Shown one piece after another: positions 1 to 45,636 of a DNA stretch of 45,636 bases. The notes under the pieces are model-generated. The model did not search any database and was not told where the DNA came from. It worked only from the letters and a program-made list of their open reading frames with translations. The stretch lies in assembly GCF_021730435.1 (NCBI RefSeq), contig NZ_JABWGX010000034.1, forward strand, positions 1 to 45,636, written 5' to 3'. The stretch's first letter is position 1, and each line of letters begins with the position of its first letter. Origin of the DNA: Xanthobacter agilis (GTDB lineage Bacteria > Pseudomonadota > Alphaproteobacteria > Rhizobiales > Xanthobacteraceae). The translations under genes were made by a program, and so were the position numbers.

Positions 1-1
1 C

Positions 2-361
2 TCGCTCGCCGGCATGGGCGCCGGCGCCGGCAACGCGCCGCTCGAAGCCCTGATCGCGGTCCTGGAGCGCAAGGGGATCGCCACCGGCTGCGACCTCTAC
101 ACCCTCATGGATGCCGCCGACGACCTGGTGCGCCCGCTGCAGGATCGCCCGGTGCGGGTGGACCGCGAGAGCCTCGCCCTGGGCTATGCCGGCGTCTATT
201 CCAGCTTCCTGCGCCACGCCGAAAACGCCTCCAGGCTCCACGGCGTCGACACCCGCCAGATCCTGGTCGAACTCGGACGCCGACGCATGGTCGGAGGACA
301 GGAAGACATGATCCTCGACGTCGCTCTCGACATCCTCAAAAACCAAACCACCGCAGAATAA
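2..361 (+). CDS. mhpE: 4-hydroxy-2-oxovalerate aldolase, C-terminal part (5' end outside window)
   Basis: This is the last 119 codons of an aldolase that splits 4-hydroxy-2-oxovalerate into pyruvate and acetaldehyde, the final step of meta-cleavage of 3-hydroxyphenylpropionate-type aromatics. The frame is already open at the window edge and reads [15 protein letters not shown], a conserved stretch of the family, so the ATG at 14 is internal. The C-terminal stretch with [20 protein letters not shown] and [14 protein letters not shown] closely resembles E. coli MhpE as I remember it. The enzyme normally works in a complex with an acetaldehyde dehydrogenase (MhpF), which would lie upstream, outside the window. 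The mhpT gene follows 73 nt later, which supports the pathway assignment. Confidence 0.93.
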
Positions 362-434
362 AACCCGCCGCGAAACCGGCGGCGGAAGAACAAGAAGTGG
401 GCGCCAGACGCCCATGCTCCAGGGAGAGAAGACC

Positions 435-1637
435 ATGACCATTGCTTTGCAGCCAAGTGCTGCGGGGAACAGGGCGCTCTTGTTCGTGTTCCTCGCGGCG
501 ACGATCGAAGGTTTCGACCTTCAGGCGGCGGGGGTCGCCGCGCCGAAGATCGCGCCCGTCTTCCATTTGACGCCTCAACAGATGGGCCTGTTCTTTTCCT
601 CGGCGACCCTGGGACTGATGTTCGGGGCGCTGGCCGGCGGCTACACGGCAGATCGCTGGGGCCGCCGGACCGGGCTTGTCATCGCCCTTCTGGCCTTCGG
701 CGTGGCCTCCCTGGCCACGGTCTTCGCGACTTCGGTGGACATGCTGATCGGCCTGCGCTTCCTGACCGGCGTCGGCCTCGGCGGCGCCTTGCCCAACCTC
801 GTCTCCATCGCCTCCGAGGCGGTCGCGCCGGAGCGCAAGGGCCGGGCCGTGGCCCTCATGTATGCGGGCATGCCGCTCGGCGCGGCGGTGGCGAGCCTGG
901 TGGCCCTGCTCGACTTTCACGGCAACGACTGGCGCTCCATCTTCCTGGTCGGCGGCCTGCTGCCGCTGCTGCTGGTGCCGCCGATCATCGCCGGGCTGCC
1001 GGCGCTCAAAATCGCGCCGCATGGCCATGAGCGGGCCGTGTCCTGGACCGAGATCTTCCGCCGGGAGGCGATCGGCACCACCGCGCTGCTGTGGACCGCC
1101 TTCTTCCTGGGCCTGATGGTCGTCTATCTTTTGATGAACTGGCTGCCGCAGCTTCTGGTCGTGCACGGTTTCTCCCGCGGCGAAGCCTCGCTGGCGCAAA
1201 TCCTCTACAGCCTGGGCGGCGTGGCCGGCAGCCTCATCGGCGGCCACCTCCTCGACAGCCGCTGGCGCCTGCCGGCCATCGGCGCGTCGTTCGTGTTCGT
1301 GGCGGCGGCGCTGGCGATGCTGGGCCTGCTGCCACCGGTGCTGGCGCTGACGCTGTTCGTCGTGGCGCTGGTGGGCGGCGGCGTGCTGTGCGTTCAGTCG
1401 ATCCTCTACGGCGTCGCCCCGCAATGCTATCCGACCAGGATCCGGGGCACCGGCGTGGGCCTTGTGGTCGCCGTCGGCCGGCTGGGCTCCATGGCGGGGC
1501 CGCTGCTGGCGGGCATGCTGGTGGCCTATGGCAGCACGCCTTCCGACGTGATGCTGATCATGGTGCCCGTCATCCTGGTCTGCGGCATCGGCACGCTGGC
1601 GCTGATCGCGCGCGGCTTCCGCCCGGCCCTGGTCTGA
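435..1637 (+). CDS. mhpT: MFS aromatic acid:H+ symporter, 3-(3-hydroxyphenyl)propionate transporter
   Basis: A 400-residue major facilitator of the aromatic acid:H+ symporter family. It is expected to sit in the inner membrane with 12 helices and import 3-hydroxyphenylpropionate or a related phenylpropanoid. The N-terminal helix has the family signature EGFDLQAAG, the loop between helices 2 and 3 has GGYTADRWGRR, and the second half has the GTGVGLVVAVGRLGSMAGP segment. Length matches MhpT (about 403 residues). I chose the ATG at 435 because AGGGAGAGAAG ends 4 nt upstream; an in-frame start at 414 has no such site. Its position after mhpE makes it the transporter of the same catabolic operon. 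Substrate is inferred from context. Confidence 0.9.
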   Translation: MTIALQPSAAGNRALLFVFLAATIEGFDLQAAGVAAPKIAPVFHLTPQQMGLFFSSATLGLMFGALAGGYTADRWGRRTGLVIALLAFGVASLATVFATSVDMLIGLRFLTGVGLGGALPNLVSIASEAVAPERKGRAVALMYAGMPLGAAVASLVALLDFHGNDWRSIFLVGGLLPLLLVPPIIAGLPALKIAPHGHERAVSWTEIFRREAIGTTALLWTAFFLGLMVVYLLMNWLPQLLVVHGFSRGEASLAQILYSLGGVAGSLIGGHLLDSRWRLPAIGASFVFVAAALAMLGLLPPVLALTLFVVALVGGGVLCVQSILYGVAPQCYPTRIRGTGVGLVVAVGRLGSMAGPLLAGMLVAYGSTPSDVMLIMVPVILVCGIGTLALIARGFRPALV

Positions 1638-1668
1638 GCGGGTCCCATCCCGCACGGGAAGGCCAAGG

Positions 1669-1703
1669 GCGACAGGCGGGGCTGCGGGCCGCTCGCCTGT
1701 CGC
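1669..1703 (+). terminator. Hairpin after mhpT
   Basis: A perfect 10-bp inverted repeat, GCGACAGGCG (1669-1678) and CGCCTGTCGC (1694-1703), with a 15-nt loop, starts 31 nt after the mhpT stop. No T-run follows, so this is a possible Rho-assisted or weak terminator. It could equally be a general RNA stability hairpin. Confidence 0.4.
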
Positions 1704-1966
1704 GATTTCCGCTTGCCGCCTGCCTCACACTTCGCCTCTCGCACGGGCGAAATGAACCCTGTAAGTTCAATACCTTGAAGCGACAGTCGCGCGCGCCGCG
1801 CGGCGTCGGAACCGCATGTGCGGCCCTTGCCGGCCGCGGACCGGGCCGCCTGCACACGGGACAATGCGCGCTCCCGCTCCCGACGGTTCGGCTCTGGCCT
1901 TGCGAAGTCAAGCCGTCTACACCTGTTCCCGTTCGCTTGATGCACCCCCTGCCCGAAGGGCCGAAC
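1704..1966. other. Intergenic region between mhpT and ABC exporter
   Basis: About 260 bp with no convincing gene. An open frame runs through it into the following adaptor gene, but its translation is Arg/Gly/Pro-rich and unlike any protein, as expected of GC-rich non-coding DNA. The exporter operon promoter should be here. I see no clear -35/-10 pair. Confidence 0.5.
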
Positions 1967-3214
1967 GTGACAGCGCCAGCGCCGAAATCGGGGTTCCAGT
2001 CTTACCTTGCCCAGCTGTGGGCCCATCGCTGGCTTGTTCTCGTCGCGCTCGCCCTGGCCACGCTCGGGGCCTGGCAGGCGGGGCGCGTCATCCTCGGACC
2101 GGCGGTGGTGGTCGAACCGGTGCAGCGGGGCGACTTGGTGCAAACCGTAGTCGCGAGCGGCCATGTGGAGACGCCTTACCGGGTGGAGATCGGCGCGCAG
2201 ATCACCGGCATGGTGGCGGACGTGCTGGTGGAGGAAGGCCAGAGCGTCACCCACGGCCAGCCCCTCGTGTCCATCGCACGGGAGGAACTGAACGCGGTGT
2301 TCGTGCAGGCCCACGGCGCGGTCGCGCAGGCGGAGGCGCGCCTGCGCCAGCTTACCGAGCTGACGCTGCCGGTGGCGCGGGAAAACCTCGCCCAGGCGCA
2401 GGCGCTGCTCAAGAATGCGCAGGCCACCTTCGACCGGACATCGGAACTGGCGAACCACGGCAACGCCACCCGCGCCGCCCTCGACGATGCCCAGCGGGCG
2501 CTCGACCAGGCCCGCGCGCAGGTCAACGCAGCTCAATTCCAGGTCTATACCGCGAGCCCCGGCGGCAGCGACGATGTGATGGCCCGCACCCAGCTCGACC
2601 AGGCCAACGCCACCCTGGAGGCGGCCCGCTCACGCCTCGCCTACGCCACCATCACCGCCCCGCGGGATGGCGTCCTCATTTCCCGCAGCGTGGAGCGGGG
2701 CACCATCGTGCAGCCGGGCCGCACGCTGCTGGTGCTCGCCCCGGCCGGGGATACCCAGCTTGTGGTGGACGTGGACGAGCGCAATCTCGGCATGATCGCC
2801 CTCGGGCAGCCGGCCCTCGCCTCGGCCGATGCCTATCCCAACCAGCGCTTCGCGGCCAAGGTCACCTACATCAATCCGGGCATCGACATCACCCGCGCCA
2901 CGGTCGAGGTGAAACTCACGGTGCCCGACCCGCCCGCCTATCTGCGGCAGGACATGACGGTTTCGGTGGACATCGAAACCGCGCGGAGCGCCGGCGTGCT
3001 GGTGCTGCCGCGGCGGGCCATCCGGGATCTCCAGTCGGGCCGGCCCTGGGTGCTCGCCATCCGCGACGGCCGGGCCTATCGCCAGCCGGTGACGCTGGGG
3101 CTGGTCGGCAACACCCGGATCGAGATCCTCGACGGGCTGAAGGCGGGCGATGCCGCCATTCCGGAGGGCGCGGGGGTCGTCATCGGCCAGCGGGTGCGGC
3201 CGGTGCTGCCATGA
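1967..3214 (+). CDS. HlyD-family periplasmic adaptor of an ABC exporter
   Basis: A 415-residue membrane fusion protein that should link the ABC permease and ATPase encoded next to an outer-membrane channel. A single N-terminal membrane segment (LVLVALALATLGAW, about residues 21-35) is followed by a lipoyl-like half (IGAQITGMVADVLVEEGQSV), a long Ala/Gln-rich coiled-coil hairpin (about residues 110-215), the second lipoyl half (ITAPRDGVLISRSVERG) and a beta-barrel domain. I prefer the GTG at 1967, preceded by GAAGGG at a 7-nt distance; an in-frame ATG at 1940 is an alternative without a ribosome site. The stop overlaps the first of a set of ATG-bearing repeats. The gene set resembles MacAB or DevBCA; substrate unknown. 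Confidence 0.88.
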   Translation: MTAPAPKSGFQSYLAQLWAHRWLVLVALALATLGAWQAGRVILGPAVVVEPVQRGDLVQTVVASGHVETPYRVEIGAQITGMVADVLVEEGQSVTHGQPLVSIAREELNAVFVQAHGAVAQAEARLRQLTELTLPVARENLAQAQALLKNAQATFDRTSELANHGNATRAALDDAQRALDQARAQVNAAQFQVYTASPGGSDDVMARTQLDQANATLEAARSRLAYATITAPRDGVLISRSVERGTIVQPGRTLLVLAPAGDTQLVVDVDERNLGMIALGQPALASADAYPNQRFAAKVTYINPGIDITRATVEVKLTVPDPPAYLRQDMTVSVDIETARSAGVLVLPRRAIRDLQSGRPWVLAIRDGRAYRQPVTLGLVGNTRIEILDGLKAGDAAIPEGAGVVIGQRVRPVLP

Positions 3215-3299
3215 ACCGAGGGGACCATGAACCGAGGGAACCATGAATCGAGGGCGACCATGAATCAGGGGCGAGCATGACCCAGGCGCGATCATGAAC
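3211..3299 (+). repeat. Six tandem 16-17 bp units, each with an ATG
   Basis: Units begin with ATG at 3211, 3227, 3243, 3260, 3277 and 3294. The first two read ATGAACCGAGGGGACC and ATGAACCGAGGGAACC; later units are more diverged. Units 1-4 carry a purine-rich GAGGG or AGGGG box 5-12 nt before the next ATG, like a Shine-Dalgarno and start. The first ATG overlaps the stop of the adaptor gene (ATGA). The last ATG is the start of the permease. Earlier ATGs soon meet stop codons, so only the last opens a long frame. Confidence 0.85.
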
Positions 3300-4512
3300 C
3301 CGCTGCTGCCGTTCGAGTGGGTGGTCGCCATCCGCTTCCTGCGCGAGGGGCGGATGCAGACCCTCTTCATCCTGGTCGGCATCGCCATCGGGGTCGGCGT
3401 CATCGTGTTCATGACGGCGATGCTCGCCGGGCTGGAGCAGAATTTCCTGAAGCGCGTCCTCACCTCCCAGCCCCATGTGCAGCTGCTGCCGCCGGACCAG
3501 ATCGCCCGGCCGCTGCGCGACATCCCCGGCGTGATCGAGGACCCGGTGGTCCAGCGGCCGAGCCAGCGCATCATTTCCATCGACCAATGGCGCAAGATCG
3601 TGGCCGCGGCGCGGGCGATGCCGGACGTGGCGGAGGTATCGCCCACCACCGCCGGCTCGGTGCTCGCCTCCCGCGGGGACGCCAGCCGCTCGGTCACCAT
3701 GAGCGGGGTCGAGCCGGAGACCTATTTCAACATCGTGCGGGTGCCCGATTACATCGTCGCCGGGCAGCCCCGGCTCACCAGCGAGGATGTCATCATCGGC
3801 ACCGAGCTAGCGAAGGACCTTGGTGCCAGCGTCGGCGACAAGCTCAATCTGCGCGCCGCCAGCGGGGCGACGCGGGTGCTCACCATTTCCGGCCTCGTGG
3901 ACCTCGGCAACAAGAGCGCGAACCAGCGCACCACCTTCGTGGCCCTGCGCACCGCGCAATCGCTGCTCGGCATCATCGGCGGCGCCACCACCATCGACAT
4001 CACCGTGCGCGACATCTACGCCGCCGAGACGGTGGCGCAGGAGATCGAGGCCGCCCAGCGGGTGGAGGCGGACAGCTGGATCAAGACCAACGCCCAGTTC
4101 TTCACCGCCGTGCAGGCGCAGAAGAACACCAACCTGCTCATCCGGGTCTTCGTCGCGCTCTCCGTGGCGTTCGGCATCGCGGCGGTGCTCGTGGTGTCGG
4201 TGATCCAGCGCTCCAAGGACATCGGCATTCTGCGGGCCATGGGCACCCGGCGCGGGCAGGTGCTGGCGATCTTCCTGGTCCAGGGCGGCGTGCTCGGCTT
4301 CCTCGGCTCGCTCGCCGGCTCGGGCCTCGGCGCGGCGGCGCTCGTCTACTGGCACGCCATGGCGCGACAGGCGGACGGCTCGGAGCTGTTCCCCCTCATC
4401 CTGGAGCAGAGCCTGTTCATCGAAACCGCGCTGCTGGCGACCCTGACCGGGCTCGTCGCCGCGACCATTCCGGCCGTGCGCGCGGCCGACCTCGATCCGG
4501 TGGTGGCGATCC

Positions 4513-4520
<8 letters not shown>
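3294..4520 (+). CDS. MacB/DevC-like ABC exporter permease (FtsX-type)
   Basis: A 408-residue inner-membrane permease. The first helix ([20 protein letters not shown], about residues 24-43) is followed by a large periplasmic domain (about 45-280) and three C-terminal helices in the FtsX domain (from about residue 280, with [13 protein letters not shown] as the typical coupling-helix region). The first residues before helix 1 lack an ATPase domain, so the ATPase is separate, as in DevBCA rather than E. coli MacB. The ATG chosen is the last of six repeated start-like units. The reading frame ends 8 nt inside the ATPase gene, indicating translational coupling. The transported molecule cannot be read from sequence. 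Confidence 0.9.
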
Positions 4521-5196
<676 letters not shown>

Positions 5197-5200
5197 CCCC

Positions 5201-5255
5201 ATGTGGCGCTACTTCCATGTGGCGCCACTTCGATGCGGCGCCTCTTCCATGCGCC
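5201..5255 (+). repeat. 16-bp tandem repeat with ATG in each unit
   Basis: Three units with exact 16-bp period start with ATG at 5201, 5217 and 5233 (ATGTGGCGCTACTTCC, ATGTGGCGCCACTTCG, ATGCGGCGCCTCTTCC), and a fourth partial unit starts at 5249. It lies just after the ATPase stop. The unit differs in sequence from the repeat at 3211 but has nearly the same period and the same ATG phasing. No long frame opens from these ATGs. Confidence 0.8.
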
Positions 5256-5378
5256 ACATCGAGCCCCGGCCTTGCGGCGCCTCAATGCCCCGGCGGGCGA
5301 TTGGTGGTGATCTTCCTGCCGTGCGAGTATCGCCGGCTCCCCTCCCGCCGGGTCTGGCCAATCTAAGAGACTGAGGAC

Positions 5379-6731
5379 ATGCGGCATATCAAGCTGACGC
5401 TGGTGGGCATCATCGTGCTCCTGTCGGGCCTGTGGCTCGCGGCGACGCCGGGACTGCCGCAAGCCACAACCTTTTTCGCCGCACGCGCGCAGGTGATGCA
5501 GTATTCGGGCATCATCGCCATGGCGGCCATGAGCGTGGCCATGATGCTGGCGCTGCGCCCGCGCTGGCCCGAACGCTGGATGGGTGGGCTCGACAAGATG
5601 TATCGCCTGCACAAATGGCTTGGCATCACCGCTTTGGTGGTCGCCATCGTCCATTGGCTGTGGGCAAAGGGGCCGAAATGGGCGGTCGGCTTCGGGCTGC
5701 TGGAGCGGCCCGCACGCGGCCCCCGGCCGCCGCTTGAAAATCCGCTGGAAGCCTATTTTTCAAGCCTGCGCGGCACGGCCGAAAGCGTGGGCGAATGGGC
5801 CTTCTACGCGGCCGTGGTGCTGATCGCACTGGCCCTGATCCGCGCCTTTCCCTACCGCATTTTCTACAAGACCCATCGGCTGCTGGCGCTGGCCTATCTG
5901 GTGCTGGCGTTCCACACGGTGATCTTGCTCAATTTCGGCAGCTGGCTGACGCCGCTCGGCGGGGTGATGGCCGTTCTGCTGGCGGGCGGCATCCTCTCGG
6001 CGGTGGTGGTGCTGCTGCGCCGGGTCGGCGCCGGACGGCAGGTCAAGGGCCAGATCGTCGCGCTTGTTCCCTATCCCGGCATCCGGACCCTGGAGACGGT
6101 GATCGATGTGCCCACTGGCTGGCCGGGCCACCGGCCGGGCCAGTTCGCCTTCGCCATGTCGGATTCCTCGGAAGGTGCCCACCCCTACACCATCGCCTCC
6201 GGCTGGCACCCGGACCGGCCCCGGATCACCTTCATCACCAAGGAACTCGGCGATCACACCGGGCGCCTGAAGGACAAGCTGCGCCTCGGCCAGGAGGTGC
6301 GGATCGAAGGCCCTTATGGCTGCTTCACCTTCGATGACGACTGCCCGCACCAGATCTGGATCGGCGGGGGCATCGGCATCACCCCCTTCATCGCCCGCAT
6401 GCAGCACATGGCATTGCATGGCGACGCGCCGGACTGGCCCCAGGGGCAGGACGCCGATCTGTTCCACGCCACCAGCGACACGGACGAGACCGCCCTTGCC
6501 AAGCTCGCGGCCGACGCGCGGGCGGCCGAGGTGCGCCTTCATGTCCTCGTCAGCGGGCGGGACGGGCAACTGACCGGCGCGCGCATCCGCGAGGCGGTGC
6601 CCCACTGGCGGGAGGCCAGCATCTGGTTCTGCGGCCCGGCCGGCTTCGGCGCGGCGCTGAAGCGGGACTTCGCCGCCCAAGGCTTTCCGGTGGACCAGCG
6701 ATTCCATCAGGAAATGTTCGAAATGCGCTGA
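5379..6731 (+). CDS. Ferric reductase/NADPH oxidase-like transmembrane flavoprotein
   Basis: A 450-residue inner-membrane oxidoreductase that should pass electrons from NAD(P)H through FAD and membrane haem to an acceptor outside the cytoplasm, possibly Fe(III) or oxygen. The N-terminal 220 residues hold about six helices with histidines suited to haem ligation (YRLHKWLG and IVHWLW; KTHRLLALAYLVLAFHTV). The C-terminal half is ferredoxin-reductase-like: HPYTIAS binds FAD, IGGGIGITPF binds the NAD(P)H pyrophosphate, and FCGPAGFG is the typical end motif. A GAGG ribosome site lies 5 nt before the ATG. It sits between the ABC exporter and an iron/nickel-type regulator pair, which makes metal reduction a reasonable guess. 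Confidence 0.85.
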   Translation: MRHIKLTLVGIIVLLSGLWLAATPGLPQATTFFAARAQVMQYSGIIAMAAMSVAMMLALRPRWPERWMGGLDKMYRLHKWLGITALVVAIVHWLWAKGPKWAVGFGLLERPARGPRPPLENPLEAYFSSLRGTAESVGEWAFYAAVVLIALALIRAFPYRIFYKTHRLLALAYLVLAFHTVILLNFGSWLTPLGGVMAVLLAGGILSAVVVLLRRVGAGRQVKGQIVALVPYPGIRTLETVIDVPTGWPGHRPGQFAFAMSDSSEGAHPYTIASGWHPDRPRITFITKELGDHTGRLKDKLRLGQEVRIEGPYGCFTFDDDCPHQIWIGGGIGITPFIARMQHMALHGDAPDWPQGQDADLFHATSDTDETALAKLAADARAAEVRLHVLVSGRDGQLTGARIREAVPHWREASIWFCGPAGFGAALKRDFAAQGFPVDQRFHQEMFEMR

Positions 6732-6943
6732 CGGCGCCGCGCCAGTCACAGGCCGCCGCGGCCCCGCGTTCGCCTGCGAGCCGGAGCCGCCCGGCCGGCA
6801 CCGCGGCCGGACGAGCGGCGACACCCCCTCCGCCTCAATCCCTGCCGACGAGTCGGGAGCGCGCGACAGCGCCGCCGGCCACGCCCGCGCGGCCCCTCCC
6901 TTTCGGAAAATTGAAAGTCTCCCCTGGAACCCACGCCCCTTGT

Positions 6944-6981
6944 TTTCGATGCAGTTTCGATATATCTAAATTGCATCGAAA
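6944..6981. promoter_or_regulatory. Inverted repeat, likely operator of the PadR gene
   Basis: A perfect 10-bp inverted repeat, TTTCGATGCA (6944-6953) and TGCATCGAAA (6972-6981), lies 15 nt before the padR start in an AT-rich stretch. Inside it sits another palindrome, GATATATC, within TTTCGATATATCTAAA. PadR regulators bind such dyads and repress their own genes; the site overlaps the only AT-rich, promoter-like DNA here. Binding is inferred. Confidence 0.65.
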
Positions 6982-6996
6982 TAAGAGGAGGCGCGG

Positions 6997-7650
6997 ATGC
7001 GTCAATTTTCAAACGAACACGGTCACGGCTTTCACGGTCGTGGCCAGCACGCAGGACCGCACGGTGGGCGCGAATGCCTATTCGCAGGCAGCAGCGGCGG
7101 CCACCACGGCGGCGATGAGGGAGGAGAGCGGGGCCACGGTGGCGGCCGGGGCGGCTTCATGGGTGGCCGACACGGCGGCGGCGGCGGACGGCTCGGGCGC
7201 CTGTTCGCCCATGGCGACCTACACCTGCTGGTGCTGTTCATGATCGCGGAGAAGCCGCGCCACGGCTACGAAGTCATCAAGTCCATCGAGGCGCGGGTGA
7301 ACGGCGCCTACAGCCCCAGCCCCGGCACCATCTATCCCGCCCTGACGCTGCTCGAGGAGCAGGGATACATCAAGGTGGAAGCCAGCGAGGGCAGCCGCAA
7401 GCTGTTCGCGATCACGGACGAGGGCACCGCCTATCTCGCCGCCAACCGGGCGCAGGTGGAGCAGATGCTGCTCCGGATGGACGAGGTCCGCGTCCGTCGC
7501 GGCGATGCCCCCCCGCCGCTGGTGCGGGCCATGGAAAACCTGAAGCTGGCGCTGCGCCTGCGCCTCGAGCGCGGCCCCCTGTCCGCCGCCGACGCCCAGG
7601 CCATCGCCGAAGCCCTGGATCAGGCCGCGCGCGCCGTCGAGCGCAGCTGA
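6997..7650 (+). CDS. nfeR: PadR-family metal-responsive regulator, NfeR/YqjI-like
   Basis: A 217-residue PadR-type winged-helix repressor. The first 65 residues are His- and Gly-rich (HGHGFHGRGQHAGPHGG and GGHHGGDEGG), a metal-binding tail like that of E. coli YqjI/NfeR. The DNA-binding part follows: HGYEVIKSIEARVNGAYSPS, then GTIYPALTLLEEQGYI, then a C-terminal dimerisation helix pair. In E. coli this regulator controls a siderophore-interacting ferric reductase (YqjH/NfeF) in response to iron and nickel; the same type of gene follows here, in tandem rather than divergent. AAGAGGAGG lies 6 nt before the ATG. The dyad at 6944-6981 suggests autoregulation. The metal sensed cannot be told from sequence. 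Confidence 0.85.
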   Translation: MRQFSNEHGHGFHGRGQHAGPHGGRECLFAGSSGGHHGGDEGGERGHGGGRGGFMGGRHGGGGGRLGRLFAHGDLHLLVLFMIAEKPRHGYEVIKSIEARVNGAYSPSPGTIYPALTLLEEQGYIKVEASEGSRKLFAITDEGTAYLAANRAQVEQMLLRMDEVRVRRGDAPPPLVRAMENLKLALRLRLERGPLSAADAQAIAEALDQAARAVERS

Positions 7651-7662
7651 CGAGATCCCAAC

Positions 7663-7680
7663 CGGCGGCGCGCGCCGCCG
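7663..7680. terminator. GC palindrome after padR
   Basis: An 18-bp perfect palindrome centred at 7671/7672 (CGGCGGCGC and GCGCCGCCG) sits 12 nt after the padR stop. It has no T-run, and being loop-less it would fold with an internal loop of a few bases. Possible weak terminator or attenuator before the next gene. Confidence 0.35.
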
Positions 7681-7796
7681 CCGAGGGTCAGGCCACGCCA
7701 TCCGGGGGCGGGATCGAGCCACGCGCAGCGTCTGCCCCTTCATGCCGAAGCACGGCGCGACCGCCGCCGCCCCTCGCCAGACAAGACACGAAATCC

Positions 7797-7814
7797 GGCC
7801 CGCCGCGGCGGGCC
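7797..7814. terminator. GC palindrome upstream of the SIP gene
   Basis: A perfect 18-bp palindrome, GGCCCGCCG followed by CGGCGGGCC, lies about 50 nt before the siderophore-interacting protein gene. It could be a terminator of padR transcripts or an operator. No T-run follows, and its sequence is unlike the dyad upstream of padR. Confidence 0.3.
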
Positions 7815-7863
7815 GTTCAACCGCGCCCACGGCGCATCTTGAGACCGACAAACGGAGAGCGGA

Positions 7864-8631
7864 ATGTTCATCCCCCCGCCACGTCACCAAGTGGAGCGCG
7901 TTCGGCAGGAGCCGAAGCGCCGCACCCTCACCGTCACGGCAGTGTACGACATCAGCCCCCGCATGCGGCGGATCGTGTTCACCTCGCCGGAACTCGCGGA
8001 CTTCTCCAGCCCCGCCCCCGACGATCACATCAAGCTGTTCCTGCCGGATGCGGACGCGCCATCCGGCGAGGTCCTGCGGGATTACACACCGCGCCGGTTC
8101 GATCCGGAGCGGCGCCTGCTCACCATCGATTTCGCCCGGCACGAGGCGGGACCCGCCACCCGATGGGCGCAGGCCGCCGCCATTGGTGATACCCTCGCCA
8201 TTGGCGGCCCCAAGGGCTCGACGATCGTCCCCGACGATTTCGACTGGTACCTTTTGGTCGGCGACGAGACCGCGCTGCCGTCCATCGGCCGACGCCTGGA
8301 AGGTCTGCGGGCTGGGGTTCCGGTCACCAGCATCGTCGTCGTCGAGAGCCCGGCCGAGGTGCAGTCGTTCGACACGGCGGCCGGCCTCTCCCCCACCTGG
8401 GTTTTCCGCTCCGGCCGCACCGAGGGCGACGCACGCCTCTTGCGCGAGGCGCTTGCCCGCTGGCGGACGCCGCCCGGCCCGGGCTATGCCTGGATCGCCG
8501 CCGAAGCCGAGGTCGCACGGACCCTGAAGGCGCATCTGCTGGAGGAGCGTGGCCACCCCAAGGCCTGGCTTAAGGCCTCCGGATACTGGGTCCGAGGCGC
8601 CGCCGGGACCTCCGAGAAGATGGCGGGCTGA
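7864..8631 (+). CDS. nfeF: Siderophore-interacting protein, NfeF/ViuB-like ferric reductase
   Basis: A 255-residue cytoplasmic flavoprotein of the SIP family, which releases iron from ferric siderophores by NAD(P)H-dependent reduction. The N-terminal FAD barrel has RIVFTSPEL and the flavin-binding motif RDYTPRRFD (about residues 75-83), followed by LTIDFARHEAGPATRWA and GPKGS. The C-terminal SIP domain has YLLVGDETALPSIGRRLE and ends with the family segment WLKASGYWVRG. Length equals that of E. coli YqjH (about 254). A GGAG box lies shortly upstream of the ATG. It follows the YqjI-like regulator by 213 nt and is the obvious candidate target. Confidence 0.88.
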   Translation: MFIPPPRHQVERVRQEPKRRTLTVTAVYDISPRMRRIVFTSPELADFSSPAPDDHIKLFLPDADAPSGEVLRDYTPRRFDPERRLLTIDFARHEAGPATRWAQAAAIGDTLAIGGPKGSTIVPDDFDWYLLVGDETALPSIGRRLEGLRAGVPVTSIVVVESPAEVQSFDTAAGLSPTWVFRSGRTEGDARLLREALARWRTPPGPGYAWIAAEAEVARTLKAHLLEERGHPKAWLKASGYWVRGAAGTSEKMAG

Positions 8632-8691
8632 ACGCGCGCCCTCCCTGGGTCCGTCGCGCGCCGCTGGCGGCGTGGGGCCGCGACGACCGTT

Positions 8692-9204
8692 TCAATCCAG
8701 ATCGAACTTGCTCTGGCGCGCCGCATGGGCGCCGACGATCTTCTTCATGGCGCCGATGAGCAACGCCCGCTCCTCGGCGCTCAGCATCTCCACCGTGGCC
8801 TCATGGGCCTGGCGGGCGGCGGCCTCCATTTGCGCCAGCAGCGCGCGCCCCTCCTGCGTAAGGGAACAGCTCTGGGAGCGGCGATCGGTGGGCGAGGTGC
8901 CACGCCGGATGAGACCGCGCGCCTCCAGGCGCTTGAGGGCGCCGGTGGTCGTGGTGCGATCGAGGGCGACGATGCGGGACAAGGTGGTCTGGTCCGCCGC
9001 CTCCCGGTCGGCGAGGGCCGACAGCAGGGAGTATTGCACCGGCGTCACCCCGAACGGAGCGCACAGCTCGGCGAACAGGCTCACATGGATCTGGTGCACC
9101 CGCCGGGCCAGAAAGCCGGGCCGCTCGAACAGCGGCCACACCCGGTCCGGGCTGGCTTCGGGAGCCCCCATCCCGCCCGTCGCGCTCCGCGATGCCACCA
9201 TCAT
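8692..9204 (-). CDS. MarR-family transcriptional regulator
   Basis: About 170 residues with a MarR winged-helix fold: LFAELCAPFGVTPVQYSLLSALADR, then DQTTLSRIVALDRTTTTGALKRLEARGLI as the recognition region, the wing TSPTDRRSQSCSLTQEGRAL, and a C-terminal dimer helix. The frame extends upstream, but GGGGGAGGAC lies just before two consecutive ATGs at 9204 and 9201, so I start there. It is transcribed towards the siderophore-interacting gene, convergently. MarR proteins bind small aromatic ligands or sense oxidation; the ligand is unknown. A CATCAA...TTGATG dyad lies about 66 nt upstream and may be its operator. Confidence 0.85.
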   Translation of the reverse strand: MMVASRSATGGMGAPEASPDRVWPLFERPGFLARRVHQIHVSLFAELCAPFGVTPVQYSLLSALADREAADQTTLSRIVALDRTTTTGALKRLEARGLIRRGTSPTDRRSQSCSLTQEGRALLAQMEAAARQAHEATVEMLSAEERALLIGAMKKIVGAHAARQSKFDLD

Positions 9205-9269
9205 CGTCCTCCCCCGCGCGCCAGTGCCGACGCCGCGCATGCGAACAATACCGCCCATGCGCAATTTTT

Positions 9270-9295
9270 CATCAAATGCATTGAGTATATTGATG
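9270..9295. promoter_or_regulatory. Dyad upstream of marR, candidate operator
   Basis: CATCAA (9270-9275) and TTGATG (9290-9295) form an inverted repeat around an AT-rich core (ATGCATTGAGTATA). This is the AT-rich, promoter-like DNA upstream of the minus-strand marR gene, and the size fits a MarR site. Confidence 0.45.
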
Positions 9296-9417
9296 CTTGA
9301 TTTTGGAGCTTGAGGGCTCTGGGCCGCAACGCCCTCGGCCCGCGAGGGGCGGCGCATTGGGTCAGGACGCACCGTAGCCGTCGATCACATGCCAACCCGT
9401 AGCCGGCCGGCCTCTCC

Positions 9418-9441
9418 CCGGAGGGATCGAACCCCGCGCCT
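9418..9441 (-). other. tRNA T-arm-like sequence
   Basis: On the minus strand this reads GCGGGGTTCGATCCCTCC, which has the T-loop core GTTCGATC flanked by imperfect stem bases. No full tRNA surrounds it. It lies between marR and the toxin-antitoxin pair, near where the accessory region starts, so it may be a remnant tRNA 3' end left by integration. It could also be chance. Confidence 0.2.
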
Positions 9442-9448
9442 TGACCAC

Positions 9449-9467
9449 GGTAAGGACATTCCTTACC
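9449..9467. promoter_or_regulatory. Palindromic operator of the toxin-antitoxin operon
   Basis: GGTAAGG-ACATT-CCTTACC is a perfect 7-bp dyad with a 5-nt centre, ending 31 nt before the antitoxin start. AbrB/MazE-type antitoxins bind such dyads to repress their own operon. An ATG at 9469, in frame with the antitoxin, directly follows the dyad. Confidence 0.65.
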
Positions 9468-9498
9468 TATGGAGCATCCAGATGGCGGATGCTCCGGC

Positions 9499-9714
9499 AT
9501 GATCACGAGCAAGCTCACGTCCAAGGCGCAGACGACGATCCCGCAGGCGGTGCGCACGGCGCTCCATCTGCGGGAGGGCGACGAGATCGCCTATCGCATC
9601 GAGGATGGTCGCGTCGTGCTGACCAAGGCGGCACCGCAGCCGGCGGACGATCCGTTCGCGACCTTCGGCGAGTGGGACAGCGAAGCGGACCGCAAGGCCT
9701 ATGCCGACCTTTGA
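9499..9714 (+). CDS. AbrB/MazE-type antitoxin (SpoVT-AbrB domain)
   Basis: A 71-residue antitoxin. The swapped-hairpin DNA-binding domain is seen at residues 1-45: MITSKLTSKAQTTIPQAVR then LREGDEIAYRIEDGRVVL. The short acidic tail (FATFGEWDSEADRKAYADL) is the usual toxin-wrapping segment. I start at the ATG at 9499 because the domain normally begins with this sequence; an in-frame ATG at 9469 would add ten residues and would be almost leaderless after the operator. The last 14 nt overlap the toxin gene, so the pair is translationally coupled. The dyad at 9449-9467 fits autorepression by this protein. Confidence 0.85.
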   Translation: MITSKLTSKAQTTIPQAVRTALHLREGDEIAYRIEDGRVVLTKAAPQPADDPFATFGEWDSEADRKAYADL

Positions 9715-10054
9715 GACGGGCACGGTGGTGCGCGTGCCCTTCCCCTACACCGACAAATCCACGCGGCAACATCGGCCGGCGTTGGTCATCTCCGATGGCG
9801 CCGTGGGCGAGGGTGGCGCGTTGCTCTGGGTGGTGATGATCACCAGCGCGGAAAACCGGCCCTGGCCCGGTGATGTGCCCTTCGGCGCCGGGTACCGAAA
9901 GGCTGGCCTGCCGGCGCCGTCGGTCGTCCGCCCGAGCAAGATCGCCACCATCGCGGCGCGCCATGCCGAGCCGCTCGGTGCGGTGTCAAAGGCGATGCTG
10001 CGAAAGGTCCAGACCGAGGTGCAGCAACTGCTCGCGGCCCGTCGTGAGGCGTGA
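9701..10054 (+). CDS. PemK/MazF-family toxin (endoribonuclease)
   Basis: A 117-residue toxin of the PemK/MazF fold, which cleaves single-stranded RNA and stops growth when not bound by its antitoxin. The N-terminal strand GTVVRVPFPYTD and the segment RPALVISD are the family hallmarks; later come WVVMITSAENRPWPGDVPF and APSVVRPSKIATI. It overlaps the antitoxin by 14 nt. Next to a resolvase and the CRISPR locus, the pair may act as an addiction module stabilising the island. Target sequence is unknown. Confidence 0.85.
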   Translation: MPTFETGTVVRVPFPYTDKSTRQHRPALVISDGAVGEGGALLWVVMITSAENRPWPGDVPFGAGYRKAGLPAPSVVRPSKIATIAARHAEPLGAVSKAMLRKVQTEVQQLLAARREA

Positions 10055-10121
10055 CCACGCCGCTTGTCGCAACTCTCATGTCGCCACCTGTGGCAAGCCG
10101 CTCTCTTCGCTGGCGGGGGGC

Positions 10122-10679
10122 TCAATGCGCCTCGGCGGCCGCGAGCCGATAGATCGTCGCCCTATGCACGCCGAGGGTGGCGGCGATGTCCCGGGCCGGC
10201 ATCCCCTCCGCGTGCAGCCGTCGCGCGAGACGCACTTGGTCGGCATTCAGCGCCGGCGGCCGGCCGAACCGGACGCCCCGCGCCTTCGCCGCGGCGCGCC
10301 CTGTCCCCGTCCGCTCGACAATCAACGCCCGCTCGAACTCTGCGATGCCGGCGAAGACCGTGAGCACCATCCGCCCCGCCGGTGAGGTCGTGTCGGCCCA
10401 GGGCTCGGCCAGGGACCGTAGGCCAGCCCCCGCGGCAGACAGGCGCTCGGCGATGTCGAGCAGGTCACGGGTGGATCGTGCGAGGCGGTCGAGCCGGGTC
10501 ACGACCACCACATCTCCCGCCCTCAGATGATCCAGCATGGCGGTGAGCTGCGGCCGGCTCCGGGTCGCTCCGCTGACTTTCTCCTCGAACAGCCGCTCGC
10601 AGCCGGCCTCCCGCAGGGCGCTGCGTTGTTGCCGGAGATCCTGATCCTCGGTCGAGACGCCCGCATAGCCCAGCAGCAT
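10122..10679 (-). CDS. Serine resolvase/invertase family recombinase
   Basis: A 185-residue small serine recombinase. The catalytic domain starts MLLGYAGVSTEDQDL with the nucleophile Ser9, followed by VVVTRLDRLARSTRDL (active-site arginines) and the E-helix region VFAGIAEFERALIVERT. The C-terminal helix-turn-helix is seen in PARDIAATLGVHRATIYRLA. One oddity: the position before V-S-T is normally Arg (YARVST; Arg8 of gamma-delta resolvase) but here it is Gly, explained by a single C-to-G change, and this could weaken catalysis. I start at 10679 because the fold begins there; an in-frame upstream start would add seven residues. A nested palindrome lies directly upstream. Confidence 0.88.
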   Translation of the reverse strand: MLLGYAGVSTEDQDLRQQRSALREAGCERLFEEKVSGATRSRPQLTAMLDHLRAGDVVVVTRLDRLARSTRDLLDIAERLSAAGAGLRSLAEPWADTTSPAGRMVLTVFAGIAEFERALIVERTGTGRAAAKARGVRFGRPPALNADQVRLARRLHAEGMPARDIAATLGVHRATIYRLAAAEAH

Positions 10680-10688
10680 GGAGTTCTC

Positions 10689-10739
10689 GTCGCAAAACAC
10701 GTCGCATAATTATCGCTTTATGCGACAATCTTTTGCAAC
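10689..10739. promoter_or_regulatory. Nested palindrome upstream of resolvase, candidate res site/operator
   Basis: The inner dyad is GTCGCATAA (10701-10709) and TTATGCGAC (10718-10726), perfect over 9 bp with an 8-nt centre, 26 bp in all. That is close to the size of a resolvase res subsite I (about 28 bp). An outer dyad, GTCGCAAAA (10689-10697) and TTTTGCAAC (10731-10739), matches at 8 of 9 positions. It covers the DNA just before the resolvase start, where the promoter should be. Confidence 0.6.
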
Positions 10740-11138
10740 CCTCAAAGGGGCGTGGCTGCGGCGCGCTCGCATTGTCGCGAAACTTAGGAGTTGTGCGAAC
10801 CGTGCGAGATCAACATGTTTGGGTGAGCAACCTATGGGGTCATACAGCCGTATCGGTTGGGCGGAGCGATGCGAGGTCGTATCCTTGATAGCAGTAAGAT
10901 GTACTTCTACTCCTGCTCTAAGCATTGGCGTCGGCTCCGTTCATATCGATCCATCCGCGGAAGGGAACGCTCAATTGCGATCACACGTCCAGTCGGCAAA
11001 AGGGCAAGGTCATCGTCTGTCAGCGGACAGAGGATAGAGGTATAAAAATATGTCGACAAACGTTGTGTACTCCCCACATTTGGGTAAAACCTTAACCGAG
11101 TAACATCCATAAGATTTATTGCATCAGTTTATGCTGAA
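10740..11138. other. AT-richer region upstream of cas3
   Basis: About 400 bp with base composition clearly richer in A+T than the flanks and no convincing gene. Two short open frames on opposite strands have no recognisable features. It contains a dyad TCTGTC-AGCG-GACAGA (11016-11031) followed 10 nt later by TATAAAAATATG, a possible -10 region. The cas3 promoter is likely here. Confidence 0.5.
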
Positions 11139-13655
11139 ATGGAATTGCTCGATATGGAAAGCCATCTAACGGACTGGCCTGGAAAGAGCGCACGGGAAAC
11201 CTATCCAGAACATCCTGCAGTTTATCATATGCTGGATGTCGCGTCGGTAGCGGAGCGATTTCTGATTTCAAGTCCATTCACCGAGGAGATCAAAGCTGCC
11301 TTCGTCCTTCTCATAGCTCTGCACGATCTCGGAAAGATCGGTGACGGCTTCCGCAACATGATCCGGGTTGGCTCAGCCCAGACGCTCCGTCACTGGGAAT
11401 TGACCAATGCCTGGCTGCTGCCGAATGATCCTCTGCGCGCGCGGCTCCGGGCGAACGGTGCGGCCTGGACGGATTTGGTGGCGGCGATCGCTGGGCATCA
11501 TGGCAGGCCCCCGAAGCCGTCCGGCAAGCCAGTGAAGCGGGAGATGGAATATTTCCAACGGTTTTGCAGGGCAGAGGGGCCGCAGGCCGCGCGGGATGTT
11601 CCTGCAATCATCGACGCCCTTTTTTCGCTCTGGCCTCACGCTTTGCTCGCTGGCGTCACAGAACAAGAAGCTAAGCGGCTGAGCTGGTGGCTCTCCGGCC
11701 TTACGGTGGCGGCAGATTGGGTTGGCTCGAATCCGGTCTGGTTTCCGGCACGCAAGCCTGACCTCGGCTTGCCCGAATATCTCGCCGAAGCGCGGGCGCG
11801 AGCCATCGTCGCTGTGCAGGAGGCCGGACTGCAGGCCGCACGGCTGGGCGAAGAACCGCTTTTCGACTTCCCCTTGCGCCCGATGCAGATCGCGGCGCGG
11901 GATATTGACCTTCCGGCCGGGCCAATGCTGGCATTCGTCGAAGACGAGACGGGTGCGGGCAAGACCGAAGCCGCGCTCATCCTCGCCCAGCGCATGCTGA
12001 TCGCCGGCAAGGGGAAGGGTCTGTATTTTGCCCTCCCCACCATGGCCACGGCGGACGCCATGTTCATGCGTGCCGCAAAAGTCATTGGCCGGCTGTTCGA
12101 GGCGCCCTCGCTGACGCTGGCTCATGGCCGGGCCACGCTGTCCCAGCCCTTCCGCGATCTGGTTGGCCGCTCTGCGATCAGCGACGACGTGATCTGCGCG
12201 CCCTGGCTCGCGGACAGCCGGCGCCGCGCGCTGCTGGCCGACGTGGGGGTGGGGACGATCGACCAGGCGCTTTTGTCGGTGATGCCAACTCGCTTCTCCA
12301 CGCTCCGCATGTGGGGCCTTGCCTCGAAGATCCTGATCGTCGACGAGGCGCACGAGATCAGCGGCGATCACTATATGGCGGAGCTGCTTGCCGCATTGTT
12401 GCGGGTTCATGCCGCGCTGGGGGGCTCGGCGATCCTGCTCACCGCCACCCTGCCACTTCAGGATCGAGCGATGCTGACGCACGCCTTCGCCCAGGGGGCG
12501 GGGCGTGACTGGCCTGTAGATGCGGACCAGAGCTACCCGGCCCTGTCGATTCCCGGTGGCGAGGCCCGGCGCGACTTCGACCAGAAGCCCGGTCTGAAAG
12601 GGCCTGTCCGGGTGGTGCGGCTGCAGGCGATGGAGGCGGCGCTCGATCTGCTGACGACGCAGGCGGCGCGCGGCGCGGCCTGCGTCTGGGTGCGCAATGC
12701 GGTGGACGAGGCAATCGCTGCCGTCGAGGCGTTGCGCGCGCGCGGCGTGCCGGCATCCTTGCTGCATGCGCGCTTCGCGCTTTGCGACCGCAAGCGGATC
12801 GAGCAGGCTGAGATTGACCGCTTCGGCAGGATGGGCGAAGGGCGGGCCGGCCGGGTGCTGGTCGCGACCCAGGTCGTCGAATCGAGTCTCGATCTGGATT
12901 TCGACGTGATGATATCCGACCTCGCGCCCATCGCGGCTTTGATCCAGCGGGCGGGCCGGCTATGGCGGCACATGGCGGAACGCCCTCGCGCGCTGCGTGC
13001 CGTGCCGGAACCGGTGCTGCATGTGCTCTCGCCCGATCCGGCCGTGGTCGTGGATGAACGGTGGCTGGTGGATGTGCTGGGGCAGAGCGCTTGGGTCTAT
13101 CCGGTCGCCGAACAATGGCGCACCGCCGATGTTCTCTTTTGCACCGGGATGATCACGTCGCCGGCCGGGCTGCGTGACCTGATCGAGGCGGTCCGCTCCG
13201 AGGCGAAGCCGGTGCCCGCGCCGTTGGAGGCGGCGGAGATGGAGCGCATCGGTCAAGGCTATGCTGAAGCTAATCGCGCCACGCACAACCTCATCGACTT
13301 TGCTGCGGGCTACCGCCGAGGAGGCGCCGGCGCTGACGATACCACCTTTCCCACCCGCCTCGGGCGGCCGACGCGAACTTTGGTGCTGGCACGGCGGCGG
13401 GCCGGAATGCTGGTGCCCTGGGCCGAAGGCCACGGCGCGGATGCCGTCGAGGGCTGGATGCTGTCGGAGGTGCAGGCCGACGCGCGGCGCCTCGAGCGGC
13501 TGGAACTGCCAGATCAGCGCACGCCCGAGATTGCAGCCGTGACGAAGGATTGGCCGGAGTGGCGCCGGAACGGGATGACCGTCTGCCCGGTCGCGGACGA
13601 TGGGTCGATCACCGAGGGCTTGCACTATCAGGCGGCCACGGGTCTATTGCTCTAG
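11139..13655 (+). CDS. cas3: Type I-E CRISPR nuclease-helicase Cas3
   Basis: An 838-residue effector nuclease that Cascade recruits to degrade target DNA. The N-terminal HD nuclease domain shows HPAVYH (from residue 25) and the HD pair His62-Asp63 in LHDLGKIGDG. The superfamily 2 helicase follows: Walker A ETGAGKT (residues 270-276), DEAH box (402-405), motif III LTATLP, and motif VI IQRAGRLWRH. Length is close to E. coli Cas3 (888). The first ATG has no clear ribosome site; ATG at 11154 is an alternative. The stop codon (TAG, 13653-13655) lies inside a degenerate CRISPR repeat, so the cas3 transcript could carry the mini-CRISPR that follows. It is separated from cas8e by 351 nt, so the Cascade operon can be controlled on its own. 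Confidence 0.95.
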   Translation: MELLDMESHLTDWPGKSARETYPEHPAVYHMLDVASVAERFLISSPFTEEIKAAFVLLIALHDLGKIGDGFRNMIRVGSAQTLRHWELTNAWLLPNDPLRARLRANGAAWTDLVAAIAGHHGRPPKPSGKPVKREMEYFQRFCRAEGPQAARDVPAIIDALFSLWPHALLAGVTEQEAKRLSWWLSGLTVAADWVGSNPVWFPARKPDLGLPEYLAEARARAIVAVQEAGLQAARLGEEPLFDFPLRPMQIAARDIDLPAGPMLAFVEDETGAGKTEAALILAQRMLIAGKGKGLYFALPTMATADAMFMRAAKVIGRLFEAPSLTLAHGRATLSQPFRDLVGRSAISDDVICAPWLADSRRRALLADVGVGTIDQALLSVMPTRFSTLRMWGLASKILIVDEAHEISGDHYMAELLAALLRVHAALGGSAILLTATLPLQDRAMLTHAFAQGAGRDWPVDADQSYPALSIPGGEARRDFDQKPGLKGPVRVVRLQAMEAALDLLTTQAARGAACVWVRNAVDEAIAAVEALRARGVPASLLHARFALCDRKRIEQAEIDRFGRMGEGRAGRVLVATQVVESSLDLDFDVMISDLAPIAALIQRAGRLWRHMAERPRALRAVPEPVLHVLSPDPAVVVDERWLVDVLGQSAWVYPVAEQWRTADVLFCTGMITSPAGLRDLIEAVRSEAKPVPAPLEAAEMERIGQGYAEANRATHNLIDFAAGYRRGGAGADDTTFPTRLGRPTRTLVLARRRAGMLVPWAEGHGADAVEGWMLSEVQADARRLERLELPDQRTPEIAAVTKDWPEWRRNGMTVCPVADDGSITEGLHYQAATGLLL

Positions 13656-13740
13656 CCTCGCATGCGCGGGGATGACCCGTGTATCGGCGATGCATCCGTG
13701 AGGATGTCCGTACGTTCCCCGCATGCGCGGGGATAATTAA
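13651..13740 (+). CRISPR. Degenerate two-repeat mini-CRISPR (CreR/CreA-like) between cas3 and cas8e
   Basis: Two degenerate copies of the main-array repeat lie exactly one unit (61 bp) apart: pseudo-repeat 1 at 13651-13679, a 32-nt pseudo-spacer at 13680-13711, and pseudo-repeat 2 at 13712-13740. Copy 1 keeps the hairpin (CCTCGC-ATGC-GCGGGG, with one T-G wobble) and most of the 8-nt handle (ATGACCCG versus ATGAACCG). Copy 2 keeps a perfect hairpin (CCCCGC-ATGC-GCGGGG) but its handle is lost (ATAATTAA). The parts kept are those a mature type I-E crRNA needs: the 5' handle from copy 1 and the 3' hairpin from copy 2. The pseudo-spacer matches the adjacent DNA at 13742-13759. This looks like a functional crRNA-like guide, not a decaying array; that step is inference. 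Confidence 0.85.
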
Positions 13741-13773
13741 GTGTATAGGCGAAGCATCCAGTCCGCTTGACTG
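13739..13773 (+). promoter_or_regulatory. Candidate Cascade target (AAG PAM plus protospacer) upstream of cas8e
   Basis: The AAG at 13739-13741 is the canonical type I-E PAM. The 18 nt after it match the pseudo-spacer at guide positions 1-5, 7-11 and 13-18, with mismatches only at 6 (C versus A) and 12 (T versus A). Those are positions where Cas7 flips the guide base out, so pairing would be in effect uninterrupted. Beyond position 18 the match is lost. A 32-nt protospacer would end at 13773 and cover the TTGACT box. Limited pairing of this kind should allow binding without Cas3 cleavage. Confidence 0.7.
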
Positions 13774-13796
13774 AGCAACTTTTTGGTGTGTAGCAT
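13767..13796 (+). promoter_or_regulatory. Candidate promoter of the Cascade operon
   Basis: TTGACT (13767-13772) resembles a -35 box and TAGCAT (13791-13796) a -10 box, separated by 18 nt. Transcription would start near 13803, leaving a 5' untranslated region of about 200 nt before cas8e. The -35 box lies in the last six bases of the proposed Cascade target. A hairpin with a 9-bp stem, a one-base bulge and an AAAA loop (13806-13828) would lie near the 5' end of the RNA. Confidence 0.45.
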
Positions 13797-14006
13797 GCAA
13801 ATACGGCGGGCTCGGAAAACCGGCCCGCAGCTGTCGTGCTCAAAATCCCCCACCGCTGCAACGGCAAGAAACAGAGGGGTTGGCACAGTGCATAAGACTC
13901 TGAGCACCCCGTTTGCGTGGATGTCATTTTAGGCATTCGCCCAAGCGGGGCAAGGGTTCCGCGCGCGAGAGTTGTTTATCCGCGATCTCCTTCTCTGGGA
14001 ACGATC
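13797..14006 (+). other. Leader region of the Cascade operon
   Basis: About 210 nt between the proposed promoter and cas8e. It holds the hairpin GCGGGCTCGG-AAAA-CCGGCCCGC (13806-13828) and a possible 14-codon frame at 13888-13932 that starts with GTG 8 nt after AGAGGGG. That short frame is part of a longer open stretch from an ATG at 13795, which lacks a ribosome site. Whether any of this is translated is unknown. It could be a leader peptide, a CreT-like toxin RNA, or nothing. Confidence 0.4.
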
Positions 14007-15496
14007 ATGCCCCTCAATCTCATCGCCGACCGCTGGATCCCCATCCGCCGCTCCGACGGCACAGCCTCAGTCATCCGTCCCGATGAGATCGCTGATCCCG
14101 GCCTCGCCTTTCCCGACTGGCCCCGCCCAGACCTCAATATCGCCTGTCTCGAACTCCTGATCGGCATGGTCTTGCTCGCCGATCCCCCGGCCGACCTCCA
14201 TGACTGGCAGGCCCGCAGGGCGCCCGACCCCGAACGCCTGCGCACCGCCCTCGCGCGGCTGGCGCCGGCCTTCAATCTGACGGGAGAGGGGCCACTCTTC
14301 CTGCAGGATCTCGATCCGCTCGACGGCGAGCCGAACCCGCCCGACATGCTGTTCATCGATTCGGCGGGTGGCAACACGGCGCGGAACAATGCCGACCTGA
14401 TGGTTCGACGGAACCGCTATCCCGACCTCGATCTGCCCCTTGCGGCCATGGCGCTTTATCTCCTTCAGGCGCACGCGCCCTCGGGCGGGGCCGGCAACCG
14501 CACCTCCATGCGCGGCGGCGGGCCGCTGGTCAGTCTGGTCGATCCCGGAACCGGCCGGCTCTGGGACCTGATCTGGGCCAACGTGCCCTATGGCAAGCCG
14601 GCGGCGCCGGACGTGCTGCCCTGGATGAAGCCGACCCGGACGTCGCAAGCCAAGGGGTCCGAGACCTATCCGCAGCACGGCCACCCCGCCGAAGCCTTCT
14701 TCGGCATGCCGCGCCGCCTGCGCCTCGTCTCCGAGGCGGGCCGGGTCACGGGCGTCGTCCAGCGCCCCTACGGCACCAATTATGCCGGCTGGGTCCATCC
14801 GCTGACGCCCTACTACAAGCTGAAGGCCGGGGCCGAGCCTTTGCCGATGCACCCCCGCGCGGGGGTGTTCGGCTATCGCAACTGGCTGGGCGTGGTTCTG
14901 GCCATGCCCGAGGAGCGGGTGGAATTGGGCCAGCGCGCAAAGGCGGTGGAGGAATATGGGGATCGGTGCCGCCATCTCCCCGAGCCGCTGCCGGACCCGC
15001 GCATCATCGTCGCCGGCTGGTCCATGGATAACATGAAGCCGAGGGATTTCATCCTGTCGCGCCAGCCGCTCCTGCCGTTGGACGGCGAGGCGGCACTGAC
15101 GCTCGCGGCGATGATCGAGGCCGCGGAGATCTTCGGGTCCGCGTTGCGGGGCGCGCTGAAGCCGGTGGCGGGCGAGGGAACCGCGCTCGACGCGCTACGT
15201 GAAGCCTTTTTCATCGACACGCAGTCCGCCTTCGACGCTGGCGTCGATGCGCTGCTGCGCGGGGAACCGCCCGTCGAGGTCGCCGGGGCATGGGTGCGTG
15301 CTCTGGAGCGCGTCGCGCTGCGCATCTTCGAGCGCGAGGCCCTGCCGGGGCTCGACCAGAGGAAGGCCGAGGAAATGGAGGCGATTATCGCCGCTTATGA
15401 CGGATTGCGCGCGGTCTTCGCCGGTTGGCGCCGTCCGGGAAGCGACGCCTATGTCCGGCTCGAGCTCAAACCGCGCCAAAAGAAGAAGGAGGCCGC

Positions 15497-15500
<4 letters not shown>
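14007..15500 (+). CDS. cas8e: Type I-E Cascade large subunit Cas8e (Cse1/CasA)
   Basis: A 497-residue protein (E. coli CasA has 502). In the Cascade complex it recognises the PAM, helps unwind the target and recruits Cas3. The N-terminus PLNLIADRWIPIRRSDG is typical of Cse1, followed by a central region including GGNTARNNADLMVRR and a C-terminal four-helix bundle. The frame is open back to 13917, but the conserved start is the ATG at 14007, with a GGGAA box at a short distance. The stop overlaps the next gene (ATGA). It is the first gene of an operon of tightly overlapping genes running through cas2. The candidate target of the mini-CRISPR lies about 235 nt upstream. Confidence 0.95.
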
Positions 15501-17778
<2,278 letters not shown>

Positions 17779-17782
<4 letters not shown>

Positions 17783-18519
17783 CCCTCTATCTGTCGCGGC
17801 TTACCATTGCCCGCAATCCGACGGTGGCGGCGATCCGCGCGCTGATCGATCCCTTGCCCGCTCCGGCCCGAGGCGGTCTGCGTGATCCGGCGCAAGGGCG
17901 CATCATGGATGCCCACCATCGCCTGATCTGGTCGCTGTTTGGTGACACGTCGGAGCGCGCGCGCGATTTCCTCTGGCGCTCGGAAGGCAAGGGGCAGTTC
18001 CTTGTTCTTTCGCATCGGCCGCCTTCAGCCGATGGCGCCGGCTTGTTCAGTCCCCCGCAGACCAAGGCGTTCGCCCCGGATCTGCGTGAGGGCGATCGGC
18101 TGGCCTTCGTGCTGCGTGCCAATGCGACGCGGACCAGAAAGGACCCGACTGATCCACAGAAGCGGGGCGCGCGCGTCGATGTGGTGATGGACACCATCCA
18201 TGCTCTGCCCTCCGGTCGCGCGTGCAACGCGCGGCGGGATGCACGCATGAGCGCGGCCGAGGACGCCGGACGGCGCTGGCTGGAACATCAGGGAGCCAAG
18301 GCAGGCTTCATCCTCGAACACTTGATTGTAGACGATTATTCCGTCGTGCCCCTGCCGGCCCAGGTCGGGCCGCGGCGGGAGCAACCGCAGTTCGGCGTCA
18401 TGGATCTGGCCGGCCAGATTCGCGTGGGCGACCCCGCGCTCCTGCTCGCGGCATTGGCCCAGGGCCTTGGTCGCGCCAAGGCCTTCGGGTGCGGCCTTAT
18501 GCTGATAAGGCGCGCGTGA
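17779..18519 (+). CDS. cas6e: Type I-E crRNA endoribonuclease Cas6e (CasE)
   Basis: A 246-residue nuclease that cuts the pre-crRNA at the base of the repeat hairpin and stays bound to the 3' hairpin. Two ferredoxin-like domains are expected. A histidine pair at residues 46-47 (MDAHHRLIWSLF) holds the likely catalytic His, and the C-terminus has the glycine-rich loop GLGRAKAFGCGLMLIRRA. The repeat hairpin CCCCGC-ATGC-GCGGGG is its substrate; the same hairpin is kept in the mini-CRISPR at 13651-13740, so that RNA should be processed too. The ATG overlaps the cas5 stop. Confidence 0.94.
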
Positions 18520-18520
18520 G

Positions 18521-19743
<1,223 letters not shown>

Positions 19744-19820
19744 GTTTCCCGCACATGCGAAAATCCGGTAGCCAGACGGGCGCCGGAAATTCTAATCTGG
19801 ATCAATCGTTTGCAATTGGT
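19744..19820 (+). promoter_or_regulatory. CRISPR leader with IHF-like site
   Basis: A 77-bp leader between cas2 and the first repeat. At 19801-19812, ATCAATCGTTTG fits the IHF core ATCAANNNNTTR (the preceding W position is G instead). It lies 9-20 bp before repeat 1, about where the IHF site that guides Cas1-Cas2 sits in E. coli. The DNA is A+T-richer than the flanks. No clear promoter boxes are seen. Confidence 0.55.
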
Positions 19821-21251
19821 CTGTTCCCCGCATACGCGGGGATGAACCGTTGGGGTTGGCCGTGGAGTGGGCGCGGGAGAACTGTTCCCCGCATACGCGG
19901 GGATGAACCGGTCGATCCACGTGATGTGCAGGCCGCGAAAGGCTGTTCCCCGCATACGCGGGGATGAACCGCGCTCGAACGTCTTCGTCACGTCTTTTTG
20001 CCACTGTTCCCCGCATGCGCGGGGATGAACCGCTCGCCCTTTTCCCACCGAGAAACGGTCGCCTCTGTTCTCCGCATGCGCGGGGATGAACCGCTCACCA
20101 CCTCCGACATCAAGCACGTCCTCTCCTGTTCCCCGCATGCGCGGGGATGAACCGAAGGAATGCCGTACCCCACGCAACGAGACCGACTGTTCCCCGCATG
20201 CGCGGGGATGAACCGACCGCATGCCCGAACTATCCGCCCCCACCGAACTGTTCCCCGCATGCGCGGGGATGAACCGTAAGCGTTCCAGAAACGCCGGTCC
20301 AACCTTCCCTGTTCCCCGCATGCGCGGGGATGAACCGTGCCAATAGGCCGGCTCGAACCGCCGCACCGGCTGTTCCCCGCATGCGCGGGGATGAACCGCG
20401 CGAGCAGATCGCATCCATCGCCGTGGTCACCTGTTCCCCGCATGCGCGGGGATGAACCGGTCAGGACAGTGCCCGCCGCCGCATTGCCGTCCTGTTCCCC
20501 GCATGCGCGGGGATGAACCGTCTTTGGTGCGCGCGAAACCCGGACCCTCGCGCTGTTCCCCGCATGCGCGGGGATGAACCGGATTCTGGGACGGTATAGG
20601 GACAATGACCTATCTGTTCCCCGCATGCGCGGGGATGAACCGCAAAAGCGATCTGCCTCAATGAGGAGTGGGATCTGTTCCCCGCATGCGCGGGGATGAA
20701 CCGATGGCGCGCGGACAGCGGGCGGCCCCGGCTGGCTGTTCCCCGCATGCGCGGGGATGAACCGACAGCATCATGGGGCTGGTGGACGGCACCAAGCTGT
20801 TCCCCGCATGCGCGGGGATGAACCGATATTGTATAGCTCGGCGAGTTGGCGAGCATGCTGTTCCCCGCATGCGCGGGGATGAACCGACCAAAGAACGGAA
20901 CGACTACAGCGTCTTTGACTGTTCCCCGCATGCGCGGGGATGAACCGTGGGGGATGATTTCGCAACGTGAAATTGCGGGCTGTTCCCCGCATGCGCGGGG
21001 ATGAACCGCATCTGGCCCGCGCCGGTTGAGAGGCCGGCAACTGTTCCCCGCATGCGCGGGGATGAACCGTTCGCGCTGCCCTATTTCCTGTACCTGCACA
21101 CCTGTTCCCCGCATGCGCGGGGATGGACCGGTGATGGGCGCGATCTCCTGGGGGTTCCACCCTGTTCCCCGCATGCGCGGGGACGAACCGGAACAGCGCG
21201 AGTTCCGCGACCGGTGCACCACCTGTTCCCCGCATGCGCGGGGATGAACCG
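19821..21251 (+). CRISPR. Type I-E CRISPR array, 24 repeats and 23 spacers
   Basis: Twenty-four 29-bp repeats with a 61-bp period; 22 spacers are 32 nt and one (21131-21161) is 31 nt. The repeat starts CTGTTCCCCGC, folds through CCCCGC-ATGC-GCGGGG and ends ATGAACCG, the usual I-E form. Repeats 1-3 (19821, 19882, 19943) carry CATACG in place of CATGCG in the loop. Repeat 5 has a C-to-T change in the stem. Repeats 22 and 23 have one change each in the handle (GATGGACCG, GACGAACCG). Repeat orientation, cas2 next to the first repeat, and degeneracy at the far end all place the leader on the left. I noticed no repeated spacers. Confidence 0.97.
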
Positions 21252-21471
21252 CAGATGGGCGCTCGTCTGGCTACGGGGCGGAGGCGTTCCGGCTGCCACC
21301 GTGCGCGCTCCGCGGGTTCTCTCGGGCCTCCGGCCCGGATCAAACAAGGGGCAGAATGAGGGGGTAGCGCCTGATCCCCGGCCAGCGCCGACGATGGCCG
21401 CCGTCCTCCCACCCCCAACCCCTCCCGCTCCGGGGAGGGGAGCGCCTTACTCACACGTCCTGAAAAATCCC
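21252..21471. other. Region between array and phosphoesterase gene
   Basis: About 220 bp with no convincing gene. It contains a perfect 8-bp stem, CCCCTCCC (21419-21426) and GGGAGGGG (21433-21440), with a 6-nt loop, which may end transcripts coming out of the array, although no T-run follows. No further degenerate repeat is visible after 21251. Confidence 0.55.
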
Positions 21472-22206
21472 ATGTCGCTGACCTTCGCCATCGCCGACCT
21501 GCACGGCCGGGCCGATCTTCTCGAGGCGGCCCTGGCGACCATCGAAGCGCGCGTGGCGAGCGGCACCGTCGTGTTCCTGGGCGACTATGTGGACCGGGGG
21601 CCGAAGAGCAAGCAGGTCATCGCGCGCCTGGTCGCCGGCCCGTCGCAGGGCTGGGAATGGGTCTGCCTGCGCGGCAACCATGAGGAGATGATGCTGCGGG
21701 CGCTCACCTGCTCCGAGGCCGTGTTCATCGAGCGCAAACTGTGGATGAGCAACGGGGGCGATGTGACGCTTCGGTCCTATGGCGACTCTGCCGATTTCGT
21801 GCCCGATACCCATATCGACTGGCTGAAGGGTCTGCCCCTCATGCATGTGGACCTGCAGCGGGTCTACGTGCATGCGGCCATCGACCCTTATCGTCCCCTC
21901 CACGGTCAGCGGGAAAGCACCCTGCTCTGGGCTCTCCATGGAGACGATGAACAGGGCGGGCATGACGACTTCCACGTGGTCCATGGTCATCACCAGTTCG
22001 CCGATGGCCCAGTGCTGAAGACTCACCGCACCGATCTTGATACCTTCGCCTGGTCCACCGGCCGCCTCGTCGTTGGCGTGTTCGACGACGACACGCCGGG
22101 CGGGCCCGTCGATTTCATCGAGGTGATCGGGGAGCCTGCTCGGCAAGAAGCTGAAGCGCTTGTGCCGCCGGCAGGCACTGCACGGGCACCCGAGCCGCGC
22201 TCATGA
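21472..22206 (+). CDS. Metallophosphoesterase / PPP-type serine-threonine phosphatase-like
   Basis: A 244-residue protein with the full PPP/calcineurin motif set: Asp9 and His11 (IADLHGRAD), GDYVDRG (Asp38, Asp41), RGNHEEMM (Asn69, His70), and VVHGHHQF near residue 165. Close relatives include bacterial PrpA-like protein phosphatases and Ap4A hydrolases, so the substrate may be a phosphoprotein or a dinucleotide. The frame is open upstream through CRISPR repeats, but the domain starts at the ATG at 21472. The last 92 nt overlap a minus-strand gene tail to tail. It lies just after the CRISPR array, inside the accessory region; no functional link to CRISPR is shown. Confidence 0.85.
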   Translation: MSLTFAIADLHGRADLLEAALATIEARVASGTVVFLGDYVDRGPKSKQVIARLVAGPSQGWEWVCLRGNHEEMMLRALTCSEAVFIERKLWMSNGGDVTLRSYGDSADFVPDTHIDWLKGLPLMHVDLQRVYVHAAIDPYRPLHGQRESTLLWALHGDDEQGGHDDFHVVHGHHQFADGPVLKTHRTDLDTFAWSTGRLVVGVFDDDTPGGPVDFIEVIGEPARQEAEALVPPAGTARAPEPRS

Positions 22207-22591
22207 GGGTGGCGACGCCCGGATCGTCATCAACCACGAGGACGGAGCCGACCTCGCCCGGCTCCAGCCCCTCGACGAAATCGCGCACGGCGCGGGCGCC
22301 GCCGCCGCGCCGCAAGCGTTCAAGCGTGGCGACGGCCGCCGGCGTTTCCTCCCGCTTCAGCAGGGCGCCATAGGCGACGCCCGGCGCAGTCTCCACCCGC
22401 TGCACAGCGCCGCCGGCGCTCTCGATCCAGGAGAGGACCTCTTGCGCTTGGGGCTGACCCCTCTCCCAGCCGCAGGCCTCCCTCTCCACCAGGTCGGCAA
22501 TGACAACCTGCCAGCCGGCACCCGTCGCTGCGTCCAGGGCGCCGGCCGCGGCGAGCTGACGGAGCACGCCGCCGCTCGTCGGAATCAGCAT
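22115..22591 (-). CDS. PIN-like domain protein, possible toxin
   Basis: A 158-residue protein I identify only tentatively. The shape MLIPTSGGVLRQLAAAGALD, then WQVVIADLVEREA, and near the end SVLVVDDDPGVATLM followed by VQCLPAAQALQLLAE, resembles PIN-like ribonucleases, with acidic residues after each strand. The first strand has Pro where PIN proteins usually have the first catalytic Asp, which could mean an inactive or divergent member. It begins 14 nt after the stop of an XRE-type regulator on the same strand, as in toxin-antitoxin pairs. The 3' end overlaps the phosphoesterase gene. It could also be an unrelated hypothetical protein. Confidence 0.55.
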   Translation of the reverse strand: MLIPTSGGVLRQLAAAGALDAATGAGWQVVIADLVEREACGWERGQPQAQEVLSWIESAGGAVQRVETAPGVAYGALLKREETPAAVATLERLRRGGGARAVRDFVEGLEPGEVGSVLVVDDDPGVATLMSAARVPVQCLPAAQALQLLAEQAPRSPR

Positions 22592-22605
22592 GATCCGTCC
22601 CGTGC

Positions 22606-22923
22606 TCAGAACGCCACCTCATCCGTTCCCTGACCATCATGGACCTTGCCGGTCCGCTTGCGGCCGGTGCGCACCCGCTGCGGCAACGCGTTCACGCTGA
22701 TCGTGAGGCCGATGTCATCCTTCGACACATCGAGCAGATCCGCGAGGCGGCTGTGCTCGCCCAGGGTCAGGAACACCATCGCCAGCGTACCGATGGACAC
22801 ACCGGGGTCCGCGCGCTCCAGACGCCGGATGGTGGCGACGTTGACGCTTACCCCGTCCGCCAGCCGCTGCTGCGTGAAGCACCGGCGCTTGCGCGCGATG
22901 GCGATGTCCTCGCCGAGCTTCAC
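22606..22923 (-). CDS. XRE-family regulator, HipB-like antitoxin candidate
   Basis: About 105 residues. The helix-turn-helix is clear: LGEDIAIARKRRCFTQQRLADG then SVNVATIRRLERADPGVSIGTL, followed by a helical tail (AMVFLTLGEHSRLADLLDVS) and a basic C-terminus (LPQRVRTGRKRTGK). This layout is that of HipB-type antitoxins. The start is a GTG at 22923; the frame is open further upstream with family-like residues (RIPSLRAAAEL), so a non-ATG start a little earlier is possible. A kinase toxin (HipA) would be expected next, but a PIN-like protein follows instead. Confidence 0.75.
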   Translation of the reverse strand: MKLGEDIAIARKRRCFTQQRLADGVSVNVATIRRLERADPGVSIGTLAMVFLTLGEHSRLADLLDVSKDDIGLTISVNALPQRVRTGRKRTGKVHDGQGTDEVAF

Positions 22924-23018
22924 CAGCTCGGCCGCCGCCCGCAGGGAGGGGATGCGCGCCTTTGTATGGTCCCGGCATTTGATGGTGCATTATCCATGCA
23001 AGGGTGGAAGGATGCGCT

Positions 23019-23660
23019 ATGGGACAGATTCTGCACGGGAGCGCCCGCACGACAGAGGCAGTCCGTCGCGCGATACAACATAGTCAAGAGAGCCTGAGGG
23101 TTCTGGCTAAGCGGTACGGGATCAACCAGAAGACCGTCGCCAAGTGGAAGAAGCGCACGGCGGTCAAGGACTTGCCGACCGGTCCCAAGGATGCCCATTC
23201 GACGGTACTGGGTATCGAGGACGAGGCGATCATTGTCGCCTTCCGCAAGCACACCCTGCTGCCGCTGGATGACTGCCTCTACGCCCTGCAGGCGACGATC
23301 CCGCACCTGACCCGATCATCCCTGAATCGCATTCCCATCGGCCAGCGCGTCGGACCGCTGATCGTTGATGAAACAGCGGGGCGACCCTACGCTGAGCACG
23401 CATACGCTCGTGAATGGCGCGCGGTCGCGCGCGCGGCGGGGATTCCTGACGCGATTTGGAATATGGATGCTCGTGCCGGAGGCATTTCAGAGGCGGACGA
23501 CGCCGGCGCGGAGCTCGACGAAATCCGATCCGCCGCAGGACACTCGCAAATGTCGACGACGGTGCGATATATTCGCGGTACGGTCGGCAAATCACGCAAG
23601 GTCGCCCGACTCCGTCAGGCGCACCGCGCGAAGCAAGCCGGCGATAGCCGCCCCATCTAA
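23019..23660 (+). pseudogene. Chimeric remnant: IS481 transposase N-terminus fused to tyrosine-integrase C-terminus
   Basis: A 213-codon open frame made of two unrelated parts. Residues 1 to about 107 (from MGQILHGSARTTEAVRRAI to DDCLYALQATIPHLTRSSL) are the helix-turn-helix start of an IS481-family transposase, whose DDE domain is absent. From about residue 109 the sequence (GPLIVDETAGRPYAEHAY, then WNMDARAGGISEADDAG, AGHSQMSTTVRYIRG) is the end of a phage-type tyrosine integrase with the His and the Tyr of the active site, but without its N-terminal domains. The join near 23340 is in frame. Both parents are truncated, so neither activity is expected. It lies 78 nt from the 3' end of a tRNA-Gly gene, the usual place for an integrase of a tRNA-targeted island. 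Confidence 0.8.
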
Positions 23661-23738
23661 CCGAGGAACGTGACGAGGAACGCGAGGAACGTGTAGCTCA
23701 ACGGCAAGCCGACAAGCTCTTGTCATAGCTCGCGAAAT

Positions 23739-23813
23739 TGGAGCGGGCGATGGGAATCGAACCCACGACATACAGCTTGGGAAGCTGTCGTTCTACCACT
23801 GAACTACGCCCGC
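23739..23813 (-). tRNA. tRNA-Gly(CCC)
   Basis: The minus strand folds into a full cloverleaf: acceptor GCGGGCG pairing with CGCCCGC, D-arm GTTCAGTGGTAGAAC, anticodon arm ACAGC-TTCCCAA-GCTGT with anticodon CCC (Gly, GGG codons), T-arm GTGGG-TTCGATT-CCCAT, discriminator T and an encoded CCA (23741-23739). The gene's 3' end faces the integrase remnant, so it is a likely attachment site of the accessory region to its left. Confidence 0.95.
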
Positions 23814-24064
23814 GTCGGTGCGCACCATAGCCAAGGCTCGTGCCCCACAGCAAGAGGCAAGCTGCATTTGCCCACACGGTTCGCCGCGCCGGAGGCCCAC
23901 GGTGTCCCCGCCTGCCCCATGGCCGCGGGAGGGCGGCCGCATCCGGCGGGCCGGACCGGCATAGCGGGTTCCTGCACCACAGCTGCGCCAGCCTTGCGCC
24001 GTCCGCTCTTGTGATCGGTCGCGGCCCGTGGCACCTGTGCGCTGCACACAAGGGAAACGACGGC

Positions 24065-24961
24065 ATGGCTGAAGGTACCCCGGCGGCGCACCGCATTGGC
24101 GCGCCCCCGCTCATCGCGGGACTGTCCGCGTTCGCAGCGGATTACGACCTCATCCTCTGTGATGTGTGGGGCGTCATCCACAACGGCGTCCATGCTTTTC
24201 CGGCGGCCTGCGCCGCCCTTGAGCAAGCCCGTGCCGGCGGCGCCAGCGTCGTGCTCGTGTCCAACGCGCCGCGGCCCAATACCGCCATCATCGCCATGCT
24301 GGACGGCTTCGGCGTGCCGCGCACCAGCTATGATGCCATCGTCACCTCCGGGGATGTCACCCGCACCCTGCTGTCGGCGCGTGGCAGGGTGAACGTGTTC
24401 CACCTGGGACCGGAGCGGGACCTCAGCACCTATGACGGCCTCGATGTCGCCCTGGGCCCCCTGGAGGCCGCGGACCTCGTGGTGTGCACGGGCCTGTTCG
24501 ATGACAATGTGGAAACGCCGGACGATTACGCCGACATGCTCGCCCAGATGAAGGCGCGCAGCCTGCCCTTCATCTGCGCCAATCCCGATCTGGTGGTGGA
24601 GCGCGGGGCCAGCCTCGTCTATTGCGCCGGCGCCATCGCCAAGGCCTATGAGGACATCGGCGGCGAGGCCGTCTATTGCGGCAAGCCCTACCGCCCGATC
24701 TACGAGACCGCCCTCGGCCTCGCGACGGCCCTGCGCGGCGGGCGGCTCGACACGGCGCGGGTGCTCGGCATCGGCGACGCGCTGCGCACCGATATCGCCG
24801 GCGCCAATGCGGCCGGCTTCGACAGCCTATTCATCGCCGGCGGCATCCACGCGGCCGAGCTGAAGGCGGCGGACGGCGCCGTGCCCGACAGCGCCTCCCT
24901 CGCCGCCCTGTTCGACGGCCATGCGCATCCGCGCGGGGTCATGCCGCGTCTGGCCTGGTGA
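24065..24961 (+). CDS. HAD-superfamily class IIA hydrolase (TIGR01459-like)
   Basis: A 298-residue HAD phosphatase related to the NagD/PGP group. Motif I is CDVWGVIHNG with the nucleophile Asp33; the second Asp of the usual DxD is Trp, as is normal in this alphaproteobacterial subgroup. VLVSNAPRP is motif II, VYCGKPYRPIYETAL carries the motif III lysine, and VLGIGDALRTDIAGANAAGFD is motif IV. The frame is open upstream to 23840 but the family starts at the ATG at 24065, with AAGGGAAACGA before it. It is usually found beside ribF in this order of bacteria, as here. Substrate not known. Confidence 0.88.
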   Translation: MAEGTPAAHRIGAPPLIAGLSAFAADYDLILCDVWGVIHNGVHAFPAACAALEQARAGGASVVLVSNAPRPNTAIIAMLDGFGVPRTSYDAIVTSGDVTRTLLSARGRVNVFHLGPERDLSTYDGLDVALGPLEAADLVVCTGLFDDNVETPDDYADMLAQMKARSLPFICANPDLVVERGASLVYCAGAIAKAYEDIGGEAVYCGKPYRPIYETALGLATALRGGRLDTARVLGIGDALRTDIAGANAAGFDSLFIAGGIHAAELKAADGAVPDSASLAALFDGHAHPRGVMPRLAW

Positions 24962-25198
24962 GATCAGGTGAGGCGCGGCGCGTAAGCGGCCCGCCGCCCC
25001 CCGAGCCCGCTGGCGTAGCGGCTGTGAAAGGCGCTCTGGCGCACGGTCTGGCGCATTTTCTTGTCGCGAACCGGATTTCCCTGCGCGCGAAAATGCTCTA
25101 GAGCGTGTCCCAGCCAGCGGCGCCCGGCCCCGGCGGCGCTCCATGGCCACGCGGCTTTGCCGCTTTGGTTCTGCCCATATGGGGTTCGCACGCCGCCG
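24962..25198. other. Intergenic region before ribF
   Basis: About 240 bp without a recognisable gene. I looked for an FMN riboswitch, since ribF follows, and saw none of its conserved stretches. Confidence 0.5.
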
Positions 25199-26152
25199 AT
25201 GCCTGTTTCCTCCTCCCCCGCCTTCATCGTCCTGCGCGGGTCCGACCCTCTCCCCCCGACCCTGGCGCGGCCCGTGCTCGCCATCGGCAATTTCGACGGT
25301 GTCCACCGGGGTCACCGTGCCGTGTTCGAAGCCGCCCGCTCCATGGCCCGCGAGCGGGGCGCACCGGCGCTGGCGCTCACCTTCGAGCCGCACCCGCGCA
25401 CCTTCTTCAGCCCGCAGACCGCCCCCTTCCGCCTGACCCCGGAAGGGGCCAAGCTCCGCCAGATCGCCGCGAGCGGCCTTGAGGGCGCGATCGTGCTGCC
25501 GTTCGATCAGGCCCTCGCCACCATGGATGCGGAAGCCTTCGTGCGTGACATCCTGGTGGGGCGCTATGGGGTCAGCGGCATCGCGGTGGGGTTCGATTTT
25601 CATTTCGGCCGCGCCCGCGCCGGCTCGCCAACGTTCCTGGAAGGCGCCGGGCGCCGCCATGGCTTCGCGGTGACCGTGGTGGACCCCATGCGCGACGAAG
25701 ACGACCCCATCTCCTCCACCGCCATCCGCAAGGCCCTGTCGGCCGGGCAGGTGGGCCATGCCGCCCACATGCTGGGCCGCCCCTTCACCGTGACCGCCGA
25801 GGTGCGCCACGGCGACAAGCGCGGACGCACCATCGGCTTTCCCACCGCCAATCTGGCACTGGCGGGAAATATCGACCTCGCCTTCGGCATCTATGCGGTG
25901 CGCGCCAACACTGCGGACGGCCGTCGTTTCGACGGCGTGGCGAATTTCGGCCGTCGTCCGACCTTCGACAATGGCGCGCCGCTGCTGGAAGTGCACCTGT
26001 TCGACTTTACCGGCGACCTTTATGGCCAGACCCTGGAGGTGGAACTCCACGCCTACCTGCGGCCGGAACTGAAGTTCGAGGGCATCGACGCCCTGGTGGC
26101 GCAGATCGCCGAGGACGCCCGCCGCGCCCGCGCGGTGCTCGCGCAGCTCTGA
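25199..26152 (+). CDS. ribF: Bifunctional riboflavin kinase / FMN adenylyltransferase
   Basis: A 317-residue enzyme making FMN and then FAD from riboflavin. The N-terminal adenylyltransferase domain has AIGNFDGVHRGHRAVF (HxGH-like motif, from about residue 27), LTFEPHPRTFF and DPISSTAIRKAL. The C-terminal kinase domain has HGDKRGRTIGFPTANL (about residue 203) and ANFGRRPTFD. Length is close to E. coli RibF (313). The ATG at 25199 begins the conserved region; the in-frame ATG at 25061 would add an unlikely basic stretch. The only chromosomal FAD synthetase is normally essential. Confidence 0.95.
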   Translation: MPVSSSPAFIVLRGSDPLPPTLARPVLAIGNFDGVHRGHRAVFEAARSMARERGAPALALTFEPHPRTFFSPQTAPFRLTPEGAKLRQIAASGLEGAIVLPFDQALATMDAEAFVRDILVGRYGVSGIAVGFDFHFGRARAGSPTFLEGAGRRHGFAVTVVDPMRDEDDPISSTAIRKALSAGQVGHAAHMLGRPFTVTAEVRHGDKRGRTIGFPTANLALAGNIDLAFGIYAVRANTADGRRFDGVANFGRRPTFDNGAPLLEVHLFDFTGDLYGQTLEVELHAYLRPELKFEGIDALVAQIAEDARRARAVLAQL

Positions 26153-26169
26153 CACAACGCGCCGGGCTG

Positions 26170-26198
26170 GCGCGCGGAGCGGCAAGCGCCCCGCGCGC
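26170..26198. terminator. Bidirectional terminator between ribF and the NRAMP gene
   Basis: A 12-bp stem with one mismatch, GCGCGCGGAGCG (26170-26181) and CGCCCCGCGCGC (26187-26198), and a 5-nt loop lies between two convergent genes. There is no T-run. Position between converging stop codons supports a terminator role. Confidence 0.5.
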
Positions 26199-26202
26199 GG
26201 GC

Positions 26203-27484
26203 TCATGAGGTGAAAATGCCGGCAATGCCGGAATAGACGCCGAGGGCGCACATCACGACCGTGACCGTCCACACCACCACCGCATAGCGCCCCTTGAGGC
26301 GGTAAGGCTCCGGCAGCGCCTTCTGGGACAGCACCGCCAGGAAGCCCAGCACGATCGGCAGCAGCAGCGCATTCACCACCTGGACGAAGATGTTGATGTC
26401 GATGAGGTTCACCCCCGACATCACGACCGTGGCGCCCACCGCCAGCACCGCGACATAGACCACGTAGAACCACGGCGCCTGCTTCACCCCGTCGCCCAGG
26501 CTGCGGCGATAGCCGGTGACCTCGCCCATGCCCCAGGCGGCGGTGAGGCTGACCACGATGGCCGCCACCAGCGCCGCCCCCACCATGCCCATGGAGAACA
26601 GGATGCGCCCCGCGTCCACCCCCAGGTGGGGGGTGATGGCATCGCTGATCTGCTCCACCGTATTGAGGTCCACCCCGCCCTCGTGGTTGGCCCACAAGGT
26701 GGCTGCGGTGGTGACGAGCATCGCGATCATCACCAATTGGGTGACCACCGAGCCGATCGCCGTGTCCCAGCGCGAGCCCTTGATGTTCGCGATGCCGAGG
26801 CCCTTATCCACCACCGCGGACTGCTGGTAGAAGATATCCACGGCATCACCACCGCGCCGATGTTGGCCGCCACCAGGACCAGATAGTAGGAATTGTCGAT
26901 GGGAAAGGTGGTGAGCCCCGCCATCACCTGGGCCGGCTGGGGCGCGGACATTACCATGGCGACCAGGAAGACCAGCTCGAACAGCCCCACCGCAATCGCC
27001 ACCCGCTCCACCCGCAGATAGGAGCCGGTGACCGCCACGATCAAAAGAAACGCGGTGACGGCCCCGCACGACACCCACATGGGGATGCCCCACATGAGCC
27101 CCACGCCGGCGACACCGCTCATTTCGCAGATGATGGCGCCGGTGCAGGCGATGAGCAGCGTCGACACCGACAGCCACGCCCAGCCCCGGCCGAAATGCGC
27201 CTCGATCAGCTCGCCATGGCCCTTCCCGGTGACCGCGCCGAGGCGGATCGTCAGCTCCCGCACCATGTAGACGATGGGGATGAGGATGATTTGCGCCGAA
27301 AGCAGGGCATAGCCCCATTGCGCGCCGCTCTGGGCAGCGGTGATGAGGCTGCCCGCGTCGGTATCCGCCAGCGTCACCACCAGCCCCGGACCCATGGCCG
27401 CAGATAGGCCACGAGCGCCGTGCGCCGGCGGGATCCGGTCGCCGGCGATGGCGCCGGCTCGACAATTTAAAACTCGACCGACAT
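26203..27484 (-). pseudogene. NRAMP divalent metal transporter, disrupted
   Basis: An NRAMP-family (Mn/Fe) transporter spread over several frames. The N-terminal half, from MGPGLVVTLADTDAGSLIT (27395) to NIGAVVMPW, is in one frame; the rest, from IFYQQSAVVDKGLGIANIKG to the stop at 26203, is in another. One missing base near 26835 explains this: MPW and IFYQQ are normally joined by a Met codon, and only AT of ATG remains. Further upstream, RRRTALVAYL lies in the other frame with respect to MGPGLVV, so a second shift lies near 27398. A plausible native start (ATG at 27484, after GGGGGATAAG) meets an in-frame TAA after five codons. Three lesions argue for true decay rather than one sequencing error. 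Resequencing would settle it. Confidence 0.8.
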
Positions 27485-27552
27485 CTTATCCCCCATGCAG
27501 CGGCGCCACCACGGTCCCGATACAAGCGATAATTGAGGACAAACATAGACGT

Positions 27553-27583
27553 CAATATATATGAATACTCGCGAGATATATTG
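27553..27583. promoter_or_regulatory. AT-rich dyad upstream of the NRAMP gene
   Basis: CAATATAT (27553-27560) and ATATATTG (27576-27583) form an 8-bp dyad around a 15-nt centre that contains CTCGCGAG. It lies in an unusually A+T-rich stretch about 70 nt before the presumed NRAMP start on the minus strand. Metal regulators (Mur, MntR or Fur type) often bind such dyads upstream of NRAMP genes; no specific regulator can be named. Confidence 0.4.
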
Positions 27584-27772
27584 TATTTATTCCACATCAA
27601 TACAGTACGCCATGATCGATCGCCGCCAACAGGACGCCACACCGCGCGGCGGGACGCGCCCGGCCGGCGGGCCACGGCTGCGGCCCGCTGAAGCCCCTGC
27701 GGGCGAGGCGGCACCGCGAACGGCGCGCGGCGACACCGGAGTTAGCCACGCCTTAACCGTACCGGGCGCACA

Positions 27773-29056
27773 GTGGCGCAAATTGACCCAGATCGTGCGC
27801 CGAGGCTGCCCATTTTGCCCGCCCCCGTTCCCGCGCCGGCCTCCGTGGAGGACCGCCGCTCACCCTTCATCCGCCTGGCCGAGCTCCTTGCCGGCCTCGA
27901 GCCCGGCCGCGCGCCGCTGAGCGCCGCAGTCGGGGAGCCGCAGCACGCCATGCCCGATTTCGTGGGGCCGGTGCTCGCGGGCAATCTCGCCGGCTTCGGC
28001 CGCTATCCGCGCGCCGAGGGCACGCCCACCTTCCGCGCCGCGGCCGCCCGCTGGCTGGAGCGCCGCTACGCCCTCGCCCGGCCCCTGGACGCGGACCGCG
28101 AGGTGCTGGCGCTGAACGGCTCCCGCGAGGGCCTGTTCTCGGCCGCCATCGTCGCCCGGCGGCTGGTGACCGAGCGCAAGCTCGCCAAGGGCCAGCGCCC
28201 GGCGATGCTGCTGCCCAATCCCTTCTATGCCGCCTATGCCGCCGGCGCCGAGGCCGCCGGCTGCGACGCGGTGGTGCTGCCGACCACGCAGGCCAGCGGC
28301 TGGCTGCCGGATCTCGACGCCCTCGACCCGGCGCTGCTCGACCGCACGGTGGCGATCTACATCGCCTCGCCCGCCAATCCGCAAGGCGCCATCGCCTCCG
28401 CCGACTATCTCGGCCGGGCGCTGGAGCTGGCGCGCCGCCACGGCGCCTTTCTGTTCTCCGACGAATGCTATTCGGAGATCTATCTGGGTGCGGAAAAACC
28501 GCCCGGCATCCTGGAGGTGGCGAACGGCGAGTTCAGCCGCGCCATCACCTTCAACTCCCTGTCCAAGCGCTCGTCCCTGCCCGGCCTGCGGTGCGGCTTC
28601 TGCGCCGGCGACGCGGCCTTCCTGAAGGAGTTCCTGGCGTTCCGCTGGGTGGCGGCGCCGCAGGTGCCCGAGCCCCTGCAAGCGGTGGCGGTGGCCGCGC
28701 TCGAGGACGAGGCCCATGTGGTCCACTCCCGCGACCTCTACCGGGCCAAGTTCGACCTGGCCGATGCCATCATCGGCACTCGCTTCGGCTACAGCCGGCC
28801 CGGCGGCGGCTTCTTCCTGTGGCTCGACGTGTCGCACCTGAAGGGCGAGGGCCGCACCGGCGGCGAGGCCGCCGCCCTCAAGCTGTGGCGCGAGCAGGGC
28901 CTGCGCACCGTGCCCGGCGGCTATCTCGCCCGCCGCGACCTCTCCGGCGCCAACCCCGCCGAGGACTGGCTGCGCGTCGCCCTGGTGCACGATCTGCCCA
29001 CCTCGGAGGCGGTGCTGAAGCGCCTCGTCGCCGGTCTCGACACCGCCCTGGACTGA
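27773..29056 (+). CDS. PLP-dependent class I/II aminotransferase (DapC-like)
   Basis: A 427-residue fold-type I aminotransferase. The N-terminal part has [12 protein letters not shown] and [10 protein letters not shown], common in the group often annotated as succinyldiaminopimelate transaminase. [17 protein letters not shown] binds the cofactor phosphate, SPANPQGAI holds the conserved Asn, SDECYSEIY the Asp and Tyr, and [17 protein letters not shown] holds the Schiff-base lysine (Lys265). A conserved Arg for the substrate carboxylate is expected in the C-terminal part. The start is a GTG at 27773 without a clear ribosome site. It precedes ftsK by 16 nt, a frequent arrangement in this order. 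Substrate could be N-succinyl-amino-ketopimelate, but I cannot confirm it. Confidence 0.85.
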
Positions 29057-29072
29057 AAGGAGAGCTGCGCCC

Positions 29073-31577
29073 ATGCCCGCGACCTCCACCACGGCCCGCC
29101 GTTCGGCCGATGCGGTGATGCATTCCCGCATGCAGCCCCAGGCCCCGCGGCTCGATTTCATCCCCGAGGCCGTGCGCCAGGGGGTGAGGCGGCGCAGCCG
29201 GGAGATCATCGGGGTGGCGATCGCCCTTGCCGGCGCGCTGGCGACGGCGGCGCTCATCACCTGGTCGGCCTCCGATCCGAGCTTTTCCAACGCCACCGAT
29301 TCGGCCGTGCACAACATTCTGGGGCGGCCGGGCGCCATCGTCGCCGATCTGCTGATGCAGGTGTTCGGCCTCGCGTGTCTCGTGGTGGTGCTGCCGCTCG
29401 TCTATTGGGGCTGGCGGCTCATCACCCACCGGCCCTTCGGCCGGGCGAAGCTGCGCATCACCGCCTGGGCGGTGGGGCTGGTGGGGGCCTGCGCCTTCCT
29501 CAGCGCCGTGCCGCGCCTGGGCACATGGCCCACCACCACCGGCCTCGGCGGCGTGATCGGCGACCTGTTCCCGCGGCTCGCCAGCCTGCTCGGCATCGGC
29601 GCCGCCGCGTCCATGGGTGAGCTGCTGGTGGGCGCCATCGGCGCCGTGGTGGGTGCCGCGGCCCTGTTCCTCGCCTTCGCCGGCGGCCGGCGCACCCCGC
29701 TCAAGCCGCTCACCGCCCTCGACGAGGACGGGGACGACGAGGAGGACGAGGATGACGACGGCACCGCCGTGTCGCTCGGCGCGCTGACCCACACCGTGCT
29801 GTCGCTCAAAGCCCGGCTGTTCGGCCATCATCACCTGCCATCGCTGACGCCGTCCGGCATTGCCGGGTTCGCGCGCGATCGGCTGACCGGCGAGCCGGGA
29901 TCCAGCGACATCCACGGCCGGGTCGAACCGCGCATCGGCGCCGACGGCCCCGCGCCGCGCTCCGGCGGCGAGGAAGCCGTGCTTGAGGAAGACGCGGAGT
30001 TGATCGCCGAGAGCGCCACCGGCCGGCGTCGGCGCGGCGCCCGCAAGCCCGCCGGGCGCAAGGGGCATTACCAGTTCCCGCCGCTCGACCTGCTGGCTCC
30101 CGCGCCCGCCAGCAAGGCGCCCGCCCTCTCCCCGGAGGCGCTCAAAGACACCGCCGCCCTGCTGGAAGCCACCCTCAAGGACTTCGGCGTGCGCGGCGAG
30201 ATCGTGGACGTGCGCCCCGGACCGGTGGTGACGCTCTACGAGCTGGAGCCGGCGCCCGGCATCAAGTCCTCCCGCGTGATCGGCCTCGCCGACGACATCG
30301 CCCGCTCCATGAGCGCGGTGTCCGCGCGCGTGGCGGTGGTGCCGGGGCGCAACGCGATCGGCATTGAGCTGCCCAACGCCAAGCGCGACAAGGTGCTGCT
30401 GCGCGACATGCTCTCCACCAAGGACTTCGGCGATTCGGGCCACAAGCTGGCGATCAGCCTCGGCAAGACCATCGGCGGCGATCCGGTGATCGTGGACCTC
30501 GCCCGCATGCCCCATCTGCTGGTGGCGGGCACCACCGGCTCGGGCAAGTCGGTGGCCATCAACACCATGATCCTGTCCCTGCTCTACCGGATGAAGCCGG
30601 AGCAGTGCCGGCTCATCATGGTGGACCCGAAGATGCTGGAACTCAGCGTCTATGACGGCATCCCGCACCTGCTGTGCCCGGTCGTCACCGATCCGAAGAA
30701 GGCGGTGGTGGCGCTGAAATGGGCGGTCAAGGAAATGGAAGACCGCTACAAGAAGATGTCCAAGCTCGGCGTGCGCAACATCGACGGCTTCAACGCCCGT
30801 GTGCGCGAGGCCGCCGAGAAGGGCGAGACCGTCTCGCGCACGGTGCAGACCGGCTTCGACCACGAGACCGGCGAGGCCATCTACGAGCGGGAGGAGATGA
30901 ATCTCGAGGCCCTGCCCTACATCGTCATCGTGGTGGACGAGATGGCGGACCTGATGCTGGTCGCCGGCAAGGACATCGAGGGCGCCATCCAGCGCCTCGC
31001 CCAGATGGCCCGCGCCGCCGGCATCCACCTCGTGATGGCGACGCAACGCCCGTCCGTGGACGTCATCACCGGCACCATCAAGGCCAATTTCCCCACCCGC
31101 ATCTCGTTCCAGGTCACCTCCAAGATCGACAGCCGCACCATCCTCGGCGAACAGGGGGCCGAGCAGCTCCTCGGCCAGGGCGACATGCTCTACATGGCCG
31201 GCGGCGGACGCATCCGCCGCGTGCATGGGCCGTTCGTCTCCGACGAGGAGGTCGAAGAGGTGGTCAAGCACCTCAAGGCCCAGGGCGTGCCGGCCTATAT
31301 CGATTCGGTCACCGCCGAGCCGGACGAGGACGACGAGGACGGCGCCGTATTCGACAAGGGCGGCTTCGGCGAGGACGGGCGCGACCTGTATTCCCAGGCG
31401 GTCAACGTGGTGATGCGCGACCGCAAATGCTCCACCTCCTACATCCAGCGCCGGCTGCAGATCGGCTACAATCGCGCCGCCTCCCTGGTGGAGCGCATGG
31501 AGAAGGAGGGCCTGGTGGGCGCGCCCAACCACGCGGGCAAGCGCGAGATCCTGCTGCCGGAAGAGGCCGCTGAATGA
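29073..31577 (+). CDS. ftsK: DNA translocase FtsK
   Basis: An 834-residue septal DNA pump that clears chromosomes from the division plane and activates XerCD at dif. About four membrane helices occupy residues 45-210, including [21 protein letters not shown] short acidic/disordered linker (EDEDDDGT) follows. The motor has Walker [13 protein letters not shown] (about residue 487), Walker [14 protein letters not shown] (about 616) and the [21 protein letters not shown]-type RecA core. The C-terminal gamma winged helix ([18 protein letters not shown]) reads KOPS sites. The ATG at 29073 is preceded by AAAGGAGAG. The linker is short compared with E. coli FtsK (1329 residues), as usual in Alphaproteobacteria. 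Confidence 0.96.
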
Positions 31578-31981
31578 GCCCGCGCCGGCGCGCGGCCGGC
31601 GTCCTCCCCTGCCCTCGCCCGCGGGGCGGTGACGGCATCGGCTCGGGGAGCGGGAGCAAGGCCGCTGCCGCCTCAGGCAAACCCGTGCGCCGCCCTCTCC
31701 GTTCGGAGCCACGGCGCGTCGGCCCACGCCGGGCGGGGGTGATGCCCCTGCGGCGGAGCGTCGCCGGGCGTGCGCCCGTGCCCGCCGGGTCCGCCGCGCC
31801 CTCGTGGCGCACCCGGCTTCCTCTTGCATCTGTGACCGCCGGGCCACAGGATCGCCATAGGCTGCCGCTAGGGGCTTCGATGCCGCGTCTGCGTCGGTCG
31901 GCCGTGGGCCTTGGCCAGGTGTGCGCGGACGTGTCCGCGCGGGCATTGGTCCGGGCCCCGTCCTCGTTTCAGAGACCTTGA
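31578..31981. other. Gap between ftsK and lolA
   Basis: About 400 bp in which I find no supported gene. A 135-codon frame spans it exactly, from an ATG overlapping the ftsK stop to a stop just before lolA, but its product is Arg/Pro/Ala-rich with no domain or membrane pattern. In such GC-rich DNA this is expected by chance. The region may carry the lolA promoter; no clear boxes are seen. Confidence 0.5.
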
Positions 31982-32824
31982 ATGATGTCGAGCCGTTGTT
32001 CTGCCCCGCGTGTGATGGCCGCGAGCCTGTGTCTCGCTCTCGCGCTGGCGTCATCCGCCGTGTGGGCGCAGGAGGCGTTGCCGCCCGGCTCGCTCTGGGG
32101 CGGCCCCCTGGACGGCAGCCCGAGCAGCGGCAGTTCCAAATCCTCATCGGCCAGCACGGCGCAGCCGCCGGCTTCGGCGCCGCTGCCGCCGCACCGGCCG
32201 AGCGCGCCCTTCAAGCCCGCCGGGACCGCGGAAGCCCGCGCGCCCGCGGCACCTGCCCCCGCGCCCACCCCGGCCCTGCCCGACGGGCGGGCGAGCCCGG
32301 CGACGGTGGCGCGGGTGACCGACTATTACAATTCCGTGCAGTCCATGACCGGCAATTTCACCCAATTGGACCCGGACGGCACCCGCCGCACCGGCGACTT
32401 CTACATGCAGAAGCCGGGCCGCGTGCGCTTTCAATATGACCCGCCGAGCCCGGTGGAGCTGATTTCCAACGGCCAGTCGGTGGCGGTACGCGACCGCAGC
32501 CTGAACACCCAGGACATCACCCCGCTCAACCAGACGCCGCTGCGCTTCCTGCTGGCGGAGAGGGTGGACCTCGCCAACGACCCGAACGTGACCGGCATCT
32601 TCCAGGACGACCGCTTCATCACGGTGACCATGCAGCATCAGGTGCCGATGCTGGGCACCTACCGCCTGTTGATCCTGTTCGACACCAAGACCTCGGCCCT
32701 GAAACAATGGGTGGTCACCGACCCCCAGGGCTACGACACCCAGGTGACGTTGAGCAACGTGCAGGTGAACAAGCGGCCCGACCCGCGCCTGTTCGTCATC
32801 AATTTCGAGCGCATGCTGCAATAA
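31982..32824 (+). CDS. lolA: Outer-membrane lipoprotein carrier protein LolA
   Basis: A 280-residue periplasmic chaperone that carries lipoproteins from LolCDE to the outer membrane. A signal peptide (LALALASSAVWA, cleavage after about residue 29) is followed by a long Pro/Ala/Ser-rich linker (about 30-105) unusual for LolA, and then the LolA half-barrel: YNSVQSMTGNFTQLDPDGTR, GDFYMQKPGRVRFQYDPP, NGQSVAVRDRSLNTQD, PLRFLLAERVDL and KQWVVTDPQGYDTQVTLSNV. Mature LolA in E. coli is 182 residues; the extra length is the linker. Two ATGs (31982, 31985) are possible. It follows ftsK as in many Hyphomicrobiales. Confidence 0.92.
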   Translation: MMSSRCSAPRVMAASLCLALALASSAVWAQEALPPGSLWGGPLDGSPSSGSSKSSSASTAQPPASAPLPPHRPSAPFKPAGTAEARAPAAPAPAPTPALPDGRASPATVARVTDYYNSVQSMTGNFTQLDPDGTRRTGDFYMQKPGRVRFQYDPPSPVELISNGQSVAVRDRSLNTQDITPLNQTPLRFLLAERVDLANDPNVTGIFQDDRFITVTMQHQVPMLGTYRLLILFDTKTSALKQWVVTDPQGYDTQVTLSNVQVNKRPDPRLFVINFERMLQ

Positions 32825-33031
32825 GCCCGGCCAATGGCCCGACCGGGCGGCGCGAGACGCCGCGCCCGGCCCGCTCTCCCAAACCGGACGCGCATCATGG
32901 GATCGCGCCGCATCGGCTGTGGCATCGACGCTCCGGCTCGATTAAGGATAACCTTATTCTCAACCCCTTCCGATGGCTCCCGTTCGACGCCTGACGACAG
33001 TGCAAGATAGGCGGAACCGGCCGTGCCCTTC

Positions 33032-34858
33032 ATGACGACAAACCCCGCGCTCGCCCGCGCCTTGGCGGACCGAGACTATAACGACCCGACACCGGTGCAA
33101 GGCGCGGTGCTGGCTCCGGAGGCCTCGGGCCGGGACCTTCTGGTGTCCGCGCAGACCGGCTCCGGCAAGACCGTGGCCTATGGCCTCGCCATGGCCGAAA
33201 CGCTGCTGGGCGCCGAGGAGAGCTTCGGACCGGCCGCCGCGCCGCAGGCGCTGGTGGTGGCCCCCACTCGCGAGCTGGCGCTGCAGGTGCAGCGCGAGTT
33301 CGCGTGGCTCTATGCGGCGACCGGGGCCCGCATCGTGTCCTGCGTCGGCGGCATGGACCCGCGCCAGGAGCAGCGCGCGCTCACCCGCGGCGCCCACATC
33401 GTGGTCGGCACCCCCGGTCGCCTGCGCGACCATCTGGAGCGGGGCCGGCTCGACATCTCCGCGGTGCGGGTGGTGGTGCTCGATGAAGCCGACGAGATGC
33501 TCGACCTCGGCTTCCGCGAGGATCTCCAATTCATCCTCGACGCCACGCCGCCGGAGCGGCGCAGCCTGCTGTTCTCGGCGACGCTGCCGCGCGGCATCAC
33601 CGCCTTGGCCAAGCGCTACCAGCGCGACGCGCTACGCATCGAAGTGGCGAGCGCGGAGGGCGGGCACGCCGATATCGAATACCGCGCCATTCGCGTGGTG
33701 CCGAAGGAGATCGAGCACGCGGTCGTCAACCTGCTGCGCTATTACGATGCGCCGGGCGCCATCGTGTTCTGCAACACGCGCGAAACCGTGCGGCACCTGC
33801 ACGCGACGCTTCAGGAGCGGCAGTTTTCCGCGGTCGCCCTGTCCGGAGAGCTCGGCCAGAACGAGCGCAACGCGGCGCTGCAGTCGCTGCGGGACGGTCG
33901 CGCGCGGGTGTGCGTGGCCACCGACGTCGCCGCCCGCGGCATCGATTTGCCGAGCCTCTCGCTGGTCATTCATGCCGACCTTCCCAACGACGCCGAGAGT
34001 CTTCAGCACCGCAGCGGCCGGACCGGGCGGGCCGGGCGCAAGGGCGTCAGCGTGCTACTGGTGCCCCCGTTCCGCCGGCGCCGTACCGAGGACATGCTGC
34101 GGGCGCTGGGCCTGACCCCGGCCTGGTCGGGCCCGCCCACCGCCGACGAGATCCGCAAGCTCGATCACGAGCGCATGCTGCGGGATCCGCTGTTGACCGA
34201 GGAGCCGAGCGACGACGACGCCGCCGTCGCCCGCACGCTACTGGCCGAGCACCCGGCCGAGCATCTGGTGGCGGCGCTGGTGCGCCTTTATCGCGCCGGC
34301 CTGCCCGCGCCGGAGGAGGTCGCCGATCCCGGCGAGCCGCGCGGCGCCCGTGACCGGGCCGCCGGGCGGAGCACCGGTGGCGCCATCGGCGGGGCGTGGT
34401 TCCGCCTCAACATCGGACGCCGGCACAAGGCCGATCCGCGCTGGCTGTTGCCGCTGATCTGCCGGCGCGGAAACGTAACCCGCGACGACATTGGCGCCAT
34501 CCGCATCTTTGATGAGGAGACCGCGTTCGAGGTCAGCGCCGCCGCGCTCGAAGGCTTCAGCGCGGCGCTGCGCAAGCCGGACGGCTCCAACGAAGTCATC
34601 GAGCCGCTCCCCGGCGGACCGCCGGGGAGCCGTCCCGAGCACCCCGGTCGGGCCAAGGCGCCGCGATGGAAACAGGGCCAGGACAAGCCAGCGCGGAGCA
34701 AGTCCTTCCGCGACAAGCCCGCATACGGCGGATCGGGCCAGGAGCCCCCGCGCGATCCCAAACCCCCGGGCCGTGGTGCCCCCAAGGGCGCGCCCGGACG
34801 CAGCCGGCCGAACAAGCCGGAAGGCAAGCCGACCGGAAAGCGGCAGCAACGGCCCTGA
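33032..34858 (+). CDS. DEAD-box RNA helicase with DbpA-like RNA-binding domain
   Basis: A 608-residue RNA helicase. The motifs are the Q-motif PTPVQGAVL, Walker A AQTGSGKT, PTRELALQV, TPGRLRDHL, DEAD in VVLDEADEMLDLGF, SATLP, and in the second domain VFCNTRET, ATDVAARGID and HRSGRTGRAGR. Around residues 450-525, WFRLNIGRRHKADPRWLLPL followed by RIFDEETAFEVSAAALEGF is the DbpA/CsdA RNA-binding fold. The last 90 residues are Lys/Arg/Pro/Gly-rich and disordered, typical of RNA helicases acting in ribosome assembly or cold adaptation. The ATG at 33032 is chosen; a GTG at 33023 is in frame. A 17-bp hairpin lies 90 nt after the stop. Confidence 0.93.
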   Translation: MTTNPALARALADRDYNDPTPVQGAVLAPEASGRDLLVSAQTGSGKTVAYGLAMAETLLGAEESFGPAAAPQALVVAPTRELALQVQREFAWLYAATGARIVSCVGGMDPRQEQRALTRGAHIVVGTPGRLRDHLERGRLDISAVRVVVLDEADEMLDLGFREDLQFILDATPPERRSLLFSATLPRGITALAKRYQRDALRIEVASAEGGHADIEYRAIRVVPKEIEHAVVNLLRYYDAPGAIVFCNTRETVRHLHATLQERQFSAVALSGELGQNERNAALQSLRDGRARVCVATDVAARGIDLPSLSLVIHADLPNDAESLQHRSGRTGRAGRKGVSVLLVPPFRRRRTEDMLRALGLTPAWSGPPTADEIRKLDHERMLRDPLLTEEPSDDDAAVARTLLAEHPAEHLVAALVRLYRAGLPAPEEVADPGEPRGARDRAAGRSTGGAIGGAWFRLNIGRRHKADPRWLLPLICRRGNVTRDDIGAIRIFDEETAFEVSAAALEGFSAALRKPDGSNEVIEPLPGGPPGSRPEHPGRAKAPRWKQGQDKPARSKSFRDKPAYGGSGQEPPRDPKPPGRGAPKGAPGRSRPNKPEGKPTGKRQQRP

Positions 34859-34947
34859 GCGCGCCCCGGCTCCGGCCTGGAGCCCGCCGGCCACCGCCCG
34901 CGATCGATTGAAGCCGTTCAAACCAAGACCAGCGCGGCGCGCGGGCG

Positions 34948-34986
34948 ATGCCACCGGCTGAGGTCCAGAACCTCAGCCGGTGGCAT
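34948..34986. terminator. Strong 17-bp hairpin after the helicase gene
   Basis: ATGCCACCGGCTGAGGT (34948-34964) and ACCTCAGCCGGTGGCAT (34970-34986) pair perfectly over 17 bp around a 5-nt loop. It lies in the 300-nt gap between the helicase and xthA. There is no T-run, so it may be a Rho-assisted terminator or an RNA-protecting hairpin. The rest of the gap (34987-35161) shows no gene. Confidence 0.6.
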
Positions 34987-35161
34987 GCTCCAAGCGTTCC
35001 GCGCTGGCGCCAGGGGCTGAGGTCACCGGCGAATGGACCGCGCTCCCCCGCCCGTGCGCGTGTCCCCGCCCTTGCGTGCCCGTGCGCGTCCCTGCCCTTG
35101 CGCGCCTGCCCCGCCTGCTCTACCCCTAGATCTCCCTTCCATTTTTCATGCCGTTGCCACC

Positions 35162-35983
35162 TTGTCCCTCACCATCGCCACCTGGAACATCAATTCCGTC
35201 CGCATCCGGCTCGATATCCTGCGCGAGGCCGTCGCGGCGTTGCAGCCGGATGTCCTGTGCCTCCAGGAAACCAAGTGCCAGGACGACAAATTTCCGCTCG
35301 CCGCCATCCGCGAGCTGGGCTTTCCCCACATCGCCCTCCACGGGCAGAAGGGCTGGCACGGGGTTGCCACCTTCTCGCGCCGGCCGTTCGCGGACGTGAC
35401 GCGGCAGGAGTTCTGCGGCAAGGGCGATGCACGCCATGTGGCGGTCACGCTCGCGCCCGAGCATGGGCTCGGCAAGCCGGTCACCATCCATAATTTCTAT
35501 GTTCCCGCCGGCGGCGACGTGCCCGACCCGGAGCTGAACCCCAAATTCGCCCACAAGCTCGCCTTCCTCGACGAGGTGACCGCCTGGCCGCGCCTCCTCG
35601 ACGACGCCACCGCCCAGGACCGCCATGCGGTGTTGGTGGGGGACCTCAACATCGCGCCCCTCGAAGCCGATGTGTGGAACCACAAGCAACTTCTGAACGT
35701 GGTCAGCCACACCCCGGTGGAGGTGGAGCGCATGGCCCGCTGGCAGGCCGCCGGCCGCTGGGTGGACACCATGCGCCGGTTCGTGCCGCCGCAGGACAAG
35801 CTGTTCACCTGGTGGAGCTATCGTTCGCCCGATTATACGGCCAATGATCGCGGCCGCCGGCTCGACCACGTCTGGGCCAATCCCGCGCTGGCGCCCCACG
35901 CCGCCGCCATGACCGTGCTGAAGGATGCGCGCGGCTGGGAAAAGCCGTCCGATCACGTCCCGGTGGCCCTCACCTTCGCCTGA
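35162..35983 (+). CDS. xthA: Exodeoxyribonuclease III
   Basis: About 273 residues; an AP endonuclease and 3'-5' exonuclease in base excision repair. Catalytic motifs are present: IATWNINSVRIRLD, CLQETKCQDDKFP (metal-binding Glu), LVGDLNIAPLEADVWNHKQL, RRLDHVWAN and the final SDHVPVALTF with the Asp-His pair. The start is uncertain: the fold begins at LSLTIATWN, so I use the in-frame TTG at 35162, since the nearest in-frame ATG (35033) would add 43 Pro/Arg-rich residues not usual in the family. No clear ribosome site is visible for either. It converges with a minus-strand regulator gene. Confidence 0.92.
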   Translation: MSLTIATWNINSVRIRLDILREAVAALQPDVLCLQETKCQDDKFPLAAIRELGFPHIALHGQKGWHGVATFSRRPFADVTRQEFCGKGDARHVAVTLAPEHGLGKPVTIHNFYVPAGGDVPDPELNPKFAHKLAFLDEVTAWPRLLDDATAQDRHAVLVGDLNIAPLEADVWNHKQLLNVVSHTPVEVERMARWQAAGRWVDTMRRFVPPQDKLFTWWSYRSPDYTANDRGRRLDHVWANPALAPHAAAMTVLKDARGWEKPSDHVPVALTFA

Positions 35984-35996
35984 ACAGCGCACGCGC

Positions 35997-36533
35997 TCAG
36001 GCCCCGGTCGGCGCCTGCTCCAGCTCCGCGCGCACCCCGTCGAGCGCTTTCAGCGTGACCTCCAGCCGTTGGGCGATGGCCTGCCGCAGGGCAGCGGTCG
36101 CCGCCGGCTCGCCCTCCAGAACCGCCAGGAAGCGCGCGCGGGGGATGCACAGCAGCGTGCAGGGCTCAAGCGCCACCGCCGTCGCCGGGCGCGGGGTCGG
36201 GGCGATGAGCGCGATCTCGCCGATCAGCGCCTCCGCCGCCACCTCCAGCACGCCATGCCGCAGGCCGTCGCGCCGCGTGTCGGACAGCTCCATGCGGCCG
36301 GACATGAGGACATAGCCGCACTCCGCCGCATCGCCGGCCCGGAACAGGGTGTCGCCGGCCGAAAGGTTCACCCGCCGGGACTGCGCCACCAGTTGCGCCA
36401 GCGCCGCATCGCCCAGCGCGCTGAAGGTGGCGATGCGGCGCAGGATCGCGACCATACGGTTCCGCCTGGCCCTGGCGCGCGCCTTCTGCTCGGCGTCGCC
36501 CTTGCCGCTGCCGCGCGGCGGACTCACCGCCAT
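35997..36533 (-). CDS. Cyclic nucleotide-binding domain protein
   Basis: A 178-residue protein with a cNMP-binding barrel: LSAGDTLFRAGDAAECGYVLMSGRMEL, then the phosphate-binding-cassette region ALIGEIALIAPTPRPATAVAL, and LLCIPRARFLAVL. There is no helix-turn-helix after the barrel, so it is not a full Crp/Fnr regulator; it may be a signalling adaptor. The first ATG overlaps the stop of the response regulator by 1 nt, so the two genes are cotranscribed and probably translationally coupled. Whether it binds a nucleotide at all is open. Confidence 0.82.
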   Translation of the reverse strand: MAVSPPRGSGKGDAEQKARARARRNRMVAILRRIATFSALGDAALAQLVAQSRRVNLSAGDTLFRAGDAAECGYVLMSGRMELSDTRRDGLRHGVLEVAAEALIGEIALIAPTPRPATAVALEPCTLLCIPRARFLAVLEGEPAATAALRQAIAQRLEVTLKALDGVRAELEQAPTGA

Positions 36534-37219
36534 CAGGGCACGAGCTTATAGCCGCCCGCCTGGGTGGCGAGCAGGGTCGGATTGGCCGGGTCCGGCTCGA
36601 TCTTCTGCCGGAGGCGGTAGATATGGGTTTCCAGCGTGTGGGTGGTGACGCCGGAATTGTAGCCCCACACCTCCTGCAGCAGCGTCTCGCGCGGCACCGG
36701 CGTCTTCCCGGCCCGATAGAGATAGCGCAGGATCGCCGTTTCCTTCTCGGTCAGGCGGATCTTCGAGCCGCGCTCGGTCAGCAGCATCTTGGCGCCCGGC
36801 CGGAACGAATAGGGGCCGATGGCGAACACCGCATCCTCGCTCGCCTCGTGGGAGCGCATCTGCGCCCGCAGGCGCGCCAGCAGCACCGAGAAGCGGAACG
36901 GCTTGGTCACATAGTCATTGGCTCCGGCGTCCAGCCCCATGATGGTGTCGCTGTCGCTGTCGTGCCCGGTGAGCATGATGACCGGCGCCTTGAAGCCGTT
37001 GCGGCGGATCTGCCGCACCGCGTCGCGCCCGTCCATGTCGGGCAGGCCCACATCCATGATAACGAGATCCACCGCCCCGTTCTTGGCCGCCTCGATGGCG
37101 GCGGCCGCGCTGTCCGCCGGGATGGGCTCGAACTCGTCCTGGAGGGCGAGCTGCTCGATCAACGCATCGCGCAGCTCCGGGTCGTCCTCCACCACCAGGA
37201 TCTTCCACGCATTGGCCAT
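36533..37219 (-). CDS. OmpR/PhoB-family response regulator, CenR-like
   Basis: A 228-residue two-component regulator. The receiver domain has the acidic pair in LVVEDDPELRDAL, the phosphoacceptor Asp in LVIMDVGLPDMDG (about residue 53), Thr in VIMLTGHDSD and Lys in NDYVTKPF. The winged-helix output domain has RLTEKETAILRYLYRAG and GVTTHTLETHIYRLRQKIE. From memory it resembles CenR of Caulobacter, an envelope regulator; this is a family judgement without a search. No sensor kinase gene is adjacent, as is common for CenR. The ATG at 37219 is preferred (AGGATTC upstream); 37246 is an alternative. An L,D-transpeptidase gene diverges from it. Confidence 0.9.
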   Translation of the reverse strand: MANAWKILVVEDDPELRDALIEQLALQDEFEPIPADSAAAAIEAAKNGAVDLVIMDVGLPDMDGRDAVRQIRRNGFKAPVIMLTGHDSDSDTIMGLDAGANDYVTKPFRFSVLLARLRAQMRSHEASEDAVFAIGPYSFRPGAKMLLTERGSKIRLTEKETAILRYLYRAGKTPVPRETLLQEVWGYNSGVTTHTLETHIYRLRQKIEPDPANPTLLATQAGGYKLVP

Positions 37220-37325
37220 CGAATCCTCCTGTGCCCTTGCGGGCACGCTCGTCGTGCAAGTACAGCACGGCTCAGGCGCGGTGCAAATTTTCCCCGCACC
37301 AAATCATCGCCTTGCCGGTAACATA

Positions 37326-37874
37326 ATGGGTCGCAACATGGAACATCCTGTGGGCATCTCCCGATTGAGGGTCCACCGCCGTCCCGGGCTGCGCCACGAA
37401 GGGGTTCTGGTGGCCGGTGGCCGGGCGCTGCGGGTGGCCCTCGGGCGGTCGGGAATCAGTGCCGACAAGCGCGAGGGTGACGGGCGAACCCCGGCCGGGC
37501 GCTGGCGCATCCTCGGCCTGCTCTACCGCCCCGATGCCGGGCCGCGCCCGCTCACCCGCCTGCCCTGCCGCCCGATCGCCCGGACCGACGGCTGGTGCGA
37601 CGCGAGCGGCCACCGGCGCTACAACCGCCCGGTCACGCTGCCGTTTAGCGCCTCCCACGAACGGCTGTGGCGCGAGGACCATCTCTACGACCTGGTGCTG
37701 GTGCTCGATCACAACACCCGCCCGCGCATCATGGGGCGCGGCTCGGCGGTGTTCGTGCATCTGGCGCGGCCGGGCCTGCGCCCCACCGAGGGCTGCGTGG
37801 CACTCCCACGGGGCGAGCTGCGGCGGCTGGTGGCCCGCCTCAGGCCGGGCGCCGAGATCGTCATCGCCCCCTGA
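37326..37874 (+). CDS. L,D-transpeptidase (YkuD domain)
   Basis: A protein of about 182 residues with a YkuD catalytic domain. The C-terminal active site GSAVFVHLARPGLRPTEGCVAL holds the His and the nucleophile Cys; KREGDGRTPAGRWRI is the usual substrate-side region. Such enzymes form 3-3 cross-links in peptidoglycan or attach proteins to it; no signal peptide is obvious, as is typical for this small group. Two starts are possible (ATG 37326 or 37338). It is divergent from the CenR-like regulator, sharing a 106-bp intergenic region, which fits envelope control by that regulator. Confidence 0.82.
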   Translation: MGRNMEHPVGISRLRVHRRPGLRHEGVLVAGGRALRVALGRSGISADKREGDGRTPAGRWRILGLLYRPDAGPRPLTRLPCRPIARTDGWCDASGHRRYNRPVTLPFSASHERLWREDHLYDLVLVLDHNTRPRIMGRGSAVFVHLARPGLRPTEGCVALPRGELRRLVARLRPGAEIVIAP

Positions 37875-37933
37875 CGCCTCAAGACCCTTCCCCCCGCGAC
37901 CGGCACCGGGTGAGGCCACGCGGGCCGTTGGCG

Positions 37934-39091
37934 TCAATCCAGCGTCTGCCGGAAGCGGGCCACGGCGATGCCCATGGCCACCAGCATCAGCACCAGCAGC
38001 GCCACCGCATCGCCCTGGAGGTCGGCGACGCTCGAGCCCTTCAGCAAAATGCCCCGCACCATGCGCAGGAAATGCGTGAGCGGCAGCGCCTCGCCGATCC
38101 ATTGCGCCCACAAAGGCATGCCCGAGAAGGGAAACATGAAGCCCGAGAGCAGGATGCTCGGCAGGAAGAACATGAACGACATCTGCACCGCCTGGAGCTG
38201 GTTCTGCGCCAGGGTGGAGAAAGTATAGCCGATGGACAGGTTGGTGGTGATGAACAACAGCGTCACCCCCGCCAGCATCAGCGCCGAGCCCTCCAGCGGC
38301 ACCCCGAACAAGATCATGCCGGCGGCCAGGATCAGCACCGCCTGCAGGATGCCCACCGCCACATAGGGCACGATCTTGCCCAGCATGATCTCCACCGGGT
38401 GGATGGGCATGGACAGAAGACTTTCCATGGTGCCCCGCTCGATCTCCCGCGTCACCGACAAAGCGGTGAAGATGAGCATGGTCATGGTGAGAATGGTGCC
38501 GAGCAGGCCCGGCACGATATTGAGCTGGCTGGTGCCGGCCGGATTGTAGCGCCGGTGCTGTACAATCTCGAACGGCGCGCCGCCGGGCGCATCCACGAAC
38601 CGCTCGCGGGTGAGCGCGGTGCTCACCACCCCGGCGAGCGCGGCGAGGGCATTGGCCGAGCCCACCGGATCGGTGGCGTCGGCCGCCACCAGGAGCTGCG
38701 GACCATCGCCGCGCCGCAGGTCCCGTTCGAACCCCGCCGGAATCTCCACGAAGAACAGCACATCGCCGGCGCGGATCAGGTGCTCGGCCTCGTCGGCGCT
38801 CTTCACCTGCCTGACGAAGGAAAAGAAGGCCGTATTGCGCAAGGCGGCCAGGATGGCGCGGGTGACGTCGTTGTTCTCATGGGTAAAGACCGCGGCCGGC
38901 AGGTGGCGCGGCGTGGTGTTGATGGCATAGCCGAACAAGATGAGCTGCAGGAGCGGGATCATGATCATGGTGGCGAAGCTCACCCGGTCCCGGCGGAGCT
39001 GGATGAATTCCTTCACGATCATGGCCGAGATCCGGCGCAGCACGCCGCGCGCCGATGCCATCGGCCCGAGGGCGGCATCGGGGCGGCTCAT
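37934..39091 (-). CDS. ABC-2 type exporter permease (YbhS/YbhR-like)
   Basis: A 385-residue permease. The N-terminal helix (FATMIMIPLLQLILFGYAIN, about residues 42-61) is followed by a periplasmic loop of about 150 residues and five C-terminal helices (IVPGLLGTILTMTMLIFTAL onwards), with EIERGTMESLLSMPIHPVE as the conserved cytoplasmic loop. Its ATG overlaps the ATPase stop. Only one permease gene is present, whereas the E. coli YbhGFSR exporter has two, so it may act as a homodimer. The frame is open upstream, but that translation is a shadow of the ATPase gene. Confidence 0.9.
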   Translation of the reverse strand: MSRPDAALGPMASARGVLRRISAMIVKEFIQLRRDRVSFATMIMIPLLQLILFGYAINTTPRHLPAAVFTHENNDVTRAILAALRNTAFFSFVRQVKSADEAEHLIRAGDVLFFVEIPAGFERDLRRGDGPQLLVAADATDPVGSANALAALAGVVSTALTRERFVDAPGGAPFEIVQHRRYNPAGTSQLNIVPGLLGTILTMTMLIFTALSVTREIERGTMESLLSMPIHPVEIMLGKIVPYVAVGILQAVLILAAGMILFGVPLEGSALMLAGVTLLFITTNLSIGYTFSTLAQNQLQAVQMSFMFFLPSILLSGFMFPFSGMPLWAQWIGEALPLTHFLRMVRGILLKGSSVADLQGDAVALLVLMLVAMGIAVARFRQTLD

Positions 39092-40074
39092 CGCAACTCG
39101 TCCTTGGAGCGGCCCATCAAGTCGATGAAGACATCCTCCAGGGTCGGCGCATCCTGGCGGAAGGTGAGCTTCGGGTCGGCGCGGAAGGGCGCGATGGCGG
39201 CTTCGAGCGCGGCCGCATCCCGCCCGGAAATGTGGAGCTGGGTGCCGAAAGGCGCCACCATGTCCACGCCCGGCCGGCTGCCGAGCGCGCGCGACAGGGC
39301 GGTGATGACCTGCCCGGCCGCGTGGCCCTCGGCGCCCTTCACCTCCACCGTCCAGGTGGACAGGCCGGAGGCGGCGATCACGCTCGCCACCGTGCCCTGA
39401 GCCAGAAGCCGCCCATAGGCGATATAAGCGATCTCGTGGCAGCGCTCGGCCTCGTCCATGTAATGGGTGGAGACCAGCACCGTGAGCCCCTCTGCGGCCA
39501 GATCGTGGATCTGCGCCCAGAACTCGCGCCGCGCCTTGGGATCGACCCCGGCTGTGGGCTCGTCGAGCAGCAGCAGGTCGGGGCTCGGCAGGATGCAGGC
39601 GCCCAGGGCCAGACGCTGCTTCCAGCCCCCGGAGAGGGCACCGGCGAGCTGCCTGCCGCGCCCGGCAAGGCCCAGCCGCTCCAGGGCCGCGGCCGCCGCC
39701 TGCTCCGGCTTCGGCACGCCATAGAGGCGGGCCACGAACTCCAGGTTCTCCCGCACAGAGAGATCCTGATAGAGGGAGAAGCGCTGCGTCATGTAGCCCA
39801 CGCGCTCGCGGATCTTGCGGGACTCGGTGCGGATGTCGAGGCCAAGGCAGGTGCCGCTGCCGGAATCGGGCGTCAGCAAGCCGCACAGCATGCGGATGGT
39901 GGTGGTCTTGCCCGAACCGTTGGGGCCGAGGAAGCCGTAGATCTGCCCCCGCATCACCCGCATGGTGAGATGGTCCACCACCATGCGGCCGTCGAAGCTC
40001 TTGGACAGGCCCTCCACGGCGATGGCGACCGTCTCCGGCGAGGGTTCGGGCGTAGCGGCCGCGCTTTCGCTCAT
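39088..40074 (-). CDS. ABC exporter ATPase
   Basis: A 328-residue ATP-binding subunit: Walker A LGPNGSGKTTTIRML, Q-loop YMTQRFSLY, signature LSGGWKQRLALG, Walker B LLLLDEPTAGVDP, and switch His in VSTHYMDEAERC. The signature SGGWKQ is common in the drug-export group related to YbhF and NatA. The C-terminal 90 residues form the regulatory tail of this group. The ATG at 40074 overlaps the adaptor stop, and the stop overlaps the permease start. Translational coupling is likely along the operon tetR, adaptor, ATPase, permease. Confidence 0.93.
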   Translation of the reverse strand: MSESAAATPEPSPETVAIAVEGLSKSFDGRMVVDHLTMRVMRGQIYGFLGPNGSGKTTTIRMLCGLLTPDSGSGTCLGLDIRTESRKIRERVGYMTQRFSLYQDLSVRENLEFVARLYGVPKPEQAAAAALERLGLAGRGRQLAGALSGGWKQRLALGACILPSPDLLLLDEPTAGVDPKARREFWAQIHDLAAEGLTVLVSTHYMDEAERCHEIAYIAYGRLLAQGTVASVIAASGLSTWTVEVKGAEGHAAGQVITALSRALGSRPGVDMVAPFGTQLHISGRDAAALEAAIAPFRADPKLTFRQDAPTLEDVFIDLMGRSKDELR

Positions 40075-41033
40075 GGCGCCGCGCCCAGGCTGACGGTGAT
40101 CGGCTGGCCGGGCCGCGCGGTCGCGGGATCGTCCGGCCGTGCCTCGATGAGATAGACGAGCTTGGCGCGCTCCTCGCGGCTGTAGATGACGGGGGGCGTA
40201 TATTCGGCCGAAGCCGAGATGAAGCTCACCTTGCCGGTGATGGGCGGGCACCCGTCGCAGGAAACGCTCACCGCGTCGCCCAGCGCCACCTTGGGCAACA
40301 CCGCCTCCGGCACGAAAAAGCGGATCTTGACCAGCCCCGGCGGCAGCAGGGACACCACCGGACGGCCCTCCGGCACCAGTTCGCCCACCCGGTAATAGAC
40401 GGTCTGGATGGCCCCCGCCGCAGGCGCCGTGAGCGTGCGGCGGGCAAGGCGCACCTGGGCCGCCGCTTCCGCCGCCTGGGCCGCCCCCATGGCGCCTTCG
40501 GCCGCAGCAATCTCCTGCGTGCGCGAGGCGATGCCGGCCGCCGCGATCCGCCGCTGCGCTTCGTCAAGGGCGGCCTGGTTCTGGTCGAACGCATGCTGGG
40601 CGGCATCGAGATTGGCCTGGGACGATGCGCCCTTCGGCACAAGGTCCTTCTGCCGCGCCAGATCGATGCGGGAGAGATCAAGGGCCGCCGACGCGCGGCG
40701 CTCGGCCGCCTCCAGCACCGCGATTTCCTCCGGCCGCTGAAGCGGCGCCTGGGCATTGGCGAGGCGGGCCTCGGCCTCCCGCAACTGGGCGGTGGCGCTG
40801 TCGAGATCGGCGCGCTGAAGGTCGTCCTCAACCGTGGCGACCAGCGCTCCCTTGGCAACGCGGTCGCCCTCCTTCACGGCGAGCGCCGTGACCCGGCCCG
40901 GCTCGTTGGGGCCGATGAAGATGAGGTCGCCTTCCATATAGCCCGAGAAGCTGTTCTGCGGCCCGCCATCGCAACCCGCGAGGACAAGGGCCGAAAGCAG
41001 CGCCAGGACCGGGCCCGCAAAGGGCGTGCGCAT
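40071..41033 (-). CDS. HlyD-family lipoprotein adaptor of the ABC exporter (YbhG-like)
   Basis: A 320-residue membrane fusion protein. The N-terminus carries a lipoprotein signal with lipobox LAGC (Cys21), so it should be anchored in the inner membrane by lipid. Then come the first lipoyl half (PNEPGRVTALAVKEGDRVAKG), an Ala-rich coiled-coil hairpin (about residues 70-190) and the second half (LTAPAAGAIQTVYYRVGELV). The ATG at 41033 overlaps the tetR stop. The order TetR, adaptor, ATPase, permease recalls E. coli cecR-ybhGFSR, which exports antibiotics and cations. Substrate here is unknown. Confidence 0.9.
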   Translation of the reverse strand: MRTPFAGPVLALLSALVLAGCDGGPQNSFSGYMEGDLIFIGPNEPGRVTALAVKEGDRVAKGALVATVEDDLQRADLDSATAQLREAEARLANAQAPLQRPEEIAVLEAAERRASAALDLSRIDLARQKDLVPKGASSQANLDAAQHAFDQNQAALDEAQRRIAAAGIASRTQEIAAAEGAMGAAQAAEAAAQVRLARRTLTAPAAGAIQTVYYRVGELVPEGRPVVSLLPPGLVKIRFFVPEAVLPKVALGDAVSVSCDGCPPITGKVSFISASAEYTPPVIYSREERAKLVYLIEARPDDPATARPGQPITVSLGAAP

Positions 41034-41809
41034 CAGCTGTCTCTCCATCCAAGGCCCTTGAGCAGCAGCTCGCGATGGGCTGCGAGCAAGGCCCGCGTGT
41101 CCAGCGGTTCCACCGCCGCGAACAGGCCGTTCCACACCACTGCGAGAATGGCCGGCGCCACCACCAATTGCGGAAAGCGCACCGCGAGATCGCTCGTCAG
41201 CTCGCCACGGTCGAGCCCGCGCTGCGCCACCTGGCGGATAAGGGCGAGCCCGCGCGACACCACATGGCCGTGGTAGAAGACCGCGAGTTCGGGAAAGCGC
41301 GCGCCCTCCCCCAGCATCAGGCGGACGAGGGCGGCCGCCGGTCCTTCGAGCACCCGGTCGGCCAGCAACGTCATCAGGCGTTCCAGCAGTTCCCCCGTGG
41401 TGCCGGAAAAGCCGGCCACCAGGGCATCCGCATCAAGCAGCGCGGCGGCGATCGTCTCCTCCACCAAGGCGCGGAACAGCGCCTCCTTGTCGGTGAAATA
41501 GAGATAGAGCGTGCCCTTGGCGACGCCGGCCCGGCGCGCCACCTCATCCAGCTTGGTTTCGGCGAAACCGTGGGTGGAGAACGCCGCCAGCGCCGCGTCG
41601 AGAATGGCGCGACGGCGCGCCTCCCGCGCCATGGCCGGCGCGCGACGGCGTCCGCTCCCGGCGGCGGGGACGGCAATGCCCGCGGCCGACATGCCGACAA
41701 CGGACATGCCGACAACGGACGTGCCGACAACCGACTGGCCGGCGGCCGGGGGGCCGTCGTCAGGTCCGCTCGGGGGCGCGATGCTGGATGCAGATTCGGG
41801 TTCGGCCAT
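41033..41809 (-). CDS. TetR-family repressor of the export operon
   Basis: A 258-residue regulator. The N-terminal 55 residues are a low-complexity, probably disordered stretch with repeats (SVVGTSVVGMSVVGMSAAG), encoded by three 15-bp units at 41691-41735. The helix-turn-helix domain follows: AILDAALAAFSTHGFAETKLD then VARRAGVAKGTLYLYFTDKEALF. A ligand-binding helical domain completes it. Starts at 41818 or, after the repeat, 41632 (MAREARRRAIL) are also in frame; the last would give a protein of normal length. The perfect palindrome at 41822-41841 just upstream is its likely operator, and it is the first gene of the operon, so autorepression is likely. Confidence 0.88.
   Translation of the reverse strand: MAEPESASSIAPPSGPDDGPPAAGQSVVGTSVVGMSVVGMSAAGIAVPAAGSGRRRAPAMAREARRRAILDAALAAFSTHGFAETKLDEVARRAGVAKGTLYLYFTDKEALFRALVEETIAAALLDADALVAGFSGTTGELLERLMTLLADRVLEGPAAALVRLMLGEGARFPELAVFYHGHVVSRGLALIRQVAQRGLDRGELTSDLAVRFPQLVVAPAILAVVWNGLFAAVEPLDTRALLAAHRELLLKGLGWRDS
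41691..41735. repeat. 15-bp tandem repeat in the tetR N-terminal region
   Basis: Three units, ATGCCGACAACGGAC twice and GTGCCGACAACCGAC once, in frame with tetR. On the coding strand they encode repeats of SVVGM-type residues in the disordered N-terminal extension. Confidence 0.85.
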
Positions 41810-41821
41810 GACGCCCACACA

Positions 41822-41841
41822 ATGACTGACGCGTCAGTCAT
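41822..41841. promoter_or_regulatory. 20-bp perfect palindrome, TetR operator
   Basis: ATGACTGACG directly followed by CGTCAGTCAT lies 13 nt before the tetR start on the minus strand. TGACTGAC-type dyads are the commonest operators of AcrR/CecR-like repressors. The adjacent TTTTAATAT (minus strand) could be part of the promoter that it would block. Confidence 0.85.
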
Positions 41842-42235
41842 ATTAAAAGCAGGAGTAGAATGCCACAGTTTCCACACCCTGCGAGCGTCGAATTCTGGCC
41901 AGGTCCAACCCGGAGCCGCCCCCGCGCGCGCCCACCGGCCAACACGCTGCGCGTGAAAGCCAAGGCCCCCGGCCATGGACGGGGCCGGCGGACTCGGGCC
42001 GGCGGGGTGCACCGAAGGGCGGGCCGAAGGGGTGGGAGCCAAGCGCCTCGGGCCGAGATGTTCGGCGCCGGCCGGAATGCGACAAGCGGGACGCGGGAAG
42101 CTGGTCCCGGAGCCGCCCCATGGCCCGGCCTCAGGTCCGGACGCTTCTCCCGGGGCTGCACCCTTCTCAAAGCGATCGGGGCTGCCTGCAATGCCTGCAG
42201 CCAGCCCCGAAATGCGCCGTCGGATATGCCCGGTC
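41842..42235. other. Region between tetR and the RND pump gene
   Basis: About 390 bp with no supported gene. It holds the tetR promoter near 41842-41860 and the 3' end of the pump transcript. Open frames in it are shadows with Arg/Ala/Pro-rich products. I see no clear hairpin with a T-run after the pump stop. Confidence 0.5.
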
Positions 42236-45200
42236 CTACTCCGCCGGGGTCGGGTGCTCAGGCGGCGCGACCTTCGCCCGCCCACCGCGCAGGCCCGCGA
42301 GCCAGCGCGCGAACACATAGAACACCGGCGTGAACACGAGGCCGAACAAGGTCACGCCGATCATGCCCGAGAACACCGCCGTGCCCAGGGACTGCCGGAG
42401 CTCGGCGCCGGCCCCCTCCGCCCACACCAGCGGCGCCACGCCGAGGATGAAGGCGAGCGAGGTCATGATGATGGGCCGCAGCCGCAGCCGCGCCGCCTCC
42501 ACCGCCGCCTCCCGCCGCCCATGCCCCTGATCCTCGAGCTGCTTGGCGAACTCAACGATCAGGATGGCGTTCTTGGCGGCGAGGCCGATCAGCACGATGA
42601 AGCCCACCTGGGTGAGGATGTTGTTGTCCATCCCCCTCAGGATCACGCCCAGCAGGGCCGCCACCAGGCACATGGGCACGATGAGGATGACCGCCAGCGG
42701 CAGGGTCAGGCTCTCATACTGCGCGGCCAGCACCAGGAACACGAACACCACGCCCAGCGCGAAGGCGAAGATGGCGGTGTTGCCCGCCCGCTCCTGCTGG
42801 TAGGCGATCCCGGTCCACTCATAGGCGAAGCCCTGGGGCAGCACCTTCTGGGCTAGGCCTTCCATGATCCTCATGGCCTGCCCCTGGGAATAGCCCGGCG
42901 CCGGCGAGCCGTCGAGTTCCGCCGACGGATAGAGGTTGTAGCGCGGCACGCGATAGGGACCGGAGATGTCCTTGACCGTGGTGAAGGAACCCAGCGGCAC
43001 CGTATCCCCATTGGTCGTGCGCACACGGATGGCGAGCACATCCTTGGCTTCCATGCGGTACTTCGCGTCGGCCTGCGCCTGCACCCGGAAGGTGCGGCCG
43101 AACATGTTGAAGTCGTTCACATAAGTGGAGCCGATGAAGGTCTGCAACGCGGTGAACACATCGTTCACATTGACCTTCAGGAGCTGCGCCTTCTCGCGAT
43201 CGATATCGAGATAGAGCTGCGGCGTCGAGGTTTCGAACAGGGTGTAGACCTGCATCAGCCCCGGCGTCTGGGCGGCGGCGCCCATCATGGCATAGGTGGC
43301 GTTGCGCAATGCGAGCAGACCCGCGCCGTCGCGATCCTCGACCATCATGCGGAAGCCGCCGGCGTTGCCGATGCCCTGCACCGGCGGCGGCTGCACCACG
43401 ATCATCTGCGCCTCCTGGATGGAGGCCATCTTGCCGAACAAGGTCCGCTGTACCGCCGCCGCCGAGCGGGACGGATCACCGCCGCGCACCGAGAACGGCT
43501 CCAGGATGACGAACATGGCGCCGGCGTTGGGGGCGTTGGTGAAGGTCGCGCCCGAGAAGCCGACGATGTTGACGATGCGCGCCACGCCCGGCGTGCCGAG
43601 CACGAGGTCGCCGGCCCGCTTCATCACCTGCTCGGTGCGCTCCATGGCGGCGCCCGGCGGCAGTTGGGCGACCACGATCAGGTAGCCACGGTCCTGCTGC
43701 GGGATGAAGCCCTGGGGCGTGCTGGTGAACAGGTAGCCGCCAAAGCCGACGATGCCCACGTAGACGAGCAGCACCAGCGCCACCACCCGCACCAGGCGCG
43801 AGGTCATCCAGGCGTAGCCGTTGCCCAGCCCCTCGAAGCCCCGGTTGAAGATGCGGAAGAAGCCCAGCAGCGGCCGGGCATACCAGGCATGGTGCTCATG
43901 GCCTTCCTTGTGCGGCTTCAGCAGCAGCGCGCACATGGCCGGCGACAGGGTCAGCGACACCAGCAGCGAGATCAGGGTGGAGCCGGCGATGGTCAGCGCG
44001 AACTGCTGGTAGAAGGCGCCCGAGATGCCGGTGATGAAGGCGGTGGGAACGAACACCGAGGACAGCACCAGCGAGATGGCCACCAGCGCCCCGCCCACCT
44101 CGTCCATGGTCTTGTAGGCGGCATCGCGCGGCGACAGCCCGGCCGCGATGTTGCGCTCCACGTTCTCCACCACCACGATCGCGTCGTCCACCACGATGCC
44201 GATCGCCAGCACCAGGCCGAACAGCGACAGATTGTTCAGCGAGAAGCCGAACATGGCCATGACGAAGAAGGTGCCGATGAGCGAGATCGGAATGGCGAGG
44301 ATGGGAATGATCGCCGCCCGCCAGCTCTGCAGGAACAAGATCACCACCAGCACCACCAGAATGATGGCCTCGCCGATGGTATGCACCACCGCGTCCACGG
44401 ACTGCTGAATGAACTCCGTGGGGTTGTAGTAGATGCCGTATTCCAGACCCTTCGGGAAGGTCGTGCGAATGCGCTTCATCTCCTCCACCAGCATGTTGCC
44501 GGTGGAGAGCGCGTTGGAGCCGGGCCGCTGGAACACGCCGAGGGCGACCGAAGGATAGCGGTCCAGGAAGGAGGTGGAGGCGTAGTCCTGGGCCGAAATC
44601 TCCACCCGGCCGACATCCTTCAGGCGCACCAGCGCCTGGTCCGTCTGCTTGATGACGATCTCGCCGAACTCCTCCGGCGTCGACAGGCGTCCAAGGGTGC
44701 GCACGGCGATCTGGAACGCGCCCTGCTTGGGCACCGGCGGCGCGTTCAGGATGCCCGAGGCCACCTGCACGTTCTGCGCCTTGAGCGCCGCCACCACGTC
44801 ATTCGACGTGAGGTTGAGCTGCGAGAGCCGCTCGGGGTCGATCCAGATCTGCATCGCGTAGTCGCGCGAGCCGAACACGGTGATGGAGCCGACACCGTCA
44901 AGGCGCGAGAGCACGTCCTTGATCTGGATGTTGGCGAAATTCGACATGAACAGCGCGTCGCGCGAGCCGTCCGGCGAATAAAGGTTCACCACCAGCAGCA
45001 TGTCGGGCGACGACTTGGCCGTCACCACGCCCACCTGCTGCACTTCCGCCGGAAGCCGCGGCTCGGCGATGGCGACACGGTTCTGCACCTGCACCTGGGC
45101 GGTGTCGAGGTCGGTGCCGAGGTCGAACGTCACCTGGATCGAAAAGCGGCCGTCCGCCGTGGAGTTGGACGAGATGTAGAGCATGTGCTCCACACCGTTG

Positions 45201-45412
45201 ATCTGCTGCTCGATGGGCGCGACCACCGTGTCGGCCACGGTCTCGGCAGAGGCGCCGGGATACTGGCCGGTGACGGTGATCACCGGCGGCGCGATCTCGG
45301 GATATTGCGCCACCGGCAGGCGCAGGTAGGACACCGCGCCGAGGATGATGACAATGGTGGAGACCACCGACGCGAAGATCGGCCGGTCGATGAAGAAATG
45401 GGAAAAGCGCAT
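42236..45412 (-). CDS. RND multidrug efflux pump, AcrB/MexB (HAE1) family
   Basis: A 1058-residue proton-driven inner-membrane pump. The start MRFSHFFIDRPIFASVVST is the family signature. The periplasmic porter domain follows (PVITVTGQYPGASAETVADT, then IEQQINGVEHMLYISS). Helix 4 carries the proton-relay Asp pair in IGIVVDDAIVVVENVER, and helix 10 the Lys-bearing segment (QVGFIVLIGLAAKNAILIVEF). Length is near AcrB (1049). It is the second gene after a membrane fusion protein that runs off the window; the two stops and starts are 13 nt apart. A third gene (TolC-like) may lie outside. Substrates usually include dyes, drugs or solvents. Confidence 0.96.
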   Translation of the reverse strand: MRFSHFFIDRPIFASVVSTIVIILGAVSYLRLPVAQYPEIAPPVITVTGQYPGASAETVADTVVAPIEQQINGVEHMLYISSNSTADGRFSIQVTFDLGTDLDTAQVQVQNRVAIAEPRLPAEVQQVGVVTAKSSPDMLLVVNLYSPDGSRDALFMSNFANIQIKDVLSRLDGVGSITVFGSRDYAMQIWIDPERLSQLNLTSNDVVAALKAQNVQVASGILNAPPVPKQGAFQIAVRTLGRLSTPEEFGEIVIKQTDQALVRLKDVGRVEISAQDYASTSFLDRYPSVALGVFQRPGSNALSTGNMLVEEMKRIRTTFPKGLEYGIYYNPTEFIQQSVDAVVHTIGEAIILVVLVVILFLQSWRAAIIPILAIPISLIGTFFVMAMFGFSLNNLSLFGLVLAIGIVVDDAIVVVENVERNIAAGLSPRDAAYKTMDEVGGALVAISLVLSSVFVPTAFITGISGAFYQQFALTIAGSTLISLLVSLTLSPAMCALLLKPHKEGHEHHAWYARPLLGFFRIFNRGFEGLGNGYAWMTSRLVRVVALVLLVYVGIVGFGGYLFTSTPQGFIPQQDRGYLIVVAQLPPGAAMERTEQVMKRAGDLVLGTPGVARIVNIVGFSGATFTNAPNAGAMFVILEPFSVRGGDPSRSAAAVQRTLFGKMASIQEAQMIVVQPPPVQGIGNAGGFRMMVEDRDGAGLLALRNATYAMMGAAAQTPGLMQVYTLFETSTPQLYLDIDREKAQLLKVNVNDVFTALQTFIGSTYVNDFNMFGRTFRVQAQADAKYRMEAKDVLAIRVRTTNGDTVPLGSFTTVKDISGPYRVPRYNLYPSAELDGSPAPGYSQGQAMRIMEGLAQKVLPQGFAYEWTGIAYQQERAGNTAIFAFALGVVFVFLVLAAQYESLTLPLAVILIVPMCLVAALLGVILRGMDNNILTQVGFIVLIGLAAKNAILIVEFAKQLEDQGHGRREAAVEAARLRLRPIIMTSLAFILGVAPLVWAEGAGAELRQSLGTAVFSGMIGVTLFGLVFTPVFYVFARWLAGLRGGRAKVAPPEHPTPAE

Positions 45413-45425
45413 GGCTGCTCCTCCC

Positions 45426-45636
45426 TCACTTCGCGGTGGACGGTTCGGCAGCGCCCTTTGCTGGCTCTGTCTTCGCGGGGTCCGCCTTCGCAGCCTCCCC
45501 CTTCGCCGCGTCAGCCTTCGCCGCGTCAGCCTTGGGGGCGTCAGCCTTGGGGGCGTCAGCCTTGGGGGCGTCAGCCTTGGGGGCGTCAGCCTTGGGGGCG
45601 TCAGCCTTGGGGGCGTCAGCCTTGGGGGCGTCAGCC
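45426..45636 (-). CDS. RND efflux adaptor, C-terminal tail only (5' part outside window)
   Basis: The last 70 codons of the gene before the pump on the minus strand; by position it should be the periplasmic adaptor (AcrA/MexA-like), though no adaptor domain lies within the window. All that is seen is a low-complexity tail of repeated ADAPK pentapeptides, then ADAAK, GEAAK, ADPAK and TEPAK units, ending EPSTAK. The tail is highly charged and Pro/Ala-rich, so it should be extended. It is encoded by a tandem 15-bp repeat that keeps the frame. The stop lies 13 nt before the pump start, with GGGAGGAG between as its ribosome site. Confidence 0.7.
   Translation of the reverse strand, partial: ADAPKADAPKADAPKADAPKADAPKADAPKADAPKADAAKADAAKGEAAKADPAKTEPAKGAAEPSTAK
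45511..45636. repeat. 15-bp tandem repeat in the adaptor gene
   Basis: TCAGCCTTGGGGGCG recurs with an exact 15-bp period, seven full units at 45526-45630, with a variant unit (TCAGCCTTCGCCGCG) at 45511-45525 and the next unit cut by the window end. On the coding strand each unit encodes ADAPK. Copy-number changes would alter tail length in steps of five residues without a frameshift. The true number of copies cannot be seen. Confidence 0.95.

What the first reader, a model, noticed from the sequence alone, without database searches (positions are those of the whole stretch)
13680..13773. Pseudo-spacer matches adjacent DNA with an AAG PAM and mismatches only at flipped-out positions 6 and 12
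Guide positions 1-18 (13680-13697) match 13742-13759 at TGTAT, GGCGA and GCATCC; the two mismatches are at 6 and 12, which type I-E Cascade does not pair. The PAM is AAG (13739-13741), the best known I-E PAM. Pairing ends after position 18, which in known CreR/CreA cases allows binding but not cleavage. The 32-nt footprint includes TTGACT (13767-13772), a -35-like box upstream of cas8e. The simplest reading is autorepression: when mature crRNA is scarce or Cascade abundant, the mini-guide shuts the Cascade promoter. I find this the strongest candidate for an undescribed regulatory system in the window.
Basis: partly seen in the sequence, partly recalled or inferred. Interest (0 to 1): 0.95.

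Follow-up and report, generated by a model that had tools for sequence, protein, structure and literature searches.

The report
Mini-CRISPR guide targeting its Cascade promoter
Between two CRISPR genes lies a one-guide mini-CRISPR whose guide matches the promoter beside it, so the cell's own CRISPR complex probably sits there and turns that promoter down; this kind of self-control is already known, but sister loci suggest it may be related to a toxin switch that guards CRISPR.

Summary
A degenerate mini-CRISPR (13651-13740) lies between cas3 and cas8e of a type I-E locus. Guide 1-18 matches 13742-13759 except at 6 and 12, beside AAG; the 32-nt footprint covers TTGACT. It is not chance. I find the same layout, mostly with unrelated guides, in 15 of 73 cas8e loci (window included). 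Ten of 41 guide-like elements reach >=14/17 matches next to AAG/ATG, against 0 of 2950 cross-locus controls. In positions 1-14, 11 of 15 mismatches fall at 6 or 12; TTGAC lies at target 24-31 in 9 of 15 loci. Against its closest relative L012, one-sided changes occur only at 6, 12 and 18, and position 11 changed on both sides. Cascade-guided repression of this promoter is therefore very likely. It is not undescribed: CreR (autorepression) and type I-E CreTA (toxin repression) are in print. Which one this is stays open. Six sister loci carry strong-SD mini-ORFs behind the target promoter, like CreT toxins. The window has hairpins but no such mini-ORF, and its leader drifts like fourfold sites. 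I favour CreR-type autorepression of cas8e, perhaps on a detoxified CreTA cassette.

The parts
11139..13655 (+). cas3; its stop codon lies inside psiR1
   Evidence: NCBIfam cas3 models; sequence
13651..13679 (+). psiR1, degenerate repeat; would give 5' handle AUGACCCG
   Evidence: 22 of 29 to array repeat; folds to a 6-bp stem with one G-U, but 30 of 200 shuffles fold as well
13680..13711 (+). guide (pseudo-spacer, 32 nt)
13712..13740 (+). psiR2, degenerate repeat with intact 7-bp stem
13739..13741 (+). AAG PAM
13742..13773 (+). 32-nt target footprint; matched part 13742-13759 (mismatches at 6 and 12)
13767..13796 (+). promoter-like site: -35 TTGACT 13767-13772, -10 TAGCAT 13791-13796
   Evidence: TTGAC at target position 24-31 in 9 of 15 paired loci
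13806..13828 (+). hairpin near the predicted 5' end of the leader RNA
   Evidence: z -3.1 alone, -1.9 in the 60-nt test; the L012 segment tested gave z 0.3
13907..13950 (+). 18-bp hairpin (9 + 9 pairs around a 1x1 mismatch) 57 nt before cas8e
   Evidence: z -5.1; L012 counterpart z -3.5
14007..15500 (+). cas8e (cse1), first gene behind the promoter
   Evidence: TIGR02547 192.8 bits, cut-off 70
15425..19743 (+). cse2 (ORF 15425-16024), cas7e, cas5e, cas6e, cas1e, cas2e
19821..21253 (+). canonical CRISPR array, 61-nt period

Best explanation
A CreR-type cas-regulating mini-CRISPR. The transcript through the 3' end of cas3 carries two repeat-like hairpins; Cas6e cuts out a crRNA-like RNA with 5' handle AUGACCCG. 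Cascade loaded with it recognises AAG at 13739-13741, pairs over 1-5, 7-11 and 13-18, covers the -35 box at 13767-13772 and lowers transcription into cas8e and the genes behind it. Pairing stops at 18, so Cas3 is not set off. Array crRNAs compete for Cascade and relieve the repression. Shown here: anatomy, uniqueness, recurrence, co-variation, the sixth-position rule, the fixed place of the -35. Inferred: transcription, processing, binding, repression, competition. Least certain: that the output is cas8e. I put guide-directed repression of this promoter at about 0.9 and CreR-type output at about 0.6.
For: Match, PAM, footprint. Null: 10 of 41 against 0 of 2950. 11 of 15 mismatches in positions 1-14 at 6 or 12, P 4e-7; without L012 10 of 14, 0 of 100000 permutations. 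Window versus L012: one-sided changes only at target 6, guide 12, target 18; two-sided change at 11. psiR1, guide, psiR2 and target differ at 12 of 106 sites, the leader at 53 of 210, fourfold sites at 123 of 447 and 56 of 275. TTGAC at target 24-31 in 9 of 15 loci. No start codon with SD duplex <= -6.5 kcal/mol in the leader of window or L012. No terminator-like site by the scan of 13500-14100. Four loci (L013, L015, L024, L074) have only 93-119 nt from target start to cas8e and no strong-SD mini-ORF. Binding without interference at 18-bp pairing in E. coli (PMC5904413).
Against: The window cassette has a long leader (265 nt from target start to cas8e) with hairpins, like the toxin-type sister loci. 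An 18-bp hairpin lies between promoter and cas8e and may hinder read-through. No RNA or binding data. psiR1 hairpin is no better than shuffles. The promoter is a 9 of 12 consensus match only. 58 of the 73 loci show no such pair by my search.
Confidence: 0.6

Rival explanations
1. CreTA: the guide is an antitoxin (CreA) that represses a small toxic RNA (creT) encoded about 13797-13950, so losing Cascade poisons the cell.
For: Strong-SD mini-ORFs of 4-13 codons stand behind the target promoter in 6 of 15 paired loci, 3 of 56 loci without a pair and 10 of 398 random stretches. Four share GGAGGTTNNGAAGATG, with no other exact copy on the + strand of the loci scanned, 907,800 positions. Rare codons in L029 (AGA, TTA, ATA) and L057 (ATA ATA). 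Window has the same promoter-hairpin-hairpin order. A type I-E CreTA sits in a cas3-casA intergenic region of C. rodentium (PMC12055562).
Against: Window and L012 have no start codon with a good SD; the only weak candidate, GTG 13888, is GGG in L012; the leader drifts like fourfold sites. Published Acinetobacter CreT needs SD and start codon (PMC10097628, sections 10-11).
Confidence: 0.25
2. Relic: a former CreTA or CreR cassette no longer used.
For: Toxin start not recognisable; leader near neutral.
Against: Guide and target changed together at position 11 and one-sided changes are confined to 6, 12, 18; AAG and TTGAC kept in both window and L012.
Confidence: 0.1
3. Tandem copy: the target is a decayed second copy of the spacer from a shrinking array, without function.
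For: In the window the target starts 1 nt after psiR2.
Against: Targets lie 180, 46, 45 and 16 nt beyond psiR2 in L024, L015, L057 and L047; mismatches follow the sixth-position rule and the -35 has a fixed place; PAMs are AAG or ATG in the 10 best loci.
Confidence: 0.03
4. Chance similarity.
For: None beyond the short length of the match.
Against: 0 of 2950 controls; unique in the genome; recurrence in 15 loci.
Confidence: 0.01

Closest known systems
CreR, cas-regulating RNA (reported for types I-B, I-E and V-A)
   Same: Mini-CRISPR guide with limited complementarity to a promoter next to cas genes; Cascade or Cas12a as repressor; type I-E is among the reported types (PMC13131331 passage; PMC12737573 passages).
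   Different: Primary paper (recalled: Liu et al. 2023, Cell Host Microbe) not held, so details could not be compared. Here the guide sits at the 3' end of cas3 and a long hairpin-bearing leader precedes cas8e.
CreTA of Citrobacter rodentium, type I-E (PMC12055562, section 13)
   Same: cas3-casA intergenic region; crRNA-like guide; partial match beside a type I-E PAM at a promoter.
   Different: creA there is on the opposite strand, PAM ATG, and a translated 96-bp toxin ORF follows; no such ORF is seen in the window.
CreTA of Acinetobacter, type I-F (PMC10097628, passages and sections 10-11)
   Same: cas3-csy1 intergenic region, two degenerate repeats, mini-ORF with SD as seen in the sister loci here.
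   Different: Type I-F, CC PAM, creT divergent from creA, non-canonical seed; the window lacks the mini-ORF.
Haloarchaeal CreTA, type I-B (PMC8501985, sections 14-15)
   Same: Two divergent repeats; pairing at 1-5 and 7-11 essential while 6 and 12 are free.
   Different: Archaeal, TTC PAM, tRNA-sequestering toxin with rare codons.

Membership tests
CreR | mini-CRISPR with two repeat-like elements near cas genes | tested here: met
CreR | guide partly complementary to a promoter of the cas genes, beside a PAM | tested here: met
   match, AAG and promoter-like site upstream of cas8e; that this is the cas8e promoter in the cell is not tested
CreR | no toxin gene behind the regulated promoter | tested here: inconclusive
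   no strong-SD mini-ORF in window or L012, but an RNA toxin of another make is not excluded
CreR | Cascade-dependent repression relieved by crRNA or anti-CRISPR | not testable with these tools
   needs experiment
CreTA | crRNA-like guide (CreA) matching a nearby promoter | tested here: met
CreTA | creT: strong SD and start codon with mini-ORF behind the target promoter | tested here: not met
   none in window or L012; met in 6 of 15 paired loci
CreTA | toxicity when Cascade is lost | not testable with these tools
   needs experiment
type I-E CRISPR-Cas | cas3, cas8e, cse2, cas7e, cas5e, cas6e, cas1e, cas2e and an array | tested here: met

The most novel reading that the evidence does not exclude
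The window holds a detoxified CreTA cassette turned into an autorepressor. A discrete module at the cas3 end (guide, target promoter, 5' and 3' hairpins), which in sister loci appears to guard Cascade with a rare-codon mini-ORF RNA, has lost its toxin start while selection kept the guide-target pairing, so Cascade now regulates its own genes. The guide is cut from the cas3 transcript and so reports Cas3 level. Across the family, guide length moves nearly always in steps of six (20, 26, 32 nt), as if whole Cas7 units were dropped.
Probability: 0.3. Interest if true: 0.72.

Novelty: new member of a known kind. Interest (0 to 1): 0.5.

Why it matters
It adds an alphaproteobacterial type I-E case of Cascade used as a repressor, with co-variation strong enough to predict which bases matter. 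It places CreR-like and CreTA-like cassettes at the same cas3-cas8e junction in related bacteria, so whether the two forms turn into each other becomes testable. Short guides in steps of six would show natural tuning of Cascade length for binding without cutting.

Tried and rejected
Chance match: rejected. Tandem spacer copy: rejected. Guide from a phage: 0 of 115 matching phage records cover 80% of the 32 nt; the rows listed cover 56-66% at E 0.9-3 (10 of 115 rows seen). Known RNA family: only RAGATH-16 on the minus strand, 27.8 bits against a gathering score of 65.6. Minus-strand promoter-like site 13953-13926: its -10 is not kept in L012 (by eye). Relatives of the whole intergenic region in plasmids: none; cas8e relatives in viral contigs: none; more relatives by family: 3 of 17, 1 of 9 and 5 of 8 genomes. 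Antisense 94-aa ORF 13652-13936: no NCBIfam family. Small ORFs beside cas8e in L071, L054, L061: none reaches a Pfam cut-off. A covariance model of the toxin-like RNA was not built.

Rows dropped before counts: the 73 loci (list) leave out L010 (contig of the same length as that of L012, taken as the same) and L069/L070 (fragmentary). 12 of 40 plasmid records with a match were fetched. Canonical arrays L023 and L028 were dropped before the null test. Of rows with >=12 of 15 matches I did not count L018, L041 (two) and L058 (PAM not AAG/ATG/AAA), the shifted duplicates of L048 and L061, and two L028 rows with minus-strand targets. L068 reached 12/17 and was not counted. L074 (12 of 15, AAA) and L076 (11 of 15, AAG) were counted because of their layout and are weaker. 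In one search five paired loci were scanned over 560 nt instead of 330. An earlier, looser mini-ORF scan gave 10 of 73 loci against 5 of 73 on the reverse complement.

Full report
What is there. The window holds a type I-E locus with cas3, cas8e, cse2, cas7e, cas5e, cas6e, cas1e and cas2e and an array of 61-nt period at 19821-21253. Between cas3 and cas8e lies a one-spacer mini-CRISPR: psiR1 13651-13679, guide 13680-13711, psiR2 13712-13740. Each repeat matches the array repeat at 22 of 29 positions. Both fold into a stem-loop, psiR2 better than 199 of 200 shuffles, psiR1 no better than 30 of 200. The cas3 stop codon lies inside psiR1.

The match. Guide 1-18 equals 13742-13759 except at 6 and 12, after AAG. 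In the 4.81-Mb genome the pattern with those two positions open occurs without mismatch only at these two places. The -35-like TTGACT is target position 26-31 and stands 18 nt before TAGCAT.

More than chance. I examined 73 cas8e loci with a usable start: the window, 40 from genome contigs, 20 from whole genomes and 12 plasmids. Guide-like elements were sought within 700 nt upstream. Fifteen loci have a guide with a downstream target: window, L012, L013, L015, L024, L029, L030, L040, L047, L048, L057, L061, L071, L074, L076. With AAG or ATG required and 17 positions weighted alike, 10 of 41 guide-like elements reach >=14 matches; 0 of 2950 guide-against-other-locus controls do (2 reach 13, 7 reach 12). 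In one search the PAM only broke ties, and in all 10 loci with >=13 of 15 matches on the + strand it was AAG (8) or ATG (2), leaving aside a shifted duplicate in L048; one minus-strand target in the L028 array also scored 13. PAMs over the 15: AAG 12, ATG 2, AAA 1.

Positions 6 and 12. Over the 11 pairs with >=13/17, 11 of 15 mismatches in positions 1-14 are at 6 or 12 (2.1 expected, P 4e-7) and 18 of 32 in positions 1-18 at 6, 12 or 18 (5.3 expected). Without L012 it is 10 of 14; 0 of 100000 permutations reach that. Over positions 1-17 the excess is weaker, 11 of 25 (P 5e-5). Between window and L012 (cas8e DNA 90% identical) the pair differs at five bases: target 6, guide 12, target 18, and position 11 in both, A/A becoming G/G. 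In H. hubeiense CreA, nucleotides 1-5 and 7-11 are needed and 6 and 12 are free (PMC8501985, section 15). In E. coli I-E every sixth position is flipped out and AAG is the best PAM (PMC5904413, passages); mismatches across 19-32 left robust binding without priming or interference.

Promoter geometry. TTGAC lies at target position 24-31 in 9 of 15 loci (0.011 expected per locus), at 37, 38 and 46 in three more, and not within 60 nt in L024, L047 and L048.

What is regulated? Six of the 15 paired loci (L029, L030, L040, L048, L057, L076) have a strong-SD mini-ORF of 4-13 codons behind the promoter, against 3 of 56 loci without a pair and 10 of 398 random stretches. Two of the three (L058, L075) look like such cassettes by eye. 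Four share GGAGGTTNNGAAGATG exactly, with no other exact copy on the + strand of the loci (907,800 positions). L029 reads AGA ATC TTA ATA and L057 ATA ATA, where AGA, TTA and ATA run at 0.5-1.0 per 1000 (L029) and ATA at 1.2 (L057, 860 codons only) by a rough count over long open frames. L040 and L076 have few or no rare codons. The 60 nt near the predicted RNA start fold with z <= -3 in 8 of 15 loci (window -1.9), and hairpins follow the stop by eye. This resembles CreT. Four other loci (L013, L015, L024, L074) have 93-119 nt from target start to cas8e and no mini-ORF, which fits autorepression.

The window is between. It has hairpins at 13806-13828 and 13907-13950 and 265 nt from target start to cas8e. 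No start codon with an SD duplex of -6.5 kcal/mol or better stands in its leader or that of L012; the weak candidate GTG 13888 is GGG in L012. The leader differs at 53 of 210 sites, like fourfold sites (123 of 447 in cas3, 56 of 275 in cas8e), while psiR1, guide, psiR2 and target differ at 12 of 106. Pairing kept and toxin not seen favours CreR-type autorepression, perhaps on a former CreTA cassette. A toxin RNA that works without an ORF is not excluded.

Source of the guide. The scan of 10600-14100 shows no + strand promoter-like site between 11430 and the guide (other promoter types would be missed). In 9 of 15 loci the long upstream ORF (cas3 in the window; not tested elsewhere) ends within the 29 nt before the guide or just past its start. 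So the guide probably comes from the cas3 transcript. In R. capsulatus the module is present in DSM 1710 (L047) and absent in SP108 (L042), a 348-column gap with alignable sides.

Guide lengths. 32 nt in 7 loci, 26 in 1, 20 in 5, 21 in 2. That one Cas7 covers six nucleotides is recalled. One search on this was made and only its listing seen.

Known or new. CreR for I-B, I-E and V-A: PMC13131331 (passage), PMC12737573 (passages and section 3.1), PMC12948488 (passages); the primary paper is recalled and not held. I-E CreTA: PMC12055562 (passages and one section). I-F CreTA: PMC10097628 (outline, passages, two sections). I-B CreTA: PMC8501985 (outline, passages, two sections), PMC9458426 (passages). 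The listings showed no paper on alphaproteobacterial cases; most were capped and the library lacks most subscription papers, so this is no proof of absence.

Limits. All function is inferred from sequence. Promoters and SD sites are consensus calls. The loci were found through cas8e similarity and are related to different degrees, so counts describe this set only.

Noticed in passing
15 paired loci, e.g. L013, L015, L030, L048, L061, L074: Pseudo-spacer lengths fall nearly always on 20, 26 or 32 nt (7 x 32, 1 x 26, 5 x 20, 2 x 21), i.e. steps of six.
   Followed up: partly
L029, L040, L048, L076 upstream of cas8e: Shared exact motif GGAGGTTNNGAAGATG starting mini-ORFs of 4-6 codons behind the guide-target promoter: putative type I-E CreT RNAs.
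   Followed up: partly
L047 against L042 (R. capsulatus DSM 1710 and SP108): Presence and absence of the whole module between cas3 and cas8e within one species.
   Followed up: partly
L075 and L058 upstream of cas8e: Strong-SD mini-ORFs (GTG CTA AAA ATA CCC in L075) with repeat-like elements; no guide-target pair passed my ungapped search, L075 may pair with a one-base shift.
   Followed up: partly
L024 4157-4233, minus strand: A predicted tRNA-Ser with the unusual anticodon ACT lies between the mini-CRISPR and its target.
   Followed up: no
L071 1249-1440 and L054 1225-1401: Similar small ORFs (63 and 58 aa) just before cas8e, looking like small DNA-binding proteins by eye; no Pfam family above cut-off.
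   Followed up: partly
L061 971-1378: ORF of 135 aa (103 codons from a strong-SD TTG) behind the target promoter, no Pfam family: possible protein in the toxin place.
   Followed up: partly
window 13610-13706, minus strand: Weak RAGATH-16 match, 27.8 bits against gathering 65.6, over the mini-CRISPR; probably chance.
   Followed up: no
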